A stretch of DNA of 64,000 nucleotides from Hyphomicrobiales bacterium. Its GTDB lineage: Bacteria > Pseudomonadota > Alphaproteobacteria > Rhizobiales > RI-29. Below are positions 1-64,000 of this stretch, one piece after another. Numbering within the stretch: the first letter of the stretch is position 1; each line of letters opens with the position of its first letter. A program made the translations under genes and the position numbers. The notes below the pieces were generated by a model. The model was not told where the DNA came from and did not search any database. It saw only the letters and a list, made by a program, of their open reading frames with translations. Location of the stretch: positions 1 through 64,000 of the forward strand of contig WGLQ01000027.1 of assembly GCA_016125495.1 (NCBI GenBank). Direction: 5' to 3'.

Positions 1-162
1 CGTCAGGCCGTTCTTGACCGACGTGAAGGTGTTCTCGATCTCGGTGCCGACTTCGCCGACGATCGTGATGATCGCAACGCCGATGAGAGCGGCGATGAGG
101 CCGTACTCGATGGCGGTCGCGCCGGACTGGTCCTTGCGGAAGCGTGCAAACAGAGCCTTCAT
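1..162 (-). CDS. Flp family type IVb pilin (3' end outside window)
   Basis: This encodes the major pilin subunit of a Tad/Flp pilus, exported through the inner membrane and assembled by the Tad machinery. The 54 visible codons start MKALFARFRKDQSG and continue ATAIEYGL, which is the Flp prepilin processing site (Gly14/Ala15) with the invariant Glu-Tyr pair at mature positions 5 and 6. A hydrophobic helix follows (residues 20-40). Flp pilins are usually 55-65 residues, so only a few residues and the stop are missing. It is divergent from the pilus-assembly gene at 462 and close to two TadE-like genes, which supports a small tad locus. Confidence 0.93.
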   Translation of the reverse strand, partial: MKALFARFRKDQSGATAIEYGLIAALIGVAIITIVGEVGTEIENTFTSVKNGLT

Positions 163-277
163 GGGTATCTCCCGTACCTGGATACTACACTGCAGTGTCC
201 GGGGCGCCCGACTGCGAATTGGATGCGTCACCGAACTGAGGGCGACCCTAGTCCTCCACCTCTAATGGAAGTTTAAT

Positions 278-308
278 TTGACAGCTGCACGACTCGGATT
301 GGTAAATG
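278..308 (+). promoter_or_regulatory. candidate sigma-70 type promoter in the 163-461 gap
   Basis: The 299-bp gap between the divergent Flp and CpaC-N genes contains a perfect -35 hexamer TTGACA at 278-283. A weak -10 (GGTAAA at 301, or TAAATG at 303) follows after 17-19 bases. It would drive the plus-strand gene at 462 with a leader of about 150 bases. The local sequence is more AT-rich than the surroundings. Only the -35 is convincing. Confidence 0.35.
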
Positions 309-461
309 AGTTCAATATGTTCGACCCACCCTGCCACGTCCGGCCCCACCCCATGCCCCCCCGCACGTGTCCTCGCCCTGCATCGAGACACTCGTTTGCA
401 ATTCATTCATCTATTTGCGCTCCAATGGCGCAAGCTCCACTCGCAACCCAAAGGCTCAGCC

Positions 462-977
462 ATGCTGTCGGCACGCGCAATTCGCTCCCATCTACTGTCG
501 GCCTGCCTGGGCGCCACCGTCCTCGCCGCCGCCGCCACGTTCCATCCGGCATCCGCGATCGAGAACGTCGGCCTCTTCGACGACTTCCTGGTTCAATACG
601 ATCAGGTCGAGCTGATGCGCCTCGACGAGGACGTCGCCGATATCATCGTCGGCAATCCCTCCATCGCGGACGTCACCATTCAGAGCGGCCGTCTCCTCAT
701 CGTCACCGGAAAGACCTTCGGCGTCACCAACCTCATCGCGCTCAACAACGCCGGCCAGGTCATCATCAACCGTCGCCTCGTCGTGCGTGCCGACGACCAG
801 AAGGTGGTCCACCTCAATCGTGGCGCCCTTCGCGAGACCTACAATTGCGCTCCCAAGTGCCAGTCGATCCTGACCGTGGGTGATGAACAGAGCTACTACT
901 CGCGCATCGCAAAGGCGGCCGAGGACAAGTTCAAGGTGTCCGCGACGGTCGTCGAGGCCGGACAGGGCGGCGACTGA
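462..977 (+). CDS. pilus assembly protein with CpaC/RcpA-type N-terminal domain only
   Basis: This 171-residue secreted protein has a signal peptide (MLSARAIRSH, then a hydrophobic stretch ending ASA at about residue 28). The rest is a domain typical of the N-terminus of CpaC/RcpA secretins, with the pattern VELMRLDEDVADIIVGNPSIAD followed by a short GRLLIVTGK strand and a turn of GVTNLIAL type. The secretin pore domain itself is absent. A Cys pair (NCAPKC) could form a periplasmic disulphide. The internal ATG at 462 was chosen because it opens a clean signal peptide; an upstream ATG at 306 would bury it. A hairpin follows the stop. It probably acts in the periplasm with the Tad secretin, but a role outside pilus assembly is possible. 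Confidence 0.8.
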   Translation: MLSARAIRSHLLSACLGATVLAAAATFHPASAIENVGLFDDFLVQYDQVELMRLDEDVADIIVGNPSIADVTIQSGRLLIVTGKTFGVTNLIALNNAGQVIINRRLVVRADDQKVVHLNRGALRETYNCAPKCQSILTVGDEQSYYSRIAKAAEDKFKVSATVVEAGQGGD

Positions 978-1013
978 TCGCCCAGCCGGACTGTTGATTT
1001 CCGCACCCGCCAC

Positions 1014-1045
1014 GAGGGGGGCAGCCGGTTCGCCGCTGCCCCCTC
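1014..1045 (+). terminator. hairpin after the CpaC-N gene
   Basis: A GC-rich inverted repeat (GAGGGGGGCAGC, 9-base loop, GCTGCCCCCTC) lies 37 bases after the stop at 977. The U-tract is weak (TGGCTTTC). It probably ends the 462-977 transcript before the TadE promoter region. Confidence 0.55.
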
Positions 1046-1077
1046 TGGCTTTCATGGTCCTGCGATGACACCGCCTG

Positions 1078-1105
1078 GCATGCACCTGGCATGCGCTCCG
1101 CATGC
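1078..1105. repeat. three GCATGC palindromes at exact 11-bp spacing
   Basis: The palindrome GCATGC occurs at 1078-1083, 1089-1094 and 1100-1105, so the sites lie on the same helical face. The first two sit in an 11-bp direct repeat of CCTGGCATGC. They lie between the hairpin at 1014-1045 and the CtrA-like half-sites at 1141-1184. They may be an operator array for the TadE genes; the binding protein is not identifiable. Confidence 0.5.
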
Positions 1106-1140
1106 CCTCCGGTTGCCCCCTGGCGAGCGCGAGAAAAAAA

Positions 1141-1184
1141 ATGGTAAACTCCCCGATCACCGGAATTGACGCCAGTTTAACCAT
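1141..1184 (+). promoter_or_regulatory. candidate CtrA-type sites upstream of the tadE genes
   Basis: TTAACCAT at 1177-1184 matches the 8-base CtrA half-site described in Caulobacter. An inverted near-match, ATGGTAAA (reverse TTTACCAT), lies at 1141-1148. A TTGACG at 1166-1171 with an AT-rich tract after it could be the -35. The region 1130-1225 is notably AT-rich for this genome. CtrA controls pilin genes in Caulobacter, so the position upstream of Tad genes fits. The assignment rests on the motif alone. Confidence 0.45.
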
Positions 1185-1277
1185 GGTGAATTTCGGTCAA
1201 TCTTTTTACCGATCCTTAAGGTCGCTCGGTGTAGACGAATTGTCGTGGGAAACTGCAAGTAACGTGTGGGGCGTCCA

Positions 1278-1844
1278 ATGTCTGGTAGTGTTTCGGCCGT
1301 CAAGGCCGTGCCTGGTCGCGGTCTTTTTGCAAGGCTGAGAGGGAATCGTGACGGCTTCACGGCCGTGGAGTTCGCGCTCGTCGCCGCTCCCTTCCTCGCC
1401 TTCGTCTTCGCGATCCTCGAGGTCGCCCTCGTCTACTTCGGTACCTTCACGCTCGAGAACGCCGTCGATCAGGCAGCACGCCAGATCCGCACCGGCCAGG
1501 CGTCCGCGGCCGGATGGAGCGCGGACGACTTCAAGAGCGAAATCTGCTCGAAGGTGGCGACCTTCTCGGACTGCAACGCGGGCCTCAAGGTCGACGTCCG
1601 CTCGTTCGGCAGCTTCTCGAGTATGACACCGCCGGATTCCTTCGACGGCAACGGCGACCTCGACGATACCAAGGTCGGCGGCTTCAGCATCGGCGGCGGC
1701 GGCGACGTCGTTCTGGTGACCGTCTACTATAAATGGTCCCTGATCGGCGACATTCCCGGCATCGGCCTGACCAACCAGAGCGACGGCACCCGCCTCATCG
1801 TCGCCATGGCCGCATTCCGCAATGAGCCCTTCGAAGGCAGCTAA
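1278..1844 (+). CDS. TadE-like pilus pseudopilin
   Basis: This 188-residue protein has a short basic leader and then GFTAVEFALVAAPFLAF, the TadE prepilin-like processing site (Gly before Phe, Glu at +5) running into one transmembrane helix. The remainder is a periplasmic domain with two Cys residues and a Gly/Asp-rich loop. TadE/TadF pseudopilins are matured by the Tad prepilin peptidase and needed for Flp pilus biogenesis. The ATG at 1278 was preferred to an in-frame GTG at 1266 because a GTGGGG-like sequence precedes it. The gene lies 49 bp upstream of a second TadE-like gene, presumably in the same operon, under the CtrA-like region. Confidence 0.85.
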   Translation: MSGSVSAVKAVPGRGLFARLRGNRDGFTAVEFALVAAPFLAFVFAILEVALVYFGTFTLENAVDQAARQIRTGQASAAGWSADDFKSEICSKVATFSDCNAGLKVDVRSFGSFSSMTPPDSFDGNGDLDDTKVGGFSIGGGGDVVLVTVYYKWSLIGDIPGIGLTNQSDGTRLIVAMAAFRNEPFEGS

Positions 1845-1892
1845 GCAGACCATTGCCGGGGCTTCGGTCTCGCCACCGCACCCAGTCGGGGT

Positions 1893-2528
1893 ATGCGTAG
1901 AATTCACCTGATCCGAGTATGTGGGGTAAGTAACGTGTCCGCTTCCAGTTTCCTTCGCCGGCGCCTCCTGGCTCCTGTGAACGACCTCGTTGAGAAATTC
2001 TCCGCCAGTGTGGCGGGTGTGGCAGCGCTCGAATTCGCTCTCGTCGCGCCGATCCTGCTGACGCTCTTCATCGGTTCGGTGGAGTTCAGTCAGGCTCTGA
2101 CGCTCGACCGCCGCGTCACGACGGCGGCAAGCTCGATCGCCGACCTGGTCGCTCAGGCCGAGGTCATCACGGAGCCGGAGCTGGACGACATCATGGGGAT
2201 CGCCGAGTCGCTTCTCGAGACGGCCTTGATCAGCCAATTCAACCCCGGCGACCTCTCGATCCAGGTTGTGAGTGTCCTCACCGACGCCAACAACAACGCC
2301 ACGGTCGGCTGGAGCTACGACAAGGCGGGCGGCCAGCCCTACGCGGCCGGCTCCACCTACTCCGGCCTGCCGGCCGGCCTGCTCGAGCCCCTCTCGAGCG
2401 TGATCATCGCGACCGTCGCCTACGATTTCACGCCCGAGATCGGCCAGTACATCTCCGGTACCATCGAGCTCGAGGAGACTTTCTATCTCCGCCCGCGCCG
2501 CAGCCTGAGCGTGACCAAGACGGACTGA
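1893..2528 (+). CDS. second TadE/TadG-like pilus protein
   Basis: This 211-residue protein has a basic leader and an AALEFALVAPILLTLFIG segment typical of TadE-like membrane helices (around residues 44-66). A periplasmic domain of about 140 residues with no Cys follows. It pairs with the TadE protein at 1278 in the same orientation. The start is uncertain: ATG 1893 has a poor ribosome site, while GTG 1935 (giving VSASSF) has GGGGTAAG upstream at better spacing and may be the true start. It probably works with the first TadE in pseudopilus assembly at the inner membrane. Confidence 0.82.
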   Translation: MRRIHLIRVCGVSNVSASSFLRRRLLAPVNDLVEKFSASVAGVAALEFALVAPILLTLFIGSVEFSQALTLDRRVTTAASSIADLVAQAEVITEPELDDIMGIAESLLETALISQFNPGDLSIQVVSVLTDANNNATVGWSYDKAGGQPYAAGSTYSGLPAGLLEPLSSVIIATVAYDFTPEIGQYISGTIELEETFYLRPRRSLSVTKTD

Positions 2529-2835
2529 TGGAGGGCAAGCGCCTGCCTTGTTCTTGGGCACCGGGGCCTCTCCGGCCCCGAACCGACACGACCCGAAGCT
2601 GCCGTCGAACTTGTCGCGCCACCCCTCAGGTGGAGACATGCTCCGACGGTAGCTTTTTTGTTGCATCGTTCGCGTCTAGCGCATAGTTGTGCAGATAAAC
2701 TTGTCGTGATGCTTCGATTTCGACGAGTTGTGTTCACACTCTGCTTGTGCCAACCAAAGAGTTCTCTAGTGTCATGTAGGATTTTCTGTGAGTTATATTT
2801 GAGACGAAGTCAGATGCTCAAGAGAAGACTGTGAA
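2529..2835. other. 307-bp gap: weak hairpin then AT-rich leader of the TetR gene
   Basis: No gene is seen. The first part holds a perfect 7-bp GC hairpin (2562-2580) without a U-tract. From about 2640 the sequence becomes clearly AT-richer than the rest of the window and contains TATATT at 2794-2799, a plausible -10 for the TetR gene, with no good -35. Confidence 0.5.
2562..2580 (+). terminator. possible weak hairpin terminator after tadE genes
   Basis: A perfect stem CGGGGCC / GGCCCCG with a five-base loop lies 34 bases after the stop at 2528. There is no T-run after it, so it may only stall or stabilise the transcript. Confidence 0.3.
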
Positions 2836-3444
2836 ATGACACGCAGGACTGAACACGTCACGGTAGACCTCGCAGAGAGGATTCGCAGAAGTGCTCGCGA
2901 GATCGCTTCCGAGAGCGGCATCGTTGGACTTTCCGCCCGAGAGATCGCGCGAAGGGTCGGCTACTCGGCTGGCACTCTATACAATGTCTTCCGCAATATT
3001 GATGAGATCATCCTGCACGTCGAGGCCGACATGTTGGCCGAGTTGCTCCAGGAGCTCGACATAGAGCGGGATTCACGGTCCGGAAGCCTCGATGTTCGTG
3101 GTTTCGTTGGCGTTTATTCGTCTTACGTCCGCCGCAACGAACTCGCCTGGAGTCTCTTCGTCGACCACGCCGTGCCCGCGGGCGAGCCGCTGCCGGAATG
3201 GTACAAGGCAGTTCTGCAGGATGTGCTCGAGCATCTGACGCAAGCGCTCGCGCGCGAGATCGACGTCGAACAGAAGAGCGTGAGGAATTCCGCGCTTCTA
3301 CTTTGGACCGCGCTTCAAGGCATCAACTCTTCGAACGTCGCCGCCAAGTTCTCCTGCCTGAGGCAAGAGACGTTGGACGAGCAGACATCAGAACTCGTCG
3401 AGACCTTCGTTGTCGGTCTTCGCCAGCGTCGCGCCAAGTCCTGA
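2836..3444 (+). CDS. TetR/AcrR family transcriptional regulator
   Basis: This 202-residue protein has an N-terminal TetR helix-turn-helix: a first helix near residues 12-25, then GLSAREIARRVGYSAGTLYNVF (about 31-52), the canonical DNA-recognition segment. The C-terminal helical domain would bind an effector and dimerise; its ligand cannot be told. The gene and its leader are AT-richer than the flanks, which may indicate later acquisition. It is convergent with the membrane protein at 3512-4354 and has no obvious partner operon, so its target is unknown. Confidence 0.9.
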   Translation: MTRRTEHVTVDLAERIRRSAREIASESGIVGLSAREIARRVGYSAGTLYNVFRNIDEIILHVEADMLAELLQELDIERDSRSGSLDVRGFVGVYSSYVRRNELAWSLFVDHAVPAGEPLPEWYKAVLQDVLEHLTQALAREIDVEQKSVRNSALLLWTALQGINSSNVAAKFSCLRQETLDEQTSELVETFVVGLRQRRAKS

Positions 3445-3511
3445 GCCGCCCCTGGCCGACGCTGGACTGCGAGCCGCCGGGACGAACACTGCCCGGCATA
3501 ACTCCCCGTCG

Positions 3512-4354
3512 TCAGCGCACGCGCGGCTCGGCAGCACCATCCGTTGGACCTTGCGCCACATGGCCTCCCGCCGCATGGCCCACCTGCGCCCCGTTCTGGA
3601 CAGCAGCGTCACCCGAACCGAATCCCCCCGCGAGATCCCCGGCGAACCCGAACCAGGCCCCTTCTGGCAGCAGCCGCTCGCCGAGCAAGGCCCAAATCTG
3701 TGGGGAGGTAATGGCGCCGACGAAGCGCTCGCTCGGCGGCGAGAGATAAAAAAGGCCTGCCACCAGCACCGCCATCGCAAGCGATCCGAGCCGGTCCTCG
3801 CCATCGAACAGCTTGAGCGCCGAGCCGAACGAACGCTTAACACGCGAGTCGTCGAAATCGACGCTGTAGATTTCGTCGAGCAGCAGATGCGTCAGGTACC
3901 CCGCCATCACGAACGCACCGGCCAGCCAGCCGAGCGCCGGATCGGAGCCGAACACCTTCACCTGAACGAATACGGCGATCAGGGAGAAGAAGAGCCCGGC
4001 CAGAACCGAATGGAAGATACCCCTGTGGCGGGTGAAGTTGTGGAAGATGCTGTGCAGACCGAACCTGACGAAGGCGAAGGCACCGATCCAGATGATCCAC
4101 ATCTCTGCGATCGAATACTGCCACGACAACTTGAACAGCAGAGTGAAAGCAACGAACAGCGCGATCCCAGTAAAGAGCGCCTGGGACGCGCGCGAATTCT
4201 TGAGATCGACGTCGGGCAGCACGGAGCCGAGTGCCCCCGCAAAGGCGAGTGTCACGAGTTCGGCGGGCGGCACGACGTTGGCTGCCATGGTGAGTGTCGC
4301 GAGCATGCCGCTCCCAACGATACCCACGATCGCATGCGTTCGGAAGTTCGCCAT
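3512..4354 (-). CDS. YdjM-type (DUF457) membrane-bound metal-dependent hydrolase family protein
   Basis: This 280-residue integral membrane protein begins MANFRTHAIVG and carries the family signatures: an N-terminal His, LGSVLPDVDLKNS (about residues 42-54), HRGIFHS (about 109-115) and a later HLLLDEIYSVDF. These His/Asp residues are the proposed metal ligands of the PF04307 family, whose biochemical role is poorly defined. Four to five hydrophobic segments are visible. The ATG at 4354 fits the family N-terminus; the open frame extends upstream only as a high-GC artefact. A hydrophilic tail of about 40 residues follows the last helix. It appears monocistronic. Confidence 0.8.
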   Translation of the reverse strand: MANFRTHAIVGIVGSGMLATLTMAANVVPPAELVTLAFAGALGSVLPDVDLKNSRASQALFTGIALFVAFTLLFKLSWQYSIAEMWIIWIGAFAFVRFGLHSIFHNFTRHRGIFHSVLAGLFFSLIAVFVQVKVFGSDPALGWLAGAFVMAGYLTHLLLDEIYSVDFDDSRVKRSFGSALKLFDGEDRLGSLAMAVLVAGLFYLSPPSERFVGAITSPQIWALLGERLLPEGAWFGFAGDLAGGFGSGDAAVQNGAQVGHAAGGHVAQGPTDGAAEPRVR

Positions 4355-4515
4355 GCCGAAGTCTCCCCTGGAGCGAGCGAGGTCCGTCGACCCGCTTGAC
4401 CGGGAAGGAAGATCAGATTCGGTGGCTGCTCCGCCAGCCGACACGGACCGAGCCTGTGGACGACCGGCGCGCCACCGTTCGCAGCCCGCCCCGGCCCCGA
4501 CCTCGCGTCGAAGGC

Positions 4516-6330
4516 TCAGCCAGGCCGCCCACTGTCGACCACCTTCAGTATGGCGCGAACGAATTCGGCATTGGTGGCGCGCAGCGGCATGTCCTCGCCC
4601 TTGGTGGCTTCGAGCACACCGAGCACCGCTTCGTTGGCCGCGGCCAACAGCCGCGAGGCGCTGGCGTCGTCGATGAGTTGCTGCGACAGCCGCGTCAGAT
4701 AACGTTGCAGTCCGGGCCCCGGCTTTGCCTCGAGACGGTGCCAGCCCGGTTCGGGTTCGGCGAGGCGTCGCACGGCAAGGGCCAGATGGAAGCGCGCCGG
4801 GTGCCGCCAACTCGGTCGGTTGAGGCTCACCCACTGCCGCGTCCGCCAGGCTATCAGTGCGACGATCTTGTAGAGTTCCGGATCGTGCGAGGGATTGAAC
4901 ACCTTGCTAGGCACCATCTGCAGCATTTGTCGCCACTTGCTGCCCTGTGCCAAGTCCGGCCTCTCGCAGAACACGGAGACGAAGCCCGCGATGAGTTCGC
5001 GAAGGTCCACCACGCGGTTTCGATCCCCGACTCTGAGAGCGAAGTGCTCGCCGGTTCGGCGCTCGAAGCGTACATGCGCCGGGTGTCCCTCGGGAAGGCT
5101 CGCATCGATGTGCAATTGGATGCGCCTGACGTAAGGCGTCCGGCTCAACAGCTGGATCGGTTCGACGCGATTCTGACTGTTGTTGGCCACGACGACATCG
5201 TGGATGACATCGGGCTCTCGGGTTTCGATGAGCTTGATGGTGACCGTCACCTCGGGTCGAAGGCTCTCCCGGTTTTCAAAGAGGGCGAAGATGGTCTGGC
5301 AGCCGTTGGGCACCTGGCAATCCGTCAGCCACACCGTGCCGTCCGCCTCCACCTCGATCTCGCGGGCGATGATGGTGACACCATTGTTCATCGCGATGAA
5401 ACGGGCGGCGTTCGGTCCGCGCAGCGTTTCGTCCACGGCCGGACGCACATCGGCGGACTTGCCGCGAAGGACGTGCCGCACGTTCTCCTCGAACAGCCCT
5501 TCGTCGAGCTCGTCGTCGGTCGTCACGCAAGCCACCAGCTCGCTCGCTCGTGCGTATCCGATCCAGCACCGGCCCTTCCCGGCCGGATCGAGCACCGCAC
5601 CCCGCACCGCAACGAGGCCATCGAGCTGCAGCCGCTTGCGGTTCGAATGGCGCTCGGCCTGCACCATGGCGACCAGATCGGTGCCATCCACGATCTCGTA
5701 GTTCACCTGCGCGAAGCGCCCGAGGTTCTGGATGTCCCGCCGCCGCAACTCCAGCGTCGCGAGATGATCCCGTTTGAGTCCCGCCGCCTGCTCCGGCCAG
5801 ACGAGATAGAGCGAAAGCACCGGAGCGCTTCCGGGCGCGCGCGCCTGCATGAATTCCATGACCCGCTCGACGAGCAACCGCCAGCCGACGATCTCGACGC
5901 TCTCCTCGAGCCCCGCACCCGAGGAGAAAAAACTACTGACGCCGGTGCAGAATTCACCGATCTTGGCCTGCGACAGGTATTCGCGAAGCGTCGCCTGGAT
6001 GAATATGAACTCGACGTTCAACTCCTGCGAGTCGTCGTTGCCCTCGATGACCGCGAGGTCCTCCTGATCGAGGATGATTTCGCCGTTGACGATGATCGCG
6101 ATCGCATCGATCCGACTGTCGCGGCGACCGCCGGTCACGATCGACAGGATATCGTCGGAGGAAAGCCCGAAGTGTCGCTTCTGGTTCAGAACATGGTGGG
6201 CGGCGAATGCTTCGAACGCTGCGGGGCTGACATCCGGCCCCTCCTGCCGCGTGCCCGCATCAGGTCTGACCTCGTCCAGCCGAACCGCGTCGGCATAGGC
6301 GGCGATGGCAAGTCGCAACGCCAGATCCAT
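4516..6330 (-). CDS. AIPR family protein (abortive infection / phage resistance type)
   Basis: This 604-residue protein matches the AIPR family (PF10592), named from a lactococcal abortive-infection protein. Family landmarks are FIAMNNGVTI (about 311-320) and DCQVPNGCQTI (about 337-347). The N-terminal third resembles the nuclease-like part of these proteins, with RIDAIAII (Asp75) and EFIFIQAT (107-114). In related proteins the second motif commonly ends Q-x-K; here position 114 is Thr, so the putative catalytic Lys seems absent. The gene stands alone, between the YdjM-like gene and the deacetylase-family gene, with no methylase or toxin partner visible. A phage-defence role is inferred from family membership only. 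Confidence 0.8.
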   Translation of the reverse strand: MDLALRLAIAAYADAVRLDEVRPDAGTRQEGPDVSPAAFEAFAAHHVLNQKRHFGLSSDDILSIVTGGRRDSRIDAIAIIVNGEIILDQEDLAVIEGNDDSQELNVEFIFIQATLREYLSQAKIGEFCTGVSSFFSSGAGLEESVEIVGWRLLVERVMEFMQARAPGSAPVLSLYLVWPEQAAGLKRDHLATLELRRRDIQNLGRFAQVNYEIVDGTDLVAMVQAERHSNRKRLQLDGLVAVRGAVLDPAGKGRCWIGYARASELVACVTTDDELDEGLFEENVRHVLRGKSADVRPAVDETLRGPNAARFIAMNNGVTIIAREIEVEADGTVWLTDCQVPNGCQTIFALFENRESLRPEVTVTIKLIETREPDVIHDVVVANNSQNRVEPIQLLSRTPYVRRIQLHIDASLPEGHPAHVRFERRTGEHFALRVGDRNRVVDLRELIAGFVSVFCERPDLAQGSKWRQMLQMVPSKVFNPSHDPELYKIVALIAWRTRQWVSLNRPSWRHPARFHLALAVRRLAEPEPGWHRLEAKPGPGLQRYLTRLSQQLIDDASASRLLAAANEAVLGVLEATKGEDMPLRATNAEFVRAILKVVDSGRPG

Positions 6331-6456
6331 GATTGAAATCCCTTTGCCACGGGTACGCCGAACGTCGTCGATTCACATCAGGAATCGGCCGGCTACGAGG
6401 CCGTCACCGATCGATGACAGAAAATGTCATGTTCGCCCGGTGTGGCCGGTCGTTGT

Positions 6457-7353
6457 TCACCCGAGCATCAGACGCGCCAAGCGGAATGTCTGAGCATTGG
6501 CCACCACAGTCGGTTCGATCGGATCGCAATACCCACCGCCGATCGCGATACTCAATGCTACCCCTGTCGACCGCGCTCTGCCAACCACCATCTCATCGCG
6601 CCGGCAAAGACCCTCGTGGGTCACCGAAAGACGGCCCAACCGGTCCTCGGCGAGCGCATCGACGCCGGCCTGATAGAGGATGATGTCCGGCCGGAATCCC
6701 ACAACCGCATCGAGTGCGTCGCCACACGCGGCGAGATAGGCACGATCCTCGGCCCCGTCCTCGAGGCCGATATCGAGGTCGCCAGGCACCTTGCGGAACG
6801 GGAAATTCCGCTCGCCATGCACGCTCGCAACGAACACGCGCGGATCGCCACCGAGAATGGCGCTGTTCCCGTCCCCCTGATGCACGTCGAGGTCGAGTAT
6901 CGCCACCCGCTGCACGCGTCCCTCGCCCAGCAGCACGCGAGCGGCCACCGCCTGATCGTTGAAAACGCAATAGCCCGAGCCGAAATCGGCGTGCGCGTGG
7001 TGCGTGCCGCCGGCGAGCTGGCCCGAGCAACCCGTCCCGAGCGCCTCCCTTGCGGCGGCGAGCGTGCCCCCGACGCTCGTCCTCGCCCGCTCGACGAGGG
7101 CACTCGACCAGCTGAACCCGATCCGCCGGAGGGCTCTGGCATCGAGCGTGCCGGAAAGAACCGCTTCGACGTAGTCGGTCGTGTGCGCGGCGCAAAGCTC
7201 AGCTGTCGTTGCCAGCGGCGATCGCAAGAGCATCCCTTCATCGAGAATGCCCTCCGATAGGAGGCGCTGGCGCAGCCGTGCGTACTTCCCGTGCGGAAAG
7301 CGCCGGTCGCCGCCGAATGCCTGATCGAAGCGATCGGACCAGTAGACCCGCAT
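6457..7353 (-). CDS. histone deacetylase superfamily protein (class with GTHHA/DVHQG motifs)
   Basis: This 298-residue zinc amidohydrolase belongs to the arginase/deacetylase fold. The expected active-site features are present: GGTHHAH (His118, His119), DLDVHQGDG (zinc ligands Asp156, His158) and QAGVDALAEDRLG (zinc ligand Asp232), plus a terminal GGGY. It is more divergent than the two acetylpolyamine-amidohydrolase-like proteins elsewhere in this window and resembles the compact bacterial HDAC-like proteins of unknown substrate. It lies 105 bp downstream of the demethylating dehydrogenase on the same strand and may be the last gene of the methylated-amine operon. Substrate: an N-acetyl or N-acyl small molecule is likely but unproven. 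Confidence 0.88.
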   Translation of the reverse strand: MRVYWSDRFDQAFGGDRRFPHGKYARLRQRLLSEGILDEGMLLRSPLATTAELCAAHTTDYVEAVLSGTLDARALRRIGFSWSSALVERARTSVGGTLAAAREALGTGCSGQLAGGTHHAHADFGSGYCVFNDQAVAARVLLGEGRVQRVAILDLDVHQGDGNSAILGGDPRVFVASVHGERNFPFRKVPGDLDIGLEDGAEDRAYLAACGDALDAVVGFRPDIILYQAGVDALAEDRLGRLSVTHEGLCRRDEMVVGRARSTGVALSIAIGGGYCDPIEPTVVANAQTFRLARLMLG

Positions 7354-7458
7354 GCCGCCCCTCCTGCCCGCAACCGTCGGGCCGGGTCCGGCCCGATAGA
7401 CGCACCGACGCCCGCAGCAAGCACCTCGGGTTGCGCGCCGGACCGCCTGCGTTTCCCG

Positions 7459-9894
7459 TCAGGAACGCATGCGCGCGCCCGTCGGATCGAACAGCGGCTC
7501 GGGGCAGACCGTCGCCTTGCGCCGGTCACCGAGGATTTCGATCTCGAACGCCCCTTGGCCGAGGTCGCCCGCCAGCCCGGCCGGCACGTAACCTTGCGCG
7601 AGCGAGGCGCCGACCCGGTGCCCGTAGCCACCCGAGGTCACCCAGCCGACCACCTTGCCGTCGTGCCAGACCGCTTCGTCGCCGATGACGTCGGCGTCGT
7701 CGGCATCGACGCGCCAGGAGAGCCGCATCAGGCTCGGCCCGACCTCCTTTTCCTTTTGCGCCGCCGCCCGCCCGACGAAGTCGTTCTTGCGAAGGTCGAT
7801 GAAGCGGTCCATGGCCGCCTCGAACGGTCCGTAGATGGGTCTGAGTTCGCGGAACCAGGTCGGGAAGTTCTTCTCGAGCCGCATCGAAAGCAGCGCCCGC
7901 ATCCCGAAATTGCCGAGGCCGAGATCGGCGCCCGCCGCCATCAGACGGTCGTAGAGCCGGCGCTCGTAGGCCGGCTCCACCCAGATTTCATAGCCGAGGT
8001 CGCCCGTATAGCTGATCCGGCCCGTCAACGTCGGAACACCGGCCACGTCCATGCGCCTGAAGCTCATGAACGGGAATGCCGCATTCGAGACGTCTTGGTG
8101 CGTCACCCGCGCCAGAAGCTCGCGCGATCGCGGTCCGGCGATCGAAAGGCCGACGAGGCCCTGGCCGAGGCAGTCGACCGTCACGCTCCCGTCGCCCGGC
8201 AGGTGCCGTTCGAACCAGCGCATGTGGTGGATTTGCGCCGCCGTCGAGCCGAACATGCGGAACTCCCCCTCGCCGAGCTTGGCGATCGTGAAATCACCGA
8301 TCAGCTTGCCCTGGTGATTGAGCATCGGCGTCAGTACGAGCTTGCCCGTCTTCGGCATGCGGTTGGTCATGAGGTGCGAGAGCCAGGCCTCCGCCCCCCG
8401 GCCCGTGATGCGGTACTTGGCGAAGTTCGCGATCTCGGTGATGCCCACCGCATCGCGCACCAGCTCGCACTCGGCTTTGACGTGCTGGAAATCGTTGGAC
8501 CGTCGGAACGAGACGATATCGACCGGCTCGACGCCCTTGGGCGCGAACCAGAGCGGCGTCTCGAGCGCCCAGCTGTCGCCCATGACGGCACCCTGCGCAA
8601 CGAAGCGGTCGTAAAGCGGCGTCGTGTGCGTCGGACGGGCTGCCGGCAACTCCTCGTTCGGGAACCGGATGCGGAAGCGCCGCGAATAATTTTCTTTCAC
8701 CTTCTCGTTGGTGTAGCCGAGCGTCGCCCAGTCGCCATAGCGCGCGACGTCCATGCCCCAGACATCGAACCCCGGATCATCGTTGACCATCCAATTCGAG
8801 AGCGCGAGGCCCACCCCGCCGCCCTGGCTGAAGCCCGCCATGACCCCGCACGCGACCCAATAATTGCGCAGCCCCCGCACCGGTCCGACGAGGGGATTTC
8901 CGTCCGGCGCGAACGTGAACGGCCCATTGACCGCCTTCTTGATGCCCGCCTTCTCGAAAGCGGGAAAATGCTTGAACCCGACCTCGAGGGAGGGCGCGAT
9001 GCGCTCGAAATCGTCCGGCAGCAACTCGTGGCCGAAATCCCACGGCGTCGTCACCGGCGACCACGGCTTGCAGGCCTTCTCGTAGGTCCCCATCAGCATG
9101 CCCTGCCGCTCCTGGCGGACATAGATCTCCCCTTCGAAGTCGATCGCCCCTATGATCTCCTTGCCGGTCGACTTGTTGATCGACGCGACCTCCGGCATGT
9201 CCTCGGTGAGGAGGTAGGTGTGCTCCATGGCCAGCACCGGCAATTCGAGGCCGACCATCCGCCCGACCTCGCGCGCCCAGAGACCGGCGGCATTGACGAC
9301 GTGCTCGGCATGCACAGTGCCCTGCTCGGTGACGACATCCCAGGTGCCGTCCTCGCGCTGCACGAGCTCCGTGACGCGATTGCGCAGCACGATTTCCGCT
9401 CCCCCGATGCGCGCTGCCTTGGCATAGGCATGCGTCGTGCCGGAGGGATCAAGATGGCCCTCGATCGGATCCCAGAGCGCGCCGATGAAATGCCGCTCGT
9501 CGATGAGGGGCATCATCTCCTTGGCCTCCTTCGGCGATATGATCGCCAGATCCATGCCGAGGTAGCGCCCGCGCGAAACGGTGTTGGCGAGCCACTCCAT
9601 CCGCTCCTTGGTGCCGGCGAGCTGGATGCCGCCGGTCAAGTGCAGGCTGCACGACTGGCCTGAGATCTTCTCGAGTTCGTCGTAGAGAGAGACGGTGTAG
9701 GCCTGCAGCTTGGCGACGTTCGGATCGCCATTGAGCGTGTGGAAGCCGCCCGCGGCGTGCCAGCTCGAACCGGACGTCAGCTCCGAGCGCTCGATCAGCA
9801 TGACGTCTTTCCACCCCGCCTTCGTCAGATGGTAGAGCACCGAGCATCCGACGACGCCGCCGCCGATCACGACGGCCTGGACATGGTTCTTCAT
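7459..9894 (-). CDS. FAD-dependent dehydrogenase with GcvT domain (dimethylglycine/sarcosine dehydrogenase family)
   Basis: This 811-residue two-part enzyme has an N-terminal DAO flavin domain with the dinucleotide motif VIGGGVVGCS (about 8-17). The segment TSGSSWHAAGG carries the His that binds FAD covalently in dimethylglycine and sarcosine dehydrogenases. From about residue 430 it continues into a GcvT-like aminomethyltransferase domain that hands one-carbon units to tetrahydrofolate. It should oxidatively demethylate an N-methylated amino acid such as dimethylglycine or sarcosine. The start at 9894 is preceded by GGGAGGAGAACA, an excellent ribosome site. It follows the cupin gene by 53 bp in a leftward operon with the MttB-type methyltransferase, Tdh and Kbl. 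Confidence 0.9.
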   Translation of the reverse strand: MKNHVQAVVIGGGVVGCSVLYHLTKAGWKDVMLIERSELTSGSSWHAAGGFHTLNGDPNVAKLQAYTVSLYDELEKISGQSCSLHLTGGIQLAGTKERMEWLANTVSRGRYLGMDLAIISPKEAKEMMPLIDERHFIGALWDPIEGHLDPSGTTHAYAKAARIGGAEIVLRNRVTELVQREDGTWDVVTEQGTVHAEHVVNAAGLWAREVGRMVGLELPVLAMEHTYLLTEDMPEVASINKSTGKEIIGAIDFEGEIYVRQERQGMLMGTYEKACKPWSPVTTPWDFGHELLPDDFERIAPSLEVGFKHFPAFEKAGIKKAVNGPFTFAPDGNPLVGPVRGLRNYWVACGVMAGFSQGGGVGLALSNWMVNDDPGFDVWGMDVARYGDWATLGYTNEKVKENYSRRFRIRFPNEELPAARPTHTTPLYDRFVAQGAVMGDSWALETPLWFAPKGVEPVDIVSFRRSNDFQHVKAECELVRDAVGITEIANFAKYRITGRGAEAWLSHLMTNRMPKTGKLVLTPMLNHQGKLIGDFTIAKLGEGEFRMFGSTAAQIHHMRWFERHLPGDGSVTVDCLGQGLVGLSIAGPRSRELLARVTHQDVSNAAFPFMSFRRMDVAGVPTLTGRISYTGDLGYEIWVEPAYERRLYDRLMAAGADLGLGNFGMRALLSMRLEKNFPTWFRELRPIYGPFEAAMDRFIDLRKNDFVGRAAAQKEKEVGPSLMRLSWRVDADDADVIGDEAVWHDGKVVGWVTSGGYGHRVGASLAQGYVPAGLAGDLGQGAFEIEILGDRRKATVCPEPLFDPTGARMRS

Positions 9895-9947
9895 TGTTCT
9901 CCTCCCTGAATTCCGGACGTCCTGCGTCGTGCCGCCCGAGGCATGGC

Positions 9948-10538
9948 TCAGCCGCCGTATCGATAGGTGTCGTAGTCGATGTTGCCGCCCCAGACCCACG
10001 CCGCGATCATTCCCCTGGCCGTCGTCCGTGTCGCGTGCGGCTCGTAGCTCGCATGATGCATGCGCGCGCCCGGCCCCCGCTTCAGGTAGGGCCGATCTGC
10101 CTGCTGCCAATCCGCCTCGCCGGCGATCTGCACGAAGAGCTCTTCGGCGGCGTGCGTGCGCACGCTGTAATCCACGCCTGGCACCATGGCGAAGAGGCCG
10201 ACGCGACAGCGCGGTTCCTTTATCATCCCGTCCGGCCCGACGATCTCGACCGTCTGCATCCGTGCAGCGACCGCGGCATCGATGCGGCCGTCCTCATAGC
10301 CCGAATAGTGCCAATCGAGGTCCGCAAGGAGCGGCGCGATGAGGCCGGCCACCCGGTGGCCACCAGGCGCGGCCGCGATCGCGGCAACTTGGGCCGAGGT
10401 TGCGAGCCCCCGCGGGGCCGGTGCCACCGGGCCGGCGGCATGCTCGCGCAGCACCATGGCCGCCAGACTCGCGATATCCTCTCCGCCCTCCTCGAAGAGT
10501 TCGGCGAGCCCCGTCATCATCGCCTCGAAACCCTGCAT
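9948..10538 (-). CDS. dimethylsulfoniopropionate lyase family cupin protein
   Basis: This 196-residue protein resembles the DMSP-lyase cupin family (DddL/DddQ-like, PF16867). The C-terminal half carries YSVRTHAAEELFVQIAGE (about 122-139), then a GPGARMHH and EPHATRT segment, matching the two cupin motifs with His/Glu metal ligands. The start at 10538 has GGGAGG six bases upstream. It lies 43 bp after the MttB-type gene and 53 bp before the GcvT dehydrogenase. True DMSP lyases release dimethyl sulphide and acrylate. In this methylated-amine operon it may instead act on, or sense, a related methylated onium compound. Family assignment is fairly sure; substrate is not. Confidence 0.75.
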   Translation of the reverse strand: MQGFEAMMTGLAELFEEGGEDIASLAAMVLREHAAGPVAPAPRGLATSAQVAAIAAAPGGHRVAGLIAPLLADLDWHYSGYEDGRIDAAVAARMQTVEIVGPDGMIKEPRCRVGLFAMVPGVDYSVRTHAAEELFVQIAGEADWQQADRPYLKRGPGARMHHASYEPHATRTTARGMIAAWVWGGNIDYDTYRYGG

Positions 10539-10581
10539 TATTGCCTCCCTGGTCCGGTCCACCACTCGACCGGGCTCGCAA

Positions 10582-12180
10582 TCAGAAGTCGGTCGGTGCG
10601 CCACCCTCGGCCTTGCGCCGGGCGACGAACGCCTCCAGCTCCTCGCGAATGCCGGCATCCATGGCAGGTGCTTCGAACTCCGAAAGGATTTGCTTCCACA
10701 TCCTGTTGGCGCGCCTCGGTGCATCGAGCGCGCCCGCCAGCTCCCAGGCTTCGTAGTTCCGCCAGTCGGACACGAACGGCTGGTAGAAGGCGGTCTGATA
10801 ACGGCTCTGGGTGTGCTCGGCGCCGAAGAAGTGGCCGTGCGGGCCCACGGTGCGGATCGCCTCGACGGCGAGGTCGTCCTCGGTCACCGGCACCGGCTCC
10901 ATGTACTTGATCATCTGGTTCAGCGTCTCGCAGTCGAGCACGAATTTCTCGTAGCTCGCGCAGAGCCCGCCCTCCAGCCACCCGGCGGCGTGATAGACCA
11001 TGTTGACCCCGGCCGAAACGCAAGCCCAGAGGGAAAAGGCGCTTTCCCAGGCCGCCTGCGCGTCCGGCGCGTTCGCGGCGCAGGCGTTCGAGGCCCGGCA
11101 CGGCAGTTTGTAGAAGCGCGCCATCTGCCCGGACATCTGTGTTGCGCGCATGTACTCCGGCGTGCCGAACGCCGGTGCCCCGGACTTCATGTCGACGTTC
11201 GAGGTGAAGGTGCCGTAGACCACCGGCGCGCCAGGCCTGATCCATTCGAGGAGTGCGATGGCCGCGAGCGCCTCGGCGGTCTGCTGAACGACCGCCCCCG
11301 CGAGCGTCACCGGTGCCATCGCCCCCGCGAGCGTGAACGGCGTCACCACCACAGGCTGACCACGCTTGGCGAGCCGCATCGCCCCGTCGAGCATCGGAAA
11401 GTCGTGCTTCAGCGGTGACGAGGAGTTTATATTCGTGTACATTCGCGGGCTGGCGTCGAACTCCTCGTGGCTGAGCCCGCTCGCGATGCGCACCATCTCC
11501 ATGGCATCTTCGATGCGCTCCTTGCCGAGCGAATAGGCGTGGCAGACCTTGTCGGTCAACGTCAGCTTGTCGAACAGGCAGTCGAGATGCCGCACGGAGG
11601 CATGGATATCGACCGGCTCGACCGGATAGCCTCCCGCCATGTGGATGCAGTTGAAGTGCTGCGTCAGTTTGATGAGGTCCTGATAGGATGAACGGTCGCC
11701 GACCCGCCGCCCGCGGTCGAGATCGGAGCAGTTCGGGGGACTGGAAACATTGATGAACACCATGCTGCGCCCACCGATGTGCAGGCGCTTCGCCGGATTG
11801 CGCGGCGTGATGTGGAAATCGCTCGGCGCGCGAGCCAGCATTTCCATGACGAAATCGCGCCCCATGCGCACCGTCGCCGTCTCCTCGTCGACGCTGCAGC
11901 CGGCCGCCTTGAGATGGGCCCGCGCCTCGGGATGGAGGAAATCGATGCCGATCTCCTCGAGCACGCGCATGGCACCGTCGTGCACCTTCGCAACGCCCTC
12001 CGCGCTCAATGGCTCGGTCGGCGCGTCGGAATTCTCCGGAATCACCCAGTCCAGCTGATGCAGCAGGCCGCCACGGTCGCTGCGGTCCGGCGAACTCGGG
12101 CGCCGTCCCCGTCGCCGCGCGCCCCGGCCCGCGCCGGCCGCCTCGTCGGCTGGGTTCTCGATTTCGTCGCTGCCGCCCAT
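10582..12180 (-). CDS. trimethylamine methyltransferase (MttB) family protein, non-pyrrolysine type
   Basis: This 532-residue protein belongs to the MttB superfamily of TIM-barrel methyltransferases that remove a methyl group from quaternary or tertiary amines. The reading frame is uninterrupted by amber codons, so it is the non-pyrrolysine type (family members include glycine-betaine and other betaine demethylases). After an Arg/Gly-rich low-complexity N-terminus (residues 14-37), common in alphaproteobacterial members, come conserved stretches such as INVSSPPNCSDLDRGRR and NINSSSPLKHD. The ATG at 12180 is preceded by AAGGAG. No corrinoid protein is encoded nearby, so the methyl acceptor is unclear; the GcvT dehydrogenase two genes on suggests folate-linked demethylation of the product. 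Confidence 0.9.
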   Translation of the reverse strand: MGGSDEIENPADEAAGAGRGARRRGRRPSSPDRSDRGGLLHQLDWVIPENSDAPTEPLSAEGVAKVHDGAMRVLEEIGIDFLHPEARAHLKAAGCSVDEETATVRMGRDFVMEMLARAPSDFHITPRNPAKRLHIGGRSMVFINVSSPPNCSDLDRGRRVGDRSSYQDLIKLTQHFNCIHMAGGYPVEPVDIHASVRHLDCLFDKLTLTDKVCHAYSLGKERIEDAMEMVRIASGLSHEEFDASPRMYTNINSSSPLKHDFPMLDGAMRLAKRGQPVVVTPFTLAGAMAPVTLAGAVVQQTAEALAAIALLEWIRPGAPVVYGTFTSNVDMKSGAPAFGTPEYMRATQMSGQMARFYKLPCRASNACAANAPDAQAAWESAFSLWACVSAGVNMVYHAAGWLEGGLCASYEKFVLDCETLNQMIKYMEPVPVTEDDLAVEAIRTVGPHGHFFGAEHTQSRYQTAFYQPFVSDWRNYEAWELAGALDAPRRANRMWKQILSEFEAPAMDAGIREELEAFVARRKAEGGAPTDF

Positions 12181-12253
12181 CGGTCGCTCCTTCGTCCTGC
12201 GCCTCGCCGACGGCTGGCGGTTCACCGCCGCGCGGCCTCGGTTTTCGTTCCGT

Positions 12254-13285
12254 TCAGATATCGTCCATGTCGAGCACGACTTTCGCCGCCTCGCCGGCCT
12301 TGATGGTGGAAAACGCCGTCTCGTATTCGGCGAACGCGAAGCGGTGCGTGATGACCGGCGTCACGTCGAGTCCGCTCTCCAGCATGGCCAGCATCTTGTA
12401 CCAGGTCTCGAACATCTCCCGACCGTAGATTCCCTTGATAGTGAGGCCGTGGAAGATGACGGCGTTCCAGTCGATCGCGAAAGGTTCGGAGGGGATGCCG
12501 AGCAGCGCGATTTTCCCACCATGGTTCATCGCCGCGATCATGTCGCGCACCGCCGCGGGTGCTCCGGCCATCTCGAGGCCGACGTCGAATCCCTCCGTCA
12601 TGCCGAGTTCGCCCATGACGTCGGCGAGTTTCTCGACCGTCGGATCGACCGCACGCGTGACGCCGAAGTCGGCCGCCGCCGCCCGCCGCTTCGGATTGGG
12701 ATCGGTGATGACGACATGGCGCGCCCCGACGTGCCGCGCGATCGCCGCCGCCATGAGCCCGATCGGCCCCGCTCCGGTGATGAGCACGTCCTCGCCGACG
12801 AGATCGAACGAGAGTGCGGTGTGCACGGCGTTGCCGAGCGGATCGAGGATCGCGCCGACCTCGTCACTCACCGCGTCCGGCAGTCGGTAGACGTTGTGCT
12901 CGGGAATGGCGATGAGTTCGGTGAAGGCACCCGGCCGGTTGACGCCGACGCCCTTGGTGTTGCGGCAGAGATGCTCGCGGCCGGCCCGGCAGTTGCGGCA
13001 GCGCCGGCAGACGAGATGGCCTTCGCCCGCGACCCGGTCGCCGACCTTCACGCCTTCGACATCGGCCCCGACCGCCTCGACCACGCCCATGTACTCGTGT
13101 CCGACCACCAACGGCACGGGCACGGTCGCGGCCGCCCAGGCATCCCAGTTGTAGATGTGCATGTCGGTGCCGCAGATCGCCGCGCGCTTGACGCGGATGA
13201 GCACGTCGTCGGGGCCCGCGACGGGTTCCGGCACGTCCTCCACCCAGAGCCCGGGTTCACCGCGCGCCTTGACCAGTGCCCGCAT
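12254..13285 (-). CDS. tdh: L-threonine 3-dehydrogenase
   Basis: This 343-residue zinc medium-chain dehydrogenase oxidises L-threonine to 2-amino-3-oxobutyrate with NAD. Catalytic zinc ligands are seen in [11 protein letters not shown] (Cys38) and GHEYMGVVE (His63, Glu64). The structural zinc is bound by four Cys in [15 protein letters not shown], and the nucleotide site is GAGPIGLMA. Length equals the E. coli enzyme. It lies 48 bp downstream of kbl, the usual partner that cleaves the product to glycine and acetyl-CoA. Within this operon the pair may link glycine formed from demethylated betaine to threonine or acetyl-CoA metabolism, which is inference. Confidence 0.93.
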
Positions 13286-13333
13286 GTCGTCCTCTCGAAT
13301 TGTCTCGACCGGTTCGCCCCCGGAACGCGCCGC

Positions 13334-14530
13334 CTAAGCCGGCCCGATCTCCTGGCGTGCCGCCACGAATGCAGCAATAGCCGTGTCCAGGTCCTCGCGA
13401 GTGTGCGCCGCCGACATCTGGGTGCGGATTCGCGCCTTGCCGCGCGGCACCACCGGGAAGGAGAATGCCGTCACGTAAACCCCGCGCCGCAGCATCGCCT
13501 CGGCGAGCGCGACGGCCGACCGCGCCTCTCCGACCATCACCGGAACGATCGGGTGACCCGCTCCCGCAAGTTCGAAGCCGGCCGCCGCCATGCCGGCTCG
13601 GAAGTGCTGCGCATTCCCGGCGAGCCGCTCCCGCAGCGCACCCGATTCCGCGAGCAGATCCAGCGCTTCGAGCGTTGCCGCCACGATCATCGGGGCGAGC
13701 GAGTTGGAAAAGAGGTAGGGACGCGCGCGCTGGCGCAAGAGCTCGACGATCGGCCCCGGTCCGGCGATGTAGCCGCCGGACGCCCCGCCGAGCGCCTTTC
13801 CGAACGTGCCTGAAAGGAGTTGGACGCGCCCTTCGACGCCCATCGCCTCGGGCGTGCCTGCCCCGCGCGCGCCGACGAACCCGACAGCGTGCGAATCGTC
13901 CACCATGACCATTGCATCGTGGCGTTCGGCGAGATCGCAGATCGCCGGCAGGTCGGCGATGATGCCGTCCATGGAAAAAACGCCATCGGTCACGATCAGA
14001 CGGTGCCGCGCATCCCGCGCCTCGATGAGCCTCGCTTCGAGTTCACCCATGTCGTTGTTGGCATAACGCAGCCGTCGCGCCTTCGAGAGCCTGACCCCGT
14101 CGATGATCGAGGCATGATTGAGCGCATCCGAGATGATCGCGTCCTCCTCCCCGAGCAGCGCTTCGAAGATGCCCGCATTGGCATCGAAGCAGGACGAAAA
14201 GAGGATCGCATCCTCGGTCCCGAGGAAGCCGGCGATGCGGCACTCCAGCTCGCGGTGCAGGTCCTGCGTACCGCAGATGAAGCGCACCGACGCCATCCCG
14301 AATCCGCGCTCATCCAGCGCCCGCTTGGCCGCCGCGATCAGCCTCGGGTGGTCAGCGAGCCCGAGATAGTTGTTCGCGCAGAGGTTGAGCAGCGGCCGCA
14401 CGCCGTCGGTGGTTGCCACCTCGACGTGTGCCGACTGCGGCGTGACGATGACCCGCTCGACCTTCCTCAGCCCCTCGCGTTCGATGGTCTCGAGCGCCTC
14501 GCGGGCACTTGCGATGAGGGAACCGGACAT
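13334..14530 (-). CDS. kbl: glycine C-acetyltransferase (2-amino-3-ketobutyrate CoA ligase)
   Basis: This 398-residue PLP-dependent alpha-oxoamine synthase interconverts 2-amino-3-oxobutyrate plus CoA with glycine plus acetyl-CoA. Landmarks: [10 protein letters not shown] near residue 50, the His-stacking segment [21 protein letters not shown], and the PLP-lysine motif [14 protein letters not shown]. Length matches E. coli Kbl. The ATG at 14530 has AGGAGGTGGAG directly upstream. It is the first gene of the leftward operon with tdh, the MttB-type gene, the cupin and the GcvT dehydrogenase, and is divergent from the betaine-homocysteine methyltransferase across a 143-bp gap. Confidence 0.94.
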
Positions 14531-14673
14531 CTCCACCTCCTGGTTGCCACCAGCCGACGGGCACCCTCGCAATGGGGTCCGCCGGGAATACAGCAGTCTA
14601 GACCAACTGCGGGGCTAGGAGTGAGCCGTTCGTGACCCTATTGTGTGCACTGCACCAACCCGAGGAGGACGCC

Positions 14674-15678
14674 ATGACATCGCTCGCCGAACTTCTCGAA
14701 ACGAAGCCCATCCTGCTGGCGGACGGCGCCACCGGAACGAACCTTTTCCAGATGGGTCTCGAGGCAGGCGACCCGCCGGAGGAATGGAACATCACCCATC
14801 CCGAGCGCATCGAAGCCCTCCACCAGAGCTTCGTCGATGCCGGTGCCGACATCATCCTGACCAACACGTTCGGCGGCAATGCCCGGCGCCTCAAGCTGCA
14901 CAAGCTGGACGGACGTGTCCGTGAAATCAACGCAGCCGCCGCCCGCATCGCCCGCAAGGTCGCCGACGCGGCCGGACGGCCCGTGGTCGTCGCCGGTTCG
15001 GTCGGCCCGACCGGCGATCTCTTTTCCCCACTCGGCGAGTTGACGCACGAAGTAGCCGTCGCCGTGTTCCGTGAACAAATGGAAGGCCTTGCCGAAGGCG
15101 GCGCCGACGTCATGTGGATCGAGACCATGTCCGCCGCCGAGGAGATGAACGCAGCCTGCGAGGCGGCCCGCTCGCTCGGCCTGCCCCATACGGTCACCGC
15201 CAGCTTCGATACGGCCGGCCGCACCATGATGGGCCTCGAGCCCGGCACCCTCGGCGGCGCCTTGCCGAGCGGCGAGGATGCCCCACTCGCGATCGGCGCC
15301 AACTGCGGCGTCGGCGCCTCCGATCTCCTGGTCTCGATCCTCGCCATGACCGAGGCCGACCCGGACCGCATTGTCATCGCCAAGGCCAACTGCGGCGTGC
15401 CGCAGGTCAAAGGCGGCGAGGTCGTCTACACCGGCACACCGGAGCTGATGGCACGGTTCGCGCACCTTGCGGCGGATGCCGGTGCCCGAATCGTCGGCGG
15501 CTGCTGCGGCACGACGGCCGGCCACCTCGCCGGCATGCGCAAGGCCCTCGACGAGCACACCCCTGGCCCGCGCCCCGACCGCGCCGCGATCGAGGCGGCG
15601 ACGGGTCCGCTCGTCGCCCCACCGGCCGATGCCGCGCAAGGCAGCGACCGCAGGCGCGGCAGGCGCGGCCGCGGCTGA
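14674..15678 (+). CDS. bmt: betaine-homocysteine S-methyltransferase
   Basis: This 334-residue zinc methyltransferase transfers a methyl group from glycine betaine (or a similar donor) to homocysteine, giving methionine and dimethylglycine. Signatures: ADGATGTNLFQMG at the N-terminus, LTNTFGGN, and the zinc ligands in GANCGVG and GGCCGTT. The ATG at 14674 follows GAGGAGGACGCC. The C-terminus ends in an Arg/Gly-rich tail not needed for catalysis. The gene is divergent from the kbl-tdh-MttB operon and 41 bp upstream of the arginase-family gene. Its product dimethylglycine is a possible substrate for the FAD/GcvT enzyme at 7459-9894, making one coherent betaine pathway. Confidence 0.92.
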   Translation: MTSLAELLETKPILLADGATGTNLFQMGLEAGDPPEEWNITHPERIEALHQSFVDAGADIILTNTFGGNARRLKLHKLDGRVREINAAAARIARKVADAAGRPVVVAGSVGPTGDLFSPLGELTHEVAVAVFREQMEGLAEGGADVMWIETMSAAEEMNAACEAARSLGLPHTVTASFDTAGRTMMGLEPGTLGGALPSGEDAPLAIGANCGVGASDLLVSILAMTEADPDRIVIAKANCGVPQVKGGEVVYTGTPELMARFAHLAADAGARIVGGCCGTTAGHLAGMRKALDEHTPGPRPDRAAIEAATGPLVAPPADAAQGSDRRRGRRGRG

Positions 15679-15718
15679 ACCGCCCGAAAACGCACGCAAT
15701 GGCAGGGTTGGGCTCGCA

Positions 15719-16660
15719 ATGACGGATATCGCCAGCATCTTCGGCACCAGCAAGGGCGCCACCTTCCTCGAGCTTGCCGCCGGCGACCTCTCGGCGCCGG
15801 GCGGCGCCATCGCCCTCCTCGGCGTGCCGCACGCAACGCCCTACGGCGCGACTGGCGACTACGCGGCGACCGCGCCAGCGGCGATGCGCAAGGCCATTGC
15901 CCGCTATGGCGCGGCGCGCCACCACCAGGACTTCGATTTCGGTGGCCCTTTGCTCGGCTCGCCCGAGGTCGATACCCGCGACTATGGTGATCTCGCCACG
16001 GACCCGGCCAGGCCCGAGACCAACCGGTCGACGATCCGCTCGGCCGTCGCCGCCCTTCGCGCGGCCGGCGCCGTGCCCGTCATCCTCGGCGGCGACGATT
16101 CCGTGCCGATCCCGGTGCTCGAGGCCTACGCGGCCGAGGGTCCGATCGCGATCCTGCAGATCGATGCCCACATCGACTGGCGCGACGACGTCGGCGGCGA
16201 ACGGCTCGGCCTCTCCAGCAATATGCGCCGGGCGAGCGAGATGGCCCATGTCGCGGCCATCACCCAGATCGGCGCCCGGGCCATCGGCAGTGCCCGCCCG
16301 TCCGATGCCGCCGACGCCCGCAATTGGGGCGTCCGGTTCGTCACCGCTCCCGAGATCCACCGCCACGGCCTCGAGCGAGCCATCGAGGCGATCCCGACCG
16401 GCCGGCCACTCTTCATCAATCTCGATGTCGACGCCCTCGACCCGAGTGTCATGCCGGCCGTCATCGGACCCGCGCCCGGCGGTCTGTCGTTCGCGGACGT
16501 TGCCCGATTGATCGAGGAGGCGGCCGCGCGCTGCCCGATCGTCGGATTTGCCGCGGTCGAACTCTTTCCGGCACGTGATGCGAATGGGCTGGCTGCGTTC
16601 ACCGCCGCCCGCCTCGTCTGCCACGCGCTGGCCCGCATCGCCCGCCAGACAGGTGCCTGA
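15719..16660 (+). CDS. arginase/agmatinase family ureohydrolase
   Basis: This 313-residue manganese ureohydrolase hydrolyses a guanidino compound (arginine, agmatine or guanidinobutyrate type) to urea and an amine. Metal motifs are DAHIDWRDD (about 145-153) and NLDVDALDPS (about 238-247). The first metal motif reads LGGDDSVP rather than the canonical GGDHS, so the usual His ligand is Asp here; such variants exist in proteobacterial agmatinase-like proteins. It follows bmt in the same direction with a 40-bp gap and is convergent with the subtilase gene. Substrate cannot be assigned; a link to polyamine chemistry elsewhere in the window is possible. Confidence 0.88.
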   Translation: MTDIASIFGTSKGATFLELAAGDLSAPGGAIALLGVPHATPYGATGDYAATAPAAMRKAIARYGAARHHQDFDFGGPLLGSPEVDTRDYGDLATDPARPETNRSTIRSAVAALRAAGAVPVILGGDDSVPIPVLEAYAAEGPIAILQIDAHIDWRDDVGGERLGLSSNMRRASEMAHVAAITQIGARAIGSARPSDAADARNWGVRFVTAPEIHRHGLERAIEAIPTGRPLFINLDVDALDPSVMPAVIGPAPGGLSFADVARLIEEAAARCPIVGFAAVELFPARDANGLAAFTAARLVCHALARIARQTGA

Positions 16661-16681
16661 TCGGGCGCCCCGCCCCCGACT

Positions 16682-18115
16682 TCAGCAACCGCCGAGCGCG
16701 GTATACTGGACGACCCCCCAGCCGAAGATCGGGTCGCGGCCCTTGGGTCCGAGGTCGCGGGCACCGGCCGCGAGCCGTTCCGTCAATGCCGCCACGTCGC
16801 CGTCGCCACGCGCACCGACGGCATAGGCGGCCGCCACGAACGGGGCAGCGAACGAACTGCCCTCGACCTTTTGCAAACTGCCGCCGTCGCCGGCGACTGT
16901 TAGCCCAACCCCGGGTGCGGCAAAGGCGACGTGCGCGCCGCGTGCCGAACGCCGGGACGAGCGCAAGCGCTCGTCGATCGCGGTGACGGCTATGACGCCG
17001 GGATAGCGCGCTGGAAAGCCGCTCGCGCGCCCAGGCTCGCCGGCCGCCGCGACGATGACCTGCCCCGCCGCGACGGCGCGGCCGATCTCGCGCTCCAAGA
17101 GCGCATTGTCGGGACCTGCCAGGCTCATGTTCACGACCTTGATCCCGCGTTCGCCGAGCAGCCGCAACGCCGCCACGAGATCGAACGTGTCGGCCTCGTC
17201 GCCCGCCGAACCGGCGTGAAAAGCATTGACGGCAATGAGCCGCGCCGTCTCGACCACGCCGGCCACTTTGCCCTTGGGATTGCCGACCAGCAGGCTGGCG
17301 ACGCCCGTTCCGTGGTTCGTGCCTGCCGCCTCGCGATCGGCGCGCGCCGTCGAGAGTTGCTCGATCCGGGCCCCCTCGAGAACCGGGTGGCCGAGCTCGA
17401 TGGGCGTATCGATCATCCCGATGTCGAGACCCGTCGCGCAGCGCGACAGAGAGGCCGTCCAGGCCGTCACCTCGAACGAGGCGCACTGCACGCCGCAGAA
17501 CTCGCCGGATGTGCGGAACCGCGCACGTGGCCGCCTATAGAGATCGTTCGGCGCGATCACGGCATCGCCCGCTGCCTCCTTGGCCAGGCGCAGTGCCCGC
17601 GACAACGAGCGCCCTTGCGGAATGGCGAGCCGCGTCACCCTGAGGCCGAGGGCCGATTGCGCCTGATCACCGGTGACCGAGAAGCCCTGCCGGACCAGCT
17701 CGGCAATAGCCGCATCCGTCAGCCCGGCTGCGACGATCTCACGCGGTGAGGGCGCGCGTACCACCGCGGGGCGCGCCGCGGTTCGCCGCGCGCGCCTCGA
17801 TTTGGTCCGCCGCTCGGCCCGGTAGCGCTGACGCGCCGCACGCCTCGCCCGGTAACGCTTGCGACCGTAGTAGGAACGACCGCGCCGCCATGAGTTGTCG
17901 TAACCGCCGCCACTGCCCGCCGACCCACCACCGCCACTTCCGCCGCCCGAGCCGCCGCCGCCATCGCCATCGCCGTCACCGTCGTCCGCCATCGCTGGCG
18001 TCGTCGCCAGCCAAGTGGCAATTGGCAGCGTCAGCCAGAGCGTTCCGGCGATCGCGAGGATTTGCATGGTGCGTCGCCATACCGTGTCTTGCGCCGGGCA
18101 TTTGGATTGCATCAT
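16682..18115 (-). CDS. secreted S8 (subtilisin-like) serine peptidase
   Basis: This 477-residue exported protease has an N-terminal hydrophobic signal ending near TPAMA (about residue 42), a Gly/Ser/Asp low-complexity linker (45-72) and a strongly basic Arg-rich stretch (77-115). The S8 domain has Asp236 (GMIDTP), His268 (TNHGTG) and Ser421 (EGSSFAAP). The oxyanion-hole Asn of subtilisin (AAGN) reads AAAGE here (Glu360), an unusual substitution that may lower activity. Four Cys residues may form disulphides. The first ATG (18115) has GAGAGGG upstream; an internal ATG at 18067 would also give a signal peptide. It is divergent from an ECF sigma/anti-sigma pair that may regulate it. Confidence 0.87.
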   Translation of the reverse strand: MMQSKCPAQDTVWRRTMQILAIAGTLWLTLPIATWLATTPAMADDGDGDGDGGGGSGGGSGGGGSAGSGGGYDNSWRRGRSYYGRKRYRARRAARQRYRAERRTKSRRARRTAARPAVVRAPSPREIVAAGLTDAAIAELVRQGFSVTGDQAQSALGLRVTRLAIPQGRSLSRALRLAKEAAGDAVIAPNDLYRRPRARFRTSGEFCGVQCASFEVTAWTASLSRCATGLDIGMIDTPIELGHPVLEGARIEQLSTARADREAAGTNHGTGVASLLVGNPKGKVAGVVETARLIAVNAFHAGSAGDEADTFDLVAALRLLGERGIKVVNMSLAGPDNALLEREIGRAVAAGQVIVAAAGEPGRASGFPARYPGVIAVTAIDERLRSSRRSARGAHVAFAAPGVGLTVAGDGGSLQKVEGSSFAAPFVAAAYAVGARGDGDVAALTERLAAGARDLGPKGRDPIFGWGVVQYTALGGC

Positions 18116-18291
18116 GACGGCCAGCCCTCTCGACGTTCTCCAACAGCCTTATAACGCACGGGCGACTGATCTATTCCCGTGGCACATCACGAATGCTTGT
18201 CGCGGTGGCCGATGGCGGAAATCGCAGGACCGAGGGGAATAGGTGCGCCCGCCGGTCGTTCTCCAGGCAAGTTCGATATCGGAACCCCAGT

Positions 18292-18819
18292 ATGGCAGAC
18301 GATCTCCGTCACGAGCTGGTCGCGCTTCTACCGCGCCTGCGGCGCTTCGCCTACGGGCTGTGTGGCACGATGGACGAGGCCGACGACCTGGTTCAGGCGG
18401 CCTGCGAACGCGCGCTGCTGCGCTCGGACCAGTTCATGCCAGGTACGCGGCTCGACAGCTGGATGTTCCGTATCGTTCAGACGATTTGGCTCGACCGACT
18501 GCGCAGCGCCAAGCGGCGCAAGATGGTCGACGATCCGGAGATTTTGGACAACGTGGCCGACGACGACCGCATTCATGAACGCACCGAGGCACGCAGTGAT
18601 CTCGCGGTGATCCGCGAAGAGGTTGCCCGCCTGCCAACCGAGCAGCGCCTCGTCCTCAGCCTCGTTGTGGTGGACGGCATGTCCTACAAGGAGGCCGCCA
18701 GCACGCTGGAAATCCCGATCGGCACGGTGATGAGCCGACTCGCGAGGGCACGGCGACGCCTCGCCGAAATCTTGGAGGCCGCGCCGAGGGCGCCGGCCGC
18801 CAGCGGGAAATCGGCATGA
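18292..18819 (+). CDS. ECF-type RNA polymerase sigma factor
   Basis: This 175-residue sigma factor has region 2 (FAYGLCGTMDEADDLVQAACERAL, about 19-42, then RLDSWMFRIVQTIWLDRLR) and region 4 (LPTEQRLVLSLVVVDGMSYKEAA through IPIGTVMSRLARARRRL, about 112-160). These recognise -10 and -35 elements of dedicated promoters. It has no other domain. The ATG at 18292 was chosen because it yields the normal ECF N-terminus. A membrane anti-sigma gene follows at 47 bp, and the divergent subtilase is a candidate target. The specific ECF group is not assigned. Confidence 0.92.
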   Translation: MADDLRHELVALLPRLRRFAYGLCGTMDEADDLVQAACERALLRSDQFMPGTRLDSWMFRIVQTIWLDRLRSAKRRKMVDDPEILDNVADDDRIHERTEARSDLAVIREEVARLPTEQRLVLSLVVVDGMSYKEAASTLEIPIGTVMSRLARARRRLAEILEAAPRAPAASGKSA

Positions 18820-18865
18820 ATGCAACGCTATGCCACGCCACGCCCAACAGAAACGGTCGACCGAC

Positions 18866-19687
18866 ATGACAAGGCCCACCGACGAGCAATTGATGTCCTA
18901 CGCTGACGGGCTGCTGTCACCCGAGGAGGCGCGCGCGCTCGAACACGCGATCGCAGGAGATGCCGAGGCACTCCGGCTCGTCGAGCAATTCCGCCGGACC
19001 CGCGACCTCGTCAGCGAGGCCTACGCGGAACCGTTCAACGAGGTCCCGCCGAGCCGGCTCGTCGAAGCCATCATGAAGGCGCCGTCCGGCAATGCCAGCG
19101 GCACGGACGCCGCATCCCTGGGGCACGCCGATGGGGCCGCCGCAGGCGCGCGGATACTGACCTTCCCGGACCTCCGCCGGGCGCGTCCGGCTCACCTCGC
19201 GCTCGCTGCCTCCATGATCTTCGCCCTCGGCTTCGGGCTTGCCAACCTCCTTGCGTTGCCGGACCACGGCGGCCGTGGCGCCGGGGCGACCGCCCTCGCC
19301 GTCGGCCCGGTGCCCGCCGCGTCGCCCCTGGGCGACCTCTTGGAACACCGTGCTGGCGGGGAACTCTCCGGCTCCGGCGAGGCCGCGCCGCAATTCATGG
19401 TCGTTGCTTCGTTCAAGGACGGCGCCGGTCGCTTCTGCCGCGAGCTGGAGCTGGTCGCCGACAGCCAAAGCATGGCGCCCCTTTCGGCCGCCATCGCCTG
19501 CCGCGAACCGGACGGTTGGGTCGTCGAAGGCGCGGCCCGGATCGCAACGCTCGATGACACCGGCGGCTACCGACCGGCGAGCGCCGGCACCAAGGACGCC
19601 ATCATCGGCATGGAGCGGTTGCTCGGCCTCGGCGAACCGCTCACGGCCGAAGAGGAGGCCGCCGCCCTGGCCAAGCGCTGGCGCTGA
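18866..19687 (+). CDS. membrane anti-sigma factor
   Basis: This 273-residue protein has an N-terminal anti-sigma-like helical domain (TDEQLMSYADGLLSPEEARALE, about 5-26). A single membrane helix follows near residues 112-133 (LALAASMIFALGFGLANLL), then an extracytoplasmic domain of about 130 residues. The zinc-binding HxxxCxxC motif of ZAS anti-sigma factors is not present. It should hold the sigma factor encoded just upstream at the membrane and release it on an envelope signal. The start at 18866 gives MTRPTDEQ; an in-frame ATG at 18830 is possible but has no better ribosome site. Confidence 0.85.
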   Translation: MTRPTDEQLMSYADGLLSPEEARALEHAIAGDAEALRLVEQFRRTRDLVSEAYAEPFNEVPPSRLVEAIMKAPSGNASGTDAASLGHADGAAAGARILTFPDLRRARPAHLALAASMIFALGFGLANLLALPDHGGRGAGATALAVGPVPAASPLGDLLEHRAGGELSGSGEAAPQFMVVASFKDGAGRFCRELELVADSQSMAPLSAAIACREPDGWVVEGAARIATLDDTGGYRPASAGTKDAIIGMERLLGLGEPLTAEEEAAALAKRWR

Positions 19688-19715
19688 CGAGCCCCCGCGG
19701 CCGGCGCCCGAGCGA

Positions 19716-20669
19716 TCAGGCGCCCGCCGCGAACCGCTCCGCCGCCAGGATGATCTCGTGCATGTTGCCGGGTTCGGACATCGCGTGCCCCGCGTCCGGC
19801 ACGATGCGCAGCTCGGCCGACGGCCACACTTTGGCGAGATCGAAGGCCGAACGCAGCGGCGTGACGACGTCGAACCGACCATGGACGATGACCGCCGGTA
19901 TGCCCTCGAGCTTCGATGCATTGTGCAGGAGCTGATCGTCCCGCTCGAAGAAACCACGGTTCTGGAAATAGTGGCATTCGATACGCGCGAACGCGAGGGC
20001 GTAGTGGTCCTGCCCGAAGGCCGCGACCCGTCCGGCGTCCTGGGTCATGGCGAGCGTCGTGCCTTCCCAGACGCTCCAGGCCCTCGCCGCGCGCAGTTTT
20101 TCGACGTCGTCCTCGCCGGTCAGCCGCCGATGGAAGGCCGCGACCAGGTCACCACGTTCGGCCTCGGGGATCACGCTCGAGTAGGCCTCGAAGGCATCCG
20201 GGAACAGCCAGCTGCAGCCTTCCTGGTAGAACCACTCGATCTCCGCGCGTCGCAGGAGGAAAATTCCCCTGAGGATCATCTCGGTGACGCGCGCGGGATG
20301 CCTCTGGGCATAGGCGAGCGCGAGCGTCGAGCCCCACGACCCCCCGCAGAGCTGCCAGCGTTCGATGCCGAGTTCGACGCGAATCCGCTCCATGTCGGCG
20401 ACCAGATGCCAGGTGGTGTTCGCCTCGAGACTGGCATAGGGCCGCGAGCGCCCGCACCCTCGCTGGTCGAAACAGATGATGCGATAGCGCTGCGGATCGT
20501 GGAACCGGCGCATCGACGGATTGGAGCCGCCGCCCGGCCCGCCGTGCACCATGACGACCGGCTTGCCGTGCGGATTTCCGCTCTCCTCGAAGTAGATCTC
20601 GTGACCGTCTCCCACGGCCAGTTGCCCGGATCGGTAGGGCTCGATCGGCGCAAAGAGTGTTCGTCGCAT
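19716..20669 (-). CDS. pip: prolyl aminopeptidase
   Basis: This 317-residue cytoplasmic alpha/beta-hydrolase removes N-terminal proline from peptides. Recognisable elements: VHGGPGGGSNP (oxyanion region), FDQRGCGRSRPYAS (the prolyl aminopeptidase signature), catalytic Ser111 in GGSWGS, an Asp in HGRFDVVTP and His in DAGHAMSEP. Length equals the Xanthomonas/Serratia enzymes. It is transcribed in the same direction as the upstream symporter gene, with 18 bp between them. The preceding sigma/anti-sigma genes converge on it. Confidence 0.93.
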   Translation of the reverse strand: MRRTLFAPIEPYRSGQLAVGDGHEIYFEESGNPHGKPVVMVHGGPGGGSNPSMRRFHDPQRYRIICFDQRGCGRSRPYASLEANTTWHLVADMERIRVELGIERWQLCGGSWGSTLALAYAQRHPARVTEMILRGIFLLRRAEIEWFYQEGCSWLFPDAFEAYSSVIPEAERGDLVAAFHRRLTGEDDVEKLRAARAWSVWEGTTLAMTQDAGRVAAFGQDHYALAFARIECHYFQNRGFFERDDQLLHNASKLEGIPAVIVHGRFDVVTPLRSAFDLAKVWPSAELRIVPDAGHAMSEPGNMHEIILAAERFAAGA

Positions 20670-20687
20670 GCTGGTCTCGATCCTCGC

Positions 20688-22559
20688 TCAGGTGCTGGCG
20701 CCGACATTCGCCGTTGCCCGCCGGCGCCGGCTCGCCGCCGCGAGCCGCCGTTCCCGGTCGAACACCGTCTCGCCGCCGGGCATGCGGATGTCACGCACGA
20801 ATTCACGCGTCTCTTGCGACGTCTTGGGCCCCATGAGACTGGCGAGCACGCCCCCGAGCCCTCCTGCAACCGCCCCGACGAGGCCGGCCGCCACCGGATC
20901 GAGCATCAGGATGCGCGGCAGGCCGACGATGTCCGAGAGAATGGCATAGCCGGCTGTCAGTCCGAAACCGAGGACGAGGGCGAGGGTCGCACCGTCGGTC
21001 GAAAAGCGCTTCCACCAGATGGCCATCACGACGACGGGAAAGACGCTGCCGGCGATCATGGACAGCGCCAGCAGCATCAGTCGGAACGGGTCCGTTCCGC
21101 TGCGCGCGGCAACCATCGCGCCGACCGCGATGGCGCCGGCCGCCACGAGGCGGGGCAGCACCGAGCGCGCGAGTTCACTTTCTTCTTCTGGCGCGTAGGC
21201 CAGCACGAGATCGTCGGCGAGACTGGTGCCGATCGCCAGGGCATGCGCGCTCGCGGCCGCGAATGCCGTCACCACCAGACCTGCGCCGACGGCGAACACC
21301 AGCACCTCCGGCAGTCGCGCAACGGCCGGTAGCAGCATGAGCGCGCCATCCCGCGCCACCGGCCAGCCGCCATAGCCTTCCGCTGGTGGTGCCGCGACCG
21401 GCGCCGCAATGGCGAGCCGGGCAAGTCCGGTGAACCAGGAGTTGTCGACACCCTGCCCGATATCGAGCAGGTAATGCCGCGCAAATACGGCCCCTGCCGG
21501 CAGGAACAGCACGATGACAGCCGCCACCACCACGGCCCATCCCATCGCCTTGCGGGTTTGCAGCACCGTAGGGGTCGTCGCCGCGCGGGCCACCACCGAA
21601 GGCATCGCCGCGACCCCGGCCATGATCGTGAAGGCCAGCAACAGGAAGCCGCCGACCCCCAAACTCGAAAAACGTTCGAGGAACGGTTGCGTGATCACCA
21701 ACGGCGTCACCCCGGGCAGACCGACGTCGAGCGTCATCGGTGCCGACCGCACGAGGCCGAGCGCCGCCTCCCTGCTCGCCAGTCCGGATAGATCGTTACC
21801 GTAGACCAGTGGCGCCAGCGGCAGGTTGGTACGCATCACCGCGACGATCGCGATCGGCACCACGACGGCGAGGAGCAGCGTCAAACCGCCCGCCGCCCCC
21901 GTCGCGCTCGCGCCCCGCATGCCGCCGAGACCGACGGCGAGCGCTACGGCGAACGCCATGAGCGGCAACACGCTGGCGGTCTCGCGGCCGGTGTGACGCG
22001 CCACGAGGTCACTCAGGATTTTCAACTCGCCGGCCACCAGCAGCGTCAGCGGTACCGCCGTGACGAGCGCGACCAGCACCCGGACGCGACGGCTCTGGAA
22101 GCGCCTGCCGAGGAACCCGGCGAGCGTGTGCCCCCCATACTTGCGAAAATAGGGCGCGATGAGCACGGCCAGTACGAGCACCCCGAGGAGCAGCCCGACG
22201 GCGATCGCGAAGGCATCGAAGCCGACGATCAGCAGGGCCCCGGCAAAGCCCGAGACACCCGCCGCCCCGAGCGTGATCGACGCCGTCGCCAGCCCGCTGA
22301 AGAAGGCCGGCACGCGCCGCGCGGCGCTGTAGTAGCGCTCGACGTCACCGCAGTAGGAGAGTGCCCCCACCATGACCATGGCGACGACCGGCAGGATCAC
22401 GACGATGGCGCCCAGGTCGGATTGCCCGTCCTCCATCTGCGAGAGGATGAGCGCGACGACGATGAGAGCGACGAACGCGCTCGCAAAGATCGCGAGATAA
22501 TAGGCGAGACGCGGATTCGTGTGCCGGGTTCGCATTTGCGGGATCGTCGCCATGACCAC
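20688..22559 (-). CDS. sodium:solute symporter (VC_2705 / ActP-like subfamily)
   Basis: This 623-residue SSS-family permease has about 13-14 hydrophobic segments and the family pattern GFAGALLIVGFDAFAIAVGL followed by YGGHTLAGFLGRRF. It takes up a small solute, probably a carboxylate such as acetate, with sodium ions. The VC_2705 subfamily is typically paired with a small DUF4212 protein, which is encoded 10 bp upstream (22569-22826). The GTG at 22559 sits five bases after GAGGAG; ATG 22553 is the alternative. Near the LuxR-type regulator and the symporter-fused kinase, it forms an acetate-type sensing and uptake neighbourhood. Confidence 0.88.
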   Translation of the reverse strand: MVMATIPQMRTRHTNPRLAYYLAIFASAFVALIVVALILSQMEDGQSDLGAIVVILPVVAMVMVGALSYCGDVERYYSAARRVPAFFSGLATASITLGAAGVSGFAGALLIVGFDAFAIAVGLLLGVLVLAVLIAPYFRKYGGHTLAGFLGRRFQSRRVRVLVALVTAVPLTLLVAGELKILSDLVARHTGRETASVLPLMAFAVALAVGLGGMRGASATGAAGGLTLLLAVVVPIAIVAVMRTNLPLAPLVYGNDLSGLASREAALGLVRSAPMTLDVGLPGVTPLVITQPFLERFSSLGVGGFLLLAFTIMAGVAAMPSVVARAATTPTVLQTRKAMGWAVVVAAVIVLFLPAGAVFARHYLLDIGQGVDNSWFTGLARLAIAAPVAAPPAEGYGGWPVARDGALMLLPAVARLPEVLVFAVGAGLVVTAFAAASAHALAIGTSLADDLVLAYAPEEESELARSVLPRLVAAGAIAVGAMVAARSGTDPFRLMLLALSMIAGSVFPVVVMAIWWKRFSTDGATLALVLGFGLTAGYAILSDIVGLPRILMLDPVAAGLVGAVAGGLGGVLASLMGPKTSQETREFVRDIRMPGGETVFDRERRLAAASRRRRATANVGAST

Positions 22560-22568
22560 TGCCGCTCC

Positions 22569-22826
22569 TCAGAACTCGTCGTTGGCGCCGTGCCAGCGAT
22601 CGACGTTCTCCTGACGCGTGACGTAGCGCAGCACGGCCGCCACCGCGATGAGCGCGGTGCCATGCGCCACGGCGAAATAGCTGGCCGGAAAGCCGAGCAC
22701 GTTGAAGCCGTCGAGCAGGCCGAGCAACGCCGGCATGCTGAAGATCACCAACAGCGGCAGGATGAGCGTCATGATGAGCAGCAGCTTCGTGCGCCGCCAA
22801 TAGGGCTTCCTGATCTTCTTCTTCAT
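22569..22826 (-). CDS. DUF4212 small subunit of sodium/solute symporter
   Basis: This 85-residue protein has a basic N-terminus and two membrane helices (about 15-38 and 50-68), and ends in a polar VTRQENVDRWHG segment. DUF4212 proteins are regularly found immediately upstream of VC_2705-type symporters and are annotated as their small subunit. Here the gap to the symporter is 10 bp, so they are surely cotranscribed. Its precise role in transport is not established. Confidence 0.88.
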   Translation of the reverse strand: MKKKIRKPYWRRTKLLLIMTLILPLLVIFSMPALLGLLDGFNVLGFPASYFAVAHGTALIAVAAVLRYVTRQENVDRWHGANDEF

Positions 22827-23152
22827 CGGCTCACATGCTCGACAGCCGCCATTGGCGGTTCGTTACCGGCGCGGCGAGCCTAGCATGCCATCAAGTCCGG
22901 GCCGATTTCGCCCATGCCTTGCCCGCGATGCGGATTAATGCACGGGAAAGCGCGCAATTGTGGCCATTGCCAGGATTTCACCGGCATTCGCGCACGCCAC
23001 GGGCGTCCCTCGGGGTGGCGCCGGGGCGACGAACCGACGCAACACCCCATGGCGAGACATGTTGCAGGCATCCGGTGACTTCTTGCATACTGCCGGGTGG
23101 GGCGAGCGCCGGTGCATCCGGTCGGCGCCCCACTTGAAAGCGAGGTGGCAAA
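22827..23152. other. 326-bp divergent control region, with leader hairpin before the LuxR-type gene
   Basis: No gene is seen. The region separates the DUF4212/symporter operon from the response-regulator gene and must hold both promoters. A short palindrome CCGCCATTGGCGG lies near the symporter side (about 22850). A hairpin with 8-bp arms GTGGGGCG (23097-23104) and CGCCCCAC (23126-23133) sits just before the ribosome site GAGGTGG of the gene at 23153. No clear -35/-10 pair could be chosen. Confidence 0.45.
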
Positions 23153-23827
23153 ATGGCGCGACAGCAGATCATCATCGCCGACGACCATCCGCTGTTCCGT
23201 GACGCACTGCGCCAGGCCCTTTCGACCTCGCTGGAGGATGCGCTGATCCTCGAGGCGAGCGGACTCGAAGACTTGACCACGATGCTCTCCAGCAGGCCGG
23301 ACATCGATCTCGTCCTACTGGATCTCTCGATGCCCGGCGTGCGCGGTTATTCGGGCCTCATGTACCTGCGGGCCCAGCATCCCGAAATCCCGGTCGTCGT
23401 GGTCTCGGCCAACGAGGATTTCCAGACGATCCGCACGTGCCTCGGCTTCGGCGCTTCCGGCTACGTTCCCAAATCGAATTCCGTCGACGTCATTCGCGAA
23501 GCGATCGGACGGGTTCTGGCCGGACAGGTCTGGTGGCCACCGGACTTCGACCCCGATGCCAAACCCGCCGACGACACCACTTCCCTCATCACCCGGCTCG
23601 CCACGCTGACGCCACAGCAGGTCCGCGTTCTGATGATGTTGGGCGAAGGCCTCCTCAACAAGCAGATCGCCTACGAACTCGGCGTCTCCGAGGCGACGGT
23701 GAAGGCGCATGTCTCGGCGATCCTCCAGAAGCTCGGCGTCGACAGCCGCACCCAGGCAGTGATCGCCGTCAACAAGATCGAGGCCGGCGACTGGCAGCGC
23801 CTCGGCGAGGCTGGCTCGCCATCTTGA
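23153..23827 (+). CDS. LuxR-family response regulator (CrbR/ErdR-like)
   Basis: This 224-residue NarL/FixJ-type regulator has a receiver domain: acidic pocket DDH near residue 10, phospho-Asp in LVLLDLSMPG near 60, and Lys in YVPKSNS near 110. A LuxR helix-turn-helix follows (LTPQQVRVLMMLGEGLLNKQIA, then VSEATVKAHVSAIL, about 148-195). Its closest functional analogues by context are CrbR of Vibrio and ErdR of Pseudomonas, which work with a symporter-fused kinase to switch on acetate use. That kinase lies convergently next door (23888-27424), and a symporter operon lies on the other side. The cognate pairing is inferred from this arrangement. Confidence 0.9.
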   Translation: MARQQIIIADDHPLFRDALRQALSTSLEDALILEASGLEDLTTMLSSRPDIDLVLLDLSMPGVRGYSGLMYLRAQHPEIPVVVVSANEDFQTIRTCLGFGASGYVPKSNSVDVIREAIGRVLAGQVWWPPDFDPDAKPADDTTSLITRLATLTPQQVRVLMMLGEGLLNKQIAYELGVSEATVKAHVSAILQKLGVDSRTQAVIAVNKIEAGDWQRLGEAGSPS

Positions 23828-23832
23828 TCGGA

Positions 23833-23848
23833 GCGCCCTGCCGGGCGC
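23833..23848. terminator. possible bidirectional hairpin between convergent regulator and kinase
   Basis: A perfect 6-bp GC stem GCGCCC / GGGCGC with a four-base loop starts six bases after the regulator stop, in the 60-bp gap between convergent genes. There is no T-tract on either side, so its strength is doubtful. Confidence 0.3.
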
Positions 23849-23887
23849 CAGGGCCAGGGGCATCCGCCAGGCGGCAGTGCGCGCGCC

Positions 23888-26800
23888 TTACTCCGCGGCC
23901 GAGCGCAGGGCCTGGCGCACCTGACCGAGTACGGCCCTGAGAGCCGCCGGCTTCAGAGGCTTGCGCAACAGCGGAATTTCCCGCTCGCGCAGCTCACGCT
24001 GCAATTCCGGCGACTGGTCCGCTGTGATGATGGTCGCGGGAATACTGGCCCCGGCCTTCGCCCGGATCGCCTCGATCGCTTCGAGCCCCGTCCCCTGATC
24101 GAGATGGTAGTCGGCGAGAATTGCATCGGGCCAGCGCCCGGCCCGCGTGATCACCTCGAGACACTCCGCCTGCGAGTGCGCCGTCGACACGGTACAGCCC
24201 CAGCCCTCGAGCAGCATGCGCATGCTCTCGACGATACGCGGTTCGTTGTCGACACAAAGCACCGACAGACCGCCGAGACTTCCGACCGCCCGAGCAACCT
24301 CTCCCTCGACCCCCTTGCGCACCACCGGCCCCGCGACCGGAACGGTGATCGCGAACATGGAGCCCTTGCCGACGGTCGAAACCACGGAGACCGGTTGCTT
24401 CAGGACACGCCCGATCCGCTGCACGATGGAAAGCCCGAGCCCGAGGCCCCGCACGTTGCGCGACGAGCTTTCGAGGCGGTGGAATTCCTTGAAGATGAGC
24501 GGCTGCATGGCGCGCGGGATGCCGGGGCCGGTGTCCCACACCTCGATCCGCACGTGACCCGCCTGCCGCCTGCAGCCGATCAGGACGCGGCCGCGCTCGG
24601 TGTACTTGATGGCGTTGGAGAGGAAATTCTGTAGCACCCGTCGTAGCAATCGCCGGTCCGAGCGCAACCAGAGTGTGGTCGGCACCGTCTTCAATGTAAG
24701 ACCGGCATCCTCGGCAACGGGCGTGAACTCCACCACCAGCCGGTCGATCAGCTCGTTCAATGGAAAGACCGAATATTCCGGTTCGAGCTTTCCGGTATCG
24801 AGCCGCGAGATATCGAGCAGTGCCCCGAGAATATCCTCCACCGCTTCGAGCGAGGCATCGATGTTGTGCACGAGGCGCCCATGCTCGCCCTCTCCCGCGC
24901 GGTCGACGAGGCTCGAGGTGTAGAGCCGCGCGGCGTTGAGGGGCTGGAGGATGTCGTGACTGGCCGCGGCGAGGAACCGTGTCTTGTCGAGGTTGGCCTC
25001 GTCCGCCTTGGCCTTGGCTTCGGTCAGCGCGTGATTGACCTTGGTGAGTTCGGCGGTCCGGTCCCGCACCCGCCGTTCGAGCGTCTCATTGGCCCGTGTC
25101 AGCGCATCGGCCGCCTCCACACGCTCCGTGATGTCGGTGAAGGTCGTCACGATGCCCCCCTGCGGCATCGGATTGGTCGCGATTTCCAACACCCGCCGGC
25201 CATGCTCCAAGCGCTCGTGGAATGTCTCCTTCGTGCGCACCAGCCGCCGCATCCGATCCGCCACGATCGTCTCGATCGGCCCGGCTCCGAAGTTGCCCTG
25301 CTCGGCCACGGTCCTGAGCAACTGCTCGAGCGGAATTCCGATCCGCCCGGCCTCCTCCGGCAACCGCAGCAGGTTACGGAACTGCCGGTTCCAGCAGATG
25401 AGGCGCAGGTCCTTGTCGAACACGGCGATGCCCTGCGCCACCTGATCGAGCGCCGACTGCAGGAGATCGCGATTGTATTGCAGCGCCTCGGAGGCATCGT
25501 CGAGGAGACGAATTGCCGAGCGGTCGCCGAGATTGTGGCGCTTGAGGAGCAACGAGAGGACCAGTCTCGAGGAGGCCGCGCCGATCGCGCTCGCCAGCAG
25601 GTGTTCGGTGAAGCGCAGTGTGTGCAGATCGGCTTCCGCGTTCGCGTTGAGCACCATGTCGCGACCGCGCGCATGCTCGTTGAAGGCCCGCTCTGCCCGC
25701 TCCGTCCCGAGATATCGTCCCGTCGCCAGCATGAGGTCGCCGACCGTGATCGTCGAGCGCCAGAGCCGCACCGCCGAACCGGCGGGCATCGGCGGCATGT
25801 CGCGGCCGACGAAGATACTCGCCTGCATGCGTTCGACCGGATCCGAGCGCGACAGCAGGGAGACGATCACGAGCCCGCCGACGTTGGCGAGCATCGAGAA
25901 CAGAACGCCATGTGCGATCGGCGACATCTCGAGGCCGAACAGCGCCTGCGGGCGCAGCGCCGCGATACCGAAAGGTCCATGGGCGAGCAGCCCCTCGATA
26001 TTCCACCCCGCTGCCGAGAACCACGGCAGCAGCAGCGTGTAGACCCAGATCGCAAAGCCGAGCGAGATCCCCGTGAGCGCGCCGCGCGCGTTCGCCCGCG
26101 ACCAGAACAGCCCCCCGAAGAACGCCGGCGCGAGCTGGGCGATCGCCGCGAAGGAGAGCAATCCGATCGAGCCGAGCGCCTGCCCCGAGGCGAGCGTGCG
26201 ATGGAAGCCGTAGGCGAGCACCAGCACGACGATGATGGAGATCCGGCGGATGTTGAGCAGCAGTGGCCCGATCTCCTCGAGCGTATCGGGATCCGCCCGC
26301 CCGATCGCCTGACGGCGCAGCATGAGCGGCACGACGACGTCGTTGCAGATCATGATCGCGAGCGCCACGCTCGCCACGATGACCATCGCCGTCGCCGCCG
26401 ACAGCCCGCCGATGAAGGCGATCATGGTGACGAACCCGGCCCCGGCCGCCTTCGGCAGCGCCAGCACGAAGGTGTCGCCATCCACGCTTCCGTCCGTGAA
26501 CGTGACGAGGCCGGCGAGCGCGATTGGCACGACGAAGGCGTTGATCAGCAGTAGGTAGAGCGGGAACAGCCACTTCGCCCGCTGCACCTCCTTCGCGCCC
26601 CGGTTCTCGACCACCGCCACATGGAATTGGCGGGGCAGCAGCACGATGCACACGAGACTGAGGAACGTGATGGTGATCCAGGTCTCCGGGCTGAACCCGC
26701 TGGTGAAAATCCGCTCGACCGCGGGCGAGGCCATGGCGCGCGACCAGAGATCGCCGAAACCATCGAACATCCAGAACGTGACGAAGCAGCCGACGGCGAG

Positions 26801-27424
26801 GAACGCGACGAGCTTGATCACCGATTCGAGCGCGATCGCGAGGACCAGGCCGTCCTGATGCTCGGTGGCATCGATGTGCCGTGTGCCGAAAAGGACGGCG
26901 AAGAGGGCGAGCGACATCGCCACCGCGAAGGCCACGTCCCCGGCCGGCGAGTTCGCCGCCGCCAAGGCGCCGATCTCGTCGCCGAGGATCGTCGTGACCG
27001 AGCCCGAGACGGCCTTGAGCTGGAGCGCGATGTAGGGGATCGTTCCGGCGACCGCGATCAGTGCGGCGAGCGAGGCGAGGGTCTGGTTCTTGCCGTAGCG
27101 CGCGGCGATGAAGTCGGCGACCGAGGTGATGTTCTGGGTCTTGGCGAGATGGATGATGCGCAAGAGCAGCGGCCATCCGAAGATCATCATCAGAACCGGT
27201 CCGATGTAGACCGGCAGGAAGTCCCCACCCGATCGCGACGCGATGCCGACACTGCCGAAGAACGTCCAGGACGTGCAGTAGACCGCGAGTGACAGCGCAT
27301 AGATCATCGGCCGTGCGCTCGGGCCGGTCTTGGCTTTCGCGGCCCGCCAGTCGCCGTAGTAAGCGACCGCGAACAGGATACCGAGATAGCTGAGCGATGT
27401 CAGAAGGATGACCCACCCGTCCAT
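23888..27424 (-). CDS. hybrid sensor histidine kinase fused to sodium symporter domain (CrbS/MxtR-like)
   Basis: This 1178-residue inner-membrane sensor has, in order, an SSS symporter domain of about 12-13 helices (1-500), a STAC-like linker with a PAS segment (GIAVFDKDLRLICWNRQF) near 640, a coiled coil, HisKA (AAASHDILQPLNAARL), HATPase (NAIKY, DTGPGIP, GLGLGLS) and a C-terminal receiver with ILADYHLDQGTG. This is the order of CrbS (Vibrio) and MxtR (Pseudomonas), which govern acetate metabolism through a LuxR-type partner. The start at 27424 has GGGAGG upstream; the longer frame adds only 12 residues. The regulator at 23153 is convergent. Confidence 0.92.
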   Translation of the reverse strand: MDGWVILLTSLSYLGILFAVAYYGDWRAAKAKTGPSARPMIYALSLAVYCTSWTFFGSVGIASRSGGDFLPVYIGPVLMMIFGWPLLLRIIHLAKTQNITSVADFIAARYGKNQTLASLAALIAVAGTIPYIALQLKAVSGSVTTILGDEIGALAAANSPAGDVAFAVAMSLALFAVLFGTRHIDATEHQDGLVLAIALESVIKLVAFLAVGCFVTFWMFDGFGDLWSRAMASPAVERIFTSGFSPETWITITFLSLVCIVLLPRQFHVAVVENRGAKEVQRAKWLFPLYLLLINAFVVPIALAGLVTFTDGSVDGDTFVLALPKAAGAGFVTMIAFIGGLSAATAMVIVASVALAIMICNDVVVPLMLRRQAIGRADPDTLEEIGPLLLNIRRISIIVVLVLAYGFHRTLASGQALGSIGLLSFAAIAQLAPAFFGGLFWSRANARGALTGISLGFAIWVYTLLLPWFSAAGWNIEGLLAHGPFGIAALRPQALFGLEMSPIAHGVLFSMLANVGGLVIVSLLSRSDPVERMQASIFVGRDMPPMPAGSAVRLWRSTITVGDLMLATGRYLGTERAERAFNEHARGRDMVLNANAEADLHTLRFTEHLLASAIGAASSRLVLSLLLKRHNLGDRSAIRLLDDASEALQYNRDLLQSALDQVAQGIAVFDKDLRLICWNRQFRNLLRLPEEAGRIGIPLEQLLRTVAEQGNFGAGPIETIVADRMRRLVRTKETFHERLEHGRRVLEIATNPMPQGGIVTTFTDITERVEAADALTRANETLERRVRDRTAELTKVNHALTEAKAKADEANLDKTRFLAAASHDILQPLNAARLYTSSLVDRAGEGEHGRLVHNIDASLEAVEDILGALLDISRLDTGKLEPEYSVFPLNELIDRLVVEFTPVAEDAGLTLKTVPTTLWLRSDRRLLRRVLQNFLSNAIKYTERGRVLIGCRRQAGHVRIEVWDTGPGIPRAMQPLIFKEFHRLESSSRNVRGLGLGLSIVQRIGRVLKQPVSVVSTVGKGSMFAITVPVAGPVVRKGVEGEVARAVGSLGGLSVLCVDNEPRIVESMRMLLEGWGCTVSTAHSQAECLEVITRAGRWPDAILADYHLDQGTGLEAIEAIRAKAGASIPATIITADQSPELQRELREREIPLLRKPLKPAALRAVLGQVRQALRSAAE

Positions 27425-27620
27425 CGCCCTGCCTCCCTCACCCGTGGGTCCGGCCGCCACCCAACCGATGCAACCTTATCAGCGGAAATGTCGTTCCTAT
27501 TCGAGCCATTGTGGATAGTCGGCGCTAAGACTAACGTCGCAATGCTCGGCACGGTCCTACGGCCGTGAACCCATTTGTTTGCCCGCAGCCCACCAGCCGC
27601 GATCAATGAGGAACCAACCC

Positions 27621-28025
27621 ATGGGCCTTCTCCAGGAATTCCGCGATTTTGCCTTGAAGAGCAATTTCATCGACATGGCCACCGGCATCGTGATCGGCGG
27701 CGCGGTCGGCACGGTCGTGAAGTCGCTCGTCGAGGATATCATCATGCCGCCGATCGGCATGATGCTCAATGGCGTCGACTTCTCCGAGCTGAAGCTGACA
27801 CTCAAGAGCGCCACGGCCGACGCCCCGGCCGTCGCCATCAACTACGGCTCGTTCATCAACTCGCTGATCAGCTTCGCGATCATCGCCTTTGCGATCTTCA
27901 TGATCATCAAGGCCTACAACACCGCCAAGACGCGCTTCGAGAAGGAGCAGGCCGCCGCGCCGGCCGTGCCGCCACGTTCCGAGGTGCTGCTGCAGGAAAT
28001 CCGCGACGCGCTCGTCAAGCGCTGA
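27621..28025 (+). CDS. mscL: large-conductance mechanosensitive channel MscL
   Basis: This 134-residue pentameric channel opens under membrane tension to protect against osmotic down-shock. It has the MscL N-terminus (GLLQEFRDFALKSNFIDMATG), TM1 with the pore-lining GIVIGGAVGTVVKSLVEDI, a periplasmic loop, TM2 (FINSLISFAIIAFAIFMII) and the cytoplasmic bundle ending LLQEIRDALVK. The ATG at 27621 follows GAGGAACCAACCC; an upstream in-frame ATG at 27579 would add residues not found in the family. It is monocistronic, with a strong terminator 66 bp after the stop, and divergent from the hybrid kinase. Confidence 0.96.
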   Translation: MGLLQEFRDFALKSNFIDMATGIVIGGAVGTVVKSLVEDIIMPPIGMMLNGVDFSELKLTLKSATADAPAVAINYGSFINSLISFAIIAFAIFMIIKAYNTAKTRFEKEQAAAPAVPPRSEVLLQEIRDALVKR

Positions 28026-28090
28026 CCTGCCGCCGCCGCACCGGCCGGGCGCCCGCCCGCCGCCTCGTGCCGCGAATTGACCGCACGCCC

Positions 28091-28124
28091 CACCCGCCTC
28101 GGGCTTCGAGGCGGGTGCGTTTTT
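28091..28124 (+). terminator. Rho-independent terminator of mscL
   Basis: A perfect 11-bp stem, CACCCGCCTCG / CGAGGCGGGTG with a five-base loop, is followed by CGTTTTT. This is the best intrinsic terminator in the window. It ends at the stop codon of the convergent response-regulator gene. Confidence 0.9.
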
Positions 28125-28738
28125 CAGTCCCTTTCCGAGCCCTCGCTCGCATCCGTCCCACTGTCCTCGGCGGCTGTCGCCTCGTCGAAAGCGGGCTCGC
28201 CGCCTGCATCGAAGGCACCGTCCTCGACCTCCGACGGCTCTTCGACGGGTGGCCTGAGATCACGGATGAACTCGTCGGCTGCGCTGCCGAGCGTGAGCCG
28301 TGCGAACACCTCGCCGATGCCGACCGCCGAAAGGTCGTCCTTGTGGATGACGTCGGCTGCCCCGGCCTCCATCACCTGGAGCTTGCGCTTGCGGTTGAGG
28401 TGGCTCGAGATGATGATGATCGGCCCCTTGTATCCCCAGCGCCGCAGGTACGGCATGTTCTCGACGGCGGTGTCGCTCGGCGGCAGGTAGTCGTCGAGGA
28501 AGACCACGTCGGGGATCCGCTCCTGCAGGCAGTCGAGGCCGAGGCCGATCGAACGCGCCGAGCGCACGTCGATGTCGTAGCCGAACCAGACGTGCAGCAC
28601 GGCCCGCAGCACCTCCCCGTCGAACTCGTTGTCGTCGATGACGAGGAAATCCTTGTAGGGCGGCAATTGCGACTTGAGCCGCTGCAGATCGGCACGATGC
28701 GCGAGCACATTGCGCCCGGAATTGGAGTTGCGGCTCAT
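28124..28738 (-). CDS. receiver-domain response regulator without output domain
   Basis: This 204-residue protein has a receiver fold: FLVIDDNEFD (Asp pair near 35-36), phospho-acceptor Asp in VVFLDDYLPP (near 81), Ser in IIIISSH and Lys in VIHKDD. After about residue 155 it has only an acidic, probably disordered tail, so it lacks a DNA-binding or enzymatic output. It is the last gene of the GTPase operon, 145 bp after the histidine kinase, and is the obvious phosphate acceptor for that kinase. It may act by protein-protein contact, for example back on the GTPase or OmpA protein; that is inference. Confidence 0.85.
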   Translation of the reverse strand: MSRNSNSGRNVLAHRADLQRLKSQLPPYKDFLVIDDNEFDGEVLRAVLHVWFGYDIDVRSARSIGLGLDCLQERIPDVVFLDDYLPPSDTAVENMPYLRRWGYKGPIIIISSHLNRKRKLQVMEAGAADVIHKDDLSAVGIGEVFARLTLGSAADEFIRDLRPPVEEPSEVEDGAFDAGGEPAFDEATAAEDSGTDASEGSERD

Positions 28739-28883
28739 CTGTGTGGGTGTCCTGCTTGACTGGTTCCAAGGTCGCCCGGGAGGCGACCGAAATTACCGAA
28801 AGCTGCAATTCCCCCCACGGAACCGCTTCGAATGAAATGGCCGAACACGGACCCGGCCAGACGGACTGGGACGAGCGCAGCCA

Positions 28884-30149
28884 TCATTGATCTTTCCTTT
28901 CGACCCGATGCGGCCAATCGACATGAAAGGCCGTACCGCGTCCCGCATGGAGTGGCGACTCGATATCGACTTTCGCGTTGAAGCGGTCACAGAGTTTCTT
29001 GACCATCGATAGGCCCAGACCCGATCCGTCCGGCGACACACCTTTCGCCGATCGGAATGGCTTGAAAACCATCGACTGCGCCGCGCGGGGAATCCCGGGA
29101 CCATCGTCGGCGACGGAAAAGCGCGTTTCGTCGCCGACGCGCTGCGCCGAGATGCGCACGAGCCCCGTTGCCCGGTCGTGGTGCTTGACGGCGTTGGAAA
29201 CGAGGTTCCGCAAGACGACATCGAGCGCATCCGGTACGGTCTCGATCATGGGCCAATCGCCGGCGATGCGAAACGTGATGCCCGCATCGCCATCCTGGCC
29301 GATCGCCACCTCGAGACCGTCGACGATGCGCGAAATGAGGCGATGCGTATCGACCTCCTCCACGAGTTCGAGATCGCTGGTCCCGCGCGCATAGCTGAGC
29401 AGGCCCGTGATCATCTCGCTCATGAGTGCGACCTGCCGTTGCAGACGCCGATGGTCCTGGCGCAAGAGCGAGACGCGCGGCTCGGCGTCCCCGGCCCCCT
29501 CGCTCTCATCCTCCGGCAAAGCGGCCTCGAGGGTGACACGCATGGCCCTGAGCGGCGCCTTGAGATCGTGGGAGATTACGTGCGCGAAGGCATCGAGCTC
29601 TCGATTGACGCGCGATAGCTCGACGTTCGTGCGCTGCAGACGCTCCGCGGACGCCGCGAGCGCGCTTTCGGCCGCCCGCAATTCAGCCTCCGCCACGCGC
29701 CGGGCCCGCACCTGCCGGATCACCTCGTGCTCGAGTTGGGTCAGCGCCGCAACCCTCTGGAGCAGAACGAGATAGCCATCCGGCACGCGAAACACCTGGG
29801 CCGTCACCTTGACGGGATCGGAGGCCAGGGGATCGAGACCGATGTTGTGCAGCGTCAGATGGCGGCCGCCGATTTCGAGCCCGTGCAGCAGCCCCTCCAT
29901 GCGGGCGAGGAACGGCAGCGCACGGCTCGCCTCGATCCCGGGCTCAACCGCGATCCAGCCCGCATTGAACGCCGACCGCACCGTTAGGTTCTCGTCGAGC
30001 GAAAAGACCGCCATGAGGTCGTGACTGGCGAGGTGGGCCACCGCGCTGAGCGCGAGCGGATCGCCGGCTACTCCCGATGACGCGGTCCCGATCACTTTCC
30101 GATCGTCAATTGCGGCCTTTTCGGCATCGATCGTCATCTTGTCCGTCAC
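28884..30149 (-). CDS. sensor histidine kinase of the GTPase/OmpA operon
   Basis: This 421-residue kinase has no obvious membrane segment. The first 140 residues contain a PAS-like region, followed by a coiled coil (about 145-205). HisKA follows with AFAHVISHDLKAPLRAM (phospho-His in ISHDLK) and HATPase_c with LRNLVSNAVKHHD, DDGPGIP and GSGLGLSMVKKL. The GTG at 30149 was chosen because it overlaps the GTPase stop as GTGA, a 4-bp coupling overlap; ATG 30137 is the alternative. As a soluble kinase it may read the state of the adjacent small GTPase rather than an outside ligand. It most likely phosphorylates the receiver protein encoded next. Confidence 0.9.
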   Translation of the reverse strand: MTDKMTIDAEKAAIDDRKVIGTASSGVAGDPLALSAVAHLASHDLMAVFSLDENLTVRSAFNAGWIAVEPGIEASRALPFLARMEGLLHGLEIGGRHLTLHNIGLDPLASDPVKVTAQVFRVPDGYLVLLQRVAALTQLEHEVIRQVRARRVAEAELRAAESALAASAERLQRTNVELSRVNRELDAFAHVISHDLKAPLRAMRVTLEAALPEDESEGAGDAEPRVSLLRQDHRRLQRQVALMSEMITGLLSYARGTSDLELVEEVDTHRLISRIVDGLEVAIGQDGDAGITFRIAGDWPMIETVPDALDVVLRNLVSNAVKHHDRATGLVRISAQRVGDETRFSVADDGPGIPRAAQSMVFKPFRSAKGVSPDGSGLGLSMVKKLCDRFNAKVDIESPLHAGRGTAFHVDWPHRVERKDQ

Positions 30150-30682
30150 CCGCCTCGGGAGCGTCGCTCCAGCACCGTCGCGACGGCGCCGAACGCTTCG
30201 CCGACCATCTCGCCCGTGAGCGCGCTCGTCAGCATGACGCGCTCGGCATGCCGGCCGAGCGTCTCGTAGGTGCCGGACCTCGCTTCGGGCACCAGATCGA
30301 TTTTGTTCACCGCCTGGATGAATGGTCGACCCGGAAAGCATTCCACGAACTCGCTGCCCAAAACCTCGGCCGTCGCCTCGGTCTCCGGTCGTGTCGCATC
30401 CGAGACGATCAACGCGGCATCGGCTCCGAAGCTGTAGTAGTGTTGAAGAACGCTCTCGGCCATGTCGCCTTCGATATCCCAGATCATGAGGGACACCGGG
30501 TCGGCCTTCTCGCCGCCGTTGGAGCCGTCCGGATCACCGCCCGGCTCGATCTCGAACTGGTAGATGTCGACACCCACCGTCGCCCGGTAATCCGCCTCGA
30601 AGCGCCCGAGCTTGAGGCGCCTGACGAGCGATGTCTTGCCGACCGCGATCTCGCCCAGCACGATGACCTTGTAGGCTGCCAT
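30146..30682 (-). CDS. Ras/Rab-like small GTPase
   Basis: This 178-residue single-domain GTPase has all G boxes: P-loop GEIAVGKT (10-17), switch I Thr35 (RATVGVD), G3 WDIEGD (68-73), G4 NKID (126-129) and G5 SAL (153-155, usually SAK). The residue after DxxG, the catalytic Gln in Ras, is Asp73, so intrinsic hydrolysis may be slow or need a partner. An acidic Gly-rich insertion lies at 47-62. No membrane or lipid-anchor signal is visible. The start lies 7 bp after the OmpA gene stop, with AGGAG immediately before ATG, and its stop overlaps the kinase start. It is presumably a switch between the OmpA protein and the kinase. Confidence 0.92.
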   Translation of the reverse strand: MAAYKVIVLGEIAVGKTSLVRRLKLGRFEADYRATVGVDIYQFEIEPGGDPDGSNGGEKADPVSLMIWDIEGDMAESVLQHYYSFGADAALIVSDATRPETEATAEVLGSEFVECFPGRPFIQAVNKIDLVPEARSGTYETLGRHAERVMLTSALTGEMVGEAFGAVATVLERRSRGG

Positions 30683-30686
30683 CTCC

Positions 30687-32969
30687 TCAACGTTCTCCAG
30701 CGAATCCGCGCTCGAATTCGACGCGCCTGTTGGGGCTTCCCGGACCATTGAAATTGGAAAGCACCAGCCGCTCGGCCCGCCCGACGGTGATGACTTGCTC
30801 GTCCTTGACCCCGAACTCGAGGAGGATGGCCTTGACGGCCTCGGCGCGATTGACCGCGAGCAGTTCATTGGCCGCCGCCGATCCCGCATCGTCCGTGTAG
30901 CCGACCACGCGGATGCTGAAATCACCGTCGACGAGGATCTGTGCGAGCCGCCGAAGCGCCGCCCGGGCTCGTGCGTCGTTGCGAACATTCGTTCCCGTGT
31001 CGAAGAACACGGCATTTTGCGAAATGAAATCGTCGAGCCGCTGACTGGGCGACGATAGCGTGCGCTCCAACTCGCCGAGGCGACTGCCGAGCGTTTCGAG
31101 GCTCGCCGAGACCGGTCCGAGATCGACCTGACGCTCGATCTGCGCCAACCGCCGCGACAGTGTCTCGATGACGCCGACGAGCCGAGCCACGTCCGCGCCC
31201 GCCGCCGCCGCGCCGACCTCGTTGCGCGTGTGTGCCAGATCCTGGGAAAGCACGCCGATGGCCGAATGCAGCTCGGCCAGCCGCGAGCGGGAAGCCGCCC
31301 CCGCGAGGGCCATCTCGACGTCACCGAACCGACCGACGAGTTGCGCGAGACGTTCGTCCAGCGCCTCGAGCGCGGCCTTGCTGGCCCCCTGCGTCAAATC
31401 GCGCTGGAGAACCGCGAGGGCCGCCGCGAGCGAGCCGACGCTCTGCTCGAGCGCCGCCCGATCCCGGCCACGCGCCTCGCGCTCGCCTTCGATGTCGCTG
31501 CGGCTGGCAGCCGTGCTCACCACCCTCGCGAACTCCGCCTGTTGCTCGGCGATCGCCGCGGTGCGCTGTTCGATTTCCGCGAGGCCTCGCCGCAGCGCCT
31601 CGAGTTCGCCCGTCACCGCCTGCAACTGCCGTGGATCGATCGCCTCGACGAGCCGCGCGACACCTGAAAGACGCTCGTTGAGTGCATCCGTCCTGCCGGC
31701 CAGTTCGCGCGCCGTGGCCAAGTCCGGAACGATGGTGATATCGTTGCGGAGCTGGCGCGGGCTCAGTTCCGCATCTATGCGCGACAGCAATGCGTCACGA
31801 TCCGCCAGCGACTGCGCCAGCCCCTCGAGCGTGATCCGACGACCGAGATCGTCCACCCGGACAGTGACGGGATAGCCCTGGAAGGACGGCAGTTCCTGCT
31901 TCATGGCGAGCACCTGCTCGCGTACCGTGTTCTCGCGCCAGTCCACGAACGTGGTCCAGCCGAGCCAGGCCACCAGCGCCGCCGCGACGAGACCGAGCAT
32001 CCCGGTCGCGAGGCCGTTGCCGCCGCTGCGCTTTTCCGAAATCTCCGTCAATTCGCTTTCGAGCCGGGAGGCAAAGTCCGGCAACACGGCGAGCAGGTCC
32101 GCCCGCGGCGTGGCATTCGCGCCCGCGAGCGCGTCGGCGTGCTTGGAAAGCACCTCGAGAAAGATGCCATCCAGCGCCCGCTCGATGTTGTGCGGCACGG
32201 CGGACGAGCACTTGGCGGCGATGAGGTGGGCGGGCGATGCCCTGAGATAGATGCGGTGGGACTGGAGGTCGAGCGTCTGCAGCGCGCCCTCCTCGGCGCG
32301 GAAGGCCTCGCGCGCGAATTCGGTGAGCGCGGTCAGGAAGCTGCCGAGCAAGCGCTCGCGATCGCCGCCCCTTGCTACCTCGGCCGCCCTGCCGGCCATC
32401 GCGCCGCCCTGCCGGCCATCGCCCATGTTCGCCGGTGCCGACCAGCTGTCGATCAACTCGCCCGAGCCGCGCCTGACGAGATAGAGTGCCTCGACCCGTG
32501 GCGCGTTGAGTTCGGCCAGCACGAGTTCGCTGTAGGGTCGCCCGGTCGCGAAGCTCTTCATGCGCAGGTAGTAGCGCCGCGCCGAGAGCCCGCTCTCGAG
32601 CCGCCGGTTGATCTCCTCCATGAGGTCGCGCATCGCGCTCGCGACATAGGCCGACACCAACTGACCGGTGATCGGATAGAGCGCCTCGACCATCTGGTCG
32701 CGCGAGTTCACGATCTCATAGCGGATGGTCGAGACCACCATCGGCGCGATCGAGCGCGCCAGTTCGTCGTGGCGCTCGACCTCGGCGTCGCGCAGGGCCC
32801 CGGCGATGATCCGCGTCACGCTCGCTTGCAGCGCTTCGTCGTCTCCAGCCTGTTGCTCGAGCCGCGCCACCCGCTCGCGCACGCCATCGAGCCGCGATCG
32901 CTCCTCTCCAACGAGCAACGCCTTGAGGGTCTCGAGCGCCCGTTCTTCGTTGTTGCCGGCCGCGCTCAT
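30687..32969 (-). CDS. membrane-spanning OmpA-domain protein with cytoplasmic longin/roadblock-like region
   Basis: This 760-residue protein has a cytoplasmic part (1-317) with helical segments including MVEALYPITGQLVSAYV. At 157-280 there is a beta-beta-alpha-beta-beta-beta-alpha pattern resembling longin/roadblock folds that bind small GTPases. One membrane helix follows (about 318-342), then a BON-like domain (VTVRVDDLGRRITLEGLAQ, about 368-415), a long periplasmic coiled coil (420-630) and a C-terminal OmpA peptidoglycan-binding domain (GYTDDAG, then NRAEAV). It could link the cell wall to the GTPase encoded next. Its ATG overlaps the preceding coiled-coil gene stop as ATGA. The longin/roadblock reading is a prediction by eye. 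Confidence 0.85.
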   Translation of the reverse strand: MSAAGNNEERALETLKALLVGEERSRLDGVRERVARLEQQAGDDEALQASVTRIIAGALRDAEVERHDELARSIAPMVVSTIRYEIVNSRDQMVEALYPITGQLVSAYVASAMRDLMEEINRRLESGLSARRYYLRMKSFATGRPYSELVLAELNAPRVEALYLVRRGSGELIDSWSAPANMGDGRQGGAMAGRAAEVARGGDRERLLGSFLTALTEFAREAFRAEEGALQTLDLQSHRIYLRASPAHLIAAKCSSAVPHNIERALDGIFLEVLSKHADALAGANATPRADLLAVLPDFASRLESELTEISEKRSGGNGLATGMLGLVAAALVAWLGWTTFVDWRENTVREQVLAMKQELPSFQGYPVTVRVDDLGRRITLEGLAQSLADRDALLSRIDAELSPRQLRNDITIVPDLATARELAGRTDALNERLSGVARLVEAIDPRQLQAVTGELEALRRGLAEIEQRTAAIAEQQAEFARVVSTAASRSDIEGEREARGRDRAALEQSVGSLAAALAVLQRDLTQGASKAALEALDERLAQLVGRFGDVEMALAGAASRSRLAELHSAIGVLSQDLAHTRNEVGAAAAGADVARLVGVIETLSRRLAQIERQVDLGPVSASLETLGSRLGELERTLSSPSQRLDDFISQNAVFFDTGTNVRNDARARAALRRLAQILVDGDFSIRVVGYTDDAGSAAANELLAVNRAEAVKAILLEFGVKDEQVITVGRAERLVLSNFNGPGSPNRRVEFERGFAGER
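32381..32420. repeat. 20-bp imperfect tandem duplication inside the OmpA-domain gene
   Basis: The 20-base unit at 32381-32400 recurs at 32401-32420 with only the first two bases changed (shared core GCCGCCCTGCCGGCCATC). It is not a multiple of three, so the two copies are read in different frames, encoding parts of GRQGGAMAGRAAEV in the cytoplasmic loop of the protein. Copy-number change would shift the frame. Confidence 0.7.
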
Positions 32970-33310
32970 GGCTCGCTCCGGCCATTTGCGGGGCTACTTG
33001 CATGCCCGGTTGCCCGCTCCAGGTCGTCGGCGAGTTCGCGCAGACGCGCCGCCAGCACCGCGCGCGTTTCCGCTTGGCTCTGTGCCAGCTTGGACTCGAG
33101 TTCGGCGATCTGCTGTTCGAAGCGCTGGCGATCCGCGCGCCCCGCGCTCTCCAGGGCCGCCACCCTGCTGGTCAGCTCCTGGAGGCCGCTTTCGTGGCGC
33201 CGCGCCGCCTCGCCGAAAAGGAGTTCACGCACTTGGCGAAGCGCATCGACGCCGTTCGCGGGCGCCACCCCTATGGCGAGCGGCTTGATCTCGTCCCCAG
33301 GACCGGACAT
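32966..33310 (-). CDS. small coiled-coil protein heading the GTPase operon
   Basis: This 114-residue protein has no recognised family. After a short N-terminus, a long heptad-rich helix covers about residues 28-100 (for example LQELTSRVAALE and FEQQIAELESKLAQSQAE), predicting a coiled coil. No signal peptide or membrane helix is seen, so it is cytoplasmic. Its TGA overlaps the ATG of the OmpA-domain gene (ATGA). It has the same heptad style as the N-terminus of that protein and may dimerise with it. The start at 33310 has GGAGGG upstream; the longer frame is not supported. Confidence 0.72.
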   Translation of the reverse strand: MSGPGDEIKPLAIGVAPANGVDALRQVRELLFGEAARRHESGLQELTSRVAALESAGRADRQRFEQQIAELESKLAQSQAETRAVLAARLRELADDLERATGHASSPANGRSEP

Positions 33311-33496
33311 GACATCGACCCTCCACGCAACCCGACGAGGCCCGTCACTGGCTGGCCTCGCGCGACAACACACTCTCGCATCCGTGCCGGCGCCACTGAA
33401 CAGGCGAACCAAACGCGTCCATTAGCCACCGTCCTGTCGCGGAGGCAAGCGCCAGGATCCACACGAGCACCAAATTGGTTGCGATCAGCAGCACTT

Positions 33497-33540
33497 GCGA
33501 GCGAGTGAGTGAGTGAGTAAGTGAGTGAGTGAGCGAGCGA
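33497..33540. repeat. 11-copy tetranucleotide repeat (GYRA) upstream of the GTPase operon
   Basis: Eleven 4-base units run GCGA x2, GTGA x3, GTAA, GTGA x3, GCGA x2, so the order of unit types is mirror-symmetric. It lies in the 276-bp gap between the M24 peptidase gene and the coiled-coil gene, about 190 bp before the latter's start, where the operon promoter should be. Slipped-strand length change could alter promoter spacing. Confidence 0.8.
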
Positions 33541-33586
33541 CCCACCGACCGGTCGCCAAGGTCGGGACGGGTCACCCACGGTCGGC

Positions 33587-34780
33587 CTACCAGTTTCGCA
33601 AGCGCGCCGATGTGATGCGTTCCGAACCATCTTCGGTCACGACGACCGTCTCCTCGAAGTCCCCGAGGTAGCCGTCCTTGCGGATCGTGCGCTCGAGGCA
33701 CAGCACCATGCCGGGCACGAGCACCGTCTTGTCTCCAGGCGCCAGCCAGGGCGCGTCCCAGCCCAATCCGACGCCATGCCCGAGGCCGGAAAAGACGCCA
33801 TCGTTCGGATAGCCGAGCGCTTCCTGCTTGGAGAGGCCGGCATGCGCAACCTCCTCGGCTGTCGCACCCGGTCGAACCGCCGCGATCCCCGCCTCGATGA
33901 TTGCAATGGCGTCCTCGAAAAGTTCGATCTCCCGGTTGGTCTGCGCCCCGATCGCCTTGGATCGCGAGAGGTCGAAATAGTACCCCCCGACGACACCTGA
34001 GATGCCGAGCCGAATCCATTGGCCGTCCGCCAGCCGCTCGCGGGAGCCCCAGGTCGGGAACGTCGTTCGCACGTAGAGCGGGTCCTCGCCGCCCCGCCCC
34101 GAGGTCATGAAGGAGTTGTAGAACACACCGCCCGCCGGCAGCAGGACCTTGCACCCTGCCGCCACCACATCACCGTGACAGGCGCCCGGGACCGCCGCCG
34201 CCATCATCGCCTCGATGGTCACCGACCCGACCGCGCTCGCGTGCTTGAGCAGGGCGATCTCGGCCGGGCTCTTGACCGCCCGCAGCTGTTTGAGGATCGC
34301 CTGTCCCTCGCCCCAGGTGACGCCCGGCAGGCTGCCCGCGAGTTGCTCGTAGGTCGACAGCGGCAGCGTGTCTCGTCCGACGATGCCGATCCGCCCGGCC
34401 TCGAGCCCGAGTTCGCGCACTGCCGCAACCACACCATCGGCGACGAAATCCGTCGTCCTGATGGCATCGGCCTCGAGCCGGATGCGCCCGTCGTCGGGAC
34501 AGTCGTTGATCAGCAGCGCCCGGCCATCTCCAGCGAGCACGACGAAGGCATGGGCCCGAGCGCTCCATCCAGCGGAAAGGTCGGGAATGTAGGGAAAGGA
34601 GGTGTAGAAATTGGTCAGGTAGACGACGTCGCCATACCGATCGAGGGTGCCGCCCCCGCGCGCGCAGACGAGGAGCCCGTCGAACCCGGCCTTCCCAGCC
34701 AGTTCCGCCGCCCTGGCCCGCCGCTCGGCGAATTCCGCTGCTGGAATCTCCGCAGGCGCCACCGGGATCTGCCTTTCCAT
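33587..34780 (-). CDS. M24 family (Xaa-Pro type) metallopeptidase
   Basis: This 397-residue protein has a creatinase-like N-terminal domain (1-160) and a C-terminal pita-bread domain. Visible metal/active-site elements are FYFD-like YYFDLSRSKAIG (Asp), GHGVGLGWDAP (His), CLERTIRKDG (Glu) and GDFEETVVV (Glu). Members cleave X-Pro peptides or related amides (creatinase, ectoine and DMSP-related hydrolases exist), so the true substrate may not be a peptide. The ATG at 34780 was chosen because it gives the usual N-terminus; upstream frame extension is antisense artefact. It is divergent from the DNA-binding/molybdate-type protein at 34961. Confidence 0.87.
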   Translation of the reverse strand: MERQIPVAPAEIPAAEFAERRARAAELAGKAGFDGLLVCARGGGTLDRYGDVVYLTNFYTSFPYIPDLSAGWSARAHAFVVLAGDGRALLINDCPDDGRIRLEADAIRTTDFVADGVVAAVRELGLEAGRIGIVGRDTLPLSTYEQLAGSLPGVTWGEGQAILKQLRAVKSPAEIALLKHASAVGSVTIEAMMAAAVPGACHGDVVAAGCKVLLPAGGVFYNSFMTSGRGGEDPLYVRTTFPTWGSRERLADGQWIRLGISGVVGGYYFDLSRSKAIGAQTNREIELFEDAIAIIEAGIAAVRPGATAEEVAHAGLSKQEALGYPNDGVFSGLGHGVGLGWDAPWLAPGDKTVLVPGMVLCLERTIRKDGYLGDFEETVVVTEDGSERITSARLRNW

Positions 34781-34960
34781 GAACTCGTGCCTCCATTGCC
34801 CGCGCCGCGCCATCTGGCGAGCGCCATTGTGGGCGGATCGCGCCCCGCCGAAGCGTGCACCACCATGTGCCCGGCGTGCAACTGCTCCGAACCTGCGCCG
34901 CTTGCCGGGCGCGCCGTTTCCTGCATGATCGCGCGCCGGGCACCGGTGCCAGGAGGGTGC

Positions 34961-35848
34961 ATGCCGCAATACCTGACCACACGTGAACTGGCCGAATTGC
35001 TCCGTATCAAGGAGCGCAAGGTCTATGAGCTTGCCGCCTCGGGCGCGATTCCCTGCTCCAAGGCGATGGGCAAGCTCCTCTTTCCGCGCGCCGCCGTCGA
35101 AAACTGGCTGGCCGGCGGCAGCGCGGGTGGCGTGGGTTTGGCCGGCGACACCTCGCGCGAGCCGCTCCCCGGCGTCATTCTCGGCAGCCACGATCCGCTC
35201 CTGGAATGGGCGCTGCGCCAGTCCCGCTCTGGCCTTGCGACCTACCTCGATGGCAGCAGCGACGGACTGGCCCGCTTCGCAGCGAGGGAGGGCGTTGCGG
35301 CCGGCCTCCATCTGCGCGATGCCGCGAGCGGTGCGTGGAACGTGCCGGCCGTGCGCGCCGCTTGCCCCGAGGCCCCGGCCGTGCTGGTCGCCTTCGCCCG
35401 GCGTCGCCGCGGGCTCGTCGTCGCCGAGACCTCCCGCGGAAGGATCGCCTCGCTCGCCGACCTGGAGAGCGCCCGCGTTTGCCCGCGCCAGCCCGAGTCG
35501 GGCGCCCAGCAGTTGCTCCGTGATCTGCTCGCGGCCGATGGGCTGGCGCTCGAGTCGCTCGAACTGACGCCGCCCGCCCGCTCCGAGAGCGATGCCGCCC
35601 TCGCGGTCCTCGAAGGCCAGGCCGACGTCGCCTTCGGTCTCGAGGCCATCGCACACCAGTACCGCCTCGCCTTCGTTCCGCTGATCGAGGAGGAATTCGA
35701 TCTCCTCGTCGACCGCCGTTCGTGGTTCGAAGCCCCGTTCCAGTCGTTCCTCGCGTTCTGCTCGGGCAGCGCCTTTGCCGCGCGGGCGCGCGATCTCGCG
35801 GGCTACGACACAGCCGCCCTCGGCCGTGTGCGCTACAACGGACCGTGA
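34961..35848 (+). CDS. helix-turn-helix regulator with PBP-like (molybdate-type) binding domain
   Basis: This 295-residue protein has an excisionase/MerR-like helix-turn-helix at 1-50 (YLTTRELAELLRIKERKVYELAASG). A PF12727-like periplasmic-binding-fold domain follows (about 70-280), with family marks such as DGLARFAAREGVAAGLHL, CPRQPESGAQQLLRDLL and EGQADVAFGLEAIA. Proteins of this build usually sit near molybdate or tungstate transporters or molybdoenzymes and are thought to sense the oxyanion or cofactor. AGGAGG lies four bases before ATG. It is upstream of an MFS gene and in the same window as a CO-dehydrogenase-like molybdoenzyme and a TupBC-like transporter, which it may control. Confidence 0.85.
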   Translation: MPQYLTTRELAELLRIKERKVYELAASGAIPCSKAMGKLLFPRAAVENWLAGGSAGGVGLAGDTSREPLPGVILGSHDPLLEWALRQSRSGLATYLDGSSDGLARFAAREGVAAGLHLRDAASGAWNVPAVRAACPEAPAVLVAFARRRRGLVVAETSRGRIASLADLESARVCPRQPESGAQQLLRDLLAADGLALESLELTPPARSESDAALAVLEGQADVAFGLEAIAHQYRLAFVPLIEEEFDLLVDRRSWFEAPFQSFLAFCSGSAFAARARDLAGYDTAALGRVRYNGP

Positions 35849-35984
35849 GGGCGATTCCGTCCGCCGACCGCCACAGCCCACTGGTCGAGCGGTCGTCGAC
35901 ACCACTTGCCCCGAACCGCCTCCGAGCGCCAATGTGCCGACCGCCGGAGGGGCCCCTCGGACCGTCACGATTTCGGATTTCACC

Positions 35985-37157
35985 ATGCAGCACACCGTTG
36001 CCACCGAATACCGGCGTCCCCTCGCGCTCGCCTTCGGCGGCTTCATCGCACTCATCGCCAGCATGGGCATCGGGCGCTTCATCTACACGCCCATCCTGCC
36101 GCTTATGGTCGGCGACCTCGGCCTCTCGCAAGGTCAGGCCGGCCTCATCGCCTCGGCCAACTTCCTCGGCTACCTGCTCGGCGCCATCATGACCTCGGCG
36201 CCGCGTCTGCCGGGCAGCCCGCGCGCCTGGCTCCTTGGATCGCTCGCCGTCAGCGGTGCGACGACCTTCGCCATGGGGCTCGGCTCCACCATGCCGGCCT
36301 TCTTCGCCTTCCGCTTCCTCGGCGGCATGGCGAGTGCCTTCGTACTCGTCTTCGCTTCCACCCTGATCCTCGAGCGACTGGCCGCCATGGGCCGCAGCTC
36401 GCTCGCCGGCGTCTATTTCGCTGGTGTCAGCGCCGGCATCATGCTGACCGCCCTCATCGCGGCCTTCCTGGCCGGCGACGACGGCGCCTGGCGCAAGCTG
36501 TGGTGGTCCGGCGGGATCCTCTCGCTCGCCATCGTGCTCGGTGTCATGGCACTCGTGCCGGGCGACGCCGCACCGCGTCGCGACCAGGAAGCAACGACGC
36601 TCCCGACCGGCAAGGTCGCCCGGCGCCTCTGGCTCCTCGCGCTGGCCTATGGCCTCTTCGGCTTCGGCTATGTCATCACCGCCACCTTCATCGTCGCCAT
36701 GGTGCGCACGTCCCCCGGAGTGACGCTCTGGGAGCCCGGCGTCTGGCTGGTGGTCGGCGCGACTGGCATTCCCTCGGTCACGCTCTGGTCCATGCTGGCA
36801 CGCCGCATCGGCGCCATTCGCACCTTCGCCGTCGCCAACTTGGTCGAGGCGGTCGGCGTCCTCGCCAGTGTCGTCTGGCCGACGAACGGCGGCATCATGC
36901 TTGCCGCAGCCGTGCTCGGGGCGACTTTCATGGCCATCGCCTCGCTCGGACTGATGGCGGGGCGCGAATTGGCCGGCCGGCGCGCGCGCCAGGTCCTCGG
37001 CCTTCTGACCGTCGCCTTCAGTATTGGCCAGATGGTCGGCCCGACGGCCGCCGGCTACGCCTACGACTGGTCGGGCAGCTTCACCTTACCGACGTTGGTC
37101 GCCGCGAGCGCGCTCACGATCGCCTGCGCCCTCACCATCCGCTTGACCGATCGTTGA
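35985..37157 (+). CDS. YbfB/YjiJ family MFS transporter
   Basis: This 390-residue major-facilitator protein has 12 predicted membrane helices and the typical start ALAFGGFIALIASMGIGRFIYTPILP seen in YbfB/YjiJ transporters. The cytoplasmic loop RDQEATTLPTGKVARR separates the two halves. Its substrate is not known. The ATG at 35985 is the first after the regulator stop that gives the normal N-terminus. It lies 136 bp downstream of the binding-domain regulator and 80 bp before the acyl-CoA dehydrogenase, and begins a long plus-strand run; whether it is part of the valine operon is unclear. Confidence 0.87.
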   Translation: MQHTVATEYRRPLALAFGGFIALIASMGIGRFIYTPILPLMVGDLGLSQGQAGLIASANFLGYLLGAIMTSAPRLPGSPRAWLLGSLAVSGATTFAMGLGSTMPAFFAFRFLGGMASAFVLVFASTLILERLAAMGRSSLAGVYFAGVSAGIMLTALIAAFLAGDDGAWRKLWWSGGILSLAIVLGVMALVPGDAAPRRDQEATTLPTGKVARRLWLLALAYGLFGFGYVITATFIVAMVRTSPGVTLWEPGVWLVVGATGIPSVTLWSMLARRIGAIRTFAVANLVEAVGVLASVVWPTNGGIMLAAAVLGATFMAIASLGLMAGRELAGRRARQVLGLLTVAFSIGQMVGPTAAGYAYDWSGSFTLPTLVAASALTIACALTIRLTDR

Positions 37158-37237
37158 TGGGCCGCGCGCTTGCGCCTCGCCGCCCATTCGCGATAGCTGG
37201 ATGGGCGGGATCAGCGAACCGCCGGAGGGGGCCACCC

Positions 37238-38380
37238 ATGGATTTCCAGCTTTCCGACGATCAGCGCCAGATGCAGGAGATGGCCCTCGAGTTCGCTCGC
37301 GAGCGTCTTGCCCCGAACGCCGCGGATTGGGACGAGCGGGCGCACTTTCCGGTCGATGTGCTGCGTGAGGCGGCCGGTCTCGGCATGGGCGCGATGCTGG
37401 TCTCGGAGGCGCACGGCGGCTCGGGCCTCTCGCGTCTCGATGCAGCGCTTCTCTATGAAGCCCTTTCGACCGGCTGCCCGACAATCGCGGCTTATCTTTC
37501 GATCCACAACATGGTCGCGGTGCTCCTCGAGCGCTACGGCAGCGACGACCAGCGCGCCCGCTATCTGTCGCGTCTCGTTTCCATGGATTGGCTGTCGAGC
37601 TATTGCCTGACCGAGCCCGGCTCCGGGTCCGACGCCGCCGCCCTCAAGACGCGTGCCGTGCGCGACGGCGACCACTACGTCCTCGACGGCGCCAAGCAGT
37701 TCATCTCCGGCGCCGGCACCTCCGATCTCTATCTCGTGATGGTGCGCACGGGAGGCGACGGAGCGAAAGGCATTTCCGCCATCCTCGTCGAGGGCGCGAC
37801 GCCGGGCGTCTCGTTCGGCGGTCTCGAGCGCAAGATGGGCTGGAACGCCCAGCCGACCCGCACCGTCACCTTCGACGGCGCCCGTGTGCCCGTCGCCAAC
37901 CGCCTCGGCGAGGAGGGCGAGGGCTTCCGCTTCGCCATGATCGGCCTCGACGGCGGGCGCGTGAACATCGCCGCCTGCTCGCTCGGCGCAGCCACCGCGG
38001 CCATGGAAGCGGCCCGCACCTACATGGGCGAGCGCCGGGCCTTCGGCGCCGAGATCTCGAGCTTTCAGGCCCTCCAGTTCAAGCTCGCCGACATGGCGAC
38101 CGAACTCGATGCCGCCCGTCTCATGGTCTACCGCGCCGCCGCCTCCCTCGATCGCGGCGATCCCGATGCCACTAAGCACTGCGCCATGGCCAAGCGCTTC
38201 GCGACCGACGTCGGTTTTTCCGCCGCCAACGAGGCCCTGCAGATTCACGGCGGCTATGGCTATCTCAAGGACTACGGCCTCGAAAAGATCGTGCGCGACC
38301 TGCGCGTCCACCAGATCCTCGAGGGCACCAACGAGATCATGCGCGTCATCATCGCGCGCAAACTGCTGGCGGCGAACTGA
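37238..38380 (+). CDS. acyl-CoA dehydrogenase, probable isobutyryl-CoA dehydrogenase
   Basis: This 380-residue FAD enzyme oxidises an acyl-CoA to the 2-enoyl-CoA; the context makes isobutyryl-CoA (valine pathway) most likely. Signatures: YCLTEPGSGSDAAALKT (FAD/substrate loop), RKMGWNAQPT, and the catalytic base region near EGTNEIMRVIIARKLL; the GGYGYLKDYGLEKIVRD segment is typical of short-branched-chain and isobutyryl-CoA dehydrogenases. GGAGGGGG precedes the ATG. The next two genes encode 3-hydroxyisobutyryl-CoA hydrolase and 3-hydroxyisobutyrate dehydrogenase, the later steps of the same route. Confidence 0.9.
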   Translation: MDFQLSDDQRQMQEMALEFARERLAPNAADWDERAHFPVDVLREAAGLGMGAMLVSEAHGGSGLSRLDAALLYEALSTGCPTIAAYLSIHNMVAVLLERYGSDDQRARYLSRLVSMDWLSSYCLTEPGSGSDAAALKTRAVRDGDHYVLDGAKQFISGAGTSDLYLVMVRTGGDGAKGISAILVEGATPGVSFGGLERKMGWNAQPTRTVTFDGARVPVANRLGEEGEGFRFAMIGLDGGRVNIAACSLGAATAAMEAARTYMGERRAFGAEISSFQALQFKLADMATELDAARLMVYRAAASLDRGDPDATKHCAMAKRFATDVGFSAANEALQIHGGYGYLKDYGLEKIVRDLRVHQILEGTNEIMRVIIARKLLAAN

Positions 38381-38429
38381 TGGCCTGGCCCGCCAGAATG
38401 CGGCCGCGACGATCGCTGGAGCGCGAGCA

Positions 38430-39512
38430 ATGACGGCCGAATTGATCGTGCGCACCGCCGGGCCTGCCGGCCGCCTGACGCTGAACCGCCCCGAGGCCCT
38501 CAACGCCGTCACCATGCCCATGGTCCGCGCCATGCGGGCCGCCCTCGACGCCTGGCGCAACGACGAGCGCATCGCCCATGTCGTCCTCGACGCCGCGCCC
38601 GGCAAGGCCTTTGCCGCCGGCGGCGACCTCAAATCCCTCTACGACAGCCGCCCCGGCGGGCCGGCCGAGGATGCCGCCTTCCACCGCACCTTCTGGCGTG
38701 AGGAATACGAACTGATCTCGGCCATCCATTCCTATCCGAAACCATTCATCTCCCTCATCGACGGCATCGTCATGGGCGGCGGTGTCGGCGTCGCGGTGCA
38801 CGGCAGCCATGCCGTGGTCACCGAGCGCGCCGTCGTCGCCATGCCCGAGTGCGGCATCGGCCTCATCCCCGATGTCGGCGGCACCTATCTCCTCTCGCGA
38901 CCGACCCTTGTCGGCGAGGCGAGCGAGGCCCGCCGCCGCGCCATTGGCCTCTTTCTCGGCCTCACCGGCCAGCGCATGTCCGCCGCCAGCGCGATCGCGG
39001 AAGGCTTCGCCACCCACCATGTCGCGAGCGAGCGCCTGTCCGGCCTCCTCGCCGCCCTCGAAGCGCCCGGCACGACGGCCGGGCAAGCGCTTGCCGATTT
39101 TTCATCTCAACCCGCCGGCCCGCCGCACGCCGGCCTGCCGCTGGAGCGGATCGCCGATGCCTTCAGCCTCCCCGATGTGCCAACCATCATCGCGCATCTG
39201 GAGCGGGCCGGCGACGCTTGGTCGCGCACGACGCTCGCAACCCTCGCCGAAAAATCCCCCCTTTCGCTCGTCGTCGCGCACCGCGCCTTTGCCGAAGGGT
39301 CGCTCCACCGGCACCTCGACCGCAACCTCGAAATGGAATACCGCCTCGTCAGCCGCTGCTACGAGGTGGGAGATTTCCTCGAAGGTATCCGCGCCCAGGT
39401 GATCGACAAGGACCGACGGCCCCGCTGGCTGCACCGCTCGCCGGCGGACATTCCGGATGACCTCGTGGATTTCATGTTCTCGAGCCTCGACACGGACGAT
39501 TTGATGCTCTGA
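38430..39512 (+). CDS. 3-hydroxyisobutyryl-CoA hydrolase (enoyl-CoA hydratase/isomerase family)
   Basis: This 360-residue crotonase-fold enzyme is larger than hydratases and fits the hydrolase (HIBCH) subfamily. It has LNRPEALNAVTMPMV, AFAAGGDLKSLY (oxyanion hole), GIVMGGGVGVAVHG and MPECGIGLIPDVGGTYLLSR with the catalytic Glu/Asp, and the HIBCH-type C-terminal region. It removes CoA from 3-hydroxyisobutyryl-CoA in valine breakdown. It follows the acyl-CoA dehydrogenase by 49 bp and precedes mmsB by 47 bp, forming a three-gene valine cassette. The hydratase that would act between them is not in the window. Confidence 0.9.
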   Translation: MTAELIVRTAGPAGRLTLNRPEALNAVTMPMVRAMRAALDAWRNDERIAHVVLDAAPGKAFAAGGDLKSLYDSRPGGPAEDAAFHRTFWREEYELISAIHSYPKPFISLIDGIVMGGGVGVAVHGSHAVVTERAVVAMPECGIGLIPDVGGTYLLSRPTLVGEASEARRRAIGLFLGLTGQRMSAASAIAEGFATHHVASERLSGLLAALEAPGTTAGQALADFSSQPAGPPHAGLPLERIADAFSLPDVPTIIAHLERAGDAWSRTTLATLAEKSPLSLVVAHRAFAEGSLHRHLDRNLEMEYRLVSRCYEVGDFLEGIRAQVIDKDRRPRWLHRSPADIPDDLVDFMFSSLDTDDLML

Positions 39513-39559
39513 GGCCCGCGCGCCGCCGCTCGGCCGGCTACGACAGGAGGAAACAAACG

Positions 39560-40456
39560 ATGGCGACCGTCGGATTCATCGGGCTAGGCAACATGGGGTT
39601 GCCGATGGCGGGCAACCTCGTGAAGGCCGGCCATCGCGTCCAGGGCTGCGATATCGTCGCGGCCAACGTCGAAAGGGCGGTTGCCCGCGGCGTCACCTCC
39701 GTCGCAGGCCCCCGCGAGGCCGCCACCGGAGCGGAAATCGTCGTCACCATGCTGCCATCGGGTCGCGAGACGCTCGCCGTCTACCGCGACAGCGGCCTCC
39801 TTGCAGCCGCCGCCCCCGGCACGGTTCTGGTCGACTGCTCGACGATCGACGTATCCTCCGCCCGGGCGGCCCACGAACTCGCTGCCGGAGCCGGTCTCCT
39901 CTCCCTCGACAGCCCCGTGTCCGGCGGTGTCGCCGGCGCCGAGGCCGCGACCCTCACCCTCATGGCGGGCGGCTCGAAGGCCGCATTCGCAAAGGCGCTA
40001 CCCTTCCTGGAGAAAGTAGGAAAGAAAGTCGTGCACTGCGGCGACGCCGGCGCCGGTCAGGCCGCCAAAATCTGCAACAATATGATCCTCGGCATCTCCA
40101 TGATCGCCGTCTCGGAGGCTTTCGTGCTCGCCGAAAAGCTCGGCCTCTCGCACCAGGCCCTGTTCGACGTCGCATCGACCTCGTCCGGCCAGTGCTGGTC
40201 GCTGACGACCTATTGCCCGGTGCCGGGCATGGTGCCGACAAGCCCCGCCAATCGGGATTATCAGCCCGGCTTTGCGGCCGCCCTGATGCTGAAGGACCTG
40301 AAGCTCGCTCAGGAGGCCGCGACCGCCACCGGTGCCGCCACCGACCTCGGCGCGCACGCGACGGACCTTTATGCCGCCTTCGCCGAGGCCGGCCACGCGG
40401 GCAAGGATTTTTCCGGCATCGTCGAATGGGTCCGCACGCGCGGCAAGTCCATCTGA
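39560..40456 (+). CDS. mmsB: 3-hydroxyisobutyrate dehydrogenase
   Basis: This 298-residue NAD-dependent beta-hydroxyacid dehydrogenase converts 3-hydroxyisobutyrate to methylmalonate semialdehyde. Motifs: N-terminal Rossmann GFIGLGNMGLPMAGNLVKAGH, substrate-binding DSPVSGGVAGAE, and the catalytic Lys segment GAGQAAKICNNM. Length (298) is typical of MmsB. AGGAGGAAACAAACG precedes the ATG. It ends the valine cassette; methylmalonate-semialdehyde dehydrogenase (mmsA) is not present here. Confidence 0.94.
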   Translation: MATVGFIGLGNMGLPMAGNLVKAGHRVQGCDIVAANVERAVARGVTSVAGPREAATGAEIVVTMLPSGRETLAVYRDSGLLAAAAPGTVLVDCSTIDVSSARAAHELAAGAGLLSLDSPVSGGVAGAEAATLTLMAGGSKAAFAKALPFLEKVGKKVVHCGDAGAGQAAKICNNMILGISMIAVSEAFVLAEKLGLSHQALFDVASTSSGQCWSLTTYCPVPGMVPTSPANRDYQPGFAAALMLKDLKLAQEAATATGAATDLGAHATDLYAAFAEAGHAGKDFSGIVEWVRTRGKSI

Positions 40457-40501
40457 TGAAACGGGAGTCGGATGCCTCGGGAGGTCAGGAGGAGAAGTGA
40501 A

Positions 40502-41170
40502 ATGACGGGCCGCCCCGCAGTCTACGTCTTCGATGCCTACGGCACGCTTTTCGATGCTCACTCCGCCGTTGCCCGACACCGCGACGCCATTGGCCCTGCC
40601 GCCGAGCGCCTTTCCGCCCTCTGGCGCGAGCGTCAGCTCCAGTACACCTGGGTGCGCAGCATGGCCCATCGCATGAAGCCGTTCCACGAGGTGACGGCTG
40701 ATGCCCTCGACTTCGCGATCGCGAGCATCGGCGGTCTCGCACCCGGCCTGCGCGAGGCGCTGCTGTCGGCCTACGACAGCCTCGATGCCTACCCCGAGGT
40801 GCCCCGCGTCCTCGCCGCCCTCAAGGCCGCCGGCTGCCGCCTCGCCATCCTTTCGAACGGCAGCCCGCGCATGCTCGAAGCCGCCATCGCCTCCTCGGGC
40901 CTCGGCGACGTCCTCGATGCGGCCATTTCCATCGATGCCGTCGGCATCTACAAACCCGACCCGCGCGTCTATGCGCTCGTCACCGCCGCCTTCGACTGCC
41001 CCGCGAACGCGGTTGCCTTCCAGTCGTCGAACCGATGGGATGTCGCCGGCGCCACCAACGTCGGCTTCCATACCACCTGGATCAACCGCTTCAACCAGCC
41101 GGACGAGTTGACGGACATGCCCCCCGCGCGCGTCACGGCGAACCTCGAGCCACTGCTCGCCGACATCTGA
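40502..41170 (+). CDS. haloacid dehalogenase type II family protein
   Basis: This 222-residue HAD hydrolase belongs to the L-2-haloacid dehalogenase subfamily. It has the nucleophile Asp in FDAYGTLFDAHS, Ser/Asn in ILSNGSPRML, Lys in GIYKPDPRVYAL and the family C-terminal FQSSNRWDVAGA. These enzymes hydrolyse 2-haloalkanoic acids, but many genomic members have unknown natural substrates. GGAGGAGAAGTGA precedes the ATG at 40502. It lies 45 bp after mmsB and 33 bp before the acetylpolyamine-amidohydrolase-like gene, all in one direction. Confidence 0.9.
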   Translation: MTGRPAVYVFDAYGTLFDAHSAVARHRDAIGPAAERLSALWRERQLQYTWVRSMAHRMKPFHEVTADALDFAIASIGGLAPGLREALLSAYDSLDAYPEVPRVLAALKAAGCRLAILSNGSPRMLEAAIASSGLGDVLDAAISIDAVGIYKPDPRVYALVTAAFDCPANAVAFQSSNRWDVAGATNVGFHTTWINRFNQPDELTDMPPARVTANLEPLLADI

Positions 41171-41203
41171 CAGGGCTCCCAGAGCGATCCCGGAAGGAAG
41201 CGA

Positions 41204-42238
41204 ATGCGAACGATATTCTCCGAAAAACAGCGGGCCCACGCACCGGCAAGCTATTCGGTCAACGGCACGCGCGTTCCGATCCCCGAGACGCCGGCCCGTC
41301 TTTCCGCGCTCCTGTCCGGCACCGGGCTCTCGCCCGCTGATGTCGAAGCGCCGGCGGGACCCGTCGAACGCGATCTGCTCCTTTCGGTCCACTCCGAGCG
41401 CTACCTCGATTTCCTCTCCACGGCCTGGGGCGGCTGGCAGCGCCTCGAGCCGCGTGCGCCGGAGATCGTGCCGAACCTCCATGCCATCGGCCGCGCGAGC
41501 CTGGTCGAGACGGGATATCCCGCCTCGCTCGTCGGGCGCTGCGGCTATCACATGGGCGACGGCTCCTGCCCGATCGTCGCGGGGACCCATGAGAGCGCGC
41601 TGGCGAGCGCCGCGACCGCCGCCCACGCCGCCCGTCTCGTTGCCGCCGGCGAGCGCCACGTCTATGCCCTCTGCCGCCCGCCCGGCCACCATGCCTCCGC
41701 CGACCTCGCCGCCGGGTTCTGCTATCTCAACAACACCGCGATCGCCGCCGAATTCCTCACCCGCGCCGGCAGGCGCACAGCCATTCTCGACATCGACGTG
41801 CACCACGGCAACGGCACCGAAGCGATCTTCTATGAGCGCGCCGACGTGTTGACCGTCTCGCTCCATGCCGACCCCTCGCGTTTCTATCCCTTCTTTTGGG
41901 GTTACGCCGAGGCGCGCGGGCGCGGCGCGGGCGAGGGCGCCAACCTCAACATTCCGCTCCCCCGTGGCACCGGCGATGCCGACTACCTCATCGCCCTGGA
42001 GGGGGCGCTCGCGCGTATCGCCGACCACCGACCCGACGTCCTCGTCCTTGCCGCCGGGCTCGACATCGCCGCCGACGACCCGCTCGCCGGCTTTGCCATC
42101 ACTCGCCCCGGCATTGCCGCGATCGGACGCGCCATCGCCGGTCTCGGCCTGCCGATGGTCGTCGTCCAGGAGGGCGGCTATGCCATCGAGAGTCTCGGGG
42201 CGAGTCTGGCCGCGCTGCTCGAGGGGCTGACCGCGTGA
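41204..42238 (+). CDS. histone deacetylase family / acetylpolyamine amidohydrolase-like protein (first of two)
   Basis: This 344-residue zinc amidohydrolase has RPPGHHASADLAAGFCYLNN (catalytic His pair), DIDVHHGNGTEAIFY (zinc Asp and His), LAAGLDIAADDPLAG (zinc Asp) and QEGGYAIES (Tyr). The N-terminal MRTIFSEKQ and overall length are those of acetylpolyamine amidohydrolases, which release acetate from acetylated polyamines. The stop overlaps the GTG of a GNAT acetyltransferase gene (GTGA), so opposing acetylation and deacetylation activities may be cotranslated. A second such enzyme is at 49569-50600. Confidence 0.92.
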   Translation: MRTIFSEKQRAHAPASYSVNGTRVPIPETPARLSALLSGTGLSPADVEAPAGPVERDLLLSVHSERYLDFLSTAWGGWQRLEPRAPEIVPNLHAIGRASLVETGYPASLVGRCGYHMGDGSCPIVAGTHESALASAATAAHAARLVAAGERHVYALCRPPGHHASADLAAGFCYLNNTAIAAEFLTRAGRRTAILDIDVHHGNGTEAIFYERADVLTVSLHADPSRFYPFFWGYAEARGRGAGEGANLNIPLPRGTGDADYLIALEGALARIADHRPDVLVLAAGLDIAADDPLAGFAITRPGIAAIGRAIAGLGLPMVVVQEGGYAIESLGASLAALLEGLTA

Positions 42239-42756
42239 TTTCGCCCGGCGATCCCGTGATCCGCGCCGGTGAGCCGGCCGATTGCCCGCGCATCGCCGAG
42301 ATGGTGGCGGGACTTGCAAGGAGCACTGGCGTTACGCCGCCCGCCGTCACGACCGCCGCCGATCTCCTGGCGTACGGCTTCGGTGCCCGTCCAGCGTTTT
42401 CCCTGGTGGTCGCAGAGCGGCCCGTCTCCGGGCCGAACGGTGCGGACACAGGCGGCGGCGGGCTCATCGGCTACTGCCTCTTCACCGCCGATTTCTCCAC
42501 TTGGCGCGCCTGCCCCGGCATCTACGTCGTCGACCTCTTCATCGAAGAGGCGGCGCGCGGCGCGAGGCTCGGCGAACGCCTGCTGGCCGCCGCCCTCCAG
42601 GCCGGACGGACCTGGGGCGCCCGCTATGTGAAACTCGAGATCGACCTCGACAACGCCCGCGCCCGTGCGTTCTATGAGCGGCTCGGCTTTCACGAACTCG
42701 ACCACGACCGCCTGATGGTGCTGGAAGCCAGCGGCGCCGACCGGCTTCTGGGCTGA
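42235..42756 (+). CDS. GNAT family N-acetyltransferase
   Basis: This 173-residue acetyl-CoA transferase has the GNAT core: VVDLFIEEAARGARLGERLLAAAL (acetyl-CoA pyrophosphate loop, RGARLG) and ARAFYERLGF. It resembles spermidine/diamine and small-amine acetyltransferases of similar length. Substrate is not assigned. The GTG start overlaps the upstream deacetylase stop by 4 bp, so both are translationally coupled. A paired acetyltransferase/deacetylase suggests reversible acetylation of an amine, which is inference. Confidence 0.85.
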   Translation: MISPGDPVIRAGEPADCPRIAEMVAGLARSTGVTPPAVTTAADLLAYGFGARPAFSLVVAERPVSGPNGADTGGGGLIGYCLFTADFSTWRACPGIYVVDLFIEEAARGARLGERLLAAALQAGRTWGARYVKLEIDLDNARARAFYERLGFHELDHDRLMVLEASGADRLLG

Positions 42757-42845
42757 ACCGTCCCGAACGGTACCTTGTGTCGGACGCGGAAAGGGCCCAT
42801 TTTCGAGGTGACCGACGCCGCTGGCTGACGGCCGCAAGGAGAACC

Positions 42846-43847
42846 ATGTCCAGCCTCGCAATCGAGCTTCGCGCCCCGAGCGTGTTCGTCGAGAATGTCG
42901 TGCCACATCTGCTGGCTTGGCGACGGGCAGGCCATGCGACGGCGCTCGCAACGATCGTGGCGGCCGATGGTTCGGCCCCCCGGCCGGTCGGCAGTCAGAT
43001 GGCGGTGCGCGACGATGGCACCTGGGTCGGCCAGCTGACGTCGGGCTGCGCCGAGGCCGCCATCGCCGCCGAGGCCGTCCAGATCATCCGCGACGGAACC
43101 GGCCGCACGGAACGCTATGGCCGTGGCTCGCGCTACATGGACGTGCGCCTGCCCTGTGGCTCCGGCATCGACGTCCATTTCGACCCGTCGATCGAAACCT
43201 CGACCCTCGAGGCGCTGGCGCGGGGCGAGACCGATCGCCGGGCCCTCACCCTCTCCTGGTCGCGCGAAGGCGCCCCGGACCACCGCGTCGAGGAGATGGC
43301 GCACCCGCCGGTGGACGCCCGCGCGATCATCACATCGGACGGCGAACGCTGGCGCCGCCACTATGTGCCGACGACTCGTGTCATGCTCTGTGGCCGTGGC
43401 CCGATCGTGAGCGCGACCGCCGGTTTCGCACGCCTGCTCGGCTGGCAGGTCGCGATCGCCACTCCCGAGTCCGAACTGATGGAGCGCGAAGCGCCCGGCT
43501 GCGTCTCGGCACGGCATCTCACCCGTCCCGAAGAATTCGATCCATCCCCGATCGACCGCTGGACGGCGAGCGTCATGCTCTTTCACGACCACGAATGGGA
43601 ACCCCCGATCCTCGTGCGCATCCTCACGGCAGGCGGCTTCTATGTCGGCGCGCTCGGCAGCAATCGCACTCACGCGGCGCGCCTCGATGCCCTGCGCGAA
43701 CTCGGTCTTTCGAAACAGCTGATCGATCAGGTTCGTGGCCCGGTCGGCCTCGACATCGGCGCGCGCAACCCCGTCGAGATCGCGTTGTCGATCACCGGCG
43801 AGATCCTCGCGGCACGCCGCGCCGGCTCATGGAATCCCAGCACCTGA
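42846..43847 (+). CDS. XdhC/CoxF family molybdenum cofactor insertion protein
   Basis: This 333-residue protein has an XdhC-type N-terminal domain (ALATIVAADGSAPRPVGSQMAV, GCAEAAIAAEA) and a C-terminal Rossmann domain (MLCGRGPIVSATAGFARLLG). XdhC proteins bind, mature and insert molybdenum cofactor into xanthine-oxidase-type enzymes; CoxF is the version in CO-dehydrogenase clusters. AAGGAG precedes the ATG at 42846. It overlaps the MocA-like gene by 19 bp and is followed by CoxG. The presumed target is the CoxSLM-like enzyme at 52010-55732. Confidence 0.88.
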   Translation: MSSLAIELRAPSVFVENVVPHLLAWRRAGHATALATIVAADGSAPRPVGSQMAVRDDGTWVGQLTSGCAEAAIAAEAVQIIRDGTGRTERYGRGSRYMDVRLPCGSGIDVHFDPSIETSTLEALARGETDRRALTLSWSREGAPDHRVEEMAHPPVDARAIITSDGERWRRHYVPTTRVMLCGRGPIVSATAGFARLLGWQVAIATPESELMEREAPGCVSARHLTRPEEFDPSPIDRWTASVMLFHDHEWEPPILVRILTAGGFYVGALGSNRTHAARLDALRELGLSKQLIDQVRGPVGLDIGARNPVEIALSITGEILAARRAGSWNPST

Positions 43848-44491
43848 CCCCGTCATCCGGACTTGGCGCGGTCGTGCTCGCCGCCGGCCTCGCGCGGCGC
43901 ATGGGCGGGCCGAACAAGCTGCTCGTGGAGGTCGCCGGACGTCCGCTCCTCGCCCACACCCTCTCGCGTCTCGCCGACACGGGCTTTTCAGGCGAGGCCG
44001 CCGCCCGTGTCGTCGTCGTCACCGGCCGGGACGCGGCCGCGGTCGCCGCCCTCGTTGCCCCCTTCGGCTTTCGCACCTGCCACAACCCGGCCTACGTCGA
44101 TGGCATGGGCGGAACGATCGCCGCCGGTTTCGAGGCCCTCGACGAAGCTTGTGAGGCCGCCTTCCTCGTCCTCGGCGACATGGCGGCAACACGCCAAGCG
44201 ACGTTCACAGCCCTTGCCGGCGCCTTCGCCGCGAGTCGCTCCGGAGCCATCGCCATCGTGGCGCCACGCGCCGACGGGCGCCTCGGCCATCCGGTGCTCT
44301 TTTCCCGCCGGACCTTTGCCGAACTCGCCGCCCTTTCCGGCGACCAAGGGGCTCGCGCCGTTCGCGACCGCGATCCCGCCCGGCTCCTGGTGATCGAGAC
44401 CGACGATCCAGGCATCCATGCCGACGTCGATACCGCCGGCGATCTCGACCGGATGGCTCGTCTCATTGTCAGCCGCACCGAACGGCGATGA
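43829..44491 (+). CDS. MocA/MobA-like molybdenum cofactor nucleotidyltransferase
   Basis: This 220-residue protein has the NTP-transferase N-terminus AVVLAAGLARRMGGPNKLL and acidic metal residues around LVLGDMAAT. It fits the MocA group that adds CMP to molybdopterin for xanthine-oxidase-family enzymes; CoxI-type proteins have this role in cox clusters. It overlaps the XdhC gene by 19 bp, so the two are coupled. The C-terminal HADVDTAGDLDRM segment is the usual end of this family. Confidence 0.88.
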   Translation: MESQHLTPSSGLGAVVLAAGLARRMGGPNKLLVEVAGRPLLAHTLSRLADTGFSGEAAARVVVVTGRDAAAVAALVAPFGFRTCHNPAYVDGMGGTIAAGFEALDEACEAAFLVLGDMAATRQATFTALAGAFAASRSGAIAIVAPRADGRLGHPVLFSRRTFAELAALSGDQGARAVRDRDPARLLVIETDDPGIHADVDTAGDLDRMARLIVSRTERR

Positions 44492-44648
44492 CCGCGCCCA
44501 CGCCCCGCGACCGCACTTTGCGAACGCCAATCGCATATTCGACACAAGGCTATGCACTGAACGACGCTTGGCGTGTTCCTGCCGCCATTTTTTGCGGCTA
44601 TCGAAGCACTTGGATCAGCGCGGCGAAGGCGAGTGACAAGGCGAACCC

Positions 44649-45206
44649 ATGCAGATTACCGGAGAAACCATTCTGCCGGCCGACCCGGCGACCGTCTGGC
44701 GTGCCCTCAACGACGCCGAGGTGCTGCGCCAGTGCATCCCCGGCTGCGAGAGCCTGGAGCAGACCGGCGAAAACGAGCTGAAGGCGACCGTGGCAACGCG
44801 CATCGGCCCGATGCAGACACGTTTTACGGGAACGGTGACGCTGAGCGATCTGAAGCCGCCGGTGAGCTACACCATTTCGGGATCCGGTTCCGGCGGCGTC
44901 GCCGGTAACGCCAAGGGGAGCGCCCACGTCGAACTCGCACCGGTGGCCGAAGGCACTCGGCTCACATGGTCGGCCGACGCACAGGTCTCCGGCAAGCTCG
45001 CCCAGCTCGGCTCGCGCCTCATCGACAGCGTCGCCAAATCGATGGCCAATCAGTTCTTCGGCAAGTTCTCGCAAGTCGTCGCCACTTCCGTCGGGGCCGA
45101 GCCGGCACCCGCCGCCGCACGCGCCCCTGGCGCCCTACCGACCTGGGCCTGGATCGCCATTGCCCTCGCGGGCGCGGCACTCGTCGCCTACGCCCTGGCC
45201 GGCTGA
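44649..45206 (+). CDS. coxG: CO dehydrogenase subunit G (CoxG), membrane-recruiting
   Basis: This 185-residue SRPBCC-fold protein has the CoxG pattern: MQITGETILPADPATVWRALND, CIPGCESLEQ, and GNAKGSAHVEL. It ends in a hydrophobic helix (about 164-183), the membrane anchor. CoxG is thought to tether aerobic CO dehydrogenase to the inner membrane. It lies 157 bp after the MocA-like gene. Its last 19 bp overlap the 3' end of the convergent coxE gene. Confidence 0.9.
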   Translation: MQITGETILPADPATVWRALNDAEVLRQCIPGCESLEQTGENELKATVATRIGPMQTRFTGTVTLSDLKPPVSYTISGSGSGGVAGNAKGSAHVELAPVAEGTRLTWSADAQVSGKLAQLGSRLIDSVAKSMANQFFGKFSQVVATSVGAEPAPAAARAPGALPTWAWIAIALAGAALVAYALAG

Positions 45207-46456
45207 TCCGCGCGTGGGCGGCCTGCGGCCCAACCCCGACCCGCGATCGCCCGCGCGAGACCCTCGAGGCTCTCGAGGTTGTGGCAGGGACGCATTTCGC
45301 TGACGTGAGGCGCGATCGCCCGCGCGCCCGCCGCAATCGGCTGATAGGCCGAATAGCGCAAGAGCGGATTGAGCCAGATCAGCCTGCGGCACGAGGCCCT
45401 GAGCCGCCGCATCGCCCGTTCCACCCCCTCGCCAGCATCGCGGTCGAGCCCGTCCGTGAAGAGGATGACGGTCGCCCGCCCGCCGAGCACACGCCGCGCC
45501 CAGAGCCGGTTGAACGCCTCGATGCTCTCGCCGATCCGCGTGCCGCCCGCGAAATCGTCGACCGCCGTCGAAACCCTCGCCATCGCCTGGTCGGGATCGC
45601 GCCCCTTCAGCAGGCGGGTCACATTGTGCAAACGGGTGCCGAAGAGGAAGCAATTGACGCGATCACGCGCGTTCGAGGCGGAATACAGGAAATGGAGAAA
45701 TAATCGGGCATAGGCGTCCATCGAGCCCGAGATGTCGCAGAGCAGCACGACCGGCGGCACGCGCCAGGCGCGCGCCTTGCGCCGAAGCACGAGGTGATCC
45801 GACCCGCGCGCCCCGGCCTCCCTGCACATCCTCCGAAGGTCGATCGTCTCCCCGCGCGGCGCCGCGACCTGCCGGCGCGTCTTGAGGGGAGCAAAAATGA
45901 GGCTCATTGCCCGCAACGCCTCGCGCGCCCGGCGCTGTTCCTCGGCGCTCATCTGCTCGAAGTCCTTGGTGCGCGAAACCGCGCTCGCACTGTAGCCCTC
46001 CGAAATCTCGAACTCGGTGCCTTCCCCTTCCGCCCGGCGCGGCTCCGGCCCATGCGGCATCAGGCTGTCGCGCAACCTCCGGCTCATTTCCGCGCCCGGC
46101 GGCTCGCTGTCGCGCCGGAGACTTGGCAGCATCACCGAAAGCAGTTGGTCGAGGTAGCCCGGGTCCTTCCAGAAGAGATAGAATGCCTGGTCGAAAATGG
46201 CCCTGTCCTGGGGTCGCGAAACGAGTGCTGCCGAAAGCGCCGCCTTCAGAACCTGCGGCCGCTCGATCCCGACCGCCATCGCCGCCTCGCTCGCCAGGAT
46301 CACGCGCTGTGGCCCGACGTCGAGCCCGGCCGCGCGCAACAGCCGCACGAACTGGACGATATTTTCCGCGATCCGCCCGCCTTTGATGCGGTGCGCGATA
46401 AGGTTCGGGGCGAGCACCACCGAGCCAGCCTCGGGCATACCGGTCTCCCCGCTCAC
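45188..46456 (-). CDS. coxE: CoxE-type VWA domain protein
   Basis: This 422-residue protein carries a C-terminal VWA_CoxE domain with the metal-ion-dependent adhesion motif LLCDISGSMDAYARL, and FGTRLHNVTRLL and FTDGLDRDAGEGVE motifs. In Oligotropha, CoxE works with the AAA ATPase CoxD in building the Cu/Mo centre of CO dehydrogenase; the form II enzyme lacks Cu, so the exact job here may differ. Its ATG overlaps the coxD stop (ATGA), confirming translational coupling. The 3' end overlaps coxG on the opposite strand. Confidence 0.9.
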   Translation of the reverse strand: MSGETGMPEAGSVVLAPNLIAHRIKGGRIAENIVQFVRLLRAAGLDVGPQRVILASEAAMAVGIERPQVLKAALSAALVSRPQDRAIFDQAFYLFWKDPGYLDQLLSVMLPSLRRDSEPPGAEMSRRLRDSLMPHGPEPRRAEGEGTEFEISEGYSASAVSRTKDFEQMSAEEQRRAREALRAMSLIFAPLKTRRQVAAPRGETIDLRRMCREAGARGSDHLVLRRKARAWRVPPVVLLCDISGSMDAYARLFLHFLYSASNARDRVNCFLFGTRLHNVTRLLKGRDPDQAMARVSTAVDDFAGGTRIGESIEAFNRLWARRVLGGRATVILFTDGLDRDAGEGVERAMRRLRASCRRLIWLNPLLRYSAYQPIAAGARAIAPHVSEMRPCHNLESLEGLARAIAGRGWAAGRPRADQPARA

Positions 46457-47412
46457 GACGTCTCCTCGGCCGCTAAGCCCGCCTCACGGGTCCGCGATTT
46501 GACTTCCTCGAGCAACCGCGCCGCCTCGCTGCCCCTGATGCGCGCGATATCGTCCTGGTACTTCAATAGCGTGCCGATGGTGGAATCGATACGCTCGGGG
46601 TCGAGCGCGACGCAGTCGAGCGAGGTGAGCGCTTGCGCCCAGTTGATGCTTTCGGCGATCCCCGGTGTCTTGTAGAGGTCCATCGCCCTGAGGGCCTGCA
46701 CGAACGCGACGAGCTGGCGGGTCAACTCGCCCGGCGCCTGCGGCACCTTAAGCTTGACGATCGCCAGTTCGCGCGCCGCGCTCGGGAACTCGACCCAGTG
46801 ATAGAAGCAGCGCCGGCGCACGGCATCGTGCACCTCGCGCGTGCGGTTCGACGTCAGGATGGTGATCGGCGGCCGTTCGGCCTTTATCGTCCCGAGTTCC
46901 GGTATGGTCATCTGGTAGTCGGCGAGGAATTCGAGGAGGAAGGCCTCGAACGGCTCGTCCGCCCGGTCGAGTTCGTCGATCAGCAGCACCGGCGGCTTGC
47001 CCACTGCGGTCGGCTCGATGGACTTCAGCAGCGGCCTCTTGAGCAGGAAGTCGGCGCCATAAATCTCCCGCTCCATCCGCCCGGCCGCGCTTTCACCGTT
47101 CTGGGCGACGCCGAGGCCCGCCGCTTCCGCCGCGCGGATGTGCAGGAGCTGGCGCTGGTAGTTCCATTCGTAGGCGGCCTCCGCGAGCCCCAGTCCCTCG
47201 TAGCATTGCAGCCTGACGAGGTCGCGCCCGAGCACGGCCGCCAGTACCCGCGCGATCTCCGTCTTGCCGACCCCCGCCTCGCCCTCGAGCAGCAGCGGGC
47301 GTTCCAGCTTGAGCGCCAGGAATACCGCCGTCGCCAGCGCTTCGCCGGCAAGGTAGCCACCGCGCTCCAGCAGCGCCCGAGTGTCGGCAACGGTCTCGGG
47401 ATTGTCGATCAT
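46453..47412 (-). CDS. coxD: CoxD-type MoxR AAA ATPase
   Basis: This 319-residue AAA+ ATPase of the MoxR group has Walker A GEAGVGKT (44-51), Walker B VLLIDELDRADEPFE, sensor ILTSNRTREVHDAVRRRCFYHW (arginine finger region) and the MoxR C-terminal segment. MoxR ATPases act as partners of VWA proteins; here the partner CoxE is encoded immediately downstream with a 4-bp overlap. The start at 47412 gives MIDNPETVAD and is the family N-terminus. It is divergent from the DUF1194 gene across 176 bp. Confidence 0.9.
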   Translation of the reverse strand: MIDNPETVADTRALLERGGYLAGEALATAVFLALKLERPLLLEGEAGVGKTEIARVLAAVLGRDLVRLQCYEGLGLAEAAYEWNYQRQLLHIRAAEAAGLGVAQNGESAAGRMEREIYGADFLLKRPLLKSIEPTAVGKPPVLLIDELDRADEPFEAFLLEFLADYQMTIPELGTIKAERPPITILTSNRTREVHDAVRRRCFYHWVEFPSAARELAIVKLKVPQAPGELTRQLVAFVQALRAMDLYKTPGIAESINWAQALTSLDCVALDPERIDSTIGTLLKYQDDIARIRGSEAARLLEEVKSRTREAGLAAEETS

Positions 47413-47588
47413 GGCTCGGAAATCCGCTTGTTCGAGGCGCCGGCAGGATAGCGGGTGACCGGTCGCGCGCAAGCCGGTATGATCGGCCTCCGGGACGCCC
47501 CGACCGAAGCCACCGCACCCTGCGAGGATGCGACCACCGGCCCGCCCCGACGCATGCCACCGCCAGCTCCCGGCAAAGGGGCCCGCCC

Positions 47589-48461
47589 ATGCGCGACCAT
47601 CCGTTCCTTTCGTTGCTTCGGCCCGCGGTCGTGGTCCTGGCACTACTGACCGCCCACCGGATCGCAACCGCAACGCCCGCATTCGCCGAGGTTCCGGTCG
47701 ACCTCGAACTCGTCCTCGCCGTCGACGTCTCGCTTTCGATGGACTTCGAGGAGCAGCGTCTCCAGCGCGAAGGCTACGTCGCGGCCCTTGCCCACCCGAG
47801 TGTCGTCGAGGCGATCCGTTCGGGCCTGCACGGGCGCATCGCCGTCACGTACGTCGAATGGGCCGGCCAGAGCCTGCAATCGGTGGTCGTGCCTTGGCGC
47901 GCCATCGGCTCCAGCGAGGAGGCCGAGGCCGTCGCTGGCGAACTCGCCGCCCTGCCGATCTCACGCGCCCGCCGCACCTCGATCTCCGGGGCCATCCGCC
48001 ATGCCGCCTCGCTCTTCGACGGCAACGGCTTTGCCGGCCTGCGGCGCGTCATCGACGTCTCGGGCGACGGACCGAACAATTCGGGCGTCCCGGTCACCGA
48101 GGCGCGCGACGAGGTGGCGGCCCGTGGCATCACGATCAATGGCCTCGCGCTGCGGCTGGCGAACCGGCGCAACACACACGCCTTCTTCGACATCGCCGAC
48201 CTGCACCGCTACTACATCGACTGCGTCATCGGCGGCACCGGCGCCTTCGCCCTCGAAGTGACGGAACGCGAGAACTTCGCGGCCGCCATTCGCCGCAAGA
48301 TGCTGCTCGAGATCGCGGGCCACGGCCCGACCCCGACGCCGTCCCTGCGCGCCTTCGGGCCTGCCGTCGCGGATTATACCCCGGCATCGGCCGAGGTCAC
48401 CGATTGCCTCATCGGGGAGAAGCGCTGGCGCCAGTACATCGACAACTTTTCGAACGAGTGA
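47589..48461 (+). CDS. DUF1194 VWA-like exported protein
   Basis: This 290-residue protein has a signal peptide (ending ATPAFA, about residue 33) and a VWA fold with LAVDVSLSMDFEEQ (metal-ion-dependent adhesion Ser/Asp) and IDVSGDGPNN motifs. DUF1194 proteins are exported VWA domain proteins of unknown function. Position next to coxD is probably coincidental, although VWA/MoxR pairs often cluster. It is convergent with the lipoprotein hydrolase gene. Confidence 0.87.
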   Translation: MRDHPFLSLLRPAVVVLALLTAHRIATATPAFAEVPVDLELVLAVDVSLSMDFEEQRLQREGYVAALAHPSVVEAIRSGLHGRIAVTYVEWAGQSLQSVVVPWRAIGSSEEAEAVAGELAALPISRARRTSISGAIRHAASLFDGNGFAGLRRVIDVSGDGPNNSGVPVTEARDEVAARGITINGLALRLANRRNTHAFFDIADLHRYYIDCVIGGTGAFALEVTERENFAAAIRRKMLLEIAGHGPTPTPSLRAFGPAVADYTPASAEVTDCLIGEKRWRQYIDNFSNE

Positions 48462-48512
48462 GCCGCCCCGAGGGCATCCTCGACCACGTTCCACACGGCG
48501 CCGCCGCGCACC

Positions 48513-49475
48513 TCAGCGCGCGATCTCCGCGATCACCTCGGCGATCCGATCGGCATGGATGTAGTGGCCGGCATGGTTGCAGCGCCCGAGGATCACGAGC
48601 TTGGAACCGCGGATCCGAGCATTCAACTCCTCCGCGTGGGAGATCGGCACCACGTCGTCATCCTCGCAGGTCAGGATCGCCACCTCGCGCCGCATCCGCG
48701 AAACCGCTCGCCTGAGGCCCGCGCTCTCGGTCACGGCCAGTGCACGCAGGGTCGCCACGCTGGCCTCGCGCGCCCCCGGTTGATCGAGGACGTGCGCCTG
48801 CGCTTCGATGCTCTCGAGGCGCGGGATATAACCGAACGGATAGATCGAGCGCGCCGAGACCGCCGCCGTGAGCCTTGCCGGCGCGCCCTCGATCGCCGCT
48901 TCCGTGATTTCGGGAATGCGCGCATAGAGCCGCACGAGGTCCAGTTCCTCGACCGCCAATGGCGCCGCGATGAGAACCAGAGGCCCGATGTCGTCCGGCG
49001 CCAGCCGCGCGACGTGCAATGCGATGGTCCCGCCGGTGGAATCGCCGACCAGCACGGGCCGTTCGAGCCCGAGGGAACGGATCAGTCGCACGACCCGGCG
49101 GGCCTGCGCCTCGAGACTGTAGTCGGCCCCGAGCGGCTTGTCGGAACGACCGAAACCGAGCTGCTCGGGAATGTAGACGCGGTGCCGGGATGCCAACAGC
49201 GGCGCCACGGCCGACCAGCTGGTGGCATTGCCGCCGAGCCCGTGCAACAGCACCACCGGCCGGCCGCGACCTGTCACGTCGACATGCAGCCGCTCGCCAC
49301 CGGACTGTCCCGAAACCTTGACCAGCCGTTCGTGGTGTCCCGGGATCGAGGGAAAACCGGTCGCGCAGCCCGCCAGGAGAGCGGCGAGCGCGAGCATCGC
49401 CACCCCCGCAAGGGCGGGCGGCAACAGCCCCCGGGCGACATCGCCAGTTTCTTTCCATCGCGCAGCCATCCGCAT
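48513..49475 (-). CDS. alpha/beta hydrolase, putative lipoprotein
   Basis: This 320-residue alpha/beta hydrolase has a signal sequence with lipobox LLAGC (acylated Cys37), so it is probably membrane-anchored. Fold landmarks: VVLLHGLGGNATSW (oxyanion region), catalytic Ser in VGDSTGGTIALHVA, Asp in CEDDDVVPI and His in CNHAGHYIHAD. Substrate is unknown; esterase or epoxide-hydrolase-like activity is typical. The first ATG at 49475 is used; ATG 49469 is equally possible. It shares direction with the downstream coxD/E genes but is separated by the DUF1194 gene. Confidence 0.85.
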   Translation of the reverse strand: MRMAARWKETGDVARGLLPPALAGVAMLALAALLAGCATGFPSIPGHHERLVKVSGQSGGERLHVDVTGRGRPVVLLHGLGGNATSWSAVAPLLASRHRVYIPEQLGFGRSDKPLGADYSLEAQARRVVRLIRSLGLERPVLVGDSTGGTIALHVARLAPDDIGPLVLIAAPLAVEELDLVRLYARIPEITEAAIEGAPARLTAAVSARSIYPFGYIPRLESIEAQAHVLDQPGAREASVATLRALAVTESAGLRRAVSRMRREVAILTCEDDDVVPISHAEELNARIRGSKLVILGRCNHAGHYIHADRIAEVIAEIAR

Positions 49476-49568
49476 CGCGTACCGGCGGCCTTGATTCGCC
49501 GCAACGCAGGATCGCTGCTCGGTGAGCGGGCGCCGCCGGCCCGTGCCCGCAAAGGCACGCTCATCCCT

Positions 49569-50600
49569 CTACCCCTCCTCGAAGCCCGTCAGGACGTTGA
49601 CGGCGTTGATGCCGAGCTGGTCGACGGCATAGCCGCCCTCGAGGACGAAGAGCGTCGGCAGGCCGAGCCGCGCGATCCGCCGACCGATGGCGAGGAAATC
49701 GTCGCTCTCGAGCTTGAAGGTCGAAATCGGATCGTCCTTGTAGGTATCGAGCCCGAGCGAGACGACGAGAAAGTCGGGCGAATAGGCGGCGATGCGCTTG
49801 CAGGCATCGCCATGCGCCTCGTCCCAAACGGAGAACGGCGTGCCGGCCGCCATCGGATAGTTGACGTTGAAGCCCTCGCCGCGCCCGGCCCCCCTCTCGT
49901 CCGCATAGCCGAGGAAATAGGGAAACGACGTCTCCGGTTCGCCGTGGAGGGAAAGGAACAGCACGTCGTCGCGATCATAGAAGATCGCCTCGGTGCCGTT
50001 GCCGTGGTGGAAATCGACGTCGAGGATGGCAACGCGCGCCGCCCCCGCCGCCCGCATCGCCTCGGCCGCGATGGCCGCGTTGTTGAGGAAGCAATAGCCG
50101 CCGAACATGTCCTGCGCCGCATGATGGCCTGGCGGCCGGCAGAGTGCGAAGGCTGCCCGCGCCCCCTCTCGGACCGCCTCGGCGGCCGTCAGCGTGACGT
50201 CGGCGGCGAGCCGCGCGGCTTGGTAGGTCGTCGCCGTGATGCTGGTCTCCCAGGCGAGGCAATAATAGCCGATCAGCCCGTCGATGTGCTTTGGCGGCCG
50301 GTCGCGCCACATCCGCCGCGAAGGCGCCGTCGTCGAGATCGCCTCGCCCTTCATGCCGGCCGCCACCCATTGCTCCCAGCAACTCTCGAGGAAGGCGAGA
50401 TAGGCGGCATCGTGCACCCGCTCGATCGGCGCCCGACCATGCTCGACAGGCGGGCGGATGTCGGCGAGCCCGACCGCCCGGAGCCGCTCGAGGATGATCT
50501 CGGCCCGTCGCGGACACTCGAAGGGCGCGACCAACTCGCCCCCGAACAGCTCGGTCTTGGCATCGCGCAGCGTATGGCGCGGCGAATAGATGGTCAGCAT
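49569..50600 (-). CDS. acetylpolyamine amidohydrolase-like deacetylase (second of two)
   Basis: This 343-residue zinc amidohydrolase has the N-terminus IYSPRHTLRDAKTELFGGEL seen in Mycoplana acetylpolyamine amidohydrolase. It also has RPPGHHAAQDMFGGYCFLNN (catalytic His pair), DVDFHHGNGTEAIFY (zinc ligands), LGLDTYKDDPIS (zinc Asp) and LEGGYAVDQ (Tyr). It should remove acetyl groups from acetylated polyamines. The ATG at 50600 follows GGGAGGGAGTG. It is divergent from galE across 141 bp. With the enzyme at 41204 and the divergent one at 6457, three deacetylase-family proteins occur in 45 kb. Confidence 0.92.
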   Translation of the reverse strand: MLTIYSPRHTLRDAKTELFGGELVAPFECPRRAEIILERLRAVGLADIRPPVEHGRAPIERVHDAAYLAFLESCWEQWVAAGMKGEAISTTAPSRRMWRDRPPKHIDGLIGYYCLAWETSITATTYQAARLAADVTLTAAEAVREGARAAFALCRPPGHHAAQDMFGGYCFLNNAAIAAEAMRAAGAARVAILDVDFHHGNGTEAIFYDRDDVLFLSLHGEPETSFPYFLGYADERGAGRGEGFNVNYPMAAGTPFSVWDEAHGDACKRIAAYSPDFLVVSLGLDTYKDDPISTFKLESDDFLAIGRRIARLGLPTLFVLEGGYAVDQLGINAVNVLTGFEEG

Positions 50601-50741
50601 CACTCCCTCCCCGATGAACTGGCATCACCATTGCAGACGACCACGGGCAGGAGCGCAACCGTTCCGTTGCGGCAACCGGCCACCGCCGGCGCCCCGACGG
50701 CTCGGGATGTGCTCCACCAATTCGTCCTGCGAGGCCGTCAG

Positions 50742-51812
50742 ATGCCCGTACTCGTCACCGGCGGCGCCGGCTACATCGCCAGCCACATGACACTCGCCCT
50801 CCTCGACGCCGGCGAGGAGGTCGTCGTCCTCGACGACCTCTCGACCGGGGTGCGCGCCAACGTGCCCGAGGATCGGGTCCGCCTCGTCGTCGGCGATGTC
50901 GGCGACGAGCCGCTCGTGAGCCATATCGTCAAGGAACACGCGATCGACGCCGTGCTCCATTTCGCCGGCTCGGTCGTGGTTCCGGATTCGCTGCGCGACC
51001 CGCTCGGCTATTATCGCAACAACACCTGCAACACCCGCTCGCTCGCCGCCGCCGCGATCGCCGCCGGCGTGCGCCACATGGTGTTTTCCTCGACCGCCGC
51101 CGTCTACGGCCTGCCGACCGCTCCGGGTCCGGTGAACGAAAGCACGCCGGCCGCCCCGATCTCTCCCTACGGCACATCCAAGCTGATGAGCGAGATGATG
51201 CTGCGCGACGCCGCCAGCGCGCATGATTTCTCGTTCATCGCCCTGCGCTACTTCAACGTCGCGGGCGCCGATCCGCTGGGGCGCACCGGCCAGTCGACGC
51301 CGAACGCCACGCATCTGCTCAAGGTGGCCTGTGAAGCAGCGCTCGGCCGGCGCCCGGGGCTCCAGGTTTTCGGCACCGACTACCCGACCCGCGATGGCAC
51401 CGGCGTGCGCGACTACATTCACGTGACGGACCTCGTTTCGGCGCACCTCGCGGCCCTCGACCACCTGCGCGCGGGCGGCGCCAGCGACATCATGAACTGC
51501 GGCTACGGTCGCGGCTTCAGCGTGCTCGAAGTGCTCGATGCGGTCCGGCGCGTCGCCGGCCGGGACCTTACGGTGGAATACGGCCCGCGCCGCGCGGGCG
51601 ATCCGGTCGAACTCGTCGCCGACGCCAGCCGCATCCGCGACCGGCTCGCCTGGCGCTCGCGCCTCGATGACCTCGATACGATCGTCGCCCACGCCCTGGC
51701 CTGGGAACAGCGCATCGCCACTGGCACGCGTTCACGCACCCGCCGCCGCGCACCCGCCCGCGCCGAAGCAGCGGCCGCCGTCCCCAGCCTTGCCGCCATC
51801 CCCAACGGCTGA
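50742..51812 (+). CDS. galE: UDP-glucose 4-epimerase
   Basis: This 356-residue short-chain dehydrogenase/reductase interconverts UDP-glucose and UDP-galactose using bound NAD. Motifs: [28 protein letters not shown], the catalytic Tyr/Lys in [11 protein letters not shown], and YFNVAGADP. The ATG at 50742 has GAGG upstream. It ends with an extra, Ala/Arg-rich tail of about 25 residues beyond the usual E. coli GalE end, perhaps a linker or artefact of high GC. It is 197 bp upstream of coxS but probably independent of it. Confidence 0.92.
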
Positions 51813-51901
51813 CCGGCGCCGAAGCGCCCGCACCTCCCGAGCATCGACAACCGCGCCGCCGCACGCAGGTCGGCCATGCCGCTTTCGTTCGTTCGACCGG
51901 C

Positions 51902-51930
51902 TTGCTGAAGACGTCGTCTCTGCCCTAGGG
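51902..51930 (+). promoter_or_regulatory. candidate promoter/operator upstream of coxS
   Basis: In the 197-bp gap before coxS, TTGCTG (51902-51907) and CTAGGG (51925-51930) are 17 bp apart, a possible though imperfect -35/-10 pair. The spacer contains the perfect 5-1-5 palindrome AGACGTCGTCT (51909-51919), a candidate operator. Evidence is by eye only. Confidence 0.3.
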
Positions 51931-52009
51931 TCTCACCCGGAACGACGGCCGGCCGAGGATGCCGGCCGCACGGAGCGCGGGCCGAGTGCCGACGGAGGAG
52001 GAGTGACGC

Positions 52010-52498
<489 letters not shown>

Positions 52499-52529
52499 CG
52501 GCGACCGAGAGAACGAAGGGAGAGAGACG

Positions 52530-54914
52530 ATGGCATCGAATGGCATCGGCAGCGCCGTCAAGCGCCGCGAGGACTTCCGGTTCCTGAAGGGCATCGGCCG
52601 CTACACCGACGACATCAACCTGCCCCGGCAGACCTACCTCCACATCATGCGCTCACCGGTCGCACACGCCACGATCGACTCGATCGACGTATCGGCGGCC
52701 CGTGGCGCACCGGGCGTGGTTGCCATCTTCACGCAGGCCGACATCGATGCTTCGGGGCCCGTCGGCGGCATCCCGTGCGGTTGGCTCGTCACCGGCAAGG
52801 ACGGCAAGCCGATGGTCGAGCCCAAGCACCCGATGCTGGCTTCCGGCAAGGTGCGCCACGTCGGCGACCCGATCGTCGTGATCATCGCCGAGAGCCTCGC
52901 CGCCGCCAAGGACGCGGCCGAACTGGTCGAAGTCGCGCTGACCGAACTACCGGCCGTGGTCGACATGCGCACCGCCGCCGCCGGTCCCGGCCGGGTCCAC
53001 GACGAGGCGCCCGACAACCTCTGCTTCGACTGGGAGCTGGGAGACAAGGCGGCCGTCGAGGCCGCGATCGCGGACGCCGCGCACGTCACCACGCTCGATC
53101 TGGTCAACCAGCGCCTCGTTGCCAACGCCATCGAGCCGCGCGCCGCCATCGGCCACTACGACATGGCGAGCGGCGAGTACACGCTCTACACGACCAGCCA
53201 GAACCCACACGTCATTCGCCTGTTGATGGGCGCCTTCGTGCTCGGCATCCCGGAGCACAAGCTGCGTGTGGTCGCCCCCGATGTCGGTGGTGGCTTCGGC
53301 TCCAAGATCTACCACTACGCCGAGGAAGCGCTCGTCACTTGGGCCTCCAAGCAGATCGGCCGGCCCATCAAGTGGGTCGCCGAGCGTTCCGAGAGCTTCG
53401 TTTCGGACGCCCAGGGCCGTGACCACGTGACCCGCGTCCAGCTCGCCCTCGACGCGAACGGCAGGTTCCTGGCTCTGAAGGCCGACACGCTCGCCAACAT
53501 GGGCGCCTATCTCTCGACCTTCGCACCCTGCATCCCGACCTGGCTGCACGGCACGCTGCTCGCCGGCCAGTATACGACGCCCGCCGTCTACACCAATGTG
53601 AAGGCGATCTTCACCAACACCGTGCCGGTCGATGCCTATCGCGGCGCCGGCCGTCCGGAGGCGACGTATCTCATCGAGCGCGTCATCAACAAAGCCGCCC
53701 AGGAGATGGGCATCGACCAGGCCGAACTGCGCCGGCGCAATTTCATCCAGCCGAACCAGTTCCCCTACCAGACGCCCGTCGCCCTCGTTTACGACACCGG
53801 AAATTACGACGCGAGCCTCGAGCAGGCACTCGCGCTCGCCGACTATGGCGGCTTCGAAGGGCGCCGCGCCGCGGCCCGGGGTCGCGGAAAACTGCGCGGC
53901 ATCGGTCTCTGCAGCTACATCGAGGCCTGCGGCATCGCGCCGTCGAGCCTCGTTGGCGCCCTCGGCGCCCGCGCCGGCCTCTATGAAGCCGCGACCGTGC
54001 GCGTCAACCCGACCGGCAGCGTCGCCGTCATGACCGGCTCGCACAGCCACGGCCAGGGCCACGAGACGACCTTCGCCCAGGTCGTCGCCGACCGCCTCGG
54101 GATCGACCTCGCGCAGGTCGACATCGTCCATGGCGACACCGGGAAAATCCCCTTCGGCATGGGCACCTACGGCTCGCGCTCACTCGCCGTCGGCGGCACC
54201 GCCATCGTCAACGCAGTCGACAAGATCATCCTCAAGGGCAAGCGCATCGCCGCCCACCTCCTCGAGGCCGACGTCGGCGACATCGTCTTCGAGAACGGCA
54301 ACTATCAGGTCGCCGGCACCGACCGTAAGAAGAGCTTCGGCGAGGTCGCGCTCGTCGCCTACGTGCCGCACAAGTACCCGATCGAGGAGATCGAACCGGG
54401 CCTCGAGGAGACCGCGTTCTACGATCCCAAGAACTTCACGTTCCCAGCCGGCACCTACGTCTGCGAGGTCGAGATCGACCCCAAGACGGGCTTCACCGAG
54501 ATCGTGCAATTCGTCGCCGCCGACGATTTCGGCAACATCGTCAACCCGATGATCGTCGAGGGCCAGGTTCACGGCGGCCTCGTGCAGGGCATCGGCCAGG
54601 CGCTGCTCGAGCACTGCGTCTACGACGAGGCGGGCCAGCTCAAATCCGGCTCCTACATGGACTACTGCATGCCGCGCGCCGACGACGTGCCGTCGTTCAA
54701 GGTCGCGACCACCTCGACGCCGTGCACGCACAATCCGCTCGGCGTCAAAGGGTGCGGCGAAGCTGGTGCCATCGGCTCGCCGCCCGCCGTCATCAACGCC
54801 ATCGTCGATGCGCTGAAGGAGTATGGTGTCGACCACATCGACATGCCCGCGACGCCAGAGAAGGTGTGGCGGGCAATCCAGAATGGCGCGCCTGCGCGCC
54901 GGGCCGCCGAGTAG
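52530..54914 (+). CDS. coxL: form II aerobic CO dehydrogenase-like large (molybdenum) subunit
   Basis: This 794-residue catalytic subunit binds molybdenum-cytosine-dinucleotide cofactor. The active-site loop reads AYRGAGR (residues 369-375), the form II (BMS-clade) signature, not the AYXCSFR of true CuMo CO dehydrogenase. GGGFGSK and the C-terminal [15 protein letters not shown] with the catalytic Glu are also present. Form II proteins oxidise CO in only some bacteria; others act on different carbonyl or heterocyclic substrates. It is cotranscribed with coxS (31-bp gap) and coxM (23-bp gap); accessory genes are 5-10 kb upstream. Confidence 0.93.
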
Positions 54915-54937
54915 GCGAGCGAGAGAGGGAGCCTCAC

Positions 54938-55732
54938 ATGTATTCCTTCAATTACGTCCGCCCCGCCTCGGTCGCTGAGGCCGTCGCCGCGCTCGCCGAT
55001 CCGGACGCCCGTCCGATCGCCGGCGGCCACACATTGATCCCGACCCTCAAGATGCGTCTCGCCCGGCCCTCGACGCTGGTCGACATCTCGCGCATCCCCG
55101 AGCTCAAGGGCATCCACCGCGACGGTGGCGCGATCGGCATCGGCGCGGCGACGACCCACGCCGAGATCGCCCGCCATCCGGAGTTGCGCGCCAAGCTACC
55201 GGCGCTCGCGCGTCTCGCCGAAGGCATCGGCGATGCCCAGGTGCGCCACCGCGGCACCATCGGCGGCTCGCTCGCCAACAACGACCCGGCCGCCGATTAC
55301 CCGGCCGCCATGCTGGCGATCGGCGCCACCATCGTCACGAACCGGCGCAACATCCCGGCCGACCAGTACTTCACCGGACTCTTTTCGACCGCTCTCGAGC
55401 AGGGCGAGATGATCACCGGCATCGGCTTCCAGATCCCCGACCGCTCCGGCTACGCCAAGTTCGAGCAACGCGCCTCGCGCTACGCCCTGACGGGGGTCTT
55501 CGTTGCCAAGTCGTCCGGCGGTGTGCGCGTTGCGGTGACCGGGGCTGGCGAGAACGGCGTCTTCAGGTCACCGGAACTCGAAGCCGCGCTCGCCGCGAGC
55601 TTCACTCCCGCGGCCGCCGCCGGCGTCGCCCTCTCTGCGAACGGCCTCATGAGCGACATGCACGGATCGGCCGACTACCGCGCCGCGCTGATCGTCGCGA
55701 TGGCCGAACAGGCGGTCGCGAGCGCCAGCTGA
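54938..55732 (+). CDS. coxM: CO dehydrogenase-like medium subunit, FAD-binding
   Basis: This 264-residue subunit binds FAD and passes electrons to the respiratory chain. FAD motifs are IAGGHTLIPTLKMRLA and TIGGSLANNDPAADYPAA. It is short for a CoxM (about 265-290 usual) but complete. GAGGGAGCCTCAC precedes the ATG. It is the last gene of coxSLM and is followed by the convergent yacG gene 28 bp later. Confidence 0.93.
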   Translation: MYSFNYVRPASVAEAVAALADPDARPIAGGHTLIPTLKMRLARPSTLVDISRIPELKGIHRDGGAIGIGAATTHAEIARHPELRAKLPALARLAEGIGDAQVRHRGTIGGSLANNDPAADYPAAMLAIGATIVTNRRNIPADQYFTGLFSTALEQGEMITGIGFQIPDRSGYAKFEQRASRYALTGVFVAKSSGGVRVAVTGAGENGVFRSPELEAALAASFTPAAAAGVALSANGLMSDMHGSADYRAALIVAMAEQAVASAS

Positions 55733-55760
55733 GTTTGGTGACGGAGCGGCCGGCGGCGCG

Positions 55761-56030
55761 TCAGTCGTCGGCCCGGTCCGTCGGGCGCACACCGATCGCT
55801 GGAAATGACGCGCCATCGCCGGAGGCATCGTCCTGCGGCAAACTGAGGCCGTCCTCGTCCGCATCCGCCCCAGGCTCGACCGGGATCGCATAGACCCCGG
55901 TCAACCAGCGGCCGAGATCGACATCGGCGCAACGCTTCGAGCAGAATGGGCGGAACGCCTGGGTACCCGGCTTCTGGCAGATCGGGCAGCGACCAACACC
56001 TGGCCTACGGTCGTTCTCGCCGCCATTCAT
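55761..56030 (-). CDS. yacG: DNA gyrase inhibitor YacG (zinc-binding)
   Basis: This 89-residue protein binds zinc with four Cys (RCPICQKPG, then [14 protein letters not shown]) and inhibits DNA gyrase in E. coli. The C-terminal half is an acidic, probably disordered tail longer than in E. coli. It is downstream of maf by 30 bp in the usual alphaproteobacterial order infA-maf-yacG and convergent with coxM. Confidence 0.93.
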
Positions 56031-56060
56031 GGCAGGCGTCCCTGCGACCGCCGCGACCGC

Positions 56061-56810
56061 TCAGCCAAGATCGCGCTCGCCATGCTTCAACCAATTGAAA
56101 TAAACGGGGAAACCCTCGCCGACCAGCATGCTGACGATATCCGTGACCGGCAGGCCGACGACATTCGTATAGGAGCCGACGAGCTTTTCCACGAACGCCC
56201 CGGCAATGCCCTGGATGGCATAGCCGCCAGCCTTGTCCCGCCACTCCCGCGAAGCGATGTAGCTGTCGATCTCCTGCGGCGTCAGGCGCTTGAAACGCAC
56301 CCGCGTCTCCACGATCCGCGAGCGCACCTTGTCGTCGGGCGTGATCAGATGGACGGCGGTGTAAACCCGATGCGAGCGGCCCGAAAGGAGCTGGAGTGCG
56401 GCAACCGCCTGTTCGACGAACTGCGGCTTCTGGAGCACCCGCCGTCCCACCGCCACCACCGTGTCGGCGGCGAGGACGAAGGCATCGGCCAGTTCCTTGT
56501 CGTCCTGGATCTGATCGCGCGCGACCTCGGCCTTGGCAGCCGCCAACCGCTTGACGAGGGAGCGCGGCGCCTCGCCCTTGCGGGCGGACTCGTCGATCGA
56601 GGCCGGCCTCAGGGCATCGGGTGCGATCCCGACCTGCGCCAGGAGTTGCATACGCCTCGGAGAAGCGCTGGCGAGCACGAGCTTTGGTCGCAGCTCAGCG
56701 CGCCGCCCGGTTTTCGCCGTGCGTGCCCGAAGCTTGCGAAGGCTCTCGGCCTGGCTGGCCGGGCCCGCCCTACTTGAACCGGTAAGTGATGCGGCCTTTG
56801 GTGAGATCAT
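56061..56810 (-). CDS. maf: Maf-like nucleoside triphosphate pyrophosphatase
   Basis: This protein (249 residues from ATG 56810) hydrolyses modified or canonical nucleoside triphosphates to monophosphates as a house-cleaning enzyme. Motifs: [18 protein letters not shown], the KA lysine helix, [10 protein letters not shown] and [25 protein letters not shown]. The start is uncertain: ATG 56810 lies inside the end of infA (41-bp overlap) and adds 44 residues before the conserved LASASPRR, whereas most Maf proteins start only a few residues before it. An alternative non-ATG start nearer 56680 is possible. Confidence 0.85.
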
Positions 56811-56988
56811 AGGGTGTCATTTCAACCAGGACTTTGTCACCGGTTAGGACTCGTATCCGATTCTTCCGCATCCGGCCCGCGGTATGCGCAATGATCTCGT
56901 GACCGTTCTCGAGCTTTACCCGGAACGTCGCATTCGGCAGCAATTCCACGACCTCGCCCGGAAACTCGAGCAGCTCTTCTTTCGCCAT
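56770..56988 (-). CDS. infA: translation initiation factor IF-1
   Basis: This 72-residue OB-fold protein binds the ribosomal A site during initiation. It matches bacterial IF-1 throughout ([42 protein letters not shown] and GRITYRFK at the end). It is in the conserved order with the phosphatase upstream and maf downstream. Its 3' end overlaps the proposed maf start. Confidence 0.97.
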
Positions 56989-57079
56989 TGGTCCTCTCAG
57001 TCAGGCAGGCGTTTGCGCCGGAGAGTGATGGTGCCGGCGCGGCAAAGTCAAGTCGCGACAACGAGAAAGGGCGGCCCGA

Positions 57080-57556
57080 TCATCCGGGCGGCGCGCCGGG
57101 AATGACGAAGCGCCTCTTGATGCGCAGGAACAACCCGTCACGGCACGCCCGGTAGGCATCGAGCAGCTGGCTGCGGCTGCCCTGCGCAACCGTTGGATCG
57201 ATGGTCGGCCAGTACTCGACATCGACCGCCATCGTGCGGGTCAGCTCCAGGGCCTTGTGGTGAGCTTCGGGCGAAAGTGTGACGACGAGATCGAAGGAGG
57301 TGTCGTGGAGTTCGTCGATGGCGCGCGGCACATGACGGCTGAGGTCGATGCCGATTTCCTCCATCACCTCACCGACGAAGCCATCCGCTTCGCCAGCCCG
57401 CACCCCGGCCGACATCACGTAGATCCGCCGCCCGGCGAGATGACCGAGGATGGCCGCCGCCATCGGCGAGCGAACGGTATTCATGGTGCACGCGAACAGC
57501 ACCGCGCCCGGCAGCGAACCGGCCGAACCGCCCACCTCGGCGCCGGGCGCAGCCAT
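57080..57556 (-). CDS. low-molecular-weight protein-tyrosine-phosphatase / arsenate-reductase-like
   Basis: This 158-residue phosphatase has the P-loop CTMNTVRS (C-x5-R) near residue 22 and the general-acid Asp in WPTIDPTV. The fold is shared by tyrosine phosphatases and thioredoxin-linked arsenate reductases; the extra resolving Cys pair of the latter is not seen. The ATG at 57556 has AAGGGGTGAG upstream. The stop of the UPF0262 gene is just before it. It is followed by infA, the usual Rhizobiales neighbour. Confidence 0.85.
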   Translation of the reverse strand: MAAPGAEVGGSAGSLPGAVLFACTMNTVRSPMAAAILGHLAGRRIYVMSAGVRAGEADGFVGEVMEEIGIDLSRHVPRAIDELHDTSFDLVVTLSPEAHHKALELTRTMAVDVEYWPTIDPTVAQGSRSQLLDAYRACRDGLFLRIKRRFVIPGAPPG

Positions 57557-57557
57557 C

Positions 57558-58067
57558 TCACCCCTTCCAGTGCAATGCGCAGATGAGCGTGAAGATGCGC
57601 CGCGCAGTATTCTCGTCGAGCAAGATCTTGCTCTCGAGGCGGGTGCGCAGGAGTTGGCTGCCATCGTTGTGCAGCCCGCGCCGCCCCATGTCGATCGCCT
57701 CGATCCGGCTCGGTGGCGCGGTCCGGATCGCCTCGAAGTAGCTTTCGCAGATCAGGAAGTAGTCCTTCACGATGCGCCGAAATGGGTTCAGCGAGAGCGC
57801 ATGCACGATGACGGGAGCGCGCTCCTCGTCGCTCACGTCGAAGACGAGCCGGTCGTCCGACAGGCCGAGCAGGAGCCGATAGGGGCCGCGCTCGATCCCC
57901 TGCAGTCGGAAGGCGTTTGCGTCCAACAGATCGAGGATCGCGATCTCGCGCTCGTGCTCGATATCGCGGTTCTGGCGCGCGATCGATGCCGCATCGAGGA
58001 CGACCTCGATCAGGCGATCGCGCTCATCGAACATTGGCCCGTCGGGCGGCGCGGGAAAGCTGGTCAT
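57558..58067 (-). CDS. UPF0262 family protein
   Basis: This 169-residue protein is conserved across Alphaproteobacteria between hisD and the low-molecular-weight phosphatase gene; no biochemical function is known. Landmarks: DERDRLIEVVLD, FRRIVKDYFLICESYFEAI and the terminal RRIFTLICALHWKG. Its stop is directly before the phosphatase start, so both are probably one operon with hisD. Confidence 0.9.
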   Translation of the reverse strand: MTSFPAPPDGPMFDERDRLIEVVLDAASIARQNRDIEHEREIAILDLLDANAFRLQGIERGPYRLLLGLSDDRLVFDVSDEERAPVIVHALSLNPFRRIVKDYFLICESYFEAIRTAPPSRIEAIDMGRRGLHNDGSQLLRTRLESKILLDENTARRIFTLICALHWKG

Positions 58068-58159
58068 GTTCGAGCCTTATGGCATTGCCCGGCGGCTGGC
58101 CAGTGGACCATTGTGAGGAAGTGTGGAGGCCGCAGCGATCACACCCGCACCGTTCGTCC

Positions 58160-59467
58160 TCATTGCGAGCCCCCGTCACGTTCCAGCCGATAGAGCACGG
58201 AGCGCGCATGGCCCTCGAGCCCTTCGGCCCGTGCCAGGGTGACGGCGGCCGGGCCGAGGACCGCGAGGCTTTTCGCATCGAGCTCGAGCAGCGCCGTTCG
58301 CTTCATGAAATCGAGGACACCGAGCCCGGAGGAAAAGCGTGCGCTGCGCGCTGTCGGCAGCACGTGGTTCGTTCCGCCGACGTAGTCTCCGATCACCTCC
58401 GGGGTCTCGTGACCGAGGAAGATCGCGCCGGCATTGCGAATGCACGCCGCGAGCGCCTGCGGCCGAGCGAGCGCCAATTCGAGGTGTTCCGGGGCGATCC
58501 GATCGGCGAGTGCCGGCGCCTGCTCGAGGCTCTCGAGCACGATGATGGCTCCGTTGTTCCGCCAGCTAGCGCTTGCGATCTCGGCCCGTGGCAGTGTTGC
58601 GAGCTGGGCCTCGACCTCCTTGGCGACGCGTTCGGCGAGCGCGCGATCATCCGTCATCAGGATCGATTGGGCGTCTGCGTCGTGCTCGGCCTGCGCAAGG
58701 AGATCGGCCGCCAGGATGCGAGCATCTGCCCCGCCGTCGGCGATCACCAGCACCTCGGAGGGGCCGGCGATCATGTCGATGCCGACCTTGCCGAAAACCT
58801 GACGCTTTGCCTCGGCGACGTAGGCGTTGCCCGGCCCGACGATTTTGGCGACGGGCGCGATCGTCCGGGTTCCATAGGCGAGCGCGGCGACCGCCTGGGC
58901 CCCACCGACACGATAGATCTCATCGACGCCCGCAATTCGCGCGGCCAGCAGAACCAGCGGATTGACCACCCCGTCCGGCGTCGGCACGACCATCGCGAGA
59001 CGCTCGACGCCGGCGACCTTGGCCGGCACCGCATTCATCAGCACCGAACTCGGATAGCTCGCGGTGCCGCCCGGAACATAGAGGCCGGCGGCTTCGATGG
59101 CCGTCCAGCGCTGGCCGAGCTCGACTTCGAGGGCATCGGAGTGGTGGAGATCGACCGGCAGCTGGCGCTCGTGATGGGCGCGGATGCGCTCGTGCGCGAC
59201 CTCCAGCGCCTCGCGCGTTTGGCGCTCGACCCGCGAGATCGCGCCATCCACTTCGCCGGGTCCGATCGCCAAGCCGTCGCGCGAAAGATCGACCCGATCG
59301 AAACGCTCGCTCAGGTCGAACAGCGCCGCATCGCCGCGCCGGCGAACATCCGCGACGATCGCACGAACCGCCTCGGCCACGTCGCTCGAACTCTCGCGCT
59401 TGGCGTCCAGCAATTCACCGAAACGCGCTTCGAAATCCGGCATCCCGGCATCGAGGAATCGGACCAT
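58160..59467 (-). CDS. hisD: histidinol dehydrogenase
   Basis: This 435-residue zinc enzyme catalyses the last two oxidations of histidine biosynthesis. Recognisable features: the IAGPSEVLVIADGGADARILAADLLAQAEHDADAQS core with zinc and His residues split over 250-290, and GGTNHVLPT. Length is that of the E. coli and Brucella enzymes. It follows DUF2948 by 33 bp and precedes UPF0262 by 92 bp in the conserved block. Confidence 0.95.
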   Translation of the reverse strand: MVRFLDAGMPDFEARFGELLDAKRESSSDVAEAVRAIVADVRRRGDAALFDLSERFDRVDLSRDGLAIGPGEVDGAISRVERQTREALEVAHERIRAHHERQLPVDLHHSDALEVELGQRWTAIEAAGLYVPGGTASYPSSVLMNAVPAKVAGVERLAMVVPTPDGVVNPLVLLAARIAGVDEIYRVGGAQAVAALAYGTRTIAPVAKIVGPGNAYVAEAKRQVFGKVGIDMIAGPSEVLVIADGGADARILAADLLAQAEHDADAQSILMTDDRALAERVAKEVEAQLATLPRAEIASASWRNNGAIIVLESLEQAPALADRIAPEHLELALARPQALAACIRNAGAIFLGHETPEVIGDYVGGTNHVLPTARSARFSSGLGVLDFMKRTALLELDAKSLAVLGPAAVTLARAEGLEGHARSVLYRLERDGGSQ

Positions 59468-59500
59468 GTTTTCCCCTCCGACCGGTTGCGTTCGGTCGCA

Positions 59501-60046
59501 TCACCGCTGGCCTTCGCCGCCGCCCGGGCGTGGTTCGCCGGGCATCTCGGCATCCTCAGCCATTTCATCCGCCACGCCGGCCGCCACCGGCTCGCGCCCC
59601 GAGACGATCTCGTGCCGTGGCTTGCTCTTGGTGCGCCAGACCGGCCCGAGGTCCCTGAGTTCGGCCTCGATGCACTCGACGGCGAGACGGATCGAGCCGC
59701 CGCCGGCGAACACCAGCGTCACATGCCCGCCCGGCGCGACTCCCGCCTCGAAATGGATCGCCAGCAGGGCCAGCACGAGGTTCGGCTTGTCGAGCGGCAT
59801 GTTGCGCACCTGCGCGCCGAGGACGCGTTCGATCCTGAGGGCCGAACGCCTCCGCTCGTATCGCTCCCCTTCGCCGTCCGGAACCGTCAGCGCCCGCTGC
59901 CAGTCGAACCGGTTGGCGATCGCCGCAAAGCGCTTCTGGCGCGGCCGATAGGCGATGTCCTCGATGCGCAGAACGGCATCCTGCAGGTGCGCGGAGATCA
60001 CCTGCAGGTCAGCCTCGTCCATGGCTTGCAGTTTCAGACCGGCCAT
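59501..60046 (-). CDS. DUF2948 family protein
   Basis: This 181-residue protein is found between murA and hisD in many Alphaproteobacteria and has no known function. Conserved stretches: AYRPRQKRFAAIANRFDW and SIRLAVECIEAELRDLG. The C-terminal 40 residues are a low-complexity tail. It is probably cotranscribed with hisD. Confidence 0.88.
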   Translation of the reverse strand: MAGLKLQAMDEADLQVISAHLQDAVLRIEDIAYRPRQKRFAAIANRFDWQRALTVPDGEGERYERRRSALRIERVLGAQVRNMPLDKPNLVLALLAIHFEAGVAPGGHVTLVFAGGGSIRLAVECIEAELRDLGPVWRTKSKPRHEIVSGREPVAAGVADEMAEDAEMPGEPRPGGGEGQR

Positions 60047-60171
60047 CGCTGTCGTCCGCCGCTGGTTGGCATTATCCCATTGAGCACAAAGCCGCGCCCG
60101 TCGACCGCTTCAGATAGCGGCCACGGCGCGGCGATGCAATGGAATGCTGCACCGCAGCGAGCGCGCCGATC

Positions 60172-61461
60172 TCAGCTGCTCACGCGCTCGATGTCCGCCC
60201 CACATCGGCTGAGCTTTTCCTCGAGGCGCTCGAATCCGCGGTCGAGATGATAGACCCGGTTGAGCGTCGTTTGCCCTTCGGCAACGAGCGCGGCGATCAC
60301 CAGCGACACCGACGCCCTAAGATCGGTCGCCATCACCGGCGCGCCCGTCAGTTGGCGCACCCCGCGAATGGTCGCCACATCTCCGCTCAGCGTGATCTGC
60401 GCCCCGAGCCGAACCAGCTCCTGCACGTGCATGAAACGGTTCTCGAAAATCGTCTCGCGGATGGTGCTGGTGCCCTCGGCCTTGAGCATGAGGGCCATGA
60501 GCTGCGCCTGGAGATCGGTCGGAAAGCCCGGGAAGGGTTGCGTTTCGACGGTAACCGGGCGCAGCGGCGACGCGCCACGTCGTACACGGATACCATCCGC
60601 CGTCTCGCTGATCTCGACCCCGGCCTCGCGCAGCACGTCGATCGCCGACTGCAGAAGCGAGGCCTGCGTGCCCGACAACAGCACATCGCCGCCCGTCGCC
60701 GCGACCGCCATGGCGAACGTGCCCGTCTCGATCCGGTCGGGCAGGACGGTGTGCCGTGCGCCTTCGAGGCGATCGACGCCCTCGATCGTGAGCGTCGATG
60801 TTCCGATGCCCTCGATCCTGGCCCCCATGCGCGCAAGGCAGGTCGCCACGTCACCGATTTCCGGCTCGCGGGCGGCGTTCTCGATGACCGTTTCACCGCG
60901 CGCGAGCACCGCCGCCATGAGCACGTTGTGCGTCGCCCCGACCGAGACCTTGGGAAAGGTGATTCGATTGCCGACGAGCCCCTTGGGCGCCCGTGCGATG
61001 ACGTAGCCGGCGTCGATGTCGATCTCGGCCCCCAGCGCCTTGAGGCCCATGAGGTGCAAGTCGACCGGACGCGTTCCGATCGCGCAGCCGCCCGGCATCG
61101 AGACGCGCGCCTGCCGGCAGCGGGCGATGAGCGGCCCGAGCACCCAGAAGCTCGCCCGCATCCGCGAGACCATCTCGTAGGGCGCGGTGGTATCGACGAT
61201 GTCGCGGGCCGTGAGATGGAACGTCTCACCGATATGCATGGCCGGTCCCGGTCGCTTGCCATCGACCGAGAGATCCACCCCGTGGTTCCGCAGGATGCGC
61301 GCCAGCAAGTTGACGTCCGCGAGGTTGGGAACGTTCTTGAGGGTGAGCGTTTCGGGCGTCAACAGGCTCGCGATCATCAGCGGCAGGGCAGCATTCTTGG
61401 CGCCGGAAATGGCGATCTCGCCGTTGAGGGCGTTGCCACCCCTGATCAGGATACGATCCAT
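60172..61461 (-). CDS. murA: UDP-N-acetylglucosamine 1-carboxyvinyltransferase
   Basis: This 429-residue enolpyruvyl transferase makes the first committed precursor of peptidoglycan. Catalytic Lys22 is in SGAKNAALP and the fosfomycin-target Cys126 in [15 protein letters not shown], so it should be fosfomycin-sensitive in principle. Length matches the family. It is upstream of DUF2948 by 125 bp and separated from the tRNA-Thr region by a small hypothetical gene. Confidence 0.96.
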
Positions 61462-61785
61462 GGCTGTTCAGATCCGTCCTCATGCGCCCGAAGGCGGTTG
61501 ATCGATGCCCGACTGGTCCGCTCGATGTCGACCGATGATCCCCGTCGCGGACACCGAACGCCGGAAACTCACGAACGCCCCGCAGGAAGGCCACGAACCG
61601 GCGGTCGATCGGCGTAGGCGACCCTCGGTCGGACGCACGCACGAACGTAACGGGCCATCCGCAAGTCTGACCCGGCCGCCCGAACCCATCCAGCTCCGTT
61701 ACCCGCCGGGCCGCATGACCGGCCACCCTTAACCGACTCGCGTTCCCGAGACGAGCCCGAAGCGGCAGTCGGCCTCGGCGGTGGA
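61462..61785. other. 324-bp gap upstream of murA
   Basis: No protein or RNA gene is recognised. It must carry the murA promoter, but no convincing -35/-10 pair was chosen. Short open frames here have no family likeness. Confidence 0.5.
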
Positions 61786-61998
61786 TCACTCCGGGTTCGC
61801 CTGCCCCCCCTCGAGGCTTACGCCCTTGGCTTCGCCATCTCCGCCCGTATCACCCGTGATCGGGCGATCCGAGGGTTCCGTCGAGGCGACTTGCCCAGCA
61901 GCGCTGGACCGCGCCCGCGCCTGTGCCTTCCGGCGTTGCAGATTGGAGCGCAATGCGTCCGCCAAACGCCTGTCCCGCACGGCGCGACTTTCACCCAT
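61786..61998 (-). CDS. small basic hypothetical protein near murA
   Basis: This 70-residue protein begins MGESRAVRDRRLADALRSN and continues with a short LQRRKAQARARS segment. Small basic proteins with this LRxNLxRRKAQAR pattern are recalled from the murA region of other Rhizobiales. No domain of known function is seen; the C-terminus is Gly/Glu-rich and probably disordered. The ATG at 61998 follows GGGGGGAGCTGTGC. The longer frame to 62307 runs over the tRNA gene and is not real. Confidence 0.6.
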   Translation of the reverse strand: MGESRAVRDRRLADALRSNLQRRKAQARARSSAAGQVASTEPSDRPITGDTGGDGEAKGVSLEGGQANPE

Positions 61999-62250
61999 GC
62001 ACAGCTCCCCCCCGTGTCGCCTCGCCAACGTTACCGACGCCACCCGGGAACGACAAGCGCCGGGGACCGACGCGCTTGCTTCGACGCAACCATTGTGGCA
62101 CCGTCCGCCCGCCTCGCAGAACCACGATGGGCAGGGCGCCCGGTGGGGCGGCGGTGCACGGGGCCGGTCGTCGTCGACAGGCCAGCGGTCGTCACCGGCT
62201 TTCGCCCGGCCGGCCAACCGACCGGATCGGCGCGGGGTCCGGCGGTGAGC

Positions 62251-62325
<75 letters not shown>

Positions 62326-62614
62326 TTGAACCTCCTCGAATCTGGACGCTCGAATCCCGTCACGTCCGGCGCTTGCCGCCGCGCGCGCGGTCGTCGACTT
62401 CCGCTCGTTTCAGCTGAATTGCGACGACAGGGCCACTGATCGTGCGCCCGCCACAGCGCAAGGAATCGCCCGTTGCCCGCCCCGGTCGCTTGCCGCCGGG
62501 CATGGTCATCACACGCCCAAGAACCTGCATTCTTCTGCATTCTTGCTGAAAGGCCGAAAAATATGCAGAATGCCAGCGCGCCGGGTGCAGCAAGCAGAGC
62601 GGAGCGGGAGTAGC

Positions 62615-63322
62615 GTGCACGATCTCACGGAAGCCATGCGCCTTGCCGTCACCCTGGTGGCGACGGGCGACAGCGATGTGCTGGAAATCGTGCTGCTGTC
62701 GTTGCGCGTCAGCCTGACCGCGACCCTCATTGCGTGCCTCATCGGATTTGCGCTCGGTGCGCTCCTTGCCACCACGCGGTTCACGGGACGGGGCGCCCTT
62801 CTGGTGCTGGTCAATTCCCTCATGGGCCTGCCGCCTGTCGTCGTCGGCCTCCTCGTCTACCTCCACCTCTCGCGGGCCGGCCCGCTCGGCTTTCTCGGCC
62901 TCCTCTATACGCCAACCGCCATGATCATCGCCCAGACGATCCTGATCACCCCGATCGTCGCCGCCCTCTCGCGCCAGGTCCTCGAGGACCTCGAAGGCGA
63001 GTATGCCGAGCTGCTGCGCTCCCTTTGCCTCGGCTGGCCGACACGCATGGGCGTCCTGGTGTGGGATGCGCGCTTTTCACTGCTGACGGTCGCGCTCGCC
63101 GGCTTCGGCCGCGCCATTGCCGAGGTCGGCGCCGTCATGATCGTCGGTGGCAACATCGACCACCTGACCCGTGTGATGACCACCGCCATCGCGCTCGAAA
63201 CATCGAAGGGTGATCTCGCCCTGGCTCTCGCCCTCGGGATGGTGCTCTTGGCCATCGCCATCTCGGTCAATGCGCTCGTCATGAGCCTGCGAACGACCGC
63301 CGCTCGGCAGGCCAATGCGTGA
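62615..63322 (+). CDS. ABC transporter permease, tungstate/molybdate type (TupB-like)
   Basis: This 235-residue permease has five to six membrane helices and the EAA-loop segment EYAELLRSLCLGWPTRMG. Its size and sequence (GLPPVVVGLLVYLHLSR and AEVGAVMIVGGNI) match TupB-like permeases that import tungstate or molybdate. The GTG at 62615 has GGGAG upstream; ATG 62636 is an alternative. The ATPase gene overlaps its 3' end. The binding protein (TupA) is not visible in the window. Confidence 0.85.
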   Translation: MHDLTEAMRLAVTLVATGDSDVLEIVLLSLRVSLTATLIACLIGFALGALLATTRFTGRGALLVLVNSLMGLPPVVVGLLVYLHLSRAGPLGFLGLLYTPTAMIIAQTILITPIVAALSRQVLEDLEGEYAELLRSLCLGWPTRMGVLVWDARFSLLTVALAGFGRAIAEVGAVMIVGGNIDHLTRVMTTAIALETSKGDLALALALGMVLLAIAISVNALVMSLRTTAARQANA

Positions 63323-64000
63323 CGGGGTGACGATGCAGGAGCGCGCGCGTTTGGTGGATGACCCGGCGGATCGCCTCGGCGAGCCCTCCTTGCTGCCGAT
63401 CCGGGTGCGCGGCCTCGCCTTCGAGGCTGGCGGCCGGCGGCTGATCGACGGGCTCGATCTCGAACTCGTGGCTGGCCGCCTCACCGCCATCATGGGACCG
63501 AACGGCGCTGGTAAGAGCCTGTTCCTGCGTCTGCTGCATGGGCTCCTGCGGCCGGCCTCCGGCCGCATCGATTGGGGCACCACGACCGAGGATACCGCTC
63601 CCGAAGTGAACCGGCCGGCCGTCCCGCTCGGCGTCCGCCGCCGCCAGGCCCTCGTCTTCCAGCAACCCGTGCTGTTGCGCCGCTCCGTGGCCGCGAACAT
63701 CGATTTCGTCCTCACCCACGGCGGACCCGAGGCGCTTCGGCTTGCCGACGCGTCCGCTCGCCGGGCCCGCCGCGACGAACTCCTCTCTGAAATCGGGCTG
63801 CTCGAGCGCGCCGGGCAACCGGCGAGGCTGCTTTCCGGAGGTGAGCAGCAGCGGCTCGCGATGGCCCGCGCGCTCGCCGTTTCGCCGGACTTGCTGCTGC
63901 TCGACGAGCCGACCGCCAGCCTCGACCCCCACTCCACCGAAATCATCGAGCGCCTCGTGCGCACCGCCCACCAAGGTGCCACGCGCGTGCTCCTCGTCAC
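63315..64000 (+). CDS. ABC transporter ATP-binding protein, TupC-like (3' end outside window)
   Basis: The visible 228 codons encode an ABC ATPase: Walker A MGPNGAGKSLFLR, Q-loop FQQPVLLRR, signature LLSGGEQQRL and Walker B LLLLDEPTASLDPH. It powers the permease encoded just before it, with which it overlaps 8 bp from ATG 63315; in-frame GTG 63327 and ATG 63333 are alternatives. It pairs with the TupB-like permease, so the substrate is likely tungstate or molybdate. Confidence 0.88.
   Translation, partial: MRDGVTMQERARLVDDPADRLGEPSLLPIRVRGLAFEAGGRRLIDGLDLELVAGRLTAIMGPNGAGKSLFLRLLHGLLRPASGRIDWGTTTEDTAPEVNRPAVPLGVRRRQALVFQQPVLLRRSVAANIDFVLTHGGPEALRLADASARRARRDELLSEIGLLERAGQPARLLSGGEQQRLAMARALAVSPDLLLLDEPTASLDPHSTEIIERLVRTAHQGATRVLLV

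What the first reader, a model, noticed from the sequence alone, without database searches (positions are those of the whole stretch)
28124..33310. Operon joining a wall-binding OmpA protein, a Ras-like GTPase and a phosphorelay
Four genes are locked by overlap or near-zero spacing: coiled-coil (ATGA overlap) OmpA protein, 4-bp gap to the small GTPase, then GTGA overlap to a soluble histidine kinase; a receiver-only regulator follows after 145 bp. The OmpA protein has a periplasmic peptidoglycan-binding end and a cytoplasmic region predicted to be longin/roadblock-like, the fold that regulates small GTPases in eukaryotes, archaea and MglA/MglB of Myxococcus. This suggests a route from cell-wall state, through GTP/GDP switching, to a phosphorelay. 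I know of no characterised system with this exact composition, but I cannot search.
Basis: partly seen in the sequence, partly recalled or inferred. Interest (0 to 1): 0.88.

Follow-up and report, generated by a model that had tools for sequence, protein, structure and literature searches.

The report
Wall-anchored switch for bacterial Rab-like GTPase
This is a four- to five-gene bacterial signalling operon of a kind first described by computation in 2015 ('Group 1 Rup' GTPase systems); structure prediction suggests that its unexplained cell-wall-binding protein carries the same fold that controls Rab GTPases in our own cells, so the missing regulator of this uncharacterised GTPase family may be encoded next door.

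Summary
In detail: coordinates, overlaps and domains check out, and the gene set is conserved. A scan of GTDB genomes found 260 relatives of the OmpA protein; in 73 of the 77 assessable loci among the best 80, the Ras-like GTPase gene lies directly downstream. The composition is not new. Wuichet & Søgaard-Andersen (2015) described it as 'Group 1 Rup': Rab/Ras-like GTPase, coiled-coil protein, an 'unknown domain'–TM–OmpA protein, and a kinase or diguanylate-cyclase output. The library holds no experiment on any of them. What is added here: (1) the unknown cytoplasmic domain (residues 146–282) is predicted to be a longin/roadblock fold; all 50 best structural rows belong to that superfamily, yet it escapes Pfam and profile–profile searches. 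(2) In Flavobacteriaceae the same operon exists with a soluble longin protein, no TM and no OmpA, so the longin part, not wall binding, is the constant core. (3) The kinase starts with a PAS-like domain shared by two kinase classes and a LuxR-type regulator: a modular GTPase output. (4) The coiled-coil and OmpA proteins share an N-terminal RELLFG motif. 'Phosphorelay' is too strong; it is a kinase–receiver pair. Wall sensing and GTP control of the kinase remain inference.

The parts
32966..33310 (-). Small coiled-coil protein (114 aa) with N-terminal QVRELLFGE motif
   Evidence: only weak coiled-coil hits; a profile of the OmpA protein's N-terminus has these upstream genes as nearly all of its best non-OmpA hits across about 88 loci; an ORF with a loosely defined motif precedes the longin gene in 70 of 80 loci
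30687..32969 (-). Longin-TM-OmpA protein (760 aa): cytoplasmic helices and longin-like domain, one TM helix, periplasmic coiled coil and OmpA domain
32664..32690 (-). Family signature VEALYPITG (residues 94-102) in the long helix 67-142; most invariant segment of the family
   Evidence: Invariant columns in 64 sequences; helix 67-142 in the model
32124..32534 (-). Longin/roadblock-like domain, residues 146-282, order a-b-b-a-b-b-b-a
   Evidence: Model; Foldseek and VIA-align; no Pfam hit, no PDB sequence hit, no profile-profile match to roadblock
31944..32018 (-). Single predicted transmembrane helix, about residues 318-342
   Evidence: Hydropathy maximum 1.88 at 324-342
30756..30977 (-). OmpA peptidoglycan-binding domain, residues 665-738; GYTD, NRA and NRRVE motifs present
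   Evidence: PF00691 E 2.4e-13; motifs
30146..30682 (-). Rab/Ras-like small GTPase (178 aa), Rup type: GEIAVGKT, T35, WDIEGD, NKID, TSA; no Gln in G3; no C-terminal Cys
   Evidence: only copy of this family in the genome
28884..30149 (-). Soluble histidine kinase (421 aa from GTG), effector
   Evidence: HisKA and HATPase_c; H, N, D, G boxes present
29748..30062 (-). PAS-like N-terminal domain of the kinase (residues 30-134), then a signalling helix; shared by the effectors of related loci
28124..28738 (-). Receiver-only response regulator (204 aa) with acidic tail and no DNA-binding domain
   Evidence: VIDD, FLDD, SS, K motifs; orthologue directly after the kinase in 24 loci

Best explanation
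The operon encodes a Group 1 Rup signalling module. A Rab-like GTPase is docked at the inner membrane by a transmembrane protein whose cytoplasmic part carries a longin-type domain and whose periplasmic part binds peptidoglycan. The longin domain, alone or with the coiled-coil partner that shares its N-terminal RELLFG helix motif, binds the GTPase and sets its nucleotide state, acting as exchange factor, activator or regulated scaffold. Force or wall state transmitted through the single TM helix would change that activity. The GTPase in one nucleotide state then binds the PAS-like N-terminal domain of the soluble histidine kinase, switching phosphotransfer to the receiver-only regulator, which acts by protein contact because it has no DNA-binding domain. 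Shown: gene set, synteny, motifs. Predicted with good confidence: longin and PAS folds. Inferred: GTPase-longin binding, GTPase-PAS binding, wall input, direction of signal.
For: Longin-protein gene and GTPase gene adjacent in 73/77 loci collected with the longin protein only. AlphaFold2 gives the roadblock/longin strand and helix order at pLDDT about 90. All 50 listed structural neighbours are longin/roadblock superfamily members, led by Lokiarchaeal longin (Z 12.1, 131 residues, 2.9 A), with C9orf72-SMCR8, FLCN, Mon1-Ccz1, Fuzzy-Inturned, TRAPP and MglB (Z 9.3), many of them GEFs, GAPs or scaffolds of small GTPases. As an internal control, the kinase's N-terminal domain, also PAS-like in overall shape, returns PAS domains only. 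The GTPase profile's 60 best solved relatives are Rabs. In Flavobacteriaceae the longin protein is stand-alone in the same gene order. Effectors share one N-terminal domain but end in HisKA kinases, HisKA_3 kinases or a LuxR-type DNA-binding domain, as expected if that domain reads the GTPase. Longin/roadblock domains bind small GTPases in a conserved way (PMC3521125; PMC10933270).
Against: The longin assignment rests on predicted structure only: no Pfam match for the window protein, no solved relative by sequence, hhalign probability under 1% against proteobacterial roadblock alignments although roadblock groups match each other at 97-99%. Some longin-fold proteins do not regulate GTPases (SNARE longins, AP sigma chains appear among the hits). 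No complex could be modelled. OmpA and TM are absent from flavobacterial members, so wall input is not universal. In several lineages the effector gene is elsewhere in the neighbourhood or not found.
Confidence: 0.5

Rival explanations
1. The longin-like domain is only a docking or dimerisation platform (as in Ragulator), and the GTPase's nucleotide state is set by something else, for example the effector's N-terminal region acting as GAP with a glutamine in trans, as Wuichet & Søgaard-Andersen suggested.
For: Ragulator subunits are among the best Foldseek hits. None of 72 GTPases has Gln at the Ras Gln61 position, so catalytic help in trans is plausible. The window kinase does have Gln in the region after the PAS-like domain (IRQVRAR).
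Against: In 49 effector domains that column is Q in 20, E in 16 and other residues in 13, and no column reaches 50% Gln, so an invariant trans-Gln is not seen in this set (it may not be the same residue the authors meant). A pure platform would not explain why each GTPase gene has its own longin gene.
Confidence: 0.3
2. Signal runs the other way, as proposed for actinobacterial conservons: the kinase and receiver control the GTPase, which positions or remodels something at the wall-anchored longin-OmpA protein (polarity, envelope machinery).
For: Conservon GTPases have been proposed to be the output of their kinase (PMC4316618). Roadblock-GTPase pairs control polarity in Myxococcus. Here the receiver has no output domain, so it could act back on the complex.
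Against: Effectors of sister systems end in kinases or in a DNA-binding domain with the same N-terminal domain, which fits an output position. 24 loci have a dedicated receiver after the kinase.
Confidence: 0.2
3. The genes are co-transcribed without acting in one pathway.
For: No interaction was tested here; the kinase and receiver genes are not always next to the core.
Against: Core adjacency in 73/77 alphaproteobacterial, gammaproteobacterial and flavobacterial loci at 25-55% identity of the longin protein.
Confidence: 0.03

Closest known systems
Group 1 Rup GTPase systems (Wuichet & Søgaard-Andersen, PMC4316618; computational, no member characterised)
   Same: Rab/Ras-like GTPase without G3 Gln, coiled-coil protein, unknown-domain-TM-OmpA protein, kinase-type output; a Mesorhizobium member (mll3243) was known
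   Different: Here a kinase plus dedicated receiver-only regulator; the unknown domain is recognised as longin-like; the invariant effector Gln is not seen in this alphaproteobacterial set
MglA/MglB of Myxococcus xanthus
   Same: Small GTPase next to a protein of roadblock/longin fold; link to response regulators
   Different: GTPase keeps the G3 Asp that MglA lacks; longin domain not detectably related to Robl_LC7 by sequence; fused to TM-OmpA
Actinobacterial conservon (CvnA-D)
   Same: Kinase, GTPase and GTPase-regulator-like protein in one operon
   Different: Conservon kinase is membrane-bound, GTPase is MglA type, regulator is free MglB type, no OmpA part, no receiver gene
Eukaryotic and Asgard longin regulators (Mon1-Ccz1, TRAPP, FLCN, C9orf72-SMCR8, Fuzzy-Inturned; Lokiarchaeal longin)
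   Same: Predicted fold; for the eukaryotic ones, pairing with Rab-like GTPases
   Different: No sequence similarity found; no DENN or TRAPP partners; bacterial membrane and wall anchor

Membership tests
Group 1 Rup GTPase system | Single-domain Ras-superfamily GTPase under 240 aa | tested here: met
   178 aa; Roc 1.2e-16, Ras 2.2e-14
Group 1 Rup GTPase system | G3 Asp kept (unlike MglA) but catalytic G3 Gln missing | tested here: met
   WDIEGD in the window; WDxxG in all 72 relatives, residue at Gln61 position D/N/G/S/E/K/A, never Q
Group 1 Rup GTPase system | Adjacent gene for a cytoplasmic coiled-coil protein | tested here: met
Group 1 Rup GTPase system | Adjacent gene: conserved unknown domain, often followed by TM helix and C-terminal OmpA | tested here: met
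Group 1 Rup GTPase system | Adjacent output gene, kinase or diguanylate cyclase/phosphodiesterase, with a shared N-terminal region | tested here: met
   Kinase; N-terminal domain shared with about 60 effectors
Group 1 Rup GTPase system | Invariant Gln in the effector N-terminal region | tested here: inconclusive
   Best candidate column is Q in 20 of 49; the published alignment was not available to identify their residue
Group 1 Rup GTPase system | Placement in the Rup clade of a GTPase tree | not tested
Longin/roadblock superfamily (fold) | Roadblock/longin order of strands and helices, matched best by longin/roadblock structures | tested here: met
   Predicted model only
Robl_LC7 (PF03259, MglB-type roadblock) | Sequence match to the family | tested here: not met
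   No PF03259 in the genome or 60 relatives; no Pfam hit for the domain; hhalign probability under 1%
MglA/MglB system | MglA-type G3 without Asp | tested here: not met
   G3 is WDIEGD
PAS domain (kinase N-terminus) | PAS fold | tested here: met
   Predicted model, pLDDT 92; structural hits PAS, Z up to 10.1; no Pfam PAS hit

The most novel reading that the evidence does not exclude
Bacterial Rab-like (Rup Group 1) GTPases are regulated by a cryptic longin domain encoded beside them, in Proteobacteria welded to the cell wall through a TM helix and OmpA domain. The Rab-longin regulator pairing, known from eukaryotes and Asgard archaea, would then also exist in bacteria, and a wall-coupled G-protein switch would control a histidine kinase.
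Probability: 0.5. Interest if true: 0.8.

Novelty: new member of a known kind. Interest (0 to 1): 0.58.

Why it matters
Rup GTPases are described as the closest prokaryotic group to eukaryotic Rab/Ras/Rho/Ran (PMC4915359, PMC4316618), and no experimental study of them turned up in the papers searched. Their regulator was unknown; the 2015 survey found none coupled to MglB. If the adjacent longin domain is that regulator, the biochemistry becomes directly testable with two soluble fragments, and it bears on whether Rab-longin pairing predates eukaryotes. It would also be a trans-envelope G-protein input to two-component signalling in common soil and freshwater bacteria such as Hyphomicrobium and Mesorhizobium.

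Tried and rejected
Sequence-only routes to the longin domain failed: Pfam on the window protein and 63 relatives (one relative hit Fuz_longin_1 at E 0.0037, otherwise scattered chance hits), PDB sequence profile search (no hit at E 1), hhalign against 26 proteobacterial roadblock proteins (no match; a first run was spoilt by wrong-strand translations and is discarded). The idea that the genome also has a classical MglB/roadblock protein was rejected at family-model sensitivity. A conserved glutamine in the longin protein or effector as a trans-catalytic residue was looked for and not found as an invariant column. The phosphorelay label was rejected: no HPt or hybrid receiver in the operon. Co-evolution analysis was considered but not run, because about 75 paired sequences are too few. 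In the region there was no sigma-70-like promoter match, which says little for this class. Literature searches found no experimental Rup study and no paper naming the domain as longin; the library lacks most subscription papers.
Full report
1. Observation. The five ORFs, their coordinates and their spacing are as described: coiled-coil 33310-32966, longin/OmpA protein 32969-30687 (ATGA overlap), GTPase 30682-30146 (4-bp gap), kinase 30149-28884 (GTGA overlap, alternative ATG at 30137), receiver 28738-28124 (145-bp gap). Pfam assigns OmpA, Ras/Roc, HisKA plus HATPase_c and Response_reg; the coiled-coil protein and the cytoplasmic half of the OmpA protein have no confident family. The active-site motifs of GTPase, kinase and receiver and the OmpA peptidoglycan-binding motifs are present. 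The genome (4.05 Mb, 99% complete) has no second GTPase of this family; the next hit has E 0.0016.

2. Conservation. In 60 genomes of the same order, 7 have the cytoplasmic domain of the OmpA protein; in 385 genomes of the class, 9 including the window's own. A scan of one genome per GTDB species with an alignment of that domain found 260 relatives; the best 80 were kept. They are mostly Hyphomicrobium, Filomicrobium, Mesorhizobium, Rhizobium, Rhodoblastus, Methylocystis and relatives, plus a gammaproteobacterial MAG (L114) and two Flavobacteriaceae (L118, L119). The GTPase was not part of the query, yet in the 77 assessable loci it is directly downstream in 73, nearby in 3 and absent in 1. 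An effector with the same N-terminal domain is found in 59 loci, directly downstream of the GTPase in 39, and an orthologue of the receiver directly follows the kinase in 24. Some of the 80 are close relatives: 63 remain at a cut of about 88% identity.

3. It is a known kind. Wuichet & Søgaard-Andersen (PMC4316618; [quoted passage not shown] They noted a Mesorhizobium member, proposed a signalling complex, and reported no Rup coupled to MglB (0 of 121). The window fits every one of these gene-content and motif features that could be tested; only their invariant effector Gln could not be settled (paragraph 7). [quoted passage not shown] No experimental study was found.

4. The unknown domain. 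AlphaFold2 on residues 1-330 with 63 relatives from the fetched loci gave mean pLDDT 81, about 90 for most of 146-282 (a loop at 181-202 is poorly predicted), with helix, two strands, helix, three strands, helix. Foldseek's best solved matches are the Ykt6 longin, Ragulator MP1/p14, COP zeta, TRAPP and MglB (best E 8e-4). VIA-align puts Lokiarchaeal longin first (Z 12.1, 131 residues, 2.9 A), then C9orf72-SMCR8, TRAPP, FLCN, Lst4, Fuzzy-Inturned, BLOC-3, Mon1-Ccz1 and others, MglB at Z 9.3. All 50 rows are of the longin/roadblock superfamily. Sequence methods see nothing, which explains why the 2015 survey could not name the domain. The statement is therefore a fold prediction, not a sequence-proved homology.

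5. The longin part is the constant core. In L118 and L119 the operon has the same order (coiled-coil, longin protein of 272-274 aa, GTPase, kinase), but the longin protein has no TM helix and no OmpA domain. Wall anchoring is found in the proteobacterial members only, as far as seen here.

6. GTPase. The 60 best solved relatives of its profile are all Rabs. Motifs GxxxVGK[ST], WDxxG and NKxD are kept; the Gln61 position is D in 34, N in 18, G in 8, S in 7, E in 3, K in 1 and A in 1 of 72. The window GTPase has no C-terminal cysteine for lipidation, so membrane recruitment would have to come from a partner, here plausibly the longin-TM protein (inference).

7. Effector. The first 150 or so residues of the kinase are shared with about 60 effectors. 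Their model (pLDDT 92) is a PAS fold plus signalling helix; the structural hits are PAS domains, although Pfam sees none. Of 63 effectors, 61 end in a kinase ATPase domain (37 members match HisKA, 21 match HisKA_3) and 2 in a LuxR-type DNA-binding domain. One input domain with exchangeable outputs suggests that this domain reads the GTPase (inference). The invariant Gln of the 2015 paper was not recovered: the best column has Q in 20 of 49; it may not be the same residue.

8. Coiled-coil protein. It shares with the N-terminus of the longin/OmpA protein the motif [VL][RK]xLLFGxE; a profile of the latter picks the upstream coiled-coil genes as nearly all of its best other hits (individual E-values only 0.001 to about 5). 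This points to a mixed helical assembly or a common binding site (inference).

9. Mechanism. Most likely the longin domain docks the Rab-like GTPase at the membrane and sets its nucleotide state, the OmpA/TM part adds an envelope input in Proteobacteria, and the GTPase controls the PAS-headed kinase and its receiver. Gene content and conservation are shown; folds are predicted; every interaction and the direction of signal are inferred. Confidence about 0.5 for this picture as a whole.

10. Verdict. Known kind of system, new member, with a testable new identification of its unexplained part. Interest 0.58.

Noticed in passing
window 33499-33537: Tetranucleotide tandem repeat (GAGT/ACTC, 9.8 copies, 88% matches) about 190 bp upstream of the coiled-coil gene start; a length-variable repeat there could alter expression of the operon.
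   Followed up: no
window 27579-28025 (+) and 28091-28117 (+): A gene that looks like the mechanosensitive channel mscL (read by eye) converges on the operon; a strong hairpin with T-run, terminator-like on the + strand, lies between them.
   Followed up: partly
window 28859-28838 (-): Terminator-like hairpin in the 145-bp gap between kinase and receiver genes; the number of such hits in the region is not above chance.
   Followed up: no
window 23888-27460 (-): 1190-aa protein that looks like a sodium/solute-symporter-like membrane part fused to PAS, histidine kinase and receiver (CbrA-like hybrid sensor, read by eye); not part of the operon.
   Followed up: no
window 32966-33310 and 32870-32969: Coiled-coil protein and N-terminus of the longin/OmpA protein share the [VL][RK]xLLFGxE motif, conserved through Proteobacteria.
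   Followed up: yes
L118, L119: Flavobacteriaceae carry the same operon with a soluble longin protein lacking TM and OmpA, followed by a kinase.
   Followed up: partly
L085, L106, L037: In Rhodomicrobium and a relative the GTPase is divergent from the longin/OmpA gene and followed by a LuxR-type regulator with the same N-terminal domain: GTPase to transcription without a kinase.
   Followed up: partly
G254:C15, G139:C12, L103: Some genomes have two longin/OmpA genes within a few kilobases (seen in G254 and G139); in L103 the GTPase lies about 2.3 kb downstream of the first, as a second copy in between would give.
   Followed up: no
L091: Longin/OmpA protein without a GTPase in 12.8 kb; possibly a split system.
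   Followed up: no
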